Source of the DNA: Basidiobolus meristosporus CBS 931.73
Lineage: Eukaryota; Basidiobolomycota; Basidiobolomycetes; Basidiobolales; Basidiobolaceae
Assembly (NCBI GenBank): GCA_002104905.1
Contig: MCFE01000522.1
Span: 1-62,954 of the forward strand
DNA length: 62,954 nt
Direction of reading: 5' to 3'
Shown: positions 1 to 62,954 of the stretch, piece by piece
Numbering within the stretch: the stretch's first letter is position 1
Layout of the letters: every line of letters begins with the position of its first letter
Notes under the pieces: generated by a model
Told to the model about the DNA's origin: nothing
Databases searched by the model: none
What the model saw: the letters and a program-made list of their open reading frames with translations, nothing else
Made by a program: the position numbers and the translations under genes

Positions 1-148
1 TGTAAATACAGCTGATGTTCACCTAGCTTGGTCACTTAGAGCATTGCCTATAGATCTGGGATAGTTCTGCCCAAACTCCATGTTGGGCTTGGAATATTTT
101 TACCAAGATGTCAGGTACCCAGAACATGAAATATTGATTAGTTGTCCA
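1..148 (+). repeat. Diverged copia A-type LTR fragment
   Basis: This stretch resembles the first 150 bases of the family A LTRs, for example the one at 57942: it contains the same TCACTTAGA, TCAGGTACCCAGAACATGAA and GTTGTCCAA blocks in the same order. It starts at or before the window edge and is cut at about 148 by a second LTR in the opposite orientation. It has many substitutions, so it is an old copy. Confidence 0.7.
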
Positions 149-497
149 AGTTGTAAGAGTCTTGGAGATATTGAAAGTGATTGGGAGAATATGTAGATTA
201 TGTGGCTTTTACTTAATGACTCATTGAATGTGAAAGTTGTACTTATACTTTTACATAATCTTGGCAAACCAAACACTTGTAATATGCTTGGGAAGCTCCT
301 TGGAACATGTTTAAAAAGTTTGGGGTTGTTTGGTCAACTTATCAAAATTTCATTTTCTGGGTCCCTGATGTTTTGGTGAGATTATTCCAAGTAAATCCTG
401 ACTAGGAATTTGCTCAGAATTCTCTAAGATCTGCAGATATTGGTCTAAGTGACTAAGTCAGGTGAGTATTTAGGTGCAATTGCATATTTGTATAATA
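149..497 (-). repeat. 3' LTR of old copia element H (family A-like)
   Basis: In reverse complement this is a family A-type LTR about 349 bases long. On the plus strand it runs from TTGTAAGAGTCTTGGAGATA to TTGTATAATA and is followed by CTCCCACTCAAC, the reverse complement of the family's polypurine tract. It is therefore the 3' LTR of a minus-strand element whose pol C-terminus follows at 498-552 and resumes at 3869 beyond the G1 insertion. The terminal TG/CA is degraded. Confidence 0.75.
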
Positions 498-552
498 CTC
501 CCACTCAACTATATATCATATCAACTAGTCCTAGTTGTGATCTGGAATATTC
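498..552 (-). pseudogene. Copia H pol 3' end, part 1 (split by G1)
   Basis: The polypurine tract and the last codons of a minus-strand copia pol lie here. The sequence aligns with 51941-52000 of copia A2 (the ACTAGTCCTAGTT and ATATTC blocks). It stops at TATTC, where G1 inserted, and continues at 3869 after the duplicated TATTC. Removing G1 and one TATTC restores the copia order. Confidence 0.75.
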
Positions 553-902
553 TGTTGTAATTATTGAATTGTCACCTAAATATTCATGCTAACTTAGTCA
601 CATAGATCTTATTCTGTGATTAGCATTCTGTCCTGACTAGATTTCTTGTCGGGATTTACTTAGAATATTTTCACCAAATTGTCAGGTACCCAGATTATTA
701 TTTTTCTCAAAGTCGTCCAAAAGACCCCAAACTTTGCACACATATTCTTGGGACCTTCCTTAACAAACTCTACACGTTTGTTTTCCTCTACTTTATCAAA
801 AGTATAAATACCATACTTTTGATCAATAAATCTACAAGTGAATAACATGTAAATCTTCTAGTTCTCCACATCACTTCCAATACTCCTCAGAATATTGCAA
901 CA
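553..902 (+). repeat. G1 5' LTR
   Basis: This 350-bp LTR has TG/CA ends. It contains a TATA-like GTATAAATA inside an inverted repeat (795-823) and an AATAAA (825-830). It is related to family A LTRs (TCGGGATTTACTTAGAATAT, CCCCAAACTTTGCACACAT) but diverged over its whole length. By eye it equals 3514-3863 base for base. Confidence 0.92.
795..823 (+). promoter_or_regulatory. G1 LTR hairpin around the TATA-like box
   Basis: ATCAAAAGTAT (795-805) and ATACTTTTGAT (813-823) are perfect 11-base inverted repeats around a 7-base loop that covers part of TATAAATA. An AATAAA follows at 825. The same architecture with different arm bases occurs in the family A LTRs. The second copy lies in the 3' LTR at about 3756-3784. 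Confidence 0.7.
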
Positions 903-915
903 GGTTATGAGCCCC
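903..915 (+). promoter_or_regulatory. G1 primer-binding site (initiator tRNA-Met type)
   Basis: GGTTATGAGCCCC directly follows the 5' LTR. It is complementary to the anticodon arm of a fungal-type initiator tRNA-Met, not to a tRNA 3' end. This is the half-tRNA priming known from Drosophila copia. The same site follows the copia A and B 5' LTRs. Confidence 0.8.
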
Positions 916-3502
916 AAGCTTGCTGTCCTCTTGGTGTCTACTATGCTTTGGATCCTTTTCTGCTAGTCTGGAGAAAGACTTTCCGCACTATTGCTCTGCT
1001 AAGGTTAAAGAAGACTACCGCTGCTAAAGGACTATGTTTATGAGGATATTGCTGTGGAGAAGAAGGCCTTGCCTTCAAAAGATGCCTTCAGTAACTATCC
1101 AAGTTAGTTATGAAGAAGAGTCAATCAAACTGGCATGTAATTGTGTCAAGAAATATAGTATGTTGGTGCTCTACCACTACTGAAGAAAATTGCGTAATTC
1201 CAGCAATTGAGGGTCCAGATCTACAATGAAATATACTGCAATATGTATTCATATGACCCCAATTGACTGTTAGACGAGCTCTTGGATAGGATATTATCCT
1301 GAATTGCAAAAAAAAAAATATAGATCATTATTAATGATTGCCGGAGGAGGATTTTACCAAAAATCTGTTGCCACTCAAAATACAGCTGAGAATGCAAATA
1401 CTGGAGCTGTTAGCCACCATTCTGGACTATCTACTGATGGAAAAAGATCTCAGAAACAAGCTTCCTGAATTGTAAGGATCCCAATGATATATAATACATA
1501 TATATCCACCTGGAGTACGGATATGTACTACACAATCCATTAGAAGAATGCTATAATTGTATCAAGTGTTTTGATACTGAAACCAGTGTACCAGGAGCTA
1601 AATATGGAGCTGTTAGACGTGCTATCACTCTGTTTAAGTCTCAAAACAGTGGGAGAAAGTATTATACAAATTTAGCAAAATCAACTCATGAAGATTCTAC
1701 CGCCAGCCAAAGGAGTGAAGCATATAATTGCAAGCCTGATTGGAGTATACAACCAAGCAACAGTTGGTCAGTACACAGCTAAGAGCCACTCAGAAGATAA
1801 CACAGTACTTTATACTTGTTATATATATATCACTTATTACAGTGGGAGAAAACACTTGGTGATATTTAACTTCTCTGCATCAGATCAAAAGAATTTTGAT
1901 TGATCAAGTCACCGCCAAGTTCTGCAACTCAAAATACTGATATATTGGAGTCTGATACCGAAGTATTGATGAAGCTAGCTATCAAATGCAGTTTATTTGA
2001 TCAAATTTGGTCAACTCTATCAAAAGTTATGAATGATCTAAGTGGATGCCAAATTTGATTATTTCACTCTCAAATAGTCAGATATTATGGAACAATGATG
2101 TCATGGAGACTCTTGTGCTCAAAAACACCGTGGTCCCACCTTCAAGGCAGTCCAGAACCACCCCACAAAAGGAATTATCCCTGGGTCATCAGCAGAAAAA
2201 GAAAAGAAAAAATGGAAAATACTACTACCGCAAACTAGGGTACTTCCCAAATGGTGCCAAAACTTATGTAGGCCATATTTGGACTATCTGGCAATGCAGA
2301 TATGTTCTATGGAGCCTCTTGTACGAAGTTCTCAAGCTAGAAACCCCAGAAGAGCCTTGAAACTTCAACAGGATCTGTTAGATATTGTAGTATATATTGG
2401 AACAGATTATTTAGTGCAGAAGTCTTGATGTCTGCTGTCTATGGAGCTGAAAGAAAAAGGTGCAAGGATCAACCAGATGGTTTTTATGGATTCTGAAGAC
2501 ACTGAGAAGATCAGTTAGCCTTGGAAACCGAGCTCAAGGTTGAAAATAACTATCAGGAGAATAAGGATAATCAAAGCCCTTGTTAAGGAGAATCTCACTT
2601 CTGGAAAAGCGCCAATCTCTATTCTACAAGTATATTCAGATAAGACAAAAGCAGCTGTATCAATCCAAATCAGTAGAAGCACTCTAAGAATAGCTACCAA
2701 ACAACCCATGGTGTTGTCCAATACCAAACTGGGTAAATCAAGAAGCAAATGGACTTTGAATCTACCGCATATGAAGTAATCAGTCCAAAGAAAGTTATTG
2801 CTATTTAAAGAAGACAAAGATGACCATTCTAGATCATATTTGTGGATCTGAATCACTAAACAGACGTGGTTCAAGTGGGAGCAGGCCATCCCAGCTCAGA
2901 GTTGAGTAAAAACCTTCTTTTTTTGGCCATGTTATATGTGCCACAGTGCCAGGAAACAAGGATAATCCGGATCAGGCGTAAATGACAAAACCTTAACTTG
3001 ACCCAAAGTAGGTCACTATTTTTTACCTCATATAGCATCTATATGATGGAAGTAACTGTCCCTGAGCCTAATATGGACACACAGTGAAGTTGTCTAAATG
3101 GATTAGACTGTTGGCCGGAAATAAGGAAACTCCAGATCTGCCGTAAATGACAAAACCTTAACTTGACCAAAAGTGGGTCAATTTTGCTCAAATAAGAAGC
3201 ATTGGATAGCCCAGAGGCTATATACTATTATTACAATCTGTCAATTAGACTCAGCTTATTATTCAAGCCTGTACAACTGATCAAAGTTGATGATAAGTAT
3301 TATGATCAGATCATTCAGATTTTTAGGCATATTACTAAGTAGATATGCATACTGAATTCCAAGTTACTTATTCTATTAAGTTGAACACAAATTCATACAC
3401 CTTTGGATAATATATTAGTCCAGTATGCAAAACAGTTAAATCTTATACGCTTATTACAGATTGCACACTCACAATATGTATTTATTACTCATGAATATTT
3501 TG
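916..3502 (+). other. G1 internal region without a gag-pol gene
   Basis: From 916 to about 1110 the sequence can be aligned with the family A gag start (GTGTCTACTA, AGGTTAAAGAAGA, GAGGATATTG, GAGAAGAAGG) but with indels and stops. From there to 3502 I recognise no domain. Short motifs recur, such as GGAGCTGTTAG near 1401 and 1609. A 39-base direct repeat lies at 2977-3015 and 3142-3180. A piece of this interior (about 2711-2782) recurs at 51525-51591, so it is a repeat family, not unique DNA. Confidence 0.6.
2977..3180 (+). repeat. 39-bp direct repeat pair inside G1
   Basis: CGTAAATGACAAAACCTTAA begins both copies (2977-3015 and 3142-3180). The copies differ at two positions by eye and both end in GGTCA. 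The 126 bases between them also contain a GCCGGAAATAAGG / GCCAGGAAACAAGG pair upstream of each copy, so the duplicated unit is somewhat longer and more diverged. Function unknown. Confidence 0.75.
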
Positions 3503-3513
3503 TTGAGTGGGAG
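3503..3513 (+). promoter_or_regulatory. G1 polypurine tract
   Basis: TTGAGTGGGAG lies immediately before the 3' LTR and matches the GAGTGGGAG that precedes the 3' LTR in copia A1 (62271-62279). It is the expected plus-strand DNA priming site. Confidence 0.75.
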
Positions 3514-3863
3514 TGTTGTAATTATTGAATTGTCACCTAAATATTCATGCTAACTTAGTCACATAGATCTTATTCTGTGATTAGCATTCTGTCCTGACTA
3601 GATTTCTTGTCGGGATTTACTTAGAATATTTTCACCAAATTGTCAGGTACCCAGATTATTATTTTTCTCAAAGTCGTCCAAAAGACCCCAAACTTTGCAC
3701 ACATATTCTTGGGACCTTCCTTAACAAACTCTACACGTTTGTTTTCCTCTACTTTATCAAAAGTATAAATACCATACTTTTGATCAATAAATCTACAAGT
3801 GAATAACATGTAAATCTTCTAGTTCTCCACATCACTTCCAATACTCCTCAGAATATTGCAACA
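3514..3863 (+). repeat. G1 3' LTR
   Basis: By eye this is identical to the 5' LTR, including the hairpin and AATAAA. It is followed by the TATTC target duplication. Confidence 0.92.
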
Positions 3864-4113
3864 TATTCAAATATGTCTCTGGCTAATGGTTTAGTAAATT
3901 TGTCAGCAGTCATTTCATCTGTAGGACTGTAAACTAAATTAACCAAGTTATTCAGTATATCCTCAAATATGAAACAATGTCTAATATCTATATGCTTAGT
4001 TACAACATGAATAGTTGGACTCCTATCAAATTAAATACCTCCCTGATGATCTCAAAACTGTGTAGTAGGGGCTTTTTACATGAGCCTAGTCACTAAGAAG
4101 CTTTCTTTGCCAC
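3864..4113 (-). pseudogene. Copia H pol 3' end, part 2 (RNase H)
   Basis: This is a minus-strand copia pol C-terminus, aligning with 51990-52250 of copia A2 (AATGGTTTAGTAAAT, TCATTTCATCTGTAGGA, GTCTAATATCTATATGCTTA). In a functional element this part encodes the end of RNase H. It carries stops and small deletions and is cut near 4113, where a plus-strand gag fragment begins. It is the continuation of 498-552. Confidence 0.75.
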
Positions 4114-4365
4114 ATTACCTCTAGGAATCTGTGGGCATTGCATCCATTATTGAGGATGTGCTAGTTACTATCTTGAGTAGCCTAACAGGCTAGTCTTAGG
4201 ACCTTATATCTGCCATAGAGTCCAGAACTAAAAACTTGACCTTCACTTACATATATGGAAGGCTCCTGAACAAAGAATCAAGAAAATCAAATGCCAATAA
4301 GAAGGAAGAATGAATGCTTTAAAAAGCAACAGTGAACAACAAAGGAGATATTCAAGACCCTTTAT
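4114..4365 (+). pseudogene. Copia A6 gag fragment
   Basis: This plus-strand fragment is homologous to 58740-58975 of copia A1, the middle of gag. Shared blocks include AATCTGTGGGCAT, AGAGTCCAGAACT, TATATGGAAGGCTCCTG and CCAATAAGAAGGAAGAA. Stops and a frameshift are present. Both ends are breakpoints, with H pol on the left and the A5 LTR on the right. No LTR of its own is visible. Confidence 0.75.
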
Positions 4366-4713
4366 TTTGTAAGAGTCTCAGAGATATTGGAAGTGATTGG
4401 GAGAACAAGTAGATTATGTGGTTTTCACTTAATCATTTACTGAATGTAAAAGTAGTATTTATACTTCTACATGCTCTTGGCATAACAGGCACATAGAATA
4501 AGCTAAGGAAGGTCCCAAGAGCATGTGTGCAAAGTTTGGGGCTGTTTGGACAACTTTGAGAATTTTCATGTTCTGGGTACCTGGAATTTTGATGAAAATA
4601 TTCTAAGTAAATTCCAATAAGGATTTTGGTCAGCATTCTCTAGGATTTGAAGGTAATGATCTAAGTGACTAAGTTAGGTGAATATTTAGGTGGAAGTACA
4701 AATTTTTACAACA
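4366..4713 (-). repeat. Copia A5 3' LTR
   Basis: A 348-bp family A LTR in reverse complement, from TTTGTAAGAGTCTCAGAGAT to ATTTTTACAACA. It is followed by CTCCCACTCAGCTAAATG, the reverse complement of the polypurine tract. One terminal base is mutated (TT for TG). Confidence 0.85.
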
Positions 4714-6698
4714 CTCCCACTCAGCTAAATGCTCATACTGACTAGTCCTAATTTTGACCTAAGATATTCAAACTTGTCTCTAGCTAATGGTTTGGTAAAT
4801 ATGTCTGCAATCATTTTCATATGGGGAACAGTAGACTAAGTTAACTAAGATATTCTCTATAGCTTCTTGCATGAAATGATGTCTAATATCTATGTGCTTA
4901 GTTCTAGCATGACAAGTTGGATTTCTACCTAATTGTATACATCCTTAATTACCTTGAAATAAATTAATAGCCATGTTTTGATATAGGCCTAAATCTGTAA
5001 AAAGCTTTCTTAACCACATTGCTTCTTTTGTAGCTTCACAGGCTGCCATATATTCTGCCTCTGTGGTGGAAAGTGCTACGGTTGGTTGCTTTCTTGAATT
5101 GCATAAAATTGCTCCTTTACAGTAAAAAAAGGTGTATCCTGTGGTGGATCTTCTGTCTTCCATATCTTGTCCATAATTAGCATCAGAGTATCCCACAAGA
5201 TCTTGTTCTGAATCCTTACAAGTGTATCTCAAGCAGATATTAGCGGTTCCTTTTAGGTATCTAAAGAATGTCTAACTGCTGCAATACAATCAGATCCAGA
5301 GTTTGGATTGTGCTGGCTGAGAACTCCCACTGAGTATGAAATATCTGGACATGTTCCAAGCATGATATACATCAGATTGCCAATCATAGGTTGATAAGGA
5401 AAGTCAGGGCTTTTGGATGACACTAAGCGCTCTTGATTTAGTTGAGTTTTGACCAAGTTAAGGTTTGTCTCTATTGGGGTAGCTGCTGGTTTAGAGTCTT
5501 CCATTTTGTACTTCTTTAGTATATCTTGAATATACTTGGATTGGCTTAGGGTGATAGTCTGGGTACTTCTGTCTATGGAGAACTTTATCCCTAAGTAGTA
5601 ATTGAGTTCTCCTAGATTGGACATCTTGAACTCCTTAGATAGGCTGGATTTAGTCTCTTCCAATGTTGCTAGATTATTGGTGGCTACAATAAAATCATCC
5701 ACATATAGAGCTAACAGAACTGCATTTGCTCTATCTGGCTTATAGTATATACTATAGTCAGCATTACTCCCTTTGAAACTCAAAGATTCCAAATAAAAAA
5801 TCTATTTTGCAATTCCAGGCTGTCAGTGATTTTTTCAGACCATATAGAGATTTATTAAGCTTGCAGACCAAATGGGGGTAATCTTGATCAACAAACCCAT
5901 CAGTCTGGTCCACATACATGTCCTCATCAAGTTCTCCATTCAAAAATGCAGCTTATACATCTGTTTGATGAATAAAAAACTGATATTTGGCTGCAATAGC
6001 CAATATTAATCTAATGGAATTAAACTTGGCTACTGGTGCCTGTTGTAAAAATTTGTATTTCCACCTAAATATTCACCTAACTTAGTCACTTAGATCATTA
6101 CCTTCAAATCCTAGAGAATACTGACCAAATTCCTTGTTGGGATTTACTTAGAATATTTTCACTAAAATACCAGGTACCCAGAACATGAAAATTCTCAAAG
6201 TTGTCCAAACAGCCCCAAACTTTGCACACATGTTCTTGGGACCTTTCTTAACCTATTCTACGTGTTTGTAATGCCAAGACCAGGTAAAAGTATAAATACT
6301 ACTTTTACATTCAATAAATCATTAAGTGAAAACCACCTAATCTACTTGTTCTCCAAATCACTTCCAATATCTCCAAGACTCTTACAACAGTGCCAAGGTC
6401 TCAGTATAGTCAAGTCCTTTTGTTTGAGAGTATCCTTTGGCCACAAGTCTTGCTTTGTATCTTTCAATTGTACCATTAGCCTTATACTTTGTCTTAAAGA
6501 CCCCTCTGCATCCAATTGATTTCTGGTTGATTGGTAATTTGACAAAGTCCCAATTTTGATTTTCCATCAGAGTCTGATATTCCTCAGTCATTGCAGATCT
6601 CCAAAACATGGTCTGAGGGCTATTGAGGGCCTCTTTTACAGTCTGGGGTTCATCAATATAGACTGAATAGGCAAAGGCTAAGTTTGTACCCTCATTGA
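4714..6698 (-). pseudogene. Copia A5 pol remnant (RT and RNase H), interrupted by a solo LTR
   Basis: Read from 6698 down, the minus strand encodes the family A reverse transcriptase start (about 6609-6395), then a solo LTR (6041-6389), then the rest of RT and RNase H (6040-4714). The RT active site reads YVDDF where A1 has YVDDL, followed by the NADYSIYYK-type context upstream. RNase H motifs DANYGQDMEDRRSTTGYTF and ALSTTEAEYMA are readable near 5190 and 5060. Several frameshifts and stops break the frame, so it is dead. Everything upstream of RT (gag, protease, integrase) is missing, because the A4 3' LTR starts at 6699 inside the coding region. Confidence 0.8.
6041..6389 (+). repeat. Solo copia A LTR inside A5 pol
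   Basis: A complete 349-bp plus-strand family A LTR with TGTTGT/CAACA ends. The target GTGCC is duplicated on both sides (6036-6040 and 6390-6394). No internal sequence remains, so an element inserted here and its two LTRs later recombined. Removing it rejoins the A5 reverse transcriptase. Confidence 0.92.
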
Positions 6699-7047
6699 TG
6701 TTGTAAAAATCTTGGAGATATTGGAAGTGATTGGGAGAACAAGTAGATTAGGTGGTTTTCACTTAATGATTTATTGAATGTAAAAGTAGTATTTATACTT
6801 TTACCTGGTCTTGCCATTACTAGCATGTAGAATAGGTTAAGGAAGGTCCCATGAGCATGTGTGCAAAGTTTGGGGCTGTTTGGACAACTTTGAGAATTTT
6901 CATGTTCTGGGTACCTGGTATTTTAGTGAAAATATTCTAAGTAAGTCCCAACAAGGAATTTGGTAAGTATTCTCTAGGATTTGAGGGTAATGATCTAAGT
7001 GACTAAGTTAGGTGAGCATTTAGGTGGAATTGCAAATTTTTACAACA
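6699..7047 (-). repeat. Copia A4 3' LTR
   Basis: A 349-bp family A LTR in reverse complement, from TGTTGTAAAAATCTTGGAGA to TTTTTACAACA, followed by the reversed polypurine tract CTCCCACTCAGC. It abuts the truncated pol of A5 on its left. Confidence 0.88.
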
Positions 7048-10000
7048 CTCCCACTCAGCTAAATGTTCATAGTGACTAGTCCTAATTTTGACCTATGATA
7101 TTCAAACTTGTCTCTAGCTAATGGTTTGGTAAATATGTCTGCAATCATTTCATCTATTGGACAGTAAACTAAGCTAACTAAGTTATTCTCAATAGCTTCA
7201 TGTATGAAGTGATGTCTAATATCTATGTGCTTGGTTCATGGATGAAAAGTAGGATTTCTACCTAATTGTATACATCCTTGATTATCTTGAAATAAAGTAA
7301 TAGGCATTTTGTGACATAGGCCTAAATCTGTAAAAAGCTTTCTTAACCACATTGCTTCTTATGTAGCTTCCCAGGCTGCTATATACTCTGCCTCTGTGGT
7401 AGAAAGTGCTACAGTTGGTTGCTTTCTTGAATTCCATGAAATTGCTCCTTTACAGTAAGGAAAGGTATGTCTTGTGGTGGATCTTCTGTCTTCTAAATTT
7501 TGTCCCCAATCAGCATCAGAGTATCCCACAAGATCCTGTTCTGAATCCTTATAAGTGTATCTTAAGCAGATATCAGCAGTTCCTTTTAGATATCTAAAAA
7601 TCCACTTAACTGCTGCAATATGTTTAGATCCATAGTTCCAGTTATGTTGGCTGACAACTCCTACTGAATATGACATATCTGGACGTGTTCCAAGCATGAA
7701 ATACATCAAACTGCTGATTATAGACTAATAAGGAAAGTCAGGGCTTTCAGATGGCACCAAGCTCTTTTGATTTGGTTGAGTTTTGCCCAAGTTAAGGCTT
7801 GTCTCTTGTGGGGTAGCTGCTGGTTTACAGTCTTTCATTTTGTACTTCTTTAGTATATCTTGAAGATACTTGGATTGGCTTAGGGTAATAATCTGGGTAC
7901 TTCTGTCTATGGAGAACTTAATCCCTAAGTAGTAACTAAGTTCTCCTAGATTGGACATCTTGAACTCCTTAGATAGGCTGGATTTAGTCTCTTCCAATGT
8001 TTCTGGGTTATTGGCCACTACAATAAGATCATCCACATATAGAGCTAATAGAACTGCATTTACTCTATCTGGCTTATAGTACATACAATAGTCAGCATTA
8101 CTCCTTTTGAAACTCAAAGATTCCAAATAAAAAATCTATCTTGCAATTCCAGTCACTTGGTGATTGTTTGAGACCATATAGGGACTTTTCAAGCTTGCAG
8201 ACCAAATGGGGGTTATCTTGGTCAGCAAACCCATCAGGCTGGTCCATATGCATGTCCTCCTCAAGTTCTCCATTCAAAGATGCAGTTTTTACATCCATTT
8301 GATGAATAAATACTTATGTTTGGCAGCAATAGCCAATATTAATCTGATTGAATTAAACTTGGCTACTGGTGCAAAGGTCTTGGTATAGTCAAGTCCTTTT
8401 GTTTGAGAGTATCCTTTGGCTACAAGTCTTGCTTTGTATCTTTCAATTGTACCGTCAGCCTTGTATTTTATCTTGAAGACCCATCTGCATCCAATTGATT
8501 TTTGGTTGATTGGTAATTTGAATAAGTCCCAAGTTTGATTTTCCATCAGGGCCTGATATTCATCAGTCATTGCAGATCTCCAAAGCTTTGTCTGAGGGCT
8601 ATTTAGGGCTTCTCTTACAGACTAGGGCTCATCAATATGGACTGAATAGGCATAGGCTAAGTTTGTACCCTCGTTGATAAAGTAATTTGGGCTATTGCTT
8701 GTCTGATTGGATCTCCAGGCATTTGATACTGGAATGATCACTTCTGGGATATTCCTGAGCACTGATTCTGGCTGAACCATGGTTGTAGAGTCCTCTGGAG
8801 TGAAGATATTTTCATTGTTTTTCTCTGATTCAATCCTGACAATTGATGGACTTGGGATGAGATTTTTGTCATCATCTGATGTCATTTTTTGTGAGCATTT
8901 TGAATTTTTATCAAACAACACATCCCTGGACTTGATTAGCTTCTTTGCTTTGGTATTGTAGAGTCTGTATGCTTTACTCTCATTGCAGTAACCCAAAAAT
9001 ATGCATTTTACACTTTTTGGCTCAAATTTTGACTGATTTCCGGCCAGTTTTTTAGCATATGCTGTGCACCCAAATATTCTTAGATGTTCTGCACTTGGTC
9101 TGTATCAATACCATGCTTTAAATGGAGTCGAATCACAAAGTATTCTGTTATAACTCCTATTTTTAAGGTATACAGCAGTGGCAACTGATTCCGCCTAAAA
9201 ATCATAGGATATTTTTTGATCATGGATCATAGATCTTGCCATATCAATTATTCATCTGTTAGCACGTTCTGCTACTCCATTTTGCTGTGGGGAGTATGGT
9301 TCAGTAGTCTCTTGCTTTATCCCATGAATCTTGCAGATGTGGATGAAGAGTTTTGAGGCATATTCTCCACCATTGGCAGAGCCTATTTTCTTGATTTTTT
9401 CACCAGTTTCTCTCTCCACCATGGCTTTAAACTCCCTGAACTTAGACAGAGCTTCTTCCTTTCTCTCCATGAAGTATACCCATGTGCATCTTGTATAATC
9501 ATCAATAAAAGTGATTAAATACTTCATCCCGCCTAAGGATAAATTTTGCATAGGTCCACACAGATCTGAGTGAATTAGATCTAATTCTTTCTTAGTTTTG
9601 ATTAACCCAGAGCTCTTGAACAGTTGTCTGGCTTGTTTCCCATATATGCAGGCTTCACAGTGCTCCAAATTAGCTGGGGGATCAATTTGCACTCCGGAAA
9701 ATAGCTATCTTTGATCATTTTGCACAGGTAATCAAAATTTGATGTGCCCAAGTCACCTGTGCCAAAGAATTGGTGTTTCTTCATTTAAGTTACTTATATT
9801 GGCTTCTAGATATGATAGAATATAAGTCAACTTGTATAGATTCTGATATCTGATACCCAAAGCAATATGGGGACCAATTTGATCAATGATCTGGCATCCA
9901 AAATTGTCAAAGCTAAAACTGAGTCCTTCTGCTGTGGCCTTGCTTACAGACTGTAGGTTCTTGGCTATTTCTGGTACATAGAGTACTTCTTTAAAGGTCA

Positions 10001-11327
10001 ATGAATGGCTTCCTTCACTGCTTCTAAGGTTTACTTGGATATTCCTTCTCCCACTGCATCAATTCTTCTATTGTTACTCATGAAAGCCTTCTTAGTTGGA
10101 ATTTCTTGGTATTGGGTAAAAAGTGCTTTTTGGTGTGCAAAGTGTTGAGATGCTCCAGAGTCAATGTACTGCATCTGATAATCCTTGTTTGTGGTCATAC
10201 TTAGTGGCAGATATGAATAGGCTATCTTCAGTTGTTGCAGCATTTTCATAGTCAGGCTTCTTTTGCTGATTATCAAGGCTTTGAGACACTGGTCCAATAT
10301 GTATCCTTTCCTTGTACAGTAGCTGTAAAACAGGTTGCTGTTGCCTTTGTAAGGTCTTGGGTACCTCCTTTGTAGGTCATCATTGCTTATTAAAGCATTT
10401 TCTTCCTTCTTGTTGGTGCTTGATTCACTTAATTCTTCATCCAGGAGCCTTGCCCTAAGGAAAACAAACTGAGAAAAGGCCAGCAAAACACCATCATAGT
10501 ATCAGCTGAATTCCATCTCAATATCTCTGTTCTGAGCTGATGTGCAGGCAAGCAAACAAGTTCTCCAGGAGGAGACTAGGCAAACTAGCATCTGTACCAA
10601 ATTTGGTAATTAGCTGCCCATTACTTCCATCAAGAATTGCATTTGAAATTTTGAACCCAAAACACCAGCCAAGTACTAGCAAAATACCATTGGAACACCA
10701 GCAGAATACCAGCTAAGAATCAGATGAATTCCAAGTTTGAGATTTTTCATAGGGCTCCATATATGTAATTTAAGGTCAAATCTTTAGTCCTGGACTCTAG
10801 GGCTGACACAAGGCCCTGAAGCTTCTCTGTCAGGCTATTCAGGATGGCTACTATCATATCCTCATCCGTAGCTGGTACACCTATAGATTCAATCTCATCT
10901 ACCAGCAGGGTAATTCTGTTGATTACATCTTTCCTTTCTTCTCCCAGCAGCATCTTTGTAGTAAGGAATTTTTATCTAAGATACATTTTCTTTGCAACTG
11001 AACATGACTGGTAGGTGTCTTCTAATGCCTTCCAGACATTCCTTGCTGTTTTTGCTCTTGAGCATTGAATTAGCAATTTGTCTTTAACATTAAGGCAAAT
11101 GCAGTTAATGGCATTTTGTACTTTCTTCTGGTACTCTAAGACTTCCTCTCCCATATTTTTAGGAGGGCATTATTCTCCCATGACAATATCCCAAAGGCCT
11201 CTTTCTTGTAGCAGCATCATCATCTTCTCCTTCCTCACTTAGTAGTTAGATCCATTCAGCAGAGGGAAAAGTTCCAGTGATTGCAGTGGCAGACATTGCA
11301 GAGAGTGACAGCTTGGGGCTTGTAGCA
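7048..11327 (-). pseudogene. Copia A4 gag-pol (defective)
   Basis: Read from 11327 down: gag (about 11290-10200, with a 304-bp foreign insert at 10452-10755), protease region around 10170 (YIDSGASQHFAHQ), GAG-pre-integrase (around 9750-9600), integrase (9690-9250), RT (about 8570-7900, with ALYVDDLIV near 8030) and RNase H (about 7600-7050, ADWGQNLEDRRSTT near 7500). The integrase catalytic Asp of the SDNGGEY motif is Ala (SANGGEY, near 9377), as in A3. Many frameshifts and stops split the frame. The primer-site remnant at 11315-11327 is mutated (GGGGCTTGTAGCA). Confidence 0.82.
10452..10755. mobile_element. Candidate 304-bp MITE inside A4 gag
   Basis: All other family A copies read straight from GGAGCCTT to CCATATA here. 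A4 instead has 304 extra bases. The ends look like inverted repeats: GCCCTAAGGAAAA on the left, and GCCCTATGAAAAA on the right when reverse-complemented. At most one or two T residues are duplicated. The interior has irregular CACCAGC / ATACCAGC units and no open frame. I do not recognise the family. Confidence 0.55.
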
Positions 11328-11373
11328 TGTTGTAAGAGTCCGGGAGTTACTGGAAGTGATTGGAAGAACAAGT
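11328..11373 (-). repeat. Central copia A LTR, piece 1 of 3
   Basis: This is the first 46 bases (plus-strand order) of the shared A4/A3 LTR, from TGTTGTAAGAGTC to AGAACAAGT. E1 inserted directly after CAAGT, which is duplicated at 19225-19229. Confidence 0.88.
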
Positions 11374-11747
11374 TGTTAGTACTAAATGCAGTACCCACTC
11401 TTTACCCAAGAGTTCTCCCCAGTGTTCTACCCAAAGTCCCCCAGTATCCTCCCTATGATTCCCCCACATGCCCTCCCTCCTATCCTTGCCCTTATCTACT
11501 TAGAACACTTACCATAACAGGAAGGTGCTCACACCCCTATTTTATAACATATTGTCTATTATCTAAGCCCCCCAAGTGATATATATCTACTCAATTGAAC
11601 CAAGTGAGAGGACATGAGGATTTGGACAAAATAAACACAAGTCTTTACTACCTTGCTACCTTCTATTGGAAGCTATTCTGAACCAAGTGGTACTGACTTG
11701 ACCTACAAGCTCTCCCACTCACCAAGTACAGTCAGTAATAACACACA
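11374..11747 (+). repeat. E1 5' LTR
   Basis: Starts TGTTAGTACTAAATGCAG and ends TAATAACACACA. It is unusually C-rich in its first 130 bases (repeated CCCAAG / TACCC / CCCCC runs). It aligns over its full length with 18839-19224 apart from one 12-base gap and scattered substitutions. Confidence 0.88.
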
Positions 11748-11750
11748 TAT

Positions 11751-11768
11751 TTGGTGCCTTCTCTGCGG
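11751..11768 (+). promoter_or_regulatory. E1 candidate primer-binding site
   Basis: TTGGTGCCTTCTCTGCGG begins three bases after the LTR. The TGG start fits complementarity to a tRNA 3' CCA end. I cannot name the tRNA. Confidence 0.45.
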
Positions 11769-11788
11769 AAATAAGCCCAAGTAAGATA

Positions 11789-12682
11789 ATGACTATAAAA
11801 ATTAAACTAAAAACTTACAAGGGAAAGAGAGAGAAAGCCCTTGAGTGGTTTGATAAGTTTGAGAGAGTTGCTGTTGATGCAGGATAGGACAACAATAAGA
11901 GAGTAAGGGAGTTTGCAAGACATATGGAAGGGTCAGTATGGCAATGGCATTATGGGTTAGAAGACACAGTTAAAGATGACTGGGATGCACTAGAAGAAGC
12001 TTACAAGACATGCTTTCTATATGCCAAAGAGTACCACTACAAAGCCCTTCTACTGTCCTCACAGAAGAAAAGCAGTGAGAGCTATGAAGCCTACACTGAG
12101 CTGTTTCTCCAACAAGTTCAATGTATCCCACAGGACAAGACTGCCAAACAACAGCTCATGAGGTATTTTATTATGGACATAGATGACAAAATAAGACATA
12201 GGGCATCCAAAGAACAAGAGGGATGTAAAACACTGCAAGAGTTGGTCAAACAAGTACAAGGGGTCATCCTGCTATGGGGGCTACCCTATAGTGATACAAA
12301 TGACCAAAGGACAGGGATCCCCCATAAGAAAGGAAAAATGGCCTCCCCAAATGACCATGAGTCACAGGAATTACGGAAAAAGGTTGACAAACTCTTGATC
12401 CACAATGTCCAAGAAGCCCCCAAAGAAGGTGATAAACTCTGAGAAGCTGTTGTAGATTTAAAGGCCCAGGTACAAGCCCTGACCCAACAGATGGAACAAC
12501 CACAACAACAGTACCTGTGTTATGTATGTGGAGTTGTAGGCCACAGAGCCCACAAATGTGAAAAACAGTACGGACAAGAACCCATACCAGACACAAAAGA
12601 GAAGAAGGCATCAAAAGACAGAGTCCCTTGCCAGGAGGCCAACAGGACTCTGTCAATTAAAGCCCTCCGGTCAGAACAGTAA
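11789..12682 (+). pseudogene. E1 gag, nucleocapsid with CCHC knuckle
   Basis: One frame runs from the ATG at 11789 to TAA at 12680-12682 (297 codons) but carries TAG at 11885-11887 and TGA at 12440-12442. The N-terminal half resembles retrotransposon gag (EWFDKFERVAVDAG; GSVWQWHYGLEDTVKDDW). The C-terminal part has a perfect zinc knuckle, CYVCGVVGHRAHKC (about codons 248-261). Gag would form the particle and bind the RNA. The two in-frame stops make it non-functional unless read through. Pol lies in another frame starting about 12727, so a frameshift arrangement is likely in the ancestor. Confidence 0.78.
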
Positions 12683-12726
12683 AAATATGGAAGAAGAAGC
12701 ATTGACATGATGCTTCCAGAGAGGAG

Positions 12727-13125
12727 GTGAAGAAACCTTTAGTAGAGGTTCTGTCAAAAGGAAAGATTGCAGAATTAGGTGAAGAGGTACAGAATGAGCC
12801 TTGGGAAGAAGTATTGAAACAAACAAAGAATGCTAGTACATCTTCCCACAGCCTATTCCCCATAATGAAGGTACTAGAGCAAACCAAGGCAACCCTCCCA
12901 ATAACCAATTTACTGGGTCTGGCCCTGGCTCTAGTCAAGGAACTGATAGAGTGATTGAAGGAGACAACAACCCTTCATGCCAACCAGATGGTCCTGCAAA
13001 AACCAAATAATGGTTCATATGTAAAGGTATGTATAGAGAATAAGAAGATTCTTGCCCTTATCAACACAGGATCCTCTATGTTGATCATGTCAAAATTATT
13101 AGCAAAATGTCTAAAGTTAGATATA
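12727..13125 (+). pseudogene. E1 pol, N-terminal part with retropepsin start (before Harbinger)
   Basis: The frame runs from 12727 through a TGA at 12952-12954 to ATA at 13123-13125, where the Harbinger element begins. The retropepsin signature reads ALINTGSS, so the catalytic Asp of the usual [I/V]DTG is Asn (AAC at about 13059-13070). Downstream LLAKCLKLDI is typical of the region after the active site. The frame continues without a shift at 17328 if the Harbinger and one ATA are removed. Confidence 0.75.
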
Positions 13126-13146
13126 TGACTTGTTCCATTGTACTGT

Positions 13147-13950
13147 TGTGGTAGGGTAAACATACCTCCCACAGACAAGTTTACTCATATAGTCATTATG
13201 ATATACTTATCCATATTTTATCTTATCAGTATTATCCCATTCTTCTTTTGCCCATATTATCAGTATTATCCCCATATGATGTTTACCCTGATTAGTTATT
13301 AGCATTAGTTATCCCAGATGTTATTCAGCTTTGTGATCAGTAGATGTATCTATATAAGGCAAGTACCCGCGTCAGTACCTGTGACACATGACCTAGGTCT
13401 GTGTTACCATCTCTACCATTTCAATACCATATATGGTATTTCTATGTTGCACAGGTTTCAGACTACTAATTCCTGATTGGTTGAAAGTGCTGTGCCTTTT
13501 AGAACCTTCCAGGACATTCTTGGCATATTTTTAGCTCATAGTGATGTCATCAAGAACTCCACTGATACCTAGAATCTTGTAGAACCTTGTCATCAGTAAT
13601 CCCTTGGCAATCAAGAAAAGTATTTAAGGGAAAGCAATCCCTCATCAATATATCATCCCTTCTATCAGTAACACTTCTACCTTATTGATTAGCAGTTGAT
13701 CACTGCACCTGCCTTCAACAGTACATCTCAGACCTGCAATCAAGGAGCTTTTCAGGGTAGTGCACAAGACAAACAGAGGCCTTTGGAGACACTTGAAGCA
13801 CCTAGGAAGCTAGAGAAGCAGGAGCTTTTACCATAGTGGCATATTGACAAAGACACCAGCAGTTTAGACACAGAGGTTATTGCACCCATCAGACACCTCG
13901 CACACCTTGAGTTGTGTAGCTTCTCCCAGGAGTACCTCTACACCACAACA
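13147..13950 (+). repeat. Solo family D LTR inside Harbinger-1
   Basis: About 804 bp, TGTGGTAGGGTAAACATACC at the start and CTACACCACAACA at the end. It matches 26457-27260 (reverse) along its full length. A TATTTAAG box lies near 13620. The Harbinger-2 copy reads uninterrupted where this LTR sits (ATTGTACTGTACCAGGGC). The right boundary is uncertain by up to 7 bases. The flanks ACTGT and ACCGT may be a mutated 5-bp target duplication. Confidence 0.8.
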
Positions 13951-14664
13951 CCGTGCCAGGGCACGCGGCGTGATCTGCGGTTGTAAAGAACAATTGGGCG
14001 CAATATTATAGCTACCAGAAGGCAGGATTGTTCTTGGACAATTTTGCACTATGCAGGACAATCTTGCACACTATGGCACAATGAGGTTGCACGGATGATT
14101 GCGCCAACTTGTAATGTTTGCATCATGTGCGCAATCCAATACCGCTATTATGGCAGGTAAAATCTGGTATTTGGATATGTTTCTTTAATGTAAATGGAAA
14201 TAGATGTGTATCACACTATAAAGTACACTGATACTTACCATTTTGGTTACCCTCACTCCAATTCAATGGTATCTCAGTGGTTAATTGGTCCAAAAGTATC
14301 CTGAAGCTGGCAGCCCCCAATTGGCGCATTGACTACTGAAAAAGCTACCTGATTTGCCATCAAATATCCCATTTTGCCCATTGAGCAAGTAAATCCCTGA
14401 TCCTAGTGATTGGACAAGGTGTCATTGCTAGCATGCAAGCAATTGTGTAGGTGCAAAACAGATCCAATAGCTGCACTGGTATTACAGATGACGTATATAT
14501 ATGCAGGGTGTTTATTTATAGGGGTTCAGTCTCAAATGTGAGGCAACCTTGATATCACTTATATCAAAAATTTGATGATCACTGATTTGCAATGGCTCAA
14601 TTTGGATTGTCAAAAAAAGGGTTGTCAGGATCATTACAAATGTGAGCAATTCAAAGCAATTGCA

Positions 14665-15804
14665 TCATCTTCTCCCGGGTTTTTTTCTCACAGCAATTAC
14701 TACTGAAGCATTTGGTAGTGACTCACTTTGCACACCTATACTACTTCCTGGCTGACTATCATCTTGGCTACTTGTGTATTTGTAGTCAGTATTTTGCCTC
14801 CTAGTTGATGAGTGTGATGCTGCAGCTTGGCCGCGCTGAATTGCTCCCACTGAACCAACTGAACCAGCCTGTAGTGCCACGCGCTGATGCGTTCTTTTAC
14901 TTGCAAAGAGCTCTGGTGGTTGAGGCACTTCATGTTGGTCATCATCAGTCAGTTCACCAGAAGTAACTTGCTGATGGTCAGGCAAAATGGCACGCGCAGG
15001 CATGCCTTGCTGTGTTGAGATGGCCCTTGGCTGAGTTTGATGTGATGCTGCATGTTAACGCGACTCAGTCCGCTCCAATGGACTTGTGTCTAAATGAGCA
15101 GTTTGGCAAGTTCTTGTAGTTTTGCTCTGAAGTGCACGCATTGACTTGATGTGGGGCATTCTGGTAACAGGTGTTGGTGTGGTCTGGACTGATGTGTGCC
15201 GGCATGCTGTGGTTGCAAGAGATGGTAGGGAATCCAGCAAGGCGTGCTGGCACAATCTGAACAATGCTGCTTGCGGTCTGTATTCTTCCTCCTCAAGCTC
15301 ACCATCCAATTCCTCTAGGTATTCACTTACCCTCTGTCTGATACTTTGGAACTGTTGCCTGGATAAGTCCTGTGTATATTGCTCTCCAAAGCCACTTGGC
15401 CCTACTAATATATCATGTAGTACATTAGTCATTTGGGGCAAAAACTCATTCAAAATCACTTTGGTTCCCAAAGTTGAGGCACAAAGATATGCATCCGGCC
15501 TATACTGTGCAAATAGCACGCAAAATTGATCCCGCACAGCTTCTTTGTCAGATCCCCTCACTCTCAGCTCATTCTTGATTTCAATACTTGTCTTGTTATA
15601 TATCTTTTTACATACATCAGCTGGCATCTTGATGTAGAACTCATGTCACAGCTTTCTACTCATATTCTTCCATCTTTGTTGACTCTCTGAGGTATCTAGT
15701 TCTGCTAGATTAATCAGTAGTGCCCATATATCTGTATGAAGGCTCATCATAGACACTTGGGCAATACTAAAATCATTTGGCAAGAACTCAAACGGATCCA
15801 ACAT
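14665..15804 (-). pseudogene. Harbinger-1 second gene (putative DNA-binding partner)
   Basis: One minus-strand frame of 379 codons from ATG at 15802-15804 to TGA at 14663-14667, interrupted by TGA near 15645 (Trp in Harbinger-2) and TAA at 15055-15057. The N-terminal part (MLDPFEFLPND, then DTSESQQRWKNMSRKL) and the middle (FLPQMTNVLHDILVGPSGF, YLEELDGELEEEEY) are conserved with the other copies. The C-terminus is Gln/Ser-rich and ends in a basic RKKPGRR. PIF/Harbinger elements usually pair the transposase with a Myb/SANT-like protein that binds the ends and directs import. I see no clear Myb triad here, so the role is inferred from position. The copies lack a shared disabling mutation, so the gene was active when they spread. 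Confidence 0.65.
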
Positions 15805-16256
15805 CAACCTTTTTGGTCTGGACCATGCTTGTGAGCTGGGGGATGGGTTTTGTCTGGGTTGTACTAAAGATGAGTTAAGGCTTGGTATGGGGACTATAGC
15901 AACAGATTTGGATACTTATACAGCAGTATATTGGCATCAACCTGGTCTTATATGAAATATATATGAAAACTAATGTGATTGTTGAATTTTCCATATATTA
16001 TGCATGATGCATCTTGGATTGCGTTGACACAGATCAGATCACATCAATTGCAGATTTCCTATTTGATTATAGACCTATGATTAAAGCATCAATAAAAGTA
16101 CCAAGGCATTGTTTGCAGATGATTTTCGCAAAATAATGATGGGATACATGACAATTGATGGAGATTTAACCATAATGTATTAAGAATCAGATAAACAACG
16201 TAGGTTGCGCCAAATCAATTCAAACAGCCTCCATACAATCATCCACCAATTTTGAT
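15805..16256. promoter_or_regulatory. Divergent intergenic region of Harbinger-1
   Basis: The 452 bases between the starts of the second gene (minus) and the transposase (plus) must hold both promoters. They are AT-rich, with ATATATATG-type runs at 15958-15966 and TTGCGTTGACACAGATCAGA at 16019-16038. No specific element can be assigned. The equivalent region of Harbinger-2 is 28857-29309. Confidence 0.45.
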
Positions 16257-17180
16257 ATGACTTATTCATCTGAATGGTCTTTTCTCATCAATCCCATCAC
16301 TACCACCGCATTTCCTTTTGACACACTAGAGGAGATCTATTCCAAGTACTGTGAACCATCAACCCCAATCTACTTGAGGAGATCCCTTGTTAAGCTTCTC
16401 TGCTATTACAAGAACTATTGCCCTACAAGGTTTCATCCCACCATCCATGGCAACAAAAGTCCTAGAAGCTTTCATTCCCAGCTGACAGCAATGGAGAAAC
16501 ACCTTGCAGAGGGTATAAATGACTTAGAGAAAGCTTGGAATACTAGGTTCAGAAGCTCCAATAGACTTCCATATCCCAGAGTGTTCAGCAACAGGTTCCA
16601 TATCAGGAGTATTTTGGATACCTTCCCAGTGAGGATGAACAGACCTTCTAGAGGGCAGAGGCACTTCTATTCTGGCAGGTACAAGGCACACTGTGTGAAG
16701 TTTCAAGCACTGTCTGACATTGAGGGTAACATCATCTGGTTTAGTGGGCCAATTGCTGGAAGTAGGCATGACAAAGCACTCTTGGTAGAGAATCATCCTG
16801 AATTCAGTAGAGGGGAGAAATGTACGACAGACTTATCCTATATAGGGGAGGATTGTCAGAGATTAGGATGTATTACAGCTTATAGGAAGCCAAGGAATGA
16901 TGTGCTTAGCAGGAAGCAGAAGCTCTACAATGAGATATTTAATCATTTCAGAGTGAGGATAGAGCACGCATTTGGATATCTGAAGAGATTCAGCATATTG
17001 GCAGGTAAATACAGAGGAAAGTCATATATAGGAGAAAACAGCAGAATAGGTAAAATAGTTAAGATACTTATTAATGCACAGTATGTTCACACAAGAAGAC
17101 ATCCACTGAGAGAAATGTGTCTGGAGCATTATGAAGAGTTAATAAAGCAAGGAAAGCACTACTCTGAGCAACATAAGTAA
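16257..17180 (+). CDS. PIF/Harbinger DDE transposase
   Basis: An uninterrupted 307-codon frame, somewhat short for the family. It resembles HARBI1/DDE_Tnp_4 transposases. ILDTFPVRMNRP (Asp121) matches the first catalytic Asp context. GPIAGSRHDKALL (Asp172) matches the GS.HD block. FNHFRVRIEHAFGYLKRF (Glu236) matches the last catalytic Glu block. The enzyme would cut at the terminal repeats and make 3-bp target duplications, as seen around this element and the two fold-back elements. The ATG at 16257 is the first in frame. An upstream exon or longer N-terminus cannot be excluded, because HARBI1-type proteins often have a helix-turn-helix start; LVKLLCYYKNYCPTRFH (residues 44-60) may be part of it. 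No stop or frameshift is visible, unlike every other transposon gene nearby. Confidence 0.82.
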   Translation: MTYSSEWSFLINPITTTAFPFDTLEEIYSKYCEPSTPIYLRRSLVKLLCYYKNYCPTRFHPTIHGNKSPRSFHSQLTAMEKHLAEGINDLEKAWNTRFRSSNRLPYPRVFSNRFHIRSILDTFPVRMNRPSRGQRHFYSGRYKAHCVKFQALSDIEGNIIWFSGPIAGSRHDKALLVENHPEFSRGEKCTTDLSYIGEDCQRLGCITAYRKPRNDVLSRKQKLYNEIFNHFRVRIEHAFGYLKRFSILAGKYRGKSYIGENSRIGKIVKILINAQYVHTRRHPLREMCLEHYEELIKQGKHYSEQHK

Positions 17181-17327
17181 GATTGAGTAAAATTACCAGT
17201 AACTGTATCATACTACTGGCATCATGGTAGAAATTATAGTGCCAGATAGTGCTGTAGAGTACCAGATTGATCCGGCACCATAAACAGGCTGGCACTATGT
17301 GGCACTATCCAATGGAACAAGTCTATA

Positions 17328-18206
17328 GTCCCCAACAACACCATTAGGGTATGGCTAGCAAATGACCTGCTGGACACAACAGTAGGAGTGGTGCCTAATT
17401 GCCCCATCTGGCTAGGCAACTTGATTATACATCAAGATGTTGTGGTTCTACCAGTTGTAGCCAACAACCTACTCATTGGTGAGAGTTAGTTTATCCAACA
17501 TAAGATGGATATACTTTACAGTGCATCTGAACTCAGATGGGATACCAAGAGTATCCCACTGATTCATATCAACAATGAGAGCAAGGCGCATAGCAACAGT
17601 GTGACAATTGAAGAGGTGAAACTGTTGCAGTCTCCAATCATCACACAAAAGGTGATAAAAATACCACCCACCAGTGAGATGGTGATCTCATTAGAGACAC
17701 CAATAGCTTATTTGACAAGCGGAAGAGTGATAACCACAGCAAAGGCATCTGAGCAACTGGAAGGAATCTCCATCCCTAAAGTATGGATACCGCCAAAATT
17801 TGAAACGCAAAGTCTGAAGTGCTTAATGGTTAACAATGGGTGACACATGGTGACATTGCCTAGAGGAGTGCCATTGTTAAACCTAGAGGAAGTTGACAGA
17901 AACAACCAAGGACCACCTACAAACAAGGAACCACAAGAAGAACTCCCCAAACTAGATGTGGACCCCGGTCTACCGCCTGCATTACAAGACAAGTTCCTAG
18001 AAGGAATACACCCACTTGCCCAAGTATTCTCTAAGAACCAAGTAATTGGTCATATATCTGGGGTATATCACCAAATCCACCTTGCCAACAAATACCCCAT
18101 CAAGCAAAAAGTCTATAGGAGCTTGAAAATTGACACAGACTATATCAAAGAGATGATTGAAACTTTGTTAAAAGACAACATCATTACAGAGAGCCAAATG
18201 GATTAA
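17328..18206 (+). pseudogene. E1 pol, protease end and start of reverse transcriptase (after Harbinger)
   Basis: This continues the 12727 frame after Harbinger removal. PNNTIRVWLANDLLDTTVG and VVANNLLIGES fit the second half of a retropepsin. After a spacer, KYPIKQKVYRSLKIDTDYI and ETLLKDNIITES fit the segment just before the first RT motif. In-frame stops occur near 17487 (TAG), at 17841-17843 (TGA) and at 18204-18206 (TAA). The remaining RT, RNase H and integrase are absent. Homologous full-length elements would have about 2.5 kb more here. Confidence 0.72.
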
Positions 18207-18765
18207 ATACACCAGCCAGTTAACCCATGCAATCCACCAAGTTGCTATGTTACAACTATTACAGTGGTTCACCATAGGACAACTCAGGAACCAGTACAAA
18301 GTTCAACTCCAAGAAGCCAAAGAAACCGCTGCAGACTCTGTAGAAACCATAAGGCAAGTACAAAAGCGCCTCATTTGTGCCACAGTTTCTATGGAAGAAC
18401 TACAATATGTCTTGGAAAAAGCAAAAACTTGTTACCAACAATGGGTGACTGCCAACCAAGTGTACACCCTCTTCAAAAGGTCCCCTGCTATCATATTGAA
18501 CACAAAAAGGACAAGCCCCAACATCATTTGCAAGATAAAGAAGCAAGACTTTATTGCGCTATTGCACCTCTTCTTGTTCTCCAGTCTTCCCAAGGAACTT
18601 ACCCAGAGCCCTATGGTTTGCAAACTATTTGGCTCTGTGGAGAACATCCCTCAAGCAACGCAAGCCGCACCCCACTCTGCTGCCAAATGGCATCAGGTAC
18701 TCACCCACAACCCCCTTGCAAGTGACAACCAGCAATGGTACTATGGTGACTCCCATGCTCCATGA
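18205..18765 (+). CDS. E1 3' ORF of unknown function
   Basis: Open from 18205 in this frame, first ATG at 18247, stop at 18763-18765 (172 codons from the ATG). The first third is predicted helical and charged (QLRNQYKVQLQEAKETAADS, then METIRQVQKRL-like heptads), consistent with a coiled coil. The rest has no motif I know. It lies between the pol deletion and the 3' LTR. It could be the tail of integrase in a rearranged frame, or an accessory ORF. I do not recognise it. Given the damage around it, expression is doubtful. Confidence 0.35.
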   Translation, partial: KYTSQLTHAIHQVAMLQLLQWFTIGQLRNQYKVQLQEAKETAADSVETIRQVQKRLICATVSMEELQYVLEKAKTCYQQWVTANQVYTLFKRSPAIILNTKRTSPNIICKIKKQDFIALLHLFLFSSLPKELTQSPMVCKLFGSVENIPQATQAAPHSAAKWHQVLTHNPLASDNQQWYYGDSHAP

Positions 18766-18838
18766 ACAAAATCATCCCTGGAGAAGCAAGTTAGTCAAAG
18801 AACTTCAAGGACAAAGCTCCCTATTAACCCCTTGGATA

Positions 18839-19224
18839 TGTGAGTACCAAATGCAGTACCCACTCTTTGCCCAAGAGTTCTCCCCAGAGTCCTACCCTGA
18901 GTTCTACCCAAAGTCCCCCAGTATCCTCCCTATGATTCCCCCACATGCCCTCCCTCCTATCCCTGCCCTTATCTAGTTAGAGCACCTACCATAACAGGAA
19001 GGTGCTCACACCCCTATTTTATAACATATTGTCTATTATCTAAGCCCCCCAAGTGATATATATCTAACCAATTGAACCAAGTGAGAGGACAAGAGGATTT
19101 GGATGAAATAAACACAAGTCTTTATTACCTTGCTACCTTCTATTGGAAGCTATTCTGAACCAAGTGGTACTGACTTGACCTACAAGCTCTCCCACTCACC
19201 AAGTACAGTTAGTAATAACCCACA
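18839..19224 (+). repeat. E1 3' LTR
   Basis: Starts TGTGAGTACCAAATGCAG and ends AATAACCCACA. It contains the 12-base insertion relative to the 5' LTR (a duplicated CCTACCC/GAGTTCTACCC-like unit near 18890) plus scattered substitutions. CAAGT follows. Confidence 0.88.
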
Positions 19225-19229
19225 CAAGT

Positions 19230-19252
19230 AGATTATGTGGTTTTCACTTAAT
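19230..19252 (-). repeat. Central copia A LTR, piece 2 of 3
   Basis: Twenty-three bases (AGATTATGTGG through ACTTAAT) that continue the LTR interrupted at 11373. They end at the AAT target of the fold-back element. Confidence 0.85.
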
Positions 19253-19986
19253 AGACTTGTTCCGTTGGATAGTGCCACATTGAGCCATGAGTGCCAAATA
19301 GTGCCATAGTGTGCCTGAGAGTCATAGCAGACCTAAACTTGGCCACAGAGTGTGGCATAGAGTTCTTCATATTCATGCAAAGCAGCCCCTGTGTTTCACC
19401 TATGGTGCAGGAGAAAATCTATTTTTTAACCTTTTTTTTGGGATCAAAATTGTGCATGACATAAAAGAGCATAGACAGACTGAAGATATGCATCTGGTAC
19501 ACAATACCCATGGCACTCTAAATCTAGCCCCACAGGCTTGTAGCATGTCACAAAAATGCATGGCACTATCTTGGTTCACTGGTACTCTCTGGCACTATAT
19601 TTAAATATTAGCCCTAAAGTAGAACCTATACAAAGCACTTATAGTGCCAGATAGTACCAGTGGACCAAGATAGTGCCATGCATTTTTGTGACATGCTACA
19701 AGCCTGTGGGGCTAGATTTAGAGTGCCATGGGTATTGTGTACCAGATGCATATCTTCAGTCTGTCTGTGCTCTTTTATGTCATGCACAATTTTGATCTCA
19801 AAAAAAAGGTTAAAAAACTGATTTTCTCCCGCACAGTAGGTGAAACACAGGGGCTGCTTTGCATGAATATGCAGAACTATATGTCACACTCTGTGGCCAA
19901 GTTTAGGTCTGCTATGACTCTCAGGCACACTATGGCACTATTTGGCACTCATGGCTCAATGTGGCACTATCCAACGGAACAAGTCT
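19253..19986. mobile_element. Fold-back element FB1 (Harbinger-type MITE)
   Basis: A 734-bp near-perfect palindrome. AGACTTGTTCCGTTGGATAG at the left equals the reverse complement of the right end, and the arms pair over about 340 bases around a centre near 19620. It carries a 3-bp target duplication AAT (19250-19252 and 19987-19989). The first 25 bases match the right end of Harbinger-1 with one mismatch, so it is probably moved by that transposase. No real gene is present; the open frames follow from the repeat. Confidence 0.9.
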
Positions 19987-19989
19987 AAT

Positions 19990-20270
19990 GATTTATTAAA
20001 TGTAAAAGTAGTATTTATACTTTTACCTGGCCTTGGCATTACAAACACATAGAATAGGTTAAGAAAGGTCTCAAGAACATGTGTGCAAAGTTTGGGGCTG
20101 TTTGGACAACTTTGAGAATTTTCATGTTCTAGGTACCTGGTATTTTGGTGAAAATATTCCAAGTATATCCCAACAAGGAGTTTTGGTCAGTATTCTCTAG
20201 GATTCGAATGTGATGATCTAAGTGACTAGGTTAGGTGAATATTTAGGTGGAAATACAAATTTTTACAACA
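19990..20270 (-). repeat. Central copia A LTR, piece 3 of 3
   Basis: The last 281 bases of the shared LTR, from GATTTATTAAATGTAAAAGT to TTTTTACAACA, followed by the A3 polypurine tract in reverse. Pieces 1-3 sum to 350 bp, the standard family A length. Confidence 0.88.
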
Positions 20271-23200
20271 CTCCCACTCAGCTAAATGTTCATACTGAAT
20301 AGTCCTAATTTTGACCTAAGATATTCAAGCTTGTTTCTAGCTAATGGTTTGGTAAATGTGTCTGCAATCATTTCATCTGTAGGATAGTAAACTAAGCTAA
20401 CTAAGTTTTTCTGAATAGCTTCACATATGAAATGATGTCTAACATCTATGTGCTTGGCTCATGCATGAAAAGTAGGATTTCTACCTAATTGTATACATCC
20501 TTGATTATCTTGAAATAGAGTAATAGGCATTTTTTGACATAGGCCTAAATCTGTAAAAAGTTTTCTTAACCACATTGCTTCTTTTGTAGCTTCACAGGCT
20601 GCCATATACTCTGCCTCTGTGGTAGAAAGTGCTATGGTTTGTTGCTTTCTTGAATTCCATGAAATTGCTCCTTGACAGTAAAGAAAGGTGCATCCTGTGG
20701 TGGATCTTCTGTCTTCTAAGTTTCATCCCCTTTCAGCATCAGATTATCCTAAAAGATCCTGTTCTGAATCCTTATAAGTGTATCTTAAGCAGATATCAGC
20801 AGTTCCTTTTAGGTATCTAAATATCCGCTTAACTGCTGCAATATGATCAGATCCATAGTTCTGATTATGTTGGCTGACAACTCCCACTGAATATGAGATA
20901 TCTGGACATGTTCCAAGCATGATATACAGCAGACTGCCACCATAGATTGATAAGGAAAGTCAGGGCTTTTAGATGGCACCAAGCTCTCTTGATTTGGTTG
21001 AGTTTTGACCAAGTTAAGGTTTGTCTCCATTGGGGTAGCTGCTGGTTTACAGTCTTCCATTTTGTACTTCTTTAGTATATCTTGAGTACACTTGGATTGA
21101 CTTAGGGTGATAGTCTGGGTACTTCTGTCTATGGAAAACTTAATCCCTAAGTAGTAACTACGTTCTCCTAGATTGGACATCTTGAACTCCTTAGATAGGC
21201 TGGATTTAGTCTCTTCCAATGTTTCTAGGTTATTGGCCGCTACAATAAGATCATTCACATATAGAGCTAATAGAACTGCATTTACTCTATCTGGCTTATA
21301 GTATATACTATAGTCAGCATTACTCCTTTTGAAACTCAAAGATTCCAAATAAGAATCAATCTTGCAATTTCAGGCTCTTGGTGATTGTTTGAGACCATAT
21401 AGTGACTTTTTAAGCTTGTAGACCAAATGGGGGTTATCTTGGTCAGCAAACCCATCAGGCTGGCTCATATACATGACCTCATCAGGTTCTCCATTCAAAA
21501 ATGCAGTTTTTACATCCATATGATGAATAAAAAACTTATATTTTGCTGCAATAGCCAATATTAATATGATGGAGTTAAACCTGGCACCCAGTGCAAAGGT
21601 CTCAGTATAGTCAAGTCCTTTTGTTTGAGAGTATCCTTTGGCTACAAGTCTTGCTTTGTATCTTTCAATTGAACCATCAGCCTTGTATTTTGTCTTGAAG
21701 ACCCATCTGCATCCAACTTATTTTTGGTTGATTGGTAATTTGACTAAGTACCAAGTTTGATTTTCCATCAGGGCCTGATTTTCCTCAGTCATTGCAGATC
21801 TCCAAAGCTTTGTCTGAGGGCTATATAGGGCCTCTTTTACAGTCTGGGGTCATCAACATGGACTGAATAGGCATAGGCTAAGTTTGTACCCTCATTGGTA
21901 TAGTAATTTGGGCTATTTCTTGTCCAATTGGAACTCTGAGCATTTGATACTGAAATGATCACTTCTGGGATATTACTGGGCACTGATTTGGGCTGAACCA
22001 TGGTTGCAGAGTCCTCTGGATTGAAAAAATTCTCATTGTTTTGCTCTGACTCAATCCTGACAATTGGTGGACTTGAGATCCAATTTTTGTCATCATCTGA
22101 TGTCATTTTTTGTGAAAATTTTGAATTTTTATCAAACAACATATACCTGGACTTGATTAGCTTCTTTGCTTTGGTATTGTAGAGTCTGCATGCCTTACTC
22201 TCATTGCAGTAGCCCAAAAATATGCATTTTACACTTTTTAGCTCAAATTTGGACTGATTTCCTGGCAGTTTCTTGGCATGTGCTGTACACCCAAATATTC
22301 TTAGATGTTCTGGATTTGGTCTGTATCCATACCATGCTTCAAATGGAGTAGAATCACAAAGTATCTATTATAACTCCTATTTTTAAGGTATACAGCAGTG
22401 GCAACTGATTCTGCCCAAAAATCATAGGATAATTTTTGATCATGGATCATAGATCTTGCCATATCAATTATTGATCTGTTAGCATGTTCTGCTACTCCAT
22501 TTTGCTGTGGGGAGTATGGTTCAGTAGTCTCTTGCTTTATCCCATGAATTTTGCAGATGTGGATGAAGAGTTTTGAGGCATATTCTCCACCATTGGCAGA
22601 GCGTATTTTCTTGATTTTTTCACCGGTTTCTCTCTCCACCATGGCTTTAAACTCCCTAAACTTAGACACAGCTTCTTCCTTTTTCTCCATGAAGTAGACC
22701 CATGTGTATCTTGTATAATCATCAATAAAAGTCATTAAATACTTCATCCCGCCTAAGTAAAAATTTTCCAAAGGTCCACACTAATCTGAGTGAATTAGAT
22801 CTATTTTTTCTTAGTTTTGATCATCCCAGAGCTCTTGAACAGTTGTCTGGCTTGTTTCCCATATAAGCAGGCTTCACAGTGCTCCGAATTTGCTGAGGGA
22901 TCAATTTTCACTCCAGAAATTAGCTGATCTTTGATCATTTTACGCAAATAATCAAAATTGATGTGTCCAAATCTCCTGTGCCAAAGCATTGGGGCTTATT
23001 CATTCAAGTTACTTATATTGGCTTCTGGATGTGATGGAAAACAAGTCAACTTGTATAATTTCTGATCTCTGATGCCCAAAGCAATATGGGCTTCATATTA
23101 ATCAGTGATCCTGCATCCAGAATTGTCAAAACTGAAGCTGAGTCCTTCTGCTGTGGCCTTGCTTACAGAGAGTAGGTTCTTGGCTATTTCTGGTACATAG

Positions 23201-24252
23201 AGAACTTCTTTAAAGGTCAGTGTATGGCTTCCTTCACTGCCTCTAAGGTTTACTTCAATAGTTCCTTCTGCCACTGCATCAAGTGTTTTATTGTCACCCA
23301 TGAAAACCTTCTTAATTGGAATTTATTGATATTGAGTAAAAAGTTCTTTTTGGTGTGTAAAGTGTTGAGAAGCTCCAGAGTCAATATACCATGTCTGAGA
23401 ATCCTTGTTTATGGTCATATTTAGTGCAGATATGAATAATCTATATTCAGTTGTTACAGCATTTCCATATTAAGGCTTCTTTTGCTGATATTCTCTCTTT
23501 TTGAGACACCAATCTGATGTGTGTCCTTTCCTTTTGCAGTAGTTGCAAAACAGGTTGCTGTTGCCTTTGTAAGATCTTGGGTACCTCCTTTGTTCGCTAA
23601 CATTGCTTATTAAAGCATTTTCTTCTTCCTTCTTATTGGCGCTTGATTTTCTTGATTGTTCATTCTGAAGCCTTCCATATATGTAATTTAAGGTCACATC
23701 TTCAGTTCTGGACTCTAGGGCTGATACAAGGCCCTGAAACTTGTCTGTCGGGCTGTTCAGGATGGTAACTATCACATCCTCATCAGTAGTTAGTATGCCC
23801 ACAGATTCCATCTGATCTACCAGCAAGGTAATTCTGTTAATTAGATTTTTCATTTCTTCTCCTGGCAGCATCTTTGTAGTAAAGAATTTTCAACTCAGAT
23901 ATATTTTCTTAGCAGCTGAACATGACTGGTAGGTGTCTTCTAATGCCTTCCAGGCATTCTTTGCCGTTTTTGCTCTTGAGCAATGAATTAGCAATTTGTC
24001 TTTAACATTAAGGCAAATGCAGCTAAAGGCACTTTGTTCTTTCTTCTGGTACTTTAAGGCCTCCTCTCCCATGTTTTTAGGAGGACATTTTTCCCCCATG
24101 ACAATTTCCAAAGGCTTCTTTCTTGTAGCAGCATCTTCATCTTCACCTTCCACACTTGGTGGTTAGATACATTCAACTTTTCAGCAGAGGGAAAAGCTCC
24201 AGTAATAACAGTAGTAGACATTGCAGAGAGTGACAGCTTGGGGCTTGTAACC
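20271..24252 (-). pseudogene. Copia A3 gag-pol (defective)
   Basis: Read from 24252 down: primer-site remnant (24240-24252, one change), gag (about 24230-23470) with KNAWKALEDTYQSCSAAKK and a CNYCKRKGHTSDWC knuckle near 23520, protease, GAG-pre-integrase (MLWHRRFGHINFDYL near 22980), integrase (22771-22301), RT (about 21830-20950, YVNDLIVAANN with the first Asp of YVDD changed to Asn) and RNase H (to 20290). The integrase Asp of SDNGGEY is Ala (SANGGEY). Several frameshifts are present, including one in RNase H. It cannot encode a working enzyme set. Confidence 0.82.
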
Positions 24253-24602
24253 TGTTACAAGAGTCTTGGAGATATTAGAAGTGATTTGGAGAACAAGTAG
24301 ATCATGTGGTTTTCACTTAATGATTTTTTGAATGTAAAAGTAGTATTTATACTTTTACCTGGTCTTGGCATTACAAACACATAGAATAGGTTAAGAAAGG
24401 TCTCAAGAACATGTGTGCAAAGTTTGGGGCTGTTTGAACAACTTTAAGAATTTTCATGTTCTGGGTACCTGGTATTTTGGTGAAAATATTCCAAGTATAT
24501 CCCAACAAGGAGTTTTGGTCAGTATTCTCTAGGATTTGAAGGTGATGATCTAAGTGACTAAGTTAGGTGAATATTTAGGTGGAAATACGGATTCTTACAA
24601 CA
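24253..24602 (-). repeat. Copia A3 5' LTR
   Basis: A 350-bp reverse-complement LTR from TGTTACAAGAGTCTTGGAGA to GGATTCTTACAACA. It directly abuts a plus-strand family A gag fragment at 24603, with no target duplication. Confidence 0.87.
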
Positions 24603-25998
24603 AAGAATGCCCTCCTCAAACTATGGGAGAAGAAGCCTCAAAGTACCAGAAGAAAGAACAAAGTGCCTTTAACTGCATTTGCCTTAATGTCAAAGACAAA
24701 TTGCTAATTCAATGCTCAAGAGCAAAAACAGCAAAGAATGCCTGGAAGGCATTAGAAGACACCTACCAGTCATGTTCAGTTGCAAAGAAAGTGTACCTTA
24801 GACAAAACTTCTTTACTACAAAGTAGCTGCCAGTAAAAGAGATGAAAAATTTAAATTTAACAGAATACCCTGCTGGTGGAGGAGTTAGAATCTGTGGGTG
24901 TACCAACTACTGATGAGGATGTGATAGTAGCCATCCTGAATAGCCTGACAGACAAGCTTCAGGGCCTTGTATCAGCCCTAGAGTCCAGAGCCAAAGATTT
25001 TACTTTAAATTACATTTATGGAAGCCTCCTGGATGAAGAATCAAGAGAAAGAAGCACCAACAAGAAGGAAGAAGAAAATACTTTAATAAGCAATAGTAGC
25101 CAACAAATGGGGTACGCAAGACCTTACAAAGGCAACAGCAGCCTGTTTTGCTACTACTGCTAATAGAAAGTTCACACATCAGACTGGTGTCTCAAAAGGA
25201 GAGATAATCAGCAAAAAAAGCCTCAATATGGAAATGCTGCAACAACTGAAGATAGACTATTCAAGTCTGCACTAAGTATGACCACAAACAAAGATTCTCA
25301 GATGTGGTACATTGACTCTGGAGCATCTCAATACTTTACACACCAAAAAGAACTTTTTACCCAAAACCAAGAAATTCCAACTAACAAGGTTTTCATGGAT
25401 GACAATACAATACCTGATGTAGTGGGAGAAGGAACTATCCAAGTAAACCTTAGAAGCAGTGAAGGAAGCCAAACATTGACCTTTGAAGAAGTACTCTATG
25501 TGCCAGAAATAGCTAAGAACCCAGTATCTGTAAGTAAGGCCACAGCAGAAGGACTCAATCTTAACTTAGACAATTCTGGATGCAGGATCATTGATCAAAT
25601 GGTGCCCATATTGCTTTGGGTATCAGAGATCAGAATCTATGCAAGTTTACTTATATTCCACCATATCAGGAAGCCAATAGAAGTAACCTAAATAAGGAAA
25701 TGCCTATACTTTGGCACAGGAGATTTGTGCACATCAATTTTGATTATTTGCGCAAAATGAACAAAGATCAGCTAATTTCTGGAGTAAAAATTGATCCCCC
25801 AGCTAATTTGGAGCACTATGAAGCCTGCATACATGGGTAACAAGCCAAACAACTGCTCAAGAGCTCCAGGTTGATCAAAACTAAGAAAAAACTATATATA
25901 ATTCACTCAGATCTGCATTTACTTATGCAAAATTTATTCTTAGGTGGGACAAAGTATTTAATCACTTTTATTGAAGATTATTCAAGATAGAAATGCGT
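24603..25998 (+). pseudogene. Copia A8 gag-pol fragment
   Basis: Plus-strand family A sequence equivalent to 58460-59830 of A1. It begins inside gag (GAATGCCCTCCT), passes the gag C-terminus (SRAKTAKNAWKALEDTYQSC), a broken zinc knuckle (LFCYYC then TAA), protease (WYIDSGASQYFTH near 25310), GAG-pre-integrase (LWHRRFVHINFDYL near 25710) and the start of integrase (ending IEDYSR and a TAG). At least four frameshifts or stops. The 5' end is cut by the A3 LTR and the 3' end by a D-type LTR. Confidence 0.8.
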
Positions 25999-26456
25999 TG
26001 TGGTGGTGTATAAGTCCAAGGGAGAGATACAACCAACACTTCTCAAGTGTTTTGTGTGTGGGTGTTCACTGAGTGCAATAATCTCTGGCTAAAGCTTGCT
26101 AGGAATACTTGGGGTCTGTCTCTAATCTAATGTGGTGGAGAGTAAAGCCACAAGCTTGTCAAGGGGAAACTATTGAGCTACAATCCCCAGCTAAGTTGGC
26201 TTCTTACCAAAAGCATGTGCTGGGTTCAGCATCCTTTGAGATGACAATGTACTAAAGCTTCCAACATCAAAACAATTGTAAACTCCACCAGCAGGGACTT
26301 GATAAGAATGCAGCTGTGATCAATAGTTACAAAGACAGAAAAGTATCTTTGCCTGTACAAGAACAAACTTGGGAAAAAATCAAATATAGTAAAATATACC
26401 TACTCTGAGTATTCCTCACAGGTAGCACCTCCAAGGTCAGTTGGCTGTCAGCACGG
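25999..26456 (-). repeat. Partial D-related LTR (D')
   Basis: The first 90 bases, TGTGGTGGTGTATAAGTCC onward, resemble the reverse of the family D LTR end (GTGTAGAGGTACTCC, GTGCAATAAT) with substantial divergence. The rest up to 26456 has no other match in the window. It looks like the 3' half of a related LTR, cut where the family D LTR at 26457 begins. Confidence 0.5.
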
Positions 26457-27260
26457 TGCGGTGGTGTAGAGGTACTCCTGGGAGAAGCTACACAACTCAA
26501 GGTGTGTGAGGTGTCTGACGGGTGCAATAATTTCTGTGTCTAAACTGCCGCTGACTTTGCCAATATGTCACTATGGTAAATGCTCCTGCTTCTCTAGCTT
26601 CCTAGGTGCTCCAAGTGTCTCCAAAGGCCTCTGTGTGTCTAGTGCACTACCCTGAAAAGCTCCTTGATTGCAGGTCTGAGATGTACTGTTGAAGGCAGGT
26701 GCAGTGATCAACTGCTAATCAATAAGGTAGAAGTGTTACTGATAGAAGGGATGATTTATTGATGAGGGATTGCTTTCCCTTAAATACTTTTCTTGATTGC
26801 CAAGGGATTACTGATGACAAGGTTCTAGAAGATTCTAGGTATCAGTGGAGTTCTTGATGACATCACTATGAGCTAAAAATATACCAAGAATGTCCTGGAA
26901 GGTTCTAAAAGGCACAGCACATTCAACCAATCAGGAATTAGTAGTCTGAAACCTGTGCAACATAGAAATACCATATATGGTATTAAAATGGTAGGGATGG
27001 TAACACAGACAAAGGTCATGTGTCACAGGTCCTGCCCTGGGTACTTGCCTTATGTAGATACATATACTAATCACAAAGCTGAATAACATCTGGGATAACT
27101 AATGCTAATAACTAATAAAGGTAAACATGATATGGGGATAATACTGATAATATGGGCAAAAGAAGAATGGGATAATACTGATAAGATAAAATATGGACAA
27201 GTATATCATAATGACTATATGAATAAACTTGTCTGAGGGAGGTATGTTTACCCTACCACA
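26457..27260 (-). repeat. Family D LTR, 3' LTR of a minus-strand element
   Basis: An 804-bp LTR, the reverse complement of 13147-13950. It ends on the plus strand with GGTATGTTTACCCTACCACA. The following bases (27261-27275) are, on the minus strand, a purine tract next to TGTGGT. It is therefore a 3' LTR of a minus-strand element, not a solo copy, but almost all of that element's interior is gone. Confidence 0.78.
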
Positions 27261-27350
27261 TCCACCCCCCACTTGAGCTAAAAAGTTTCAGGGAACTTTT
27301 TAGCTAACCACTGTAAGTTTGGAGTACAAAGTGCTCTCTCAGTCATCCTC
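27261..27350 (-). other. Family D polypurine tract and short interior remnant
   Basis: On the minus strand AAGTGGGGGGTGGA directly precedes the LTR (27261-27274), a classic polypurine tract. The next 75 bases contain AAAAAGTTTCAGGGAACTTT, an imperfect inverted repeat, and no coding match. Gypsy C3 integrase begins near 27351 on the other strand. Confidence 0.6.
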
Positions 27351-27975
27351 AATGAAGCCATATTACCCTAGAGTTAATGGAGTTACTGAGCAGTTTAATG
27401 GATTATTTGAAAAAATGCTGACCAAATATGCAAATGGAGCTGTCAGTAGATGGGATGAGCATATAGACCAAGCACTCTTTGCGTGCAGAGTCAGAGTACA
27501 CAACGCCACCCAGCAATCACCATTTTGCTTAGTGTATGGATGTGAACTAAGGATTCCAGGAGATCTCACACAACCAAAGCTTACAGACACCTTAGAAGAT
27601 GAACTCAGTCAGCTAAGTAGACACCAGCAACTGGAACAAAGATGTCAAGAGGCACAGACCAAAGTATCTCAAAGTGCAGAAAAGATGAAGCAGAGATTTG
27701 ATAAGACTATAACACCAGAAGCATTGACAGTTGGGAACTATGTATTGCAAAGAAATAACACTTGGAAGAAGTTTGAGCCGCAATGGACAGGACCATTCAA
27801 GATCATCAGAGAATGTCCATTTGCAACTTACCAACTGGTGGACAAACAAGGCAATATCCAGGAAGACTTAGTGCATAGGGACAGACTTAAGCTTGCCAGG
27901 CTTGCTGATAATACTGAACCATCTGGCTATTGGTATCACAAGAAAAGAGATTCAGGAGAGCCCGCTCAACTTTAG
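27351..27975 (+). pseudogene. Gypsy C3 integrase, C-terminal half
   Basis: An open frame of about 205 codons starting inside the integrase core and ending at a natural TAG (27973-27975). YYPRVNGVTEQFNG holds the third catalytic residue (Glu). The rest is the C-terminal domain: TVGNYVLQRNNTWKKFEPQW and GPFKIIRECPFATYQLVDK resemble the GPY/F module, and the end is YWYHKKRDSG. This stretch is undamaged, but everything upstream (gag to the first two integrase Asp) is missing, so it cannot work alone. It supplies the integrase tail that C2 lacks. Confidence 0.82.
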
Positions 27976-27985
27976 CAGGGGAGAA

Positions 27986-28353
27986 TGTTATGATCTGCTG
28001 CTTGAATGTTTAAGTTAGATCAGTTTTTAGTCAAATCAATTAGTATATGTTTAGGTTATCAGTATATCAGTATTATCTATGAAATCAGTAGCATTAGTCA
28101 GCAAATGAATCAGCAGATCCTTATCAGACAGAAATTGATATATTAAGTAGGATCTTGATGGGTGATGATGATGCAATCAAATGAGTCTTCAGCCACAACC
28201 TACATTAGGAAATACAATTAGTCAGCAATTGATCTGACAAAATGTATATAAGAAGCTGCTGGAACCTCAATAAAGATCAGTTCAAATTTTAGTGAATACA
28301 ATACAAGCTAAACTCCCTATTCCCCTACAACTCTTATACCAAGACTTGTAACA
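27986..28353 (+). repeat. Gypsy C3 3' LTR
   Basis: A 368-bp LTR, TGTTATGATCTGCTGCTTGA to CAAGACTTGTAACA, preceded by the purine-rich GCAGGGGAGAA. It contains GTATATAAG (about 28247) and AATAAA (about 28269). It directly abuts the broken end of Harbinger-2 at 28354. Confidence 0.88.
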
Positions 28354-28856
28354 CCAGCAAATGGCCCACTAAACCAGATGATGTTACCTTGAATGTCAGA
28401 CAGTGCCTGAAACTTCACACAGTGAGCCCTGCATTTGCCAATGTAACAATGCTTCTGCCCTCTAGAAGGTCTGTTAATCCTGACTGGGAAGGTATCCTAA
28501 ATACTCCTAATATGGAACCTGTGGCTGAACACTCTGGGATATGAACACCTATTGGAGCTTCTGAACCTTGTATTCCAAGCTTGCTCTAAATCATTCATAC
28601 CCTCTGCAAGGTTCTTCTCCATTGCTGCCAGCTGGGAATGAAAGCTTCTAGGACTTTTGGTACCATGGATGGTGGTATGAAACCTTGTGGGGCAATAGTT
28701 CTTGTAATAGCAGAGAAGCTTAACAAGGGACCTCCTTGAGTAGATCAGTGTAGATGGTCCACAGTACTTGGTATAGATCTTCTCTAGTGTGTCAAAAGGA
28801 AATCCAGTGGCAGTAATGGGATTGATGAGAAAGGACCATTCAGATGAGTAAGTCAT
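28354..28856 (-). pseudogene. Harbinger-2 transposase, N-terminal part
   Basis: ATG at 28854-28856, the same start as Harbinger-1. The first 119 codons are open (MTYSSEWSFLINPITATGFP to HIRSI), then a TAG at the position of LDTF (28497-28499) and degraded sequence through NRPS and HFYTG-equivalents to the break. The catalytic second Asp and Glu are absent. Confidence 0.8.
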
Positions 28857-29309
28857 ATTATAATTGGTGGATGATTGTATGGAGGCTGTTTGAATTGATT
28901 TGGCTCCATCAGCTTTTTTAATTTAAGTTTCCATGCATTATGACTCAACCTTCATCAATTGTCATGTATCCCATTATTATGTAGAAAAATCATCCTCAAA
29001 CAATGACTTGGTATTTTTATTGATGGTTTACTCACAAGTCTAAAATCAAATAGGAAATCTGCATTCAAGGTGATCTGAACTGTGTCAATGCAATCCAAGA
29101 TGCATCATGCATAACTTATGGAAAACTCAACAATCACATTAGTTTTCATATATATATTTCATATAAGACTAGGTTGATGCCAATACACTACTGTAATTGT
29201 ATCCAAATCTGTCACCACAATCCCTATACCAAGTCTCAACTTATCTTTAGTACAACCCAGACAAAACCTGTCCCCCAGCTCACAAGCATGGTGCAGCCCA
29301 GTGAAGTCA

Positions 29310-30496
29310 ATGTTGAATCTGTTTGAGTTCTTACCAAATGATCTTAATATGGTCCAAGTGTCTATAATAAGCCTTCATACAGATATATGGTCACTACTCA
29401 TTTATCTAGCAGAACTAGATACCTCAGAGAGTTGACAGAGATGGAAGAACCTGAGTAGAAAGCTGTGGCATGAGTTCTACATCAAGAAGCCAGCAGATGT
29501 ATGTAAGAAGATATATAACAAGGCAAGTATTGAAATCAAGAATGAGCTGAGAGTGAGGGGATTTGATGAGGAAGCTGCATGGGAACAATTTTGCGCGCAA
29601 TTTGCACAGAATGGGTTGGACACATCCATTTGTGCCTCAACTTTGGGAACCAAAGGGATTATAAATGCTTTTTTGCCTCAAATGACTAACGTATTACGTG
29701 ATATATTAGTAGAGCTAAGTGGCTTCCAAGTGTAATATACACAGGACTCATCTAGGCAATAGTTCCAATGTATCAGACAGAGGGTAAGTGAATACCTTGA
29801 GGAATCACAAGGTGAGCTTCAGGTGGAAGAATAGAGACTGCAAGCAACTGTGTCTAGATTGCACCAGCACTCCTTGCTGGATACCTTACCATCCCTTGCA
29901 GCTTCAGCATGCTGGTGCACGTCAGTCCAACCCATGCCAACACCCTTCACAAGATCACCTTGTATTTGGTCAATGCATGTTGGGTCAATGTGTGTGCTTC
30001 AGAGCAAAATCACCCAAACTTGCCAAACTTCTCATTAGACACAAGTCCATTGGAGCAGGCCAAGTGGCATCAACAAGCTGCATCACATCAAACTCAGCCA
30101 AGGGCCATGCCAGCACATCAAGTTGTGCCTGCATGTGCTATTACACCTGAACATCAGCAAGTTTCTTCTGGTGAACTGCCTGATGATGACCCACATGAAG
30201 TGCCTCCACCACTAGAGCCCTTGGCAAGTAAAAGAACATGTCAGTGTGTAGCATTGAAGGCTGGCTTAGTAGCATTATCCAGAGCAATTAAGCATGGCCA
30301 AGCTGCAGCATTACACTCATCAACTAGGAGGCAAAATACCAACTACAAATACACAAGTAGCCAAGAGGATAGTCAACAAGGAAGTAGTTTAGGTGTGCCA
30401 AGTGAATCACTACCAAATGCTTCAGTAGTAATCCCTATGAGAAAAAACCTAGGAGAAGATGATGCAATTGCATTGAATTGCTATTATTTGTTGTGA
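29310..30496 (+). pseudogene. Harbinger-2 second gene
   Basis: This copy starts MLNLFEFLPND at 29310, has a TGA in SES-QRW (near 29430) and frameshifts near 29735-29800, then reads through HQTQPRAMPAHQVVPAC and a long C-terminus to 30496. At the position of the first Harbinger-1 stop it has TGG (LWHEFYIK). Comparison with Harbinger-1 and -3 therefore defines the intact ancestral frame. Conserved blocks are DTSES..RWKN.SRKLWHEF, ADVCKKIYNK, FLPQMTNVL and STRRQNT.YKYTSSQ. Confidence 0.7.
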
Positions 30497-31210
30497 TCCA
30501 ATCAGCTCATTTTTTTATGCAATCTAAATCAAGCAATTGCAAATTGGTGATCACTAAATTTATGATATAAGCAATATCAAGGATGTCACACATTTGAGAT
30601 AGAACCCTTATAACTAAACATCCTGCTTATAAATCTCATCTGTTGCACCAGTGCAGCCATTTGATCTGGTTTGCACCTACTTGATTGGTTGTGTGCTAGC
30701 TATGACATCTTGTCCAATCATTAGGATCAGAGATTTACCTGCTCAATGGGTAAAACGGAATATTTGAAGGCAAATCAGGCAGCTTGTGTATTGGTCAAAG
30801 AGCCAATTGAGGGCTGACAGCTTCAGGATACTTTTGGACCAATTAGCTGCTGAGATACCATTCAATTGGAGTGATGGTAACCATAATGGTAAGTATCAGT
30901 ATAGCTTATAGTGTCATACACATTTATTCCTATTTACATTAAAAAAGCACATCCAAACATTGGATTTTACCTACCATAATAGCGGTATCCAATTGCACAC
31001 ATGATGCAAACGCTACAAGTTGGGGCAATCATTTGTGCCAATTTCATTATGTCAGATTGTGCCACAGTGTGCAAGGTTGTCCTACATGGTGAAGATTGTC
31101 TAAGAGCAATCCTGCCTACTGGTAGCTATAATATTGTGCCCAATTGTTCTTGAAGACCACAGATTGCACCAAGTGCCCTGGTACAGTACAATGGAACAAG
31201 TATAGTATAT

Positions 31211-31579
31211 TGTTGTAAGTCTTGATATAAGAGTGGCAGAGGAATGGGGAGTTTAGCTAGTAGTGTATTCACTAAAACATGAACTGATTTTTATTGAGGT
31301 TCCAGCCTCCCCTTATATAGATTTTGGCACATGTATTGCTGACTTAATGGATTTCCTGATGTAAGTTGTGGCTGATGACTCCTTTAATAGCATCATCTTC
31401 ACCTAGTAAGATCCTACTTAATATATCTATTTCTGTCTGATAAGGATCTGTTGATTCATTTGCTTACTAATGCTACTTATTTGATATATAACACTACTAT
31501 CCTGATAGGCTAGATATATAACTAATTGACTTGTCCAATAAAAGTTCTAACTTCAACATTTAAGCAGTAAATCATAACA
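31211..31579 (-). repeat. Gypsy C1 3' LTR
   Basis: Reverse complement starts TGTTATGATTTACTGCTTAA and ends AAGACTTACAACA. TTTTATTGAGG is the reversed AATAAA region and CCTTATATAG the reversed TATA region. Confidence 0.85.
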
Positions 31580-31594
31580 TTCTCCCCCTATAAA

Positions 31595-34500
31595 GCTGAG
31601 AGGGTGCTCCTGTATCTCTTTTCTTGTGATACCAACTTTTTGATGGTTCAGTATTATTGGCAAGTTTTGCAAGCCTGAGCCTGTCTCTATGACCTAAATT
31701 TTCCATGATATTTCTTTGTTTATCCACAAGCTGGTAAGCTGCAAATGAATTTTCTGTGATGATCTTAAAAGCACCCATCCATTGTGGCTCAAACTTCTTG
31801 TGAGTGTTGGTTCTCAACAATACAAAGTTCACAACTGTCAATGCTTCTGGTGATACAAACTTATCAAATCTCTGCTTCATCATTTCTGCACCTTGAGATA
31901 CATTGGCCTGTGCCTCTTAACATCTTTGTTCTAGCTGCTGGTACTTACTTGGCTGACTGAGCTCATCTTTTAAGGCATCTGTAAGCTGTGGTTGTGTGAG
32001 ATCTCCTGGAATCTTAGTTCACATCCATACACTAAGTAAAATAGCAATTGTTGGGAGGTATTGTTTACTCTAACTCTGCATGCAAAGAAGTGCTTGGTGT
32101 GTGTGCGCATCCCATCAACTGACAGCTCCATTTGCATATTTGGTCAGCATTTTTCCAAATAATCCATTAAACTGCTCAGTAACTACATTAGCTCTAGGGT
32201 AATATGCCAAGGTTGTTGAGTGTTTGATATGCTGCATTTCCAGGCAAGCTTTCAATGTCTTTGTCATAAAGTTTGCTCCTCTATCATACAAAATCTCTTC
32301 AGGGCCTACAAACTTCATAAGGATCTCATGGTAGATGAAGCTTGCAAGTTCTTGTTCACTGGCTACAAGTACTGCTTTAGCCACAGGCCATTTTAAGGCA
32401 TGGTTAATTTCTACCAGGATTCAACAGTTGCATTTCCTGGTAGTTGGCAGTCTTCCAACAAGGTAGGTTCCTCATTTTTAATATGGTCTTCCAGGCTCCA
32501 ATGGAAAAGTTTTGCAGTTATCTGTGGTTGGCCTTTGTTAATTTGGCAACTTGGGCATGTTTTCACTAGCTTCTCAGTGTGTTGTTTCATTCTGGGCCAC
32601 CATGCACTGGCATTCACAGGGCTATTAGTTCCTTCAATTCTGAGATGTCCATATTCATTGTGTTGCTTTTGATTCAAATCCCAGTAAGCAACAAAAGGGC
32701 AATTGGCAATATGGCTTCCATCAACATTTTGGTAGAGTGTTTCATTGTGTACCACAGATTTACTGGCTTCATCCAAATTGTTGAATGTATTCATTCCATC
32801 TTGTCATTCTTCTAGAGAGTACCTTCTGAGTAAATATATACTTGAGGGAGGCATGATCAGTCTTCACAATGCATTTGACTCCTTCAATATAGCATCTACA
32901 TGTCTTCAAACAGTGGCTTGGTCCTCCAAGTGCTTTGGTAATAGGCTAGGCCAGTCTAATTTATACACCAAGTTGAGTTGTGCAACCTGCTCTAATCTTG
33001 ATAAGGCATCAGCAACAGAGTTGTGTTTCTCAGGGCAGTAGACAATCTCTGTATCAAATTGGTGAATTTATTCACTCCATCTTGTCATTCTTCTGCAGAG
33101 TACCTTTTGAGTAAATGTATACTTGAGGGAGGTGTGATCAGTCTTCACAGTACATTTGACTCCCTCAATATAGCATCTCCATGTCTTCAAGCAGTGTATT
33201 GTAGCAAGCATCTCCTTCTTATGCACTGGATAGTTTTGTTCTGCTGAGTTCAGTTTCTTGGATTAAAAGGCAACTGGGTAGTCCTTTCCCTTGTGTTTTT
33301 GGCTCAATACTCCAACAATTGCATAATATGAAGCATCTGTGCACAGAGTAAACTCTTTTTGTAAGTCAGGTATGCTTGAGCTTGGCAGCTTATCAAGTTC
33401 AATCTTGAGTGTTTGAAAGGCAGTCTCATAGGCTATGTCCCACTTATAAGAGTTGTCATTCTTGGGTATATCAGTTAAAGGGGCTGCAATACTTGCAAAG
33501 GACTTGACAAATCTCCAATAATAGAAAACCACTCCTAGGAATGATTTGAGTTTGATATGCTATGGAGCTGCTTGAGATTCTTGATAACATTAATATTTTT
33601 AGGATTTAAGGTTACTCCTGTGCTAGTCACTATGTGCCCCAGATATTCAACATGTTTCTTGAAGAATTCACACTTGCTAGCTTACCATATTGCTTGTTCT
33701 CTCATATCTTCTTCAGGACCTTTTCAATGTGCACCAAATGATCCTCTTCTGTCTTGCTGTATATCAATATGTCATCTAGGTAGATTATCACAAACTTGTC
33801 TAAGTACTGCTGGAAGACAGTCCACATCAGGGTCATGAGTATTGCAGGAGCATTGGTGAGGCCAAAACTCATGACAAACTACTTGTAATGTCCATATCTG
33901 GTCCTGAATGCCATCTTAGGGATGTCTTCTGGCTTCAGCCTAATCTGGTTGTACCCTGACATGAGGTCAATCTTGCTGAGTATAGTGGCTCCATTGAGCT
34001 GGTCTAAAAGTTCATCAATCCAAGGTATGGGGTACTTACTCTTCAGAGTAACTGAGTTGAGGGCTCAGTAGTCAATGCACCTTCTGAGTGTCCCATCCAT
34101 CTTTTCCACATAGAGTACTGATGCTCCCAAAGGTGACTTGCTGGGTATGATGTATCCTTGCTCCAGTAACTGATCTATTTGTCTCTTCATCTCTTCCAAC
34201 CTCAATGGACTCAATCTGTAAGGTGTCTTACTAGCGGGAGGGCTATTACTGATGTCAGTGGTTTGATTCATGTCTTTGACCAGAGGTAGGCTTACAAGCT
34301 CATGTGGAAATACATCTGAAAATTCCTTCAAAAGAGTCTGGGCCTCCTGGGGTACTGGAGTTGAGGAATCCTTGAGTAATACTGCCATGTGAAACATATG
34401 GGTGCCCTTTCTAAGTGCTCTACAGAACTGTGTCTTGCTTAGTTCACTTGTTTCACACACCCTGGAATTGACCAAGTTGAGACCCAGACTGGCAGGTAAT

Positions 34501-35091
34501 AGCTCATAGGTCTTGTAGTCCTGCTGGATCTGAAAAGCATGAGTTCTCCAGTTAATTCATGGATTACAACAAAATAGCCAGGTTTTTCCAAGTAGAAGGT
34601 CAAACTTGCAATCCGCAATTTTATAGGCCTATAGGTCTTCTTCATATTCATTAATCTTCATCCTTACAGGCTGACTAATACAGTTGATTATGTGAGAGTT
34701 CCCATCAGTTGTTCAGACTGTAGTTAATTTGGGGGGTTCCAAGTTGATTCCAGCCTTCACAGCAAGTTGCTCTGACATGTACTCATGCAATGCTTCTGAG
34801 TCAAATACAATCTTGGCAGGTACCCCATTGATTACTCCATTCAAATATAATAGCTTTGATGAGTTTGAGGTCATTTGGGATTGGTATTCTTCTGTCATAT
34901 CAAAGGTGAGCTCTGAGTCTTCTTCAAGTTCATTCACCATGTTACAATGCTCAGGGGCTTCAATAGGGCTGAAGTTTTTTGATGGCTGGTGTTCATTTCT
35001 TCTCTGAGGTCAGTACTTTGCAATATGCCCCTGCTGATGGCAATCAAAGCAAAGTCCTTCCTTCTTTCATTCTTCCAAGATAGGATTCTTC
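31595..35091 (-). pseudogene. Gypsy C1 gag-pol remnant
   Basis: Read from 35091 down: gag zinc knuckle [13 protein letters not shown] with the last Cys changed to TGA (near 35020); protease IVFDSEALHEYM with the Gly of DSG changed to Glu (near 34810); RT with YLDD at 33771-33782; RNase H (CTDASYYAIVGVLSQ near 33330; KTDHASLKY near 33140); then integrase with HNEYGHL / CPSCQ zinc site (32660-32540), LYDRGANFM (near 32285) and NVVTEQFNG (near 32180). About 139 bp of RNase H are duplicated (33057-33195 and 32780-32915). Numerous stops and frameshifts; not functional. Confidence 0.82.
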
Positions 35092-35458
35092 TGTTATGAT
35101 CTGCCGCTTGAATGTTTAAGTAGATCAGTTTTTAGTCAAATCAATTAGTATATGTTTAGGTTATCAGTAGATCAGTATTATCTATGAAATCAGTAGCATT
35201 AGTCAGCAAATGAATCAGCAGATCCTTATCAGACAGAAATCAATATATTAAGTAGGATCTTGTTGGGTGATGATGATGCAATCAAATGAGTCATCAGCCA
35301 CAACCTACATTAGGAAATACAATCAGTCAGCAATTGATCTGGCAAAATGTATATAAGGAGCTGCTGGAACCTCAATAAAGATCAGTTCAAGTTTTAGTGA
35401 ATACAATACAAGCTAAACTCCCTATTCCTCTACAATTCTTATTCTAAGACTGGCAACA
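35092..35458 (+). repeat. Gypsy C2 5' LTR
   Basis: A 367-bp LTR, TGTTATGATCTGCCGCTTGA to AAGACTGGCAACA, with GTATATAAGG near 35349 and AATAAAG near 35375. The preceding bases GATTCTTC belong to C1 gag. Confidence 0.88.
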
Positions 35459-35459
35459 T

Positions 35460-35476
35460 TGGTAGCAGTGATAAAC
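35460..35476 (+). promoter_or_regulatory. Gypsy C2 primer-binding site
   Basis: TTGGTAGCAGTGATAAAC starts at 35459-35460. TGGTAGCAG complements a tRNA 3' end of the type CTGCTACCA, which fits some initiator tRNA-Met 3' ends. The complementarity is short. Confidence 0.55.
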
Positions 35477-35516
35477 AGAAACCTCCCTCCTGAAGAAAGA
35501 AGAAACCACCCTCAAG

Positions 35517-38500
35517 ATGTTGGACAATCAAGAATGGAAGAATGCCATGCAGCAAATCCTGGCCCAACAGCAACAGTTACTCCAGATCCTCAGCCAACAG
35601 CAACAAGGAATGACTACCATGGCTCAGAACCAGCAAAGCCCTGTTAAGAGCAACTTTAGTGTGAAGGTCAACCGGTACCATGGCAGAGTCAATCAAAACC
35701 TGGGAACTTGGCTCTTTAAGATTGAAGAAGCTTTTAAAGCTAAAGGAATTGCTTCAGAAAGCAAGTTGCATTATGCAGCTTCCTACCTGACAGATGCAGC
35801 TTTACAGTGGTACCACAACAAGATCAGGTCGGCCACTATGATGGGATGCTCTACAATCTCTACCTGGGATGAGTTTGTGTTGGAAATTCAGAATGCTTTT
35901 GAACCTCCACACCAGCAGCCACTACTAAGAAGGAAGTTAAAGATACTCAGACAGAAAGGAATGGTGCAAGAATACATCTATGAGTACAGATGTCTACTTG
36001 GACAAATTGAAAGAATGGACCCCTTAGATCAAGTTGAATACTTTATTGATGGGTTGAAAGAAAGAACTTGCAAGGAAGTCAATTACCGAAGACCTCAGAC
36101 TATTGAAGCAGCCATCAAGATTGCCATTGACTATGACTCAGCTATGTTTGGAGTTGGGAAGCCTATAGTGACTAATCAGAAAGGCTACAATCATTATGAA
36201 AGAAGACAATCAGAAGCAGTACCAATGGAAATAGATGCTATGCAGAAGAATCCTACCTCAGAAGAATGTAAGAAGAAAGGACTTTGTTTCAATTGCCACC
36301 AGCAAGGACATATTGCAAAGTACTGCCCTCAGAGAAGAAATGGACACCAGCCAACAAGAACCTTAAACCATATTGAGTCCCATGAACACAGTAATGTGGA
36401 AGATGAGCTTGAAGAAGACTTGGAACTCACCTTCCATATGACAGAAGAGTACTTGTCCCAAATGACCTCAAACTCAGGGAAGTTATTGTACTTGAATGGA
36501 GTAATCAATGGAGTACCTGCTAAGATCATGATTGACTCAGGAGCATTGCATGAGTACATGTTGGAGCAATTTGCCTTGAAAGCTGGAATCAACTCGGAAC
36601 CTACCAAATCAACTTCAGTCTCCACCGCTGATGGGAACTCTCACATAATCAACCTTATTAGCCAGCCAGTAAGAATGAAGATCAATAACTATGAAGAAGA
36701 CCTACAGGCTTATATATTTGGGAACTGCAAGTTTGACCTTGTACTTGTAAAAACCTGGCTATTTTGTTGTAATCCATCAATCAACTGGAGAACCCATGCA
36801 ACTCAGATCCAAAAGGACAACAAGACCTATGAGCTATTACCTGCCAGGCTGGATTTCAACTTGGTCAATTCCAGTATGTGTGAGACAAGTGAACTTGGCA
36901 AGACCCAGTTCTGTAGAGCGCTTAGAAAAGGCACTCAGATGTTCCTCATGGCGGTTTTACAGGAGGATTCCTCTACCCCAGCACCCCAGCAGGTCCAGAC
37001 TCTCTTGAAGAAATATATGGACGTGTTTCCAGATGAGCTTGTAAGCCTACCACCAGTCAGAGACATGGATCATGCCATTGACACAGGAGATAGCCCTCCA
37101 GTCAGCAAAACACCTTACAGAATGAGTCCATTGGAATTGAAGGAAATGAAGAGACAAATTGATCAGCTATTGGAGCAAGGATACATCACGCCCAGAAAGT
37201 CACCCTGGGGAGCACCAGTGCTTTTTGTGAAAAAGAAGGATGGAACACTTAGGACGTGCATTGACTACAGAGCCCTGAACCCAGTTACCGTCAAGAATAA
37301 GTACCCCATACCTTGGATTGATGAGCTTTTGTACCAACTTAATGGATCCACTATTTTCAGCAAGATTGACCTCATGTCAGGATACAACCAGATTAGGGTG
37401 AAGCCAGAAGATATCCCTAAGACAGCATTCAGAACCAGATATGGACATTACGAGTACTTAGTCATGAGTTTTGGCCTCACCAATGCCCCTGCAACTTTCA
37501 TGACCCTGATGCAGACTGTCTTCCAGGAGTACTTAGACAAGTTTGTGATAATCTACCTAGATGACATATTGATATACAGCAAGACAGAAGAGGATCATTT
37601 GGTGCACATTGAAAAGGTCTCAAAGAACCTAAGAGAGAACAAGCTTTATGGCAAGCTACCCAAGTGTGAATTCTTCAAGGAACAAGTTGAATACCTGGGA
37701 CACAGAGTGACTAGCACAGGAGTGACCTTAGACCCCAAGAAGGTGGAAGTAATCAAGAATTTGAAGCAGCCCTATAGCATATCAGAACTCAGATCATTCC
37801 TTGGAATGGTTTCCTATTATTGGAGATTTGTCAAGTCTTTTGCAAGTATTGCAGTTCCTTACACTGATATCCTCAAGAAAGACAATACCTACAAGTGGGA
37901 CATAGCTTGTGAGACTGCCCTCCAGATGCTCAAGAATGAACTTGCTAAGCTGCCAAGCTTAAGAATACCAGACTTCAGAAATGAGTTCACTCTGTGCATA
38001 GATGCTTCAGATTATGCAATTGGTGGAGTGCTGAACCAAGAACACAAGGGAAAGGACTACACTGTTGCCTTTGAATCCAAGAAACTGAACTCAGCAGAAC
38101 AAAACTATCCAGTCCATGAGAAGGAGATGCTTGCTATAATACACTGTTTGAAGACATGGAGATGCTATATTGAAGGAGTCAAATGCACTGCGAAGACTGA
38201 TCATGCCTCCCTCAAGTATATATTTACTCAGAAGGTACTCTCTAGAAGAATGACAAGATGGAGTGAATACATTCCGCAATTTGACCTGGAGATTGTCTAC
38301 TGCCCTGGAAAAAACAACACGGTTGCTGACGCCTTAACAAGATTGGATCAAGCTGCACAACTCAACTTGGTGCATGAATCAGATTGGCCTAGCCTATTAC
38401 CAAAGTTCTTGGAGGACCAAGCCATTCCTAATGAGGTGGATGAAGATATCAAGAAGATAATCCATGATGAAGCCAGCAAATTTGTTGTACAGGATGAAAC

Positions 38501-38560
38501 ACTCTACCAAATTGTTGATGGAAGCCTATTGCCTATTGTCCTTATGTTGCTTGCCTGAAT
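35517..38560 (+). pseudogene. Gypsy C2 gag-pol polyprotein (open to RNase H)
   Basis: A continuous 1013-codon frame. Gag: Gln-rich start (residues 1-45), capsid-like [13 protein letters not shown] (about 92-104) and a long retrotransposon gag core. Zinc knuckle [14 protein letters not shown] begins at Cys257. Retropepsin [12 protein letters not shown] has Asp340. RT has YLDD at residues 680-683, and RNase H has [13 protein letters not shown] with Asp829. These replicate the element RNA into DNA inside the particle. The frame then shifts near 38520: the next frame reads CPYVACLNL and HNGYGHLGIEG, the integrase zinc domain, and is cut by copia B1 after 38610. Gag through RNase H looks intact. 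The element fails because the integrase is broken in several ways. Confidence 0.86.
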
Positions 38561-38610
38561 TTAATACATAAGCTACACAATGGATATGGACATCTTGGGA
38601 TTGAAGGAAC

Positions 38611-38979
38611 TGTTGAAATATTGGACTATTTGGTATCATTCAGCAGCTAAAAATTTACTTAACAATTCTAGGCTAGTCTTAGTCACTGTAGGACTCATTT
38701 ACTGCCTTAACTTCGCCACTTTCTCCAGATATATGATCTTATGATTATTCCCCTATAGTCAGGATCAAATTAGCACTATTACCAAACATTATGTACTAAC
38801 CCTGAAACTGTTACAGAATGCTCCTGAATATTGAGAAACCCTCCCTACTTAGTGTTGCAGCTGTATTACTTCTACAAAGGTATAAATACAGAGCTTCTTT
38901 ATGAACAAACAACAGTTCAACTATTATCACTATTTCTTGATAAGTTTCTTATATCCAAATCACTTCTTAAATTGCAACA
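38611..38979 (+). repeat. Copia B1 5' LTR
   Basis: TGTTGAAATATTGGACTATT to CTTAAATTGCAACA. GTATAAATAC lies near 38879. Unlike family A, no TATA-centred inverted repeat is visible. Confidence 0.92.
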
Positions 38980-38992
38980 GGTTATGAGCCCC
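38980..38992 (+). promoter_or_regulatory. Copia B1 primer-binding site
   Basis: GGTTATGAGCCCC follows the LTR directly. It is the same half-tRNA-Met-type site as in family A and G1. The ATG inside it opens only a short frame here (nine codons, then TAA), so gag starts at 39016. Confidence 0.8.
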
Positions 38993-39015
38993 GATTGCCT
39001 TAATCTATTCTAAAG

Positions 39016-42000
39016 ATGACTTCTACCAGCAAACAAAGCAATACCAACATCTTCCCTGTAAAGGAGAGGTTTGATGGGAAGAACTACAGACTTTGGAGAA
39101 TCAAGATGCAGATCCACCTTGAGGAAAGAAAGCTTTGGAACATAGTAACAGGAAAGGAAGTTGAGCCCAAAGGAACAGCAGAAGATGTGGAGAAGTTTCA
39201 AGAGAAGGAGAGAAAGGCCTTCAATGCAATATGCATCAATGTGCAAGACTCCTTCATTGGACAAATCCATGCCTCAAATACTGCCAAAGCAGCATGGGAA
39301 TCCTTAGAGAAGATCTTTAGAGCAAAGTCAGTATCAAGCAAGCTTTATTTGAAACAAAAGTTTTTCAACATGAGAAAAAAGCCAGATGATGACATGCTAC
39401 AACTCATTACCAGAATGGAGACACTTGCAGAAGAACTTTACAGTATTAATGCTGGTGTAGATGATGAAGAAAAGATACTCTGTCTGCTTTGCAGCCTACC
39501 AGACGAGTATGAGCCACTCATACTTTCTTTTGAAAGCAGAGAAGACAACTTGACTTTAGACTATGTCAAAGGAAGACTTCTCCATGAAGAACTCAGACGT
39601 AATGATCAAGCAGAGAAAATTGAAGAGAATGCTTTATTCAGCTCAGAGAGGCATACAGAAAAGAAGGGAAAGCAACAAAACCGAAGAAAACCTGGCTGCT
39701 GTAACTACTGTAAGAAACCAGGACACTGGGCAAGAGAATGCAAGAAGAAACAAGCAGACGAAAAACAGAAACTAGAGCAGGCAAACCATATAACTACTGA
39801 TGAACAGCTATTTGTCACTGTACAAGAGAGTGCAAGTAACCAAAGTAATGAGTGGTATATTGACTCTGGAGCATCACAGCATAATTGTGGTATAAAGGAT
39901 TGGTTCAGCAACTTAAAGACTATTCCCGTAAGAAAGGTTTATCTGGGAGATAACTCTGCATTGGAAGCTACCGCCAGTGGGTCTATACAACTAAATATGA
40001 GTAATAACTCAGGGGCAACAACAGCAAAACTGACTGACGTACTCTATGTACCTGGAATAGCTTAGAACCTACTCTCAGTCAGTAAAGCAACTACTCAGGG
40101 ACTGAAATTTGTTTTTACTAAGCTGAGCTGCTCAATATTGAGTGAAAATGGACAAAAATTAGCTTTGGGAATCAGAGATCACAATATATACAAGTTACAA
40201 TGCAAGATCATTGTACCTGAGTATGTCAACATTGCTGAAACTGATGAAACCAACTGGGAGACGTGGCATAGGAGGCTAGGACACATAGGGGAACAGAAAA
40301 TGAGCCAATTGGTGAAAAATCAGCTTGTTTTGGGCCTAAAATACTCAATTCCGATCAAATTGAATGTTTGTAAGGGATGTTCAAATGGCAAACAAGCTAG
40401 GCAACGTTTCAAGAGCTCAGAAGGCATCAATACCACCGAAATTTTGGCTATTGTACACTCAGACATATGTGGCCCCATGAGAACACTGTCCTTTGGAGCC
40501 AAGAGATACTTTATGACGTTTATTGATGACAAGACAAGATATACATGGGTGTACTTCCTCAAAACAAAGGATGAAGCTTTAGAGACGTTTAAGCACTTCA
40601 AAAACATGGCAGAAACACAAACTGGGTGTAAATTGAAGGTACTACGAAGTGACAATGGAGGAGAATACTGCTCAAAGGAGTTTGCAAAATACTGCTTGTC
40701 TACTGGTATACTTCAACAGACCACAGTTCCTCATACTCCACAGCAAAATGGAGTAGCAGAACGTGCAAACAGAACAATAGTAGAGATGGGAAGATCTATG
40801 CTACATGATAAGGGAATGAACTACAAGTTTTGGGCTGAATCTGTTGCTACCGCTGTATACATCAAGAACAGATGCCCAACAACAGCACTACGTGATTCTA
40901 CACCCTTTGAAGCATATACAGGCAAAAAACCAGATCTCCAGCACCTCAGGATCTTTGGCAGTGATGCTTTTTATCACATCACTGACAAAAAACGCTCAAA
41001 GTTGGAACCAAAGAGTAGAAAAGGGATCTTTCTTGGGTATTGTGAGGATACTAAAGGGTATAGAGTGTATGATGGCGAAATTCAGAAGCTGATCAAGAGC
41101 AGGGACGTTGTATTTGAGGAAAATTCAGATCAGAAAGCCACAGAAATCATTGGCCAGCTGCCTGATGATGCAATCAACACAAATGAAGAAGATACAAACC
41201 AAATCCAGCCATAGATGGAAGATACTTCTACCAGTTCCAGATCAGAACAGATTATCCCAGTTCGGAGATCTACCAGAATAAGAAATGCCCCTGGATCCTG
41301 GTGGCAGACATCCAATGATCATGAAGAAGCTTATCTTGCCTTATGTGCCGAACCTCAGAATCTGGAACAGGCAATGCAAGGTCCAGATGCTACTAAGTGG
41401 CAACAAGCCATGCAGGAGGAGTACCAATCACTGATCAAGGCAAAAACGTGGGAACTGGTAGATTTACCAAATGGGAGAAAGCCAATAGGATGTAGATGGG
41501 TCTACAAGATTGAGATAACCTCAAATGGTGCCGTTGATAAGTACAAGGCTAGATTGGTAGCTAAAGGCTATTCCCAGATCCAGGGACTAGACTTTAAGGA
41601 AACATTTGCTCCGGTTGCCAAGTTTAACTCTATTAGGACAGTTCTAGCCCTGGCAGCTGTACACAGTTTAGATCTACACCAAATGGACGTCAAAACAGCC
41701 TTTCTAAATGGGGATTTGCAAGAAACTATATATATGGAGCAACCAGAAGGTTTTACCAATCCAAAAAGCCCCTATAAGGTGTGCAAACTTAGAAAATCGT
41801 TGTATGGGCCTAAGCAGGCACCCAGAGCATGGTATAACAAGATTGACACATATCTAGAGGAAATTGGGTTCTCTTGTAGCACTGCAGATCACAGTATATA
41901 TGTGAAACAGCTCAAAAAGGGTGTGATCATCCTAGTTCTTTATGTGGACGACCTAATTATAGCTACAAGTGATCAAGAGGCACTTAAACAGACGAAATCA

Positions 42001-42929
42001 GATCTCTTCAGCAAGTTTGAGATGAAAGATCTTGGAAAATTGAGCTATTTTCTTGGAATTGAGGACAAATTTGACATACCTACGCAGAAAATTGTGCTGA
42101 ATCAGTCTAAGTACATCAGGGACATTCTTAGACGCTTCAAAATGGAAAATTGCAAGCCTGCAGCAACCCCTATGGACAATAACCTAAAATTAAGCAAATC
42201 TCAGCCAGTTATAGATGAAAACGGCTCAAATATGGACCAAAACTTTCCCTATCAATCAATGGTTGGTAGCCTAATGTACTTGATGGTGTCTACACGTCCA
42301 GATATTGCAGTAGCAGTTGGAATAGTCAGTCAATTCATGCAGAATTATGGATCAGATCAAATTGCAGCAGTTAAGCGGATTTTCAGATATCTACAAGGTA
42401 CCATAAATATGGTACTGGAATACTCTGGAGCAGCAAATAGGCAAAAATTTGATGGTTATAGTGATTCAGATTGGGGTAGGGATTTGATTGACAGACGCTC
42501 TACCACAGGCTATGTATTTCTTTATGCTGGTGCAGCTATTACTTGGATTGCAAGAAACAACCAACTGTGGCACTATCTACAACTGAAGCCGAGTATATGG
42601 CTGCATGTCAAGCAACTAAGGAGGCTATATGGCTACAAAAATTATTCAAAGACTTAGGTTTTAATTCAGGTGAACCAACATGTATTTACAAGGATACTCA
42701 AAGTTGTATTTCATTAGCTAGAAATCCTACTAATCATGCCAGAACTAAGCACATTGATACACAGCATCACTTTGTGAGGGAAGCTGTAGAAAATAACTTA
42801 GTGGAGCTGGTTTACTGCCCAACTGACAAAATGGTGGCAGACATATTGACAAAACCACTAGCTAGGCCACAGTTTGAGATCCTTAGAGAGAAATTGGGAT
42901 TAAGAAATTATTTAGTTGAGGGGGAGTGT
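39016..42929 (+). pseudogene. Copia B1 gag-pol polyprotein
   Basis: One frame from ATG 39016 to about 42540, then +1 to TGA near 42930. Gag includes KNYRLWRIKMQIHLEERKLW (about residues 24-43) and the knuckle CNYCKKPGHWAREC from Cys229. Protease WYIDSGASQH has Asp283. GAG-pre-integrase is WHRRLGHIGEQKM. The integrase DDE is Asp483 (HSDICGPM), Asp546 (RSDNGGEY) and Glu582 (NGVAERANR); the last two are 35 residues apart, the D35E hallmark. RT has YVDD at 976-979. RNase H is DSDWGRDLIDRRSTTGY. Defects: TAG at 40063-40065 (AAG in B2), TAG at 41212-41214, and one A missing near 42545 (ITWIARN for ITWNCKK). All catalytic residues are present. Confidence 0.88.
42915..42926 (+). promoter_or_regulatory. 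Copia B1 polypurine tract
   Basis: GTTGAGGGGGAG immediately precedes the 3' LTR. It overlaps the end of the coding frame. Confidence 0.8.
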
Positions 42930-43295
42930 TGAAATATTGGACTATTTGGTATCATTCAGCAGCTAAAAATTTACTTAACAATTCTAGGCTAGTCTTAGTC
43001 ACTGTAGGACTCATTTACTGCCTTAACTTTGCCACTTTCTCCAGATATATGATCTTATGATTATTCCCCTATAGTCAGGATCAAATTAACACTATTACCA
43101 AACATTATGTACTAACCCTGAAACTGTTACAGCATGCTCCTGAATATTGAGAAACCCTCCCTACTTAGTGTTGCAGCTGTATTACTTCTACAAAGGTATA
43201 AATACTGAGCTTCTTTATGAATAAACAACAGTTCAACTATTATCACTATCTCTTGATATGTTTCTTATATCCAAATCACTTCTTAAATTGCAACA
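42927..43295 (+). repeat. Copia B1 3' LTR
   Basis: A 369-bp copy of the 5' LTR with about seven differences by eye. Followed by GGAAC. Confidence 0.92.
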
Positions 43296-43300
43296 GGAAC

Positions 43301-43759
43301 TTATAGCCTTGTGAAAGCCAGAGCATGGTGGCCCAGATTGAAACAAGATATTGAGAAGCTAGTGAAAACATGCCCAAACTGCCAAATCAATCAAGGCCAG
43401 CCACAAAGAATTGCCAAACTCTTCCCTTTGGAGCCTGTAAGACCATTTGAGAGATGGGGAATTGACTTTATTGGAAGATTGCCAACTACCAGGAAATGCA
43501 ACCATTGGATCCTAGTAGCAATTGACCATGCCACTAAATGGCCAGTTGCTAAAGCTGTACCAATAGCCAGTGAACAAGAAGTTGCAAGTTTCATTTACCA
43601 TGAGATCCTGATGAAGTTTGGATGCCCTGTGGAGATCTTATCCAATAGAGGTGCAAAAGTTATGGCAAAGACATTAGAGACTTACCTGGAAATGCAGCAG
43701 ATCAGACACTTGAAAACCTTGGCATATCACCCCAGAACTAATGGTGTCACTGATTCTTC
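43301..43759 (+). pseudogene. Gypsy C2 integrase, after copia B1
   Basis: This continues the C2 integrase: RAWWPRLKQDIEKLVKTCPNC completes the zinc domain with its CxxC. RWGIDFIGRLP gives the first catalytic Asp. LSNRGAKVM stands where SDRGANF is expected, so the second Asp is Asn. TLAYHPRTNGVT reaches the last core motif, and the sequence then passes into an LTR at 43760 before the catalytic Glu. About 0.6 kb of integrase, present in C3 (27351-27975), is missing. Confidence 0.82.
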
Positions 43760-44126
43760 TGTTATGATCTGCTGCTTGAATGTTTAAGTAGATCAGTTTT
43801 TAGTCAAATCAATTAGTATATGTTTAGGTTATCAGTATATCAGTATTATCTATGAAATCAGTAGCATTAGTCAGCAAATGAATCAGCAGATCCTTATCAG
43901 ACAGAAATCAATATATTAAGTAGGATCTTATTGGGTGATGATGATGCAATCAAATGAGTCTTCAGCCACAACCTACATTAGGAAATACAATTAGTCAGCA
44001 ATTGATCTGACAAAATGTATATAAGAAGCTGCTGGAACCTCAATAAAAATCAGTTCAAGTTTTAGTGAATACAATACTAGCTAAACTCCCTATTCCTCTA
44101 CAACTCTTATACCAAGACTTGTAACA
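43760..44126 (+). repeat. Gypsy C-type LTR at the C2 3' end
   Basis: A 367-bp LTR, TGTTATGATCTGCTGCTTGA to CAAGACTTGTAACA. At many positions that distinguish C2's 5' LTR from C3's LTR (CTGCTGCTT, AGTATATCAG, GTCTTCAGC, AATTAGTCAG, CTGACAAA, and the final TACCAAGACTTGTAACA) it agrees with C3. The right flank is the middle of a copia B LTR. Confidence 0.85.
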
Positions 44127-44409
44127 ACTTACAGCTCTAACTTTGCCACTCTTTTCAGATCTATGATCTTATGATTTTTCCCCTGTAGTCAGGATCAATG
44201 TAGCACTAATACTAACTATTATATACTAACCCTGAAACTGTTACAGAATGCTCCTGAATATTGAGAAACCCTCCTTACTTAGTGTTACAGCTGTATTACT
44301 TCTACAGAGGTATAAATACTGAGCTTCTTTATTAATACACAACAGTTCAACTATTATAACTATTTCTTAATAAGTTCCTTATATCCAAATCACTTCTTAA
44401 ATTGCAACA
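44127..44409 (+). repeat. Copia B2 5' LTR, 3' part
   Basis: This matches the last 283 bases of the family B LTR (CTCTAACTTTGCCACTC to AAATTGCAACA). Its first 85 bases or so are missing at the junction with the gypsy LTR ending at 44126. Confidence 0.86.
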
Positions 44410-44445
44410 GGTTATGAGCCCCAATTGCCATAATCTATTTTAAAG

Positions 44446-46947
44446 ATGACTTCTACCTGCAAACAGAACAACACAAACATCTTCCCTGTAAAGGAGAGGT
44501 TTGATGGAAAGAACTACAGACTTTGGAGAATCAAGATGCAGATCCACCTTGAGGAAAGGAAGCTTTGGAATATAGTAACAGGAAAAGAAGCTGAACCTAA
44601 AGAAACAGCAGAAGAAGTGGAGAAGTTTCAAGAGAAGGAGAGAAAGGCCTTTAATGCCATATGTATCAATGTGCAAGATTTCTTCATTGGACAAATCCAT
44701 GCCTCAAATACTGCCAAAGCAGCATGGGAGTCCTTAGAGAAGATCTTTAGAACAAAGTCAGTATCAAGCAAGCTTTATTCAAAACAAAAGTTCTTCAACA
44801 TGAGGAAGAAACCAGATGATGACATGCTGCAACTCATTACCAAAATGGAGACACTTGCAGAAGAACTTTATAGTATTAATGCTGGTGTAGATGATGAAGA
44901 AAGGATACTCTGTCTGCTTTGCAGCCTACCAGACAAGTATGAGCCACTCATAATTACTTTTGAAAGCAGAGAAGACAACTTGACTTTAGACTATGTCAGA
45001 AGAAGACCTCTCCATGAAGAACTCAAACGTAACAATCAAGCAGAGAAAATCAAAGATAATGCTTTATTCAGTTCATAAAGGCACTCAGAAAAGAAGGGAA
45101 AACAACAAAACCAACAAAAACCTGGTTACTGCAACTACTGTAAAAAGCCAGGACACTGGGCAAGAGAATGCAAGAAGAAACAAGCAGACAAAAAACAGAA
45201 ACCAGAGCAGGCAAGCTATGTAACTACTGATGAACAGTTATTTGTAACTGTACAAGAGAGTGCAAGTAACCAAAGTAATGAATGGTACATTGACTCTGGA
45301 GCATCACACCATATTTGTGGTATAAAGGAGTGGTTCAGCAACCTGAAAACTATTCCCGTAAGAAAGGTTTATCTGGGAGATAGCTCTGCTCTGGAAGCTA
45401 CCACAGGTGGGTCTACACAACTAAATATGAGCAATAGCTCAGGGGCAACTACACCAAGACTCACTGACGTACTCTATGTACCTGGAATAGCTAAGAACTT
45501 ACTCTCAGTCAGCAAAGCAACTGCTCAGGTGCTGAAATTTGTTTTACTAAGATGAGCTGCTTAATATTGAGCAAGAATGGACAAAGATTAGCTTTGGGAA
45601 TCAGAGATCACAATATATACAAGTAACAATGCAAGATCATTGTATCCAAGTATATCAACATTGCTGAAACTGATTAAATCAACTGGAAGACGTGGCATAG
45701 GAGGCTAGGACACATTGGGGAACAGAAAATGAGCCAATTGGTGAAAAATCAGCTTGTTTTGGGCCTAAAATACTCAATTCCAATCAAATTGAATGTTTGT
45801 AAGGGATGTTCATATGGCAAACAAGCTAGGCAACGTTTCAAGAGCTCAGAAGGCATCAATATCACCAATATATTGGCTACGGTACACTCAGACATATGTG
45901 GCCCCATGAGAACACTGTCCTTTGGAGCCAAGAGATACTTTATGATGTTTATTGATAACAAAACAAGATATACATGGGTGTACCTCCTCAAAACAAAGGA
46001 TGAAGCTTTAGAGACGTTTAAGCACTTCAAAAACATGGCAGAAATACAAGCTGGGTGTAAATTGAAGGTACTACAAAGTGACAATGGAGGAGGAAACTGC
46101 TCAAAGAAGTTTGCAAAATACTGCTCATCTACTGCTATACTTCAACAGACCACAGTTCCTCATACTCCACAGCAAAATGGAGTAGCAGAACGTGCAAATA
46201 GAACAGTAGTAGAAATGGGAAGATCTATGCTACATGATTAGGGAATGGCCTACAGGTTTTGGGCTGAGTCTGTTGCTACCACTGTATATATCAAGAATAG
46301 ATGCCCAACAACAGTACTATGTGATTCTACACCCTGTGAAGCATATACAGGCAAAAAACCAGATTGCCAGCACCTCAAGATCTTTGGCAGTGATGTTTTT
46401 TATCATATCCCTGACAAAAAATGTTCAAAGTTGGAACCAATATGGTACTAGAATACTCTGAAGCTGCTAATAGGCAAATATTTGATGGTTATAGTGATTC
46501 AGATTGGGGTAGGGATCTGATTGACAGATGCTGTACCACAGGCTATGTATTTCTTTATGCTGGTGCAGCTATTACTTGGAATTGCAAGAAACAACAAACT
46601 GTGGCCCTATCTACAACTGAAGCCAAATATATGGCTGCATGTCAAGCAACTAAGGAGGCTATATAGCTACAAAGATTATTCAAAGACTTAGGTTTTAATT
46701 CAGATGAACTAACATGTATTTAGAAGGATAATCAATGTTGTATTTCATTAGCTAGAAATCCTACTAATCATGCCAGAACTAAGCACATTGATATACAGCA
46801 TCACTTTGTGAGGGAAGCTGTACAAAATAACTTAGTTGACTTATTGTACTGCCAACTAACAAAATGGTGGCAGATATATTGACAACACCACTAGCTAGGC
46901 CACAATTTGAGAATCTCAGAGAGGAATTAGGATTAAGAAATTATTTA
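44446..46947 (+). pseudogene. Copia B2 gag-pol (deleted)
   Basis: Gag opens at 44446 with 95% or so identity by eye to B1 (KNYRLWRIKMQIHLEERKLW), reaching a TAA at 45076-45078. The zinc knuckle CNYCKKPGHWAREC follows near 45130. Protease, GAG-pre-integrase and integrase follow, with a one-base deletion near 45542 and stops near 45676 and 46239. The integrase SDNGG is kept but EEYC is GGNC. RT is absent through the internal deletion. The RNase H end (DSDWGRDLIDRCCTTGY, then ALSTTEAKYMAAC) remains with TAG codons near 46664 and 46722. Confidence 0.83.
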
Positions 46948-46959
46948 GTTGAGGGAGAG

Positions 46960-47329
46960 TGTTGAAATATTGGACTATTTGGTATCATTCTGCAGCAAAA
47001 GCTTTACTTAACAATTCTGGACTAGTCTTGGTCACTGCAGGACTCAATTACAGCTCTAACTTTGCCACCTTCTTGAGAATCTATGATCCAATGATTATTC
47101 CCCTATAGTCAGGAGCAAATTAGCACTAATACTAACTATTATGTACTAACCCTAAAACTGTTACAGAATGCTCCTGAATATTGAGAAACCCTCCTTACTC
47201 AGTGTTAAAGCTGTATTATTTCTGCACAGGTATAAATACTCAGCCTTGTTATTAATAAAAAACAGTTCAAGTATTATCACTATTTCTTGATAAGTTCCTT
47301 ATATCCAAATCACTTCTTAAATTGCAACA
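46960..47329 (+). repeat. Copia B2 3' LTR
   Basis: A 370-bp family B LTR, TGTTGAAATATTGGACTATT to AAATTGCAACA, preceded by the tract GAGGGAGAG. It is followed directly by a piece of copia B pol. Confidence 0.88.
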
Positions 47330-47690
47330 GAAAATACCACCAGCACCAGATGAGTGCAGATCACCCCAGTTTGGAGACTTACCAAAATTGGATATGCCCT
47401 CAGATCTTGGTGGCAGGCATCAAATGACAATGAAAAAGCTCATTGTGCCTTAAATGCAAAACCTATGTATTTGGAATTGATGGGCATGCAAGATCTGGAT
47501 AACTTCATATGGTCCATTGATAAGTATAAGACACAAGTGGTGGCTAAAGGCTATTCCCTACTCTAGAGACTAGGCAATAGGGAACATGTACTCTGGTAGA
47601 CCATTTTACCTCCCTTAGCAGAGTTATAGCCCTGACTGCTGAGCAGAGCTTACATACACACTAAATGTACATTAAAGCAACTTTTATAAG
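47330..47690 (+). pseudogene. Copia B3 pol fragment
   Basis: ATCACCCCAGTTTGGAGACT and GATCTTGGTGGCAGGCATCA align with 41250-41320 of B1, the segment between integrase and RT. GCTAAAGGCTATTCCCTA aligns with the VAKGYSQ motif of early RT (B1 near 41563), with the stretch between shortened. Later bases are hard to align. Multiple stops. It is a short degenerate relic. Confidence 0.65.
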
Positions 47691-47724
47691 TCAGGATATG
47701 CAAAAAGTGTGTGTAAATAGCAAC

Positions 47725-47930
47725 CTATAGGTTTACATTGCTGCTGATCACTCATTTAATTGCTATATCATCACCCAGTTAGATTCTACTTTATATCTCT
47801 GGATCTGTCTGATACAGATCTGCTGAATAATACTCCTTACTTATTCACTGATACTGATATAGTGATTAGTCAAACATGAAACAAATTGATTTGACTAAAA
47901 ATAGATCTAACTTAAATGTTCTACCATACT
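47725..47930 (-). repeat. Degenerate gypsy C LTR fragment
   Basis: Blocks such as CATCACCCAGTTAGATTCTA, CTGTCTGATACAGATCTGCT and AATTGATTTGACTAAAAATA match the reverse complement of the gypsy C LTR (first 190 bases) with many substitutions. Confidence 0.65.
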
Positions 47931-47984
47931 ACAACAGACTACATTGCTCAGGTGTGACTAAGAGATCTAACAGGGACTTGATAG

Positions 47985-49048
47985 TGTTGTAAAAATTCAT
48001 AATACCACCTAAATATTTACCTAACTTGTTTACTTAGATCATTACCTTCAAAACCTGGGGAATACTGACCAAATTCCTTGTTGGGATTTACTTAGAATAT
48101 TTTCACCAAAATTTCAGGTACCCAGAACATAAAAATTCTCAAAGTTGTCCAAATGGCCCCAAACTTTGCACACATGTACTTGAGACCTTCCTAGACCTAT
48201 TCTATGGACTTGTTCTGTTGGATAGTGCTAAATGATGCCATAGTGTGCCAGGGAGGCCAAGTGAGCCTATACTTGGCCACAGAGTGTGAAATATAGCTCT
48301 GCATCTTCATGCAAAGCAGCCCCTGTGTTTCACCCATTGTGTTGGAGAAAATCCATTTTTTGGCCTTTTTTTAGGTTAATACTGTACAGGATGTGTAAGA
48401 GCACAGAAGTACTGTGGACATGTATCAGGTACTCAATGCCCATGGCACTCTGAATCTAGCTCCTGTGGCTTGTAACATGTCACAAAAATGTATGGCACTA
48501 ACTTGGTCCACTGGTACTATCTGGCACTATATCTAATTATTAGCCTTAAAGTAAGATCAGTAGAAAGCACTTATAGTGTCAGATACTACCAGTGGACCAA
48601 GATAGTGCCATGCATTTTTGTGACATGCTACAAGCCACAGAAGCTGGATTCAGAGTGCCATGGGTATAGAGTAGCAGATGCATATCTTCAATCCTTTTGT
48701 GCTCTTACACATCCTGCACAACATTGATTCACAAAAAAACATCAAAAAATGGATTTTCTCCTACATCATAGGTGAAACATAGGGCTACTTTGCATGAAGT
48801 TGCAGAGCAATGTTTCACACTCTGTGGCCAAGTATAGGTTTACTTGGCATCTCTGGCACACTATGGCATCATTTGGCACTCATGGCTCAAAGTGGCACTA
48901 TCCAACGTAACAAGTCTTATGTGTTTCTTATGCCAAGACCATATAAAGGTACAAATATTACTTTGACATTCAATAAATCATCAAGTGAAAATCACATACT
49001 CTACTTGTCCTCCTGATCACTTCCAGTATCTCCAAAACTCTTACAACA
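47985..49048 (+). repeat. Solo copia A LTR containing fold-back element FB2
   Basis: A family A LTR in plus orientation, in two parts (47985-48205 and 48921-49048, together about 349 bp), with TGTTGT and CAACA ends. GATAG is duplicated at 47980-47984 and 49049-49053, so it is a true solo LTR from a completed insertion. FB2 interrupts it. Confidence 0.9.
48206..48917. mobile_element. Fold-back element FB2 (Harbinger-type MITE)
   Basis: A 712-bp palindrome related to FB1: GGACTTGTTCTGTTGGATAG at the left, and GACTTGTTACGTTGGATAGT when the right end is reversed. The 3-bp target duplication is TAT (48203-48205 and 48918-48920). The arms are more diverged from each other than in FB1, so it is older or free of gene conversion. 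Confidence 0.88.
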
Positions 49049-49053
49049 GATAG

Positions 49054-49140
49054 GACTATGCTACCAGATACACTGACCACTTAGAAATTTTATTAGAAAA
49101 ATCAGCATTTGGAAGAATTTGAGCTCCAGTGGATAAAACC
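49054..49140 (+). other. Possible gypsy C integrase scrap
   Basis: GCATTTGGAAGAATTTGAGC followed by TCCAGTGGATAAAACCAC resembles 27760-27795 of C3 (WKKFEPQWTGPFK). Only about 50 bases align. Weak. Confidence 0.35.
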
Positions 49141-50048
49141 ACTTAATAGTCTTGCTGTTAATCAGCTTCCAATTTTGTCATCATATACTCTATACCCTTT
49201 AGAATCTTTACAATACTCTGTAAAGATCCCTTCTCTGCTCTTTGGCTCCAACTTTGAGCAGTTTTGGTCAGGGATGTAAAAAAATCATCACTGGCAAAGA
49301 CCTTGATATACTGGAGGTCTGGTTTTTGGCCTGTGTACAATTTGAAGAGTCTTAATTCACAATAGCCAGTGTTTTGGTGGTATAATGCTTCCTGAGCTCC
49401 TGAAATGTTGCCCACCTTGTTTGCCATATAAGCAACTCTTACAAACACTCAATTTGATTGAGATTAAGTAAGTCAGGACCAAAACAAGTTGATTATTTGC
49501 CAGCATGTTGACTTTCTGTTCCCCAATGTGTCCTAGCCTCCTATGCCTCATCTCCTAGTTAGATTTATCAGCTTCAGCAATGTTGAAATACCCAGGTACA
49601 GTGATCTTACATTGTAACTTAGTTATATTGTGATCTTGGATTTACAAAGCTAATTTTTGTCTCAAAGTAGTTGCTTTACCAACTAAGATTAGGTTCTTGG
49701 TTATTCCAGGTACATAGAGTACTTCAGTCAGTTTTGCAGTTGTTGCCCCTATGATAACACTCATATATAGCTGTATAGACCCATTGGCAGTAGCTTCCTG
49801 TGCAGTGTTGTCTCCCAGGTAAATTATTCTTACAGGGATAGTCTTTAAGTTGCTGAATCACTTCTCAATCTGAAATATATCACTATATTCCTAAGCTTTC
49901 TTGCCTCAATATGGATCTGCATTTTGATTCTCCCAATTCTGTAGTTCATAACATCAACCCTCTCATTTACAGGGAAGATATCAATGTTGCTCTGTTTGCT
50001 TGTAGAAGATATCTTTAGAATCTATAAAGGCCAATGGGGCTCATAACC
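49141..50048 (-). pseudogene. Copia B4 gag-pol relic
   Basis: Read from 50048 down: primer site (reverse of GGTTATGAGCCCC at about 50036-50048), gag start, then a large deletion to the protease/pre-integrase part (RHRRLGHIGEQKV near 49550, CKSCLYGKQG near 49440), then a second deletion that removes the integrase core and joins to KPDLQYIKVFASDDF (near 49320) and the region before RT. Stops are present. Both deletions leave short fragments, so it is an old, dead copy. Confidence 0.75.
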
Positions 50049-50417
50049 TGTTGCAATTTATGACGTGATTTGGATATAATAAACTTATCAAGAAATAGTG
50101 GTAATAGTTGAACTGATGTTTATTAATAAAGGAGCTCAGTATTTATACCTGTGCAGAAGTAATACAGCTGTATCACTGAGTAAGGAGGGTTTCTCAATAC
50201 TCAGGAGCATTCTGTAACAGTTTCAGGGTTGGTACATAGTGTTTAGTAATAGTGCTAATTTGATCCTGACTATGAGGGAACAATCATAAGATCATAGATC
50301 TGAAGAAAGTGGCTAAGTAAGAGCTGTAAATTAGTCCCACAGCAAACAAGACTAGTCCAGAATTGTTAAGTAAATTCTTAGCTACAGAATGATACCAAAT
50401 AGTCCAATATTTCAGCA
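50049..50417 (-). repeat. Copia B LTR shared by B4 and B5
   Basis: A 369-bp family B LTR in reverse, TGTTGCAATTTATGACGTGA to CAATATTTCAGCA. On its left is the B4 primer site, so it is B4's 5' LTR. On its right is CTCCCCCTCAAC, the reversed polypurine tract, so it is also B5's 3' LTR. Confidence 0.85.
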
Positions 50418-50588
50418 CTCCCCCTCAACTAAATGATTTCTTATCCTAATTCCTCCCTGAGACTCTCAAATTGTGGCCTAGCTAGAGGTTTTGTCAATAT
50501 ATCCACCACCATTTTGTTAGTTGGGTAGTACACTAACTCTATTAAGCTATTTTCTACAGCTTCCCTCACAAAGTGATGCTATATATCA
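50418..50588 (-). pseudogene. Copia B5 RNase H end
   Basis: The reverse complement matches 42755-42926 of B1: HHFVREAVENNL-type codons, then the motif around the final Lys-Pro-Leu-Ala. It ends near 50588 where Harbinger-3 begins. Only the last 57 codons or so survive. Confidence 0.75.
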
Positions 50589-51525
50589 AGTTACTTCTGC
50601 TGAACCAGCTGACAATGACCCACATAAAGTGCCTCCACCACTGGAGCCTTTGACAAGTAAAAGAACTTGTAAGCATGTGGCACTTCAAGCTGGTTCTGCT
50701 ACATCATCTGGATCAGTTCAGCACATCCAAGCTCCAGCACTGCACTCCTCAACAAGGAGGCATAATACTGACTACAAGTACACATGTAGCCAAGGTCATA
50801 GTCAACAAGGAAGTAGTTCAGGTGTGCAAAGTGAATCACTACCAAGTGCTTCAGTAGTATTTCCTGTGAGAAAAAAATCTAGAAGAAGACAATGCAATTG
50901 CATTGAATTGTTACCATTTACCATGATCCTACATAATGCATTTTTTTGCAATCCAAAACAAGCCATTGCAAATCAATGATCACTAAATTTTAGTTATAAG
51001 TAATGTCAAGGTCATCTCACATTTGAGTTCAAGCCCCAATAATAATCATCCTGCATATGTATACATCATCTGTAACACCAGTGCAGCTATTTGATCTGAT
51101 TTGAACCTACACAATTAGTTGCATTCTTGCTATGACACCTTGTCCAATCACTAGGGTCAGGGATTTACCTCCTCAATGGACAAAATGGAATATTTGATGG
51201 CAAGTCAGGTAGCTTGTGTATTGGTCAATGAGCCAATTGGGGGCTAACAGCTTCATAATACTTTTATACCAATCAACCATTGATACACCATCTAATTGGA
51301 GTGATGGTAACCAACATGGTAAGTATAAGTGTAGTTTATAGTATGATAAGCATTTATTTCCATTAATATTGAAAAACATATCCAAATACCATATTTTACC
51401 TACCAAATAATGGTATCCAACTGCACACATGATGCAAGCATTACAAGCTGGTGCAATTGTCCATGCCAACCTCATTGTGTCAGACTATGCCATAGTGTGC
51501 AAGATTGCCCCACATGGTACAAAAT
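50588..51525 (+). mobile_element. Harbinger-3 fragment
   Basis: Homologous to 30140-31090 of Harbinger-2. It keeps the C-terminal part of the second gene (50588-50979: ADNDPHKVPPPLEPLTSKRT, STRRHNTDYKYTCSQ, RKKSRRRQCN) and about 550 bases toward the terminus (TAATGGTATCCAACTGCACA and following). Both ends are broken. The true terminal repeat is missing; it stops near CATGGTACAAAATTG. Confidence 0.78.
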
Positions 51526-51591
51526 TGTCCAATACCAAACTGGATAAATCAGGAAGCAACTGGACTTTGAATCTACAGTAAATGATGTAAT
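51525..51591 (+). repeat. Fragment of G1-family interior
   Basis: TTGTCCAATACCAAACTGG, GAAGCAACTGGACTTTGAAT and the following bases match 2712-2785 of G1. It ends at the A2 LTR. It shows that a second G1-type interior exists outside G1. Confidence 0.75.
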
Positions 51592-51940
51592 TGTTGTAAG
51601 AGTCTTGGAGATATTGGAGGAGATTGGGAGGACAAGTAGGTTATGTGGTTTTCACTTTATGATTTATTGAATGTAAAAGTAGTATTTATACTTTTACATG
51701 GTCTTAGCATAACAAACAGATAGAATAGATCACAGAAGGTCCCAAGAACATGTATGCAAAGTTTGGGGCTGTTTGGACAACTTTGAGAATTTTCATGTTC
51801 TGGGTACCTGGTATTTTAGTGAATATATTCTAAGTAAATCCTGACAAGGAATTTGGTCAGTATTCTCTAGGATTTGAAGGTAATGATATAAGTGACTAAG
51901 TTAGGTGAATATTTAGGTGGAAATACAAATTTTTACAACA
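51592..51940 (-). repeat. Copia A2 3' LTR
   Basis: TGTTGTAAGAGTCTTGGAGA to ATTTTTACAACA on the plus strand, followed by CTCCCACTCAGC. Confidence 0.88.
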
Positions 51941-54900
51941 CTCCCACTCAGCTAAATGCTCACACTGACTAGTCCTAGTTTTGACCTAAGATATTCAAAC
52001 TTGTCTCTAGCTAATGGTTTGGTAAATATGTCTGCAATCATTTCATCTGTAGGACAGTAAGCTAAGCTAACTAAGTTATTCTCTATAGCTTCACGTATGA
52101 AATGATGTCTAATATCTATGTGCTTGGTTCTAGCATGAAAAGTTGGGTTTCTACCTAATTGTTTACATCCTTGATTGTCTTGAAATAAAGTAATAGGCGT
52201 TTTTTGACATAGGCCTAAATCTGTAAAAAGTTTTCTTAACCACATTGCTTCTTTTGTAGCTTCACAGGCTGCCATATACTCTGCTTCTGTGGTAGAAAGT
52301 GCTATAGTTGGTTGCTTTCTTGAATTCCATGAAATTGCTCCTTGACAGTAAAGAAAGGTGTATCCTGTGGTGGATCTTCTGTCTTCTAGATTTTGTCCAC
52401 AATCAGCATCAGAGTATCCCACAAGATCTTGTTCTGAATCCTTATAAGTGTATCTTAAGCAGATATCAGCAGTTCCTTTTAGGTATCTAAATATCCGCTT
52501 AACTGCTGCAATATGATCAGATCCATAGTTCTGATTATGTTGGCTGACAACTCCCACTGAATATGAGATATCTAGACATGTTCCAGGCATGATATACATC
52601 AGACTGCCCACCATAGATTGATAAGGAAAGTCAGGGCTTTCAGATGGCACCAAGCTCTCTTGATTTGGTTGAGTTTTGACCAAGTTAAGGTTTGTCTCCA
52701 TTGGGGTAGCTGCCGGTTTACAGTCTTCCATTTGGTACTTCTTTAGTATATCTTGAGTACACTTGGATTAACTTAGGGTGATAGTCTGGGTACTTCTGTC
52801 TATGGAGAACTTAATCCCTAAGTAGTAACTAAGTTCTCCTAGATTGGACATCTTGAACTCCTTAGATAGGCTGGATTTAGTCTCTTCCAATGTTTCTAGG
52901 TTATTGGTGGCTATAATAAGATCATCCACATATAGAGCTAATAGAACTAGATTTGCTCTATCTGGCTTATAGTATATACTATAGTCAGCATTACTTCTTT
53001 TGAAACTCAAAGATTCCAAATAAGAATCAATCTTGCAATTCCAGGCTCTTGGTGATTGTTTGAGACCATATAGTGACTTTTTAAGCTTGCAGACCAAATG
53101 GGGGTTATCCTGGTCAACAAGCCCATCAGGCTGGTCCATATACACATCCTCATCAGGTTCTCTATTCAAAAATACAGTTTTTACATCCATTTGATGAATA
53201 AAAAATTTATATTTGGCTGCAATAGCCAAAATTAATCTGATGGAATTAAACTTGGCTACTGGTGCAAAGGTCTCAGTATAGTCAAGTCCTTTTGTTTGAG
53301 AGTATCCTTTGGCTACAAGTCTTGCTTTGTATCTTTCAATTGAACCATCAGCCTTGTATTTTGTCTTGAAGACCCATCAGCATCCAATTGATTTTTGGTT
53401 GATTGGTAATTTGACTAAGTCCCAAGTTTGATTTTCCATCAGGGCCTGATATTCCTCAGTCATTGCAGATCTCCAAACCTTTGTCTGAGGGCTATTTAGG
53501 GCCTTTTTTACAGTCTGAGGTTCATCAACATGGACTGAATAGGCATAGGCTAAGTTTATACCCTCATTGATATAGCAATTTGGGCTATTTCTTGTCCAAT
53601 TGGATCTCTGGGCATTTGATACTGGAATGATTACTTCTGGGATATTCCTGGGCACTGATTCTGGCTGAACCATGGTTGTAGAGTCCTCTGGAGTGAAAAG
53701 ATTTTCATTGTTTTGCTCTGATTCAATCCTGACAATTGGTGGACTTGAGATCAAATTTTTGTCATCATCTGATGTCATTTTTTGTGAAAATTTTGAATTT
53801 TCATCAAACAACACATCCCTGGACTTGATCAGCTTCTTTGCTTTGGTATTGCAGAGTCTATATGCCTTACTTTCATTGCATTAGCCCAAAAATATGTATT
53901 TTACACTTTGTGGCTCAAATTTTGACTGATTTCCGGCCAGTTTCTTGACATATGCTCTGGACCCAAGTATTCTTAGATGTTTTGCACTTGGTCTGTATCT
54001 ATACCATGCTTCAAATGGAGTTGAATCACAAAGTATTCTGTTATAACTCCTATTTTTAAGGTATACAGCAGTGGCAACTGATTCCGCCCAAAAATCATAG
54101 GATAATTTTTGATCATGGATCATAGATCTTGCCTTATCAGTATTGATCTGTTAGCTTGTTCTACTACTCCATTTTGCTGTGGGGAGTATGGTACTGTAGT
54201 CTCTTGCTTTATCCCATGAATTTTGCAGAAGTGGATGAAGTGTTTTGAGGTATATTCTTCACCATTGTCAGAGCATATTTCTTGATTTTTTCACCAGTTT
54301 CTCTCTCCGCCATGGCTTTAAACTCCCTGAACTTAGACAGAGCTTCTTCCTTTCTCTCCATGAAGTAGACCCATGTGTATCTTGTATAATCATCAATAAA
54401 AGTGATTAAATACTTCATCCCACCTAAGGATAAATTTTGCATAGGTCCACACAGATCTGAGTGAATTAGATCCAATTTTTTCTTAGTTTTGATTAACCCA
54501 GAGCTCTTGAACAGTTGTCTGGCTGGTTTTCCATATATGCAGGCCTCACAGTGCTCCAAATTAGCTGGGGGATCAATTTTCACTCCAGAAATTAGCTGAT
54601 CTTTGATCATTTTACGCAGATAATCAAAATTGATGTGTCCAAATCTCCTATGCCAAAGCATTGGGGTTTCTTCATATAAGTTACTTATATTGGCTTCCAG
54701 ATATGATGGAATATAAGTCAACATGTATAGATTCTGATCTCTGATGCCTGAAGCAATATGAGCACCATTTTGATCAGTGATCTTGCATCCAGAATTGTCA
54801 AAACTGAAACTGAGTCCTTCTGCTGTGGCCTTGCTTACAGAGAGTAGGTTCTTGGCTATTTCTGGTACATAGAGTACTTCTTTAAAGGTCAGTGTATGGC

Positions 54901-55924
54901 TTCCTTCACAGCTTCTAAGGTTTACTTTGATAGTTCCTTCTCCCACTGCATCAAGTGTTCTATTGTCACCCATGAAGACCTTCTTAATTGGAATTTCTTG
55001 ATATTGGGTAAAAAGTTCTTTTTGGTGTGTAAAGTGTTGAGATGCTCCAGAGTCAATATACCACATCTGAGAATCCTTGTTTGTTGTCATATTTAGTGCA
55101 GATATGAATAGTCTATCTGCAGTTGTTGCAGCATTTCCATATTTAGGCTTCTTTTGCTGATTATCTTTCTTTTTGAGACACCAGTCTGATGTGTGTCCTT
55201 TCCTTTTGCAGTAGTTACAAAACAGGTTGCTGTTGCCTTTGTAGGGTCTTGGGTACCTTCTTTGTTGGTTATCATTGCTTATTAAAGCATTTTCTTCTTC
55301 CTTCTTATTGGCACTTGATTTTCTTAATTCTTCATCCAGGAGCCTTCCATATACATATTTAAGGTCAAATCTCAGTTCTGGACTCTAGGGCTGATACAAG
55401 GCCCTGAAACCTGTCTGTCAGGCTATTCATAATGGTAACTATCACATCCTCATCAGTAGTTGGTATGCCCACAGATTCCATCTCATCTACCAGCAGGGTA
55501 ATTCTGTTAGTTAGATTTTTCATTTCTTCTGCTGACAGCATCTTTGTAGTAAAGGATTTTTGTCTCAGATACACTTACTTAGCAGCTGAACATGACTGGT
55601 AGGTGTCTTCTAATGCCTTCCAGGCATTTTTTTGCTGTTTTTGTGCTTGAGCATTGAATTAGCAATTTGTCCTTAACATTAAGGCAAATGCAGTTAAAGG
55701 CACTTTGTTTGTTCTTCTGGTACTTTAAGGCTTCCTCTCCCACGTTTTTAGGAGGGCATTCTTCTCCCATGACAATATCCCAAAGGCCTTTTTCTTGTAG
55801 CAGCATCTTCATCTTCACCATCCACACTTGGTAGTTATATCCATCCAACTTTTCAGCAGAGGGAAGAATTCCAGTAATAGCCGTAGTAGACATTGCAGAG
55901 AGTGACAGTTTAGGGCTCATAACC
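51941..55924 (-). pseudogene. Copia A2 gag-pol (several frameshifts)
   Basis: Read from 55920: MSPKLSLSAMSTTAITG begins at the ATG inside the primer site. Gag follows, with frameshifts near 55580 and 55370 and a knuckle CFVTTAK... in the wrong frame near 55230. Protease is YIDSGASQHFTH (near 55050). GAG-pre-integrase is MLWHRRFGHINFDYL (near 54650). The integrase is intact up to a one-base deletion near 54283 just before the catalytic SDNG codons. A stop lies near 53880. RT (53229-52768, LALYVDDLIIATNN) is separated by a stop from the RT end and RNase H (52731-51952: DADCGQNLEDRRSTTGY, ALSTTEAEYMAAC). At least five lesions, but all domains are present. Confidence 0.85.
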
Positions 55925-56272
55925 TGTTGTAAGAGTTTGGAGATATTAGAAGTGATTTGGAGAACAAGTAGATTATATGGTTTTCACTTAATGATTTATT
56001 GAATGTAAAAGTAGTATTTATACTTTTACCTGGTCTTGGCATTACAGACAAGTAGAATAGGTTAAGGAAGGTCCCAAGAACATGTGTGCAAAGTTTGGGG
56101 CTGTTTGGACAACTTTGAGAATTTTCATGTTCTGGGTACCTGGTATTTTGGTGAAAATATTCTAAATAAATCCCAACAAGGAATTTGGTCAGTATTCTCT
56201 AGGATTTGAAGGTAATGATCTAAGTGACTAAGCTAGGTGAATATTTAGGTGGAAATACAAATTTTTACAACA
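55925..56272 (-). repeat. Copia A2 5' LTR
   Basis: TGTTGTAAGAGTTTGGAGAT to ATTTTTACAACA on the plus strand. The reversed primer site GGGCTCATAACC lies at 55913-55924. Confidence 0.88.
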
Positions 56273-56459
56273 GTTCAAGCAGCCCCAAACTTTGCACACA
56301 TGTTCTTGGGTCCATTCTAAGTCTACTCCACATGTTTTCATGCCATGACCATGTAAAAGCATAAATACTGCTTTTACATGCAATAAATCAATAAGTGAAA
56401 ATCACATAATCTACATGTTCTCCCAATCACTTCCAATATCTCCAAGACTCTTATAACAG
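56273..56459 (+). repeat. Copia A LTR fragment with a variant hairpin
   Basis: The last 187 bases of a plus-strand family A LTR, from CAGCCCCAAACTTTGCACAC to CTCTTATAACA. Its TATA hairpin has 12-base arms, CATGTAAAAGCA (56350-56361) and TGCTTTTACATG (56369-56380), with a T-to-C change in one arm matched by A-to-G in the other. No element interior follows. Confidence 0.82.
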
Positions 56460-56798
56460 GCATGAGTCAACAACATACTTGCTAATACAGGTGGTGGTGT
56501 CATGACACTCACCTGCTGGTCTTCCACCAAAGCTACTGCATTTGCTAAATGCTCATTGGCCTGAGCATTATTGCCAGCTTCTAGCTCTGCTGAGATTCCC
56601 ATTTGCCTACCTGACTGAAAGCCTGAGGAGTCTACATTTTACCTTCAGTGGGCACACTTTCCACAGGGCTTTTATGGATGTAGCCCTGCTTGTTACAATG
56701 GATGGCAAAGCAAGCTGTTGTCCATCTATTCTTCTGCTGCTGTAAGTAATAGGGTTTGGTAAGGAAGCAGACAACTTTGCTTTATTTTTTGGTGGCAT
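56460..56798 (-). pseudogene. Unidentified ORF remnant (minus) beside the Plavaka-like region
   Basis: ATG at 56796-56798 opens MPPKNKAKLSASLPNPITYS, about 63 codons to a stop near 56607. A second frame then reads MGISAELEAGNNAQANEHLA and ALVEDQQVSVM to about 56460, where the copia LTR cuts it. The MPPK-type basic start and Ala/Glu-rich continuation look like a real protein joined by a small indel or a short intron. I do not recognise it. Confidence 0.4.
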
Positions 56799-57067
56799 AT
56801 ATATGGGAGTAAGTCAGTCCAAAGGAGAAATTTTGGTACATATGCATGTGTATGTGGTGTCAAAATTCTACAATGCTTACTATGGCAGGTCATCATCTAA
56901 TCTGGCATCCATGTAAGTGCAATGTCACAAATAAAAGACTGGCGTAAATTCATATGAATGTTGACAAAAAAGTGATATAATAGAGTTACATTGCTCAGTA
57001 TCAAACTAATACCCTATGAAGAAGGCTACATTAATTCAATGCCATAAGAGAAGAGAAAAAAGACCAT

Positions 57068-57941
57068 GTGGCTATTATAGCAAGCCTCTCAGCCATGAAG
57101 CATGCAGACAGAATAGGAAGTATTACAAAGATCACAGGCAGTGTTTTGCCACACAAGCTGTATTTTATCACTCATCAATCACTACTCTATGAACAATATC
57201 TTGCTAGCCACTTGATACTTCTAAAACAGCACCTGGCTATACTTGTAACCTTGCACAAACTGAGTCAGGTGAGTTTGTGGCACCATTAGGCTCACCTCAG
57301 CATTCTGAATATGGCATGCAGAATGATAGCTTTGAAGAAGAAAGCTCACTGATGGATTGTGAGCCTATCTCCCCCAACAAAGTACCCTGTATGAGCCTGC
57401 CAAAATCCCAATCTGTAATTAAACAACAATCACAGAAAAAAGTGCCATGGATACTTTCTGGAGCCAAGTGAGCCTGGTAATCTGCCTACTGGTGAATGAT
57501 GTGATATTGTGGCTAGAGAAGTGGCATGTTTCCACAAATATCAGTGATGGGGCTTTGAGGATATATTACTACTTTTTGCAAAAATCACTCTGGGATGCAA
57601 CTTACCATGTACATGATACAAATGGACAGCTGTCATGTGACTGGCAACATATGACCCAGAGACCATTCTGCTGCCAGCATGTGTCAACAGTTGCATGACA
57701 TTCATATCAAAGAATGCCACCATTGCACAGTGTCCAACTTGTCAGGAATCCACCACCATAGGAGGAAAACACTGTTCACACTCTGGATATTTTCCATTAA
57801 TATCCCATTTAAAGAAGCTTATGCAGTCCAACAAGTATTGTGAAGCTATCAAGTACAGCAGTCAGTATCAATCAAGTGCAAATATTTCCAATATTTTTGA
57901 TGATAAATATTATCAACAACTAAGAAGCAAGGCCTACCTTG
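57068..57941 (+). pseudogene. CACTA/Plavaka-type transposase N-terminal remnant
   Basis: Several short frames together resemble the N-terminal part of Tnp2/Plavaka-type transposases common in fungi. The clearest lies at 57695-57949: IAQCPTCQESTTIGGKHCSH (zinc CxxC), GYFPLISHLKKLMQSNKYCE and NIFDDKYYQQLR match the CPxC, Y.PL...L..L and fDg.hYq.L pattern. Upstream, LLVNDVILWLEKWHVSTNIS (57477-57537) may be the preceding helical segment in another frame. The catalytic part is absent because copia A1 starts at 57942. No terminal repeats are seen. Introns or frameshifts would explain the frame changes. Confidence 0.55.
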
Positions 57942-58291
57942 TGTTGTAAAAATTCGTATTTTCCACCTAAATATTCACCTAACTTAGTCACTTAGATCAT
58001 CACCTTCAAATCCTAGAGAATACTGACCAAATTCCTTGTCGGGATTTACTTAGAATATTTTCACCAAAATACCAGGTACCCAGAACATGAAAATTCTCAA
58101 AGTTGTCCAAACAGCCCCAAACTTTGCACACATGTTCTTGGGACCTTCCTTAACCTATTCTACGTGTTTGTAATGCCAAGACCATGTAAAAGTATAAATA
58201 CTACTTTTACATTCAATAAATCATTAAGTGAAAACCACATAATCTACTTGTTCTCCCAATCACTTCCAATATCTCCAAGACTCTTACAACA
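57942..58291 (+). repeat. Copia A1 5' LTR
   Basis: TGTTGTAAAAATTCGTATTT to GACTCTTACAACA, with a TATA-centred hairpin at 58184-58212 and AATAAA at 58215-58220. This is the best reference LTR for family A in the window. Confidence 0.92.
58184..58212 (+). promoter_or_regulatory. Copia A LTR hairpin around the TATA-like box
   Basis: ATGTAAAAGTA (58184-58194) and TACTTTTACAT (58202-58212) pair perfectly over 11 bases around the loop TAAATAC. The TATAAATA box spans the stem-loop boundary. AATAAA follows three bases on, so both transcription start and polyadenylation signals sit next to the hairpin. Confidence 0.7.
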
Positions 58292-58304
58292 GGTTATGAG
58301 CCCC
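58292..58304 (+). promoter_or_regulatory. Copia A1 primer-binding site overlapping the gag start
   Basis: GGTTATGAGCCCC. Its ATG (58296-58298) is in frame with gag (MSPELSLSAMSTTAITG). The site complements the anticodon arm of initiator tRNA-Met, whose CAU anticodon pairs with this ATG. Confidence 0.8.
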
Positions 58305-61300
58305 GAGCTGTCACTCTCTGCAATGTCTACTACTGCTATTACTGGAATTTTTCCCTCTGCTGAAAAGTTGGATGGATCTAACTACCAAGTGTGGAAGGTG
58401 AAGATGAAGATGCTGCTACAAGAAAGAGGCCTTTGGGATATTGTCATGGGAGAAGAATGCCCTCCTAAAAACGTGGGAGAGGAAGCCTTGAAGTACCAGA
58501 AGAAAGAACAAAGTGCCTTTAACTGCATTTGCCTTAATGTCAAGGACAAATTGCTAATTCAATGCTCAAGAGCAAAAACGGCAAAGAATGCCTGGAAAGC
58601 ATTAGAAGACACCTACCAGTCATGTTCAGCTGCCAAGAAAATGTATCTGAGAAGAAAATTCTTTACTACAAAGATGCTGCCAGGAGAAGAAATGAAAAAT
58701 CTAATTAACAGAATTACCCTGCTGGTAGATGAGATGGAATCTGTGGGCGTACCAACTACTGATGAGGATGTGATAGTTACCATCCTGAATAGCCTGACAG
58801 ACAAGTTTCAGGGCCTTGTATCAGCCCTAGAGTCCAGAACTGAAGATTTGACCTTAAATTACGTATATGGAAGGCTCCTGGATGAAGAATTAAGAAAATC
58901 AAGCGCCAATAAGAAGGAAGAAGAAAATGCTTTAATAAGCAATGATAACCAACAAAGGAGGTACCCAAGACCCTACAAAGGCAACAGCAACCTATTTTGC
59001 AACTACTGCCAAAGGAAAGGACACACATCAGACCGATGTTTCAAAAAGAGAGATTATCAGCAAAAGAAGCCTGAATATGGAAATGCTGTAACAACTGAAG
59101 ATAGACTATTCATATCTGCACTAAATATGACCACAAACAAGGATTCTCAGACGTGGTATATTGACTCTGGAGCTTCTCAACACTTTACACACCAAAAAGA
59201 ACTTTTTACCCAATATCAAGAAATTCCAATTAAGAAGGTTTTCATGGGTGACGATAGAACACTTGATGCAGTGGGAGAAGGAACTATCCAAGTAAACCTT
59301 AGAAGCAGTAAAGGAAGCCATACACTGACCTTTAAAGAAGTACTCTATGTACCAGAAATAGCCAAGAACCTACTCTCTGTAAGCAAGGCCACAGCAGAAG
59401 GACTCAGTTTCAGTTTTGACAATTCTGGATGCAGGATCACTGATCAAAATGGTGCCCATATTGCTTCGGGCATCAGAGATCAGAACCTATACAAGTTGAC
59501 TTATATTCCATCATATCTGGAAGCCAATATAAGTAACTTAAATGAAGAAACACCAATGCTTTGGCACAGGAGATTTGGACACATCAATTTTGATTATTTG
59601 CGTAAAATGATCAAAGATCAGCTAATTTCTGGAGTGAAAATTGATCCCCCAGCTATTTTGGAGCACTGTGAAGCCTGCATATATGGGAAACAAGCCAGAC
59701 AACTGTTCAAGAGCTCTGGGTTAATCAAAACTAAGAAAAAATTAGATCTAATTCACTCAGATCTGTGTGGACCTATGCAAAATTTATCCTTAGGCGGGAT
59801 GAAGTATTTAATCACTTTTATTGATGATTATACAAGATACACATGGGTCTACTTCATGGAGAGAAAGGAAGAAGCTCTGTCTAAGCTCAGGGAGTTCAAA
59901 GCCATGGTGGAGAGAGAAACTGGTGAAAAAATCAAGAAAATACGCTCTGACAATGGTGGAGAATATACCTCAAAACTCTTCATCCACTTCTGCAAAATTC
60001 ATGGGATAAAGCAAGAGACTACTGTACCATACTCCCCACAGCAAAATGGAGTAGCAGAACGAGCTAACAGATCAATAATTGATATGGCAAGATCTATGAT
60101 CCATGATCAAAAATTATCCTATGATTTTTGGGCGGAATCAGTTGCCACTGCTGTATACCTTAAAAATAGGAGTTATAACAGAATACTTCGTGATTCTACT
60201 CCATTTGAAGCATGGTATGGATACAGACCAAGTGCAGAACATCTAAGAATATTTGGGTGTACAGCATATGCCAAAAAAACTGGCCGGAAATCAGTCAAAA
60301 TTTGAGCCAAAAAGTGTAAAATGCATATTTTTGGGCTACTGCAATGAGAGTAAGGCATACAGACTCTACAATACCGAAGCAAAGAAGCTGATCAAGTCCA
60401 GGGATGAGTTGTTTGATGAAAATTCAAAATTTTCACAAAAAATGACATCAGATGATGACGAAAATTTGATCTCAAGTCCACCAATTGTCAGGATTGAATC
60501 AGAGCAAAACAATGAAAATTTTTTCACTCCAGAGGACTCTACAACCGTGGTTCAGCCAGAATCAGTGCCCAGGAATATCCCAGAAGTGATCATTCCAGTA
60601 TCAAATGCCCGGAGATCCAATCGGACAAGAAATAGCCCAAATTACTATATCAATGAGGGTACAAACTTAGCCTATGCCTATTCAGTCCATGTTGATGAAC
60701 CCCAGACTGTAAAAGAGGCCCTAAATAGTCCTCAGACAAAGTTTTGGAGATCTGCAATGACTGAGGAATATCAGGCACTGATGGAAAATCAAACTTGGGA
60801 CTTAGTCAAATTACCAATCAACCAAAAATCAATTGGATGCAGATGGGTCTTCAAGACAAAATACAAGGCTGATGGTACAATTGAAAGATACAAAGCAAGA
60901 CTTGTAGCCAAAGGATACTCTCAAACAAAAGGACTTGACTATACTGAGACCTTTGCACCGGTAGCCAAGTTTAATTCCATCAGATTAATATTGGCTATTG
61001 CAGCCAAATATAAGTTTTTTATTCATCAAATGGATGTAAAAACTGCATTTTTGAATGGAGAACTTGATGAGGACGTGTATATGGACCAGCCTGATGGGTT
61101 TGTTGACCAAGATAACCCCCATTTGGTCTGCAAGCTTAAAAAGTCACTATATGGTCTCAAACAATCACCAAGAGCCTGGAATTGCAAGATAGATTCTTAT
61201 TTGGAATCTTTGAGTTTCAAAAGGAGTAATGCTGACTATAGTATATACTATAAGCCAGATAGAGCAAATCCAGTTCTATTAGCTCTATATGTGGATGATC

Positions 61301-62268
61301 TTATTATAGCCGCCAATAACCTAGAAACATTGGAAGAGACTAAATCCAGCCTATCTAAGGAGTTCAAGATGTCCGATCTAGGAGAACTTAGTTACTACTT
61401 AGGGATTAAGTTCTCCATAGACAGAAGTACCCAGACTATTACCCTAAGCCAATCCAAGTATATTCAAGATATACTAAAGAAGTACAAAATGGAAGACTGT
61501 AAACCGGCAGCTACCCCAATGGAGACAAACCTTAACTTGGTCAAAACTCAACCAAATCAAGAGAGCTTGGTGCCATCTGAAAGCCCTGACTTTCCTTATC
61601 AATCTATGGTCGGCAGTCTGATGTATATCATGCTTGGAACACGTCCAGATATCTCATATTCAGTGGGAGTTGTCAGCCAACATAATCAGAATTATGGATC
61701 TGATCATATTGCAGCAGTTAAGCGGATTTTTAGATACCTAAAAGGAACTGCTGATATCTGCTTAAGATACACTTATAAGGATTCAGAACAGGATCTTGTG
61801 GGATACTCTGATGCTGATTGGGGACGAAATTTAGAAGACAGAAGATCCACCACAGGATACACCTTTCTTTACTGTAAAGGAGCCATTTCATGGAATTCAA
61901 GAAAGCAACCAACCGTAGCACTTTCTACTACAGAGGCAGAGTATATGGCAGCCTGTGAAGCTACAAAAGAAGCAATGTGGTTAAGAAAGCTCTTTACAGA
62001 TTTAGGCCTATGTCAAAAAACGCCTATTACTTTATTTCAAGATAATCAAGGATGTATACAATTAGGTAGAAATCCAACTTTTCATGCTAGAACCAAGCAC
62101 ATAGATATTAGACATCATTTCATACGTGAAGCTATAGAGAATAACTTAGTTAGCTTAGTTTACTGTCCTACAGATGAAATGATTGCAGACATATTTACCA
62201 AACCATTAGCTAGAGACAAGTTTGAATATCTTAGGTCAAAATTAGGACTAGTCAGTATGAACATTTAG
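58296..62268 (+). pseudogene. Copia A1 gag-pol polyprotein (one frameshift)
   Basis: First part 58296-60305 (669 codons), second part about 60280-62268 in another frame. An A7 run (60273-60279), A6 or equivalent in other copies, is the only lesion seen. Gag has KLDGSNYQVWKVKMKMLLQE and the knuckle CNYCQRKGHTSDRC from Cys235. Protease WYIDSGASQHFTH has Asp290. GAG-pre-integrase is LWHRRFGHINFDYL, with a zinc His at 424. The integrase DDE is Asp489 (HSDLCGPM), Asp552 (RSDNGGEY) and Glu588 (NGVAERANR), spacing D35E. The second part has RT MDVKTAFLNGELDEDVYMDQ and YVDD (61288-61299), RNase H ADWGRNLEDRRSTTGYTF and ALSTTEAEYMA, and ends at TAG 62266-62268. A Met at 58323 is an alternative start. 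It is the likely source of enzymes for the family, if a sister copy lacks the extra A. Confidence 0.92.
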
Positions 62269-62270
62269 CT

Positions 62271-62279
62271 GAGTGGGAG
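62271..62279 (+). promoter_or_regulatory. Copia A1 polypurine tract
   Basis: GAGTGGGAG directly before the 3' LTR, two bases after the gag-pol stop codon. Confidence 0.8.
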
Positions 62280-62629
62280 TGTTGTAAAAATTTGTATTTT
62301 CCACCTAAATATTCACCTAACTTAGTCACTCAGATCATCACCTTCAAATCCTAGAGAATACTGACCAAATTCCTTGTCGGGATTTACTTAGAATATTTTC
62401 ACCAAAATACCAGGTACCCAGAACATGAAAATTCTCAAAGTTGTCCAAACAGCCCCAAACTTTGCACACATGTTCTTGGGACCTTCCTTAACCTATTCTA
62501 CGTGTTTGTAATGCCAAGACCATGTAAAAGTATAAATACTACTTTTACATTCAATAAATCATTAAGTGAAAACCACATAATCTACTTGTTCTCCAAATCA
62601 CTTCCAATATCTCCAAGACTCTTACAACA
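62280..62629 (+). repeat. Copia A1 3' LTR
   Basis: Differs from the 5' LTR at three positions by eye (TTTGTA for TTCGTA, CACTCAG for CACTTAG, CTCCAAAT for CTCCCAAT). Confidence 0.92.
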
Positions 62630-62954
62630 CAAACCGGCAGCTACCCCAATGGAGACAAACCTTAACTTGGTCAAAACTCAACCAAATCAAGAGAGCTTGG
62701 TGCCATCTGAAAGCCCTGACTTTCCTTATCAATCTATGGTTGGCAGTCTGATGTATATCATGCTTGGAACACGTCCAGATATCTCATATTCAGTGGGAGT
62801 TGTCAGCCAACATAATCAGAATTATGGATCTGATCATATTGCAGCAGTTAAGCGGATTTTTAGATACCTAAAAGGAACTGCTGATATCTGCTTAAGATAC
62901 ACTTATAAGGATTCAGAACAGGATCTTGTGGGATACTCTGATGCTGATTGGGGA
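62630..62954 (+). pseudogene. Copia A9 pol fragment (RT end and RNase H start)
   Basis: Starts at AAACCGGCAGCTACCCCAAT, the codons for KPAATPM, and is nearly identical to 61500-61825 of A1 (about one difference by eye) to the window end at SDADWG. It is open in one frame over this length. The 5' boundary coincides with the end of the A1 3' LTR. It continues outside the window. Confidence 0.85.

Follow-up and report, generated by a model that had tools for sequence, protein, structure and literature searches.

The element at positions 553-3863 of the window, the 62,954-nt stretch of Basidiobolus meristosporus contig MCFE01000522.1 analyzed here, is very probably a recent copy of a mobile, non-autonomous family of copia-type LTR retrotransposons; this family (G1) would be a relative of the copia A family that has no coding sequence of its own and is moved by copia A. 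The parts of G1, a remnant of its interior and the copia A copy of the same window are listed below in window coordinates.

548..552, + strand: left target-site duplication, TATTC.
553..3863, + strand: G1 element, 3311 nt.
553..902, + strand: 5′ LTR of G1, 350 nt, with TGTTG...CAACA ends.
903..915, + strand: primer-binding site of G1, GGTTATGAGCCCC, of the half-tRNA type, with 13 nt of complementarity to the anticodon arm of initiator tRNA-Met.
903..950, + strand: relic of the copia A gag start in G1; weak similarity may reach 1075.
903..3513, + strand: interior of G1, non-coding and family-specific, 2611 nt.
2952..3022, + strand: internal direct repeat of G1, copy 1, 86% identical to copy 2.
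3117..3185, + strand: internal direct repeat of G1, copy 2.
3504..3513, + strand: polypurine tract of G1, TGAGTGGGAG; the ATGAATATTT just before it resembles the copia A pol end.
3514..3863, + strand: 3′ LTR of G1, identical to the 5′ LTR.
3864..3868, + strand: right target-site duplication, TATTC.
51525..51591, + strand: remnant of the G1 interior, 67 nt, abutting another copia LTR.
57942..62629, + strand: copia A copy with LTRs at 57942-58291 and 62280-62629 (3 differences); its family is the likely helper.

The first-pass annotation had described G1 as an element with two identical 350-bp LTRs and a flanking TATTC duplication, and both features are present: the sequences at 553-902 and 3514-3863 are 100% identical over 350 nt, and TATTC stands on either side of them. 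The fragment of the same interior that it had placed at 51525 was also recovered, as a 67 nt match with 89.6% identity (E = 1.7e-19). Around the internal direct repeats, the calculated RNA structure gave no signal (z = -0.65).

The proposed match of the primer site, polypurine tract and LTR plan to those of copia A was likewise borne out. The LTRs of G1 and copia A are 77% identical, with the same length and the same ends, and the blocks conserved between them include TATAAATA and AATAAA, which we take to have promoter and poly(A) roles. The primer site GGTTATGAGCCCC, common to both elements, is complementary to a 13-nt stretch within the anticodon arm of the host's initiator tRNA-Met; this exact tRNA stretch occurs at 11 places in the assembly, 5 of them on one contig, and ARAGORN called a tRNA-Met at the one of these loci that was retrieved. 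The polypurine tract TGAGTGGGAG is also shared, and the last bases before it resemble the end of copia A pol. The decayed gag start reported for the interior is real, as the first ~45 nt after the 5′ LTR align to the copia A gag start, but it is short, with a similarity that extends perhaps to 173 nt into the interior (nhmmer, E = 4.8e-5). Because G1 and copia A clearly share only the LTR blocks, the half-tRNA primer site, the leader of ~45 nt and the polypurine tract, their comparison would narrow the cis needs of a copia element.

The 2611 nt interior has no detectable coding capacity, in agreement with the earlier statement that it carries no pol. The longest stop-to-stop stretch in G1 is 126 aa; across 34 aligned interiors of the family, the longest such frame is 174 aa, which lies on the minus strand of a single copy. 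In the four older copies that were aligned (90-94% identical), no frame exceeds 126 aa. Neither gag nor pol was detected in G1 by tblastn, by a reverse transcriptase (RT) profile, by a Pfam scan of 10 frame pieces or in the stop-to-stop frames. In particular, the 10 pieces scanned, out of 95 from the interior, gave no Pfam match above the curated cut-offs; the two weak matches that fell short of them (E = 0.015 and 0.026) look like chance, and nothing else reached E<=1. When all 95 pieces were compared with the window by tblastn, the matches listed contained weak leftovers only, with E-values of 0.007 and above. The RT profile, made from 120 copia RT proteins, reached at best E = 1.9 in the six frames of G1 and in loci L056, L059 and L108; it clearly detected pol at 3864-6475, a decayed copia relic adjoining G1, which thus serves as the positive control of a test run without a negative control. 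Further, nhmmer returned two weak same-strand matches between the interior and copia A pol (E = 0.027 to 0.24), which were unrepeated in the older copies L108 and L110, while the reversed interior, used as a control, gave no match at E<=1. Altogether, tblastn, the RT profile, Pfam and nhmmer yielded no firm pol remnant in the interior outside the leader and the 51525 fragment. As the aligned older copies are equally gene-less, the interior was probably already without genes before they inserted.

A small functional protein encoded at 2519-2776 or 2037-2425 would be compatible with this explanation, and is improbable. In its favor, the differences among the four older copies at 2519-2776 number 13, 25 and 37 at codon positions 1, 2 and 3 (34, 17 and 43 in the overlapping minus-strand frame), and the stretch is free of indels in six of eight older copies. 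Yet the skew shrinks to 27, 33 and 38 when each variable site is counted once across 43 sequences, three other frames tested have no excess at the third position, and five of the eight older copies contain a stop or a frame break within 2519-2776. Moreover, a word search returned no homologue for the candidates, and no Pfam family matched them above its cut-off.

The same interior recurs many times in the host assembly (89.0 Mb in 1311 contigs), whose RPB2-like fragment matches a Basidiobolus meristosporus protein with 100% identity across 95% of the query, ahead of further hits near 64% that begin with a second B. meristosporus protein (CBS 931.73). Similarity searches with the LTR and three interior pieces, in which the best 40 of 2745, 192, 203 and 188 candidate places were scored, returned many copies that are 98-99% identical to G1. 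The 5′ junction of G1, defined by a 35-nt pattern of LTR end, primer site and 15 nt of interior with <=3 mismatches, is found 87 times; a wider pattern without the further interior letters has 96 matches, of which 16 were new by eye, and the union of the two patterns is 103. The 3′ junction is found 60 times, and 5′ junctions of the copia A type are found 1251 times (<=2 mismatches). One additional LTR pattern has 19 places, which is not a total, as it misses most G1 copies, probably through a 1-nt gap. By hand count, ~42 of the 87 junctions lie inside sequence that was read, and the other 45 are known from the 35-nt match. Among the 16 additional 5′ junctions, 15 run on into the G1 interior; in three of these, other sequence takes over after only 52-95 nt. 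The sixteenth (L079) departs from G1 after ~20 nt into a repeat that is also present beside the G1 copies L045 and L048, and has no match to copia A and B proteins better than E = 0.084. At the opposite end, 17 junctions were picked by eye, mainly outside the copies already read, and every one of them contains G1 interior, in three cases just 53-67 nt of it.

Within the copies and junctions read, there is no G1-LTR element with pol and no G1 interior joined to a pol of its own. The 11 gag-bearing loci chosen for a G1-like LTR end all carry copia A LTRs, which are 81-96% identical to those of copia A and 68-75% identical to those of G1, in some cases over part of the LTR. The first-pass annotation had allowed for two outcomes of an assembly-wide count, and the searches returned many copies with the same interior, matching LTRs and target duplications, none of those read having pol; with 87 5′ junctions, G1 is not a single decayed copy, and no full-length relative combining the same interior with pol was seen in the sequence examined.

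Repeated independent insertion is evident among these copies. The 40 stretches retrieved, together with G1, provided 35 LTR pairs under the filter; eight of the 40 loci are without a complete pair and stand outside this number (L034, L047, L052, L053, L056, L058, L059 and L060). Target duplications of 5 bp flank 26 of the 35 pairs, and in 14 pairs the LTRs are without any difference. The nine pairs lacking a duplication comprise four in tandem arrays (L021 and L022) and those at L026, L029, L051, L054 and L055. Moreover, 13 of the 26 duplication-bearing copies have an empty-site match, where the joined flanks form an unbroken stretch of another window repeat; the match of G1 itself is copia A sequence with 79% identity. 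Among the 13 copies without such a match, the flanks of L039 and L046 are too short to test well. Further, 20 LTR loci include six solo LTRs with duplications (L004, L005, L006, L009, L010 and L014) and one without (L008), while L007 may be another solo LTR, inserted at an LTR edge.

Several loci have a more complex organization. The arrays at L021 (C535) and L022 (C1295) have the order LTR-interior-LTR-interior-LTR and are probably products of LTR-LTR recombination or of tandem insertion. At L034 (C927:39500-46100), two G1 copies are inverted face to face, both truncated at the center, either as a structure or as an assembly join. In both L032 and L047, an LTR with ~78% identity to the G1 LTR, a value in line with copia A LTRs, lies in the interior at one shared position (about 2051-2055), and L109 holds a nested copia element.

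The family contains both young and old copies. Among 30 young interiors, the mean difference is 0.94% (0 to 1.8%), with L035 often the nearest relative; L045 and L046 have zero substitutions in 2614 aligned sites, differ by indels only, and have different target duplications. Four older copies are 90-94% identical across the full interior, and identity drops to about 78% in end stretches some 200-345 nt long. As identical or near-identical copies coexist with 90-94% interiors and ~78% ends, the G1 lineage is, judged by these divergences, one that has been mobile recently and over a long time. A further and rather doubtful proposal sees in G1 a long-lived lineage of parasites whose LTRs evolve on their own and whose 2.6-kb interior favors the packaging or stability of its RNA over that of copia A; an RNA advantage given by the interior would then account for gene-less persistence from about 78% to 100% identity.

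The copia A copy of the window had been credited with intact enzymes at 57942-62268, which is not the case: its gag-pol is split into stop-to-stop frames at 58017-60305 and 60247-62268, and the copy lacks a matching 5-bp duplication. As longer unbroken frames are present elsewhere, the description may instead fit the copia A family. In particular, of the 150 copia A RT loci that were scored (the best of 5682 candidates), 45 by hand count are in a 1416-aa frame, as judged by length alone, and a copia A helper for G1 is therefore likely to be available in the genome. Separately, the sequence at 61501-61800 is repeated with 100% identity at 62631-62930, just outside the copia A 3′ LTR, which suggests that one copia A element is nested in another there.

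The shared cis sequences point to a dependence of G1 on copia A specifically. The family would have originated when a copia A relative was stripped of its coding region, with only the LTRs, the primer site, the polypurine tract, a few gag codons and the last bases of pol retained in cis. Most likely, G1 RNA would be transcribed from the LTR promoter, packaged in the Gag of intact copia A elements, and reverse transcribed by copia A RT from a cleaved initiator tRNA-Met primer, after which the copia A integrase would insert the product with a 5-bp duplication. As identity between the G1 and copia A LTRs is only 77%, another helper, absent or unseen, is possible.

Such a helper could have been an autonomous sister family with the same LTRs as G1, extinct, unseen or outside the assembly, in which case copia A would be a cousin. 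This is unlikely, although the 77% identity between the LTRs, the age of the lineage (end stretches down to about 78%) and the ~45 of 87 junctions known from 35 nt alone are in its favor. The junctions that were read on tell against it, as they hold G1 interior at 15 of the 16 additional 5′ sites and at all 17 of the 3′ sites, six of these for a short stretch only; L079 offers no copia protein match better than the value given above, and the 11 gag-bearing loci selected for their G1-like LTR end turned out to carry copia A LTRs. Moreover, copies with identical LTRs indicate recent movement, so that a helper would be expected to survive to this day, and the abundant candidate with open frames is copia A.

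It is far less probable that G1 is a decayed copy, or a decayed family, of ordinary copia elements without being a mobile unit of its own. The relic of the gag start and the pol end would fit such decay; in contrast, the same non-coding interior has been copied dozens of times at 98-99% identity with independent duplications, and even the four older copies lack a frame above 126 aa. Similarly, there is very little probability that the G1 copies are segmental duplicates or assembly artefacts. Shared flanks at L054 and L055 and the tandem arrays at L021 and L022 would fit this reading, but the 5-bp duplications at 26 of 35 pairs and the empty-site matches for 13 of these 26 contradict it for those copies.

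In its classification, G1 combines TG...CA LTRs and a target duplication with a primer-binding site and a polypurine tract adjoining the LTRs, and with multiple independent insertions of the same interior; the 5-bp duplication, the half-tRNA primer site and the LTR similarity to a copia element make it a derivative of the copia superfamily. It resembles copia A in LTR length and plan, primer site, polypurine tract, first gag codons and the bases just ahead of the polypurine tract, and differs in lacking the gag-pol that copia A has and in an LTR that is 77% identical. Drosophila copia and yeast Ty5 are autonomous elements, in contrast to G1 with its lack of detectable genes. Both are described (PMC5371799, PMC10886601) as using the half-tRNA (anticodon) priming that G1 shares. 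According to PMC6696364 and PMC10886601, LARD and TRIM elements have LTRs, a primer-binding site, a polypurine tract, target duplications and a non-coding interior, all of which G1 has, and are thought to be mobilized in trans; PMC3248453 states that non-autonomous LTR elements parasitize a related functional element. With 3311 nt, G1 is below the LARD range of over 4 kb and fits the wide TRIM range of up to 4 kb, both as given in PMC6696364, and exceeds the strict TRIM limit of under 1 kb given in PMC10886601. The Helenus TRIMs, as presented in PMC10886601, are also fungal, have 5-bp duplications and primer sites that, like that of G1, resemble those of copia elements using tRNA anticodon loops, and have been proposed to be mobilized by copia-type elements. 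Helenus LTRs hold tRNA-like sequence, whereas none was detected in those of G1, which is also far longer. ARAGORN, run with bacterial settings, called no tRNA in the window, and Rfam had no match in 545-3870 at E<=1; a much diverged tRNA relic could escape these searches.

Overall, the earlier label of a LARD/TRIM-like parasite of copia A stands as far as it denotes a non-autonomous mobile family, while its size lies between those of the usual TRIM and LARD and copia A is its putative helper; the evidence gives good support to G1 as an apparently new family of a known type. A G1-like family in Basidiobolus was not found in the titles and abstracts of the literature searched, a body with few subscription journals and with Repbase outside its scope. 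Gene-less parasites of the G1 type are already known, and G1 is a clear, large and long-lived example. Together with copia A, it offers a clean natural pair in an early-diverging fungus, in which one copia family is abundant and has open frames and its relative is gene-less; the age range of the G1 copies bears on how a gene-less element can outlast the sequence turnover of its helper.

Basidiobolales are rich in transposable elements (PMC10386755), and the window contains several others. A single open frame of 1027 aa contains the gag, protease, RT and RNase H domains of a Ty3/gypsy-type element at 35475-38558. A second copia family is present at 39004-42657; its gag and RT domains lie in successive open stretches with stops between them. 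A DDE_Tnp_4-type transposase occupies an open frame of 334 aa at 16176-17180.
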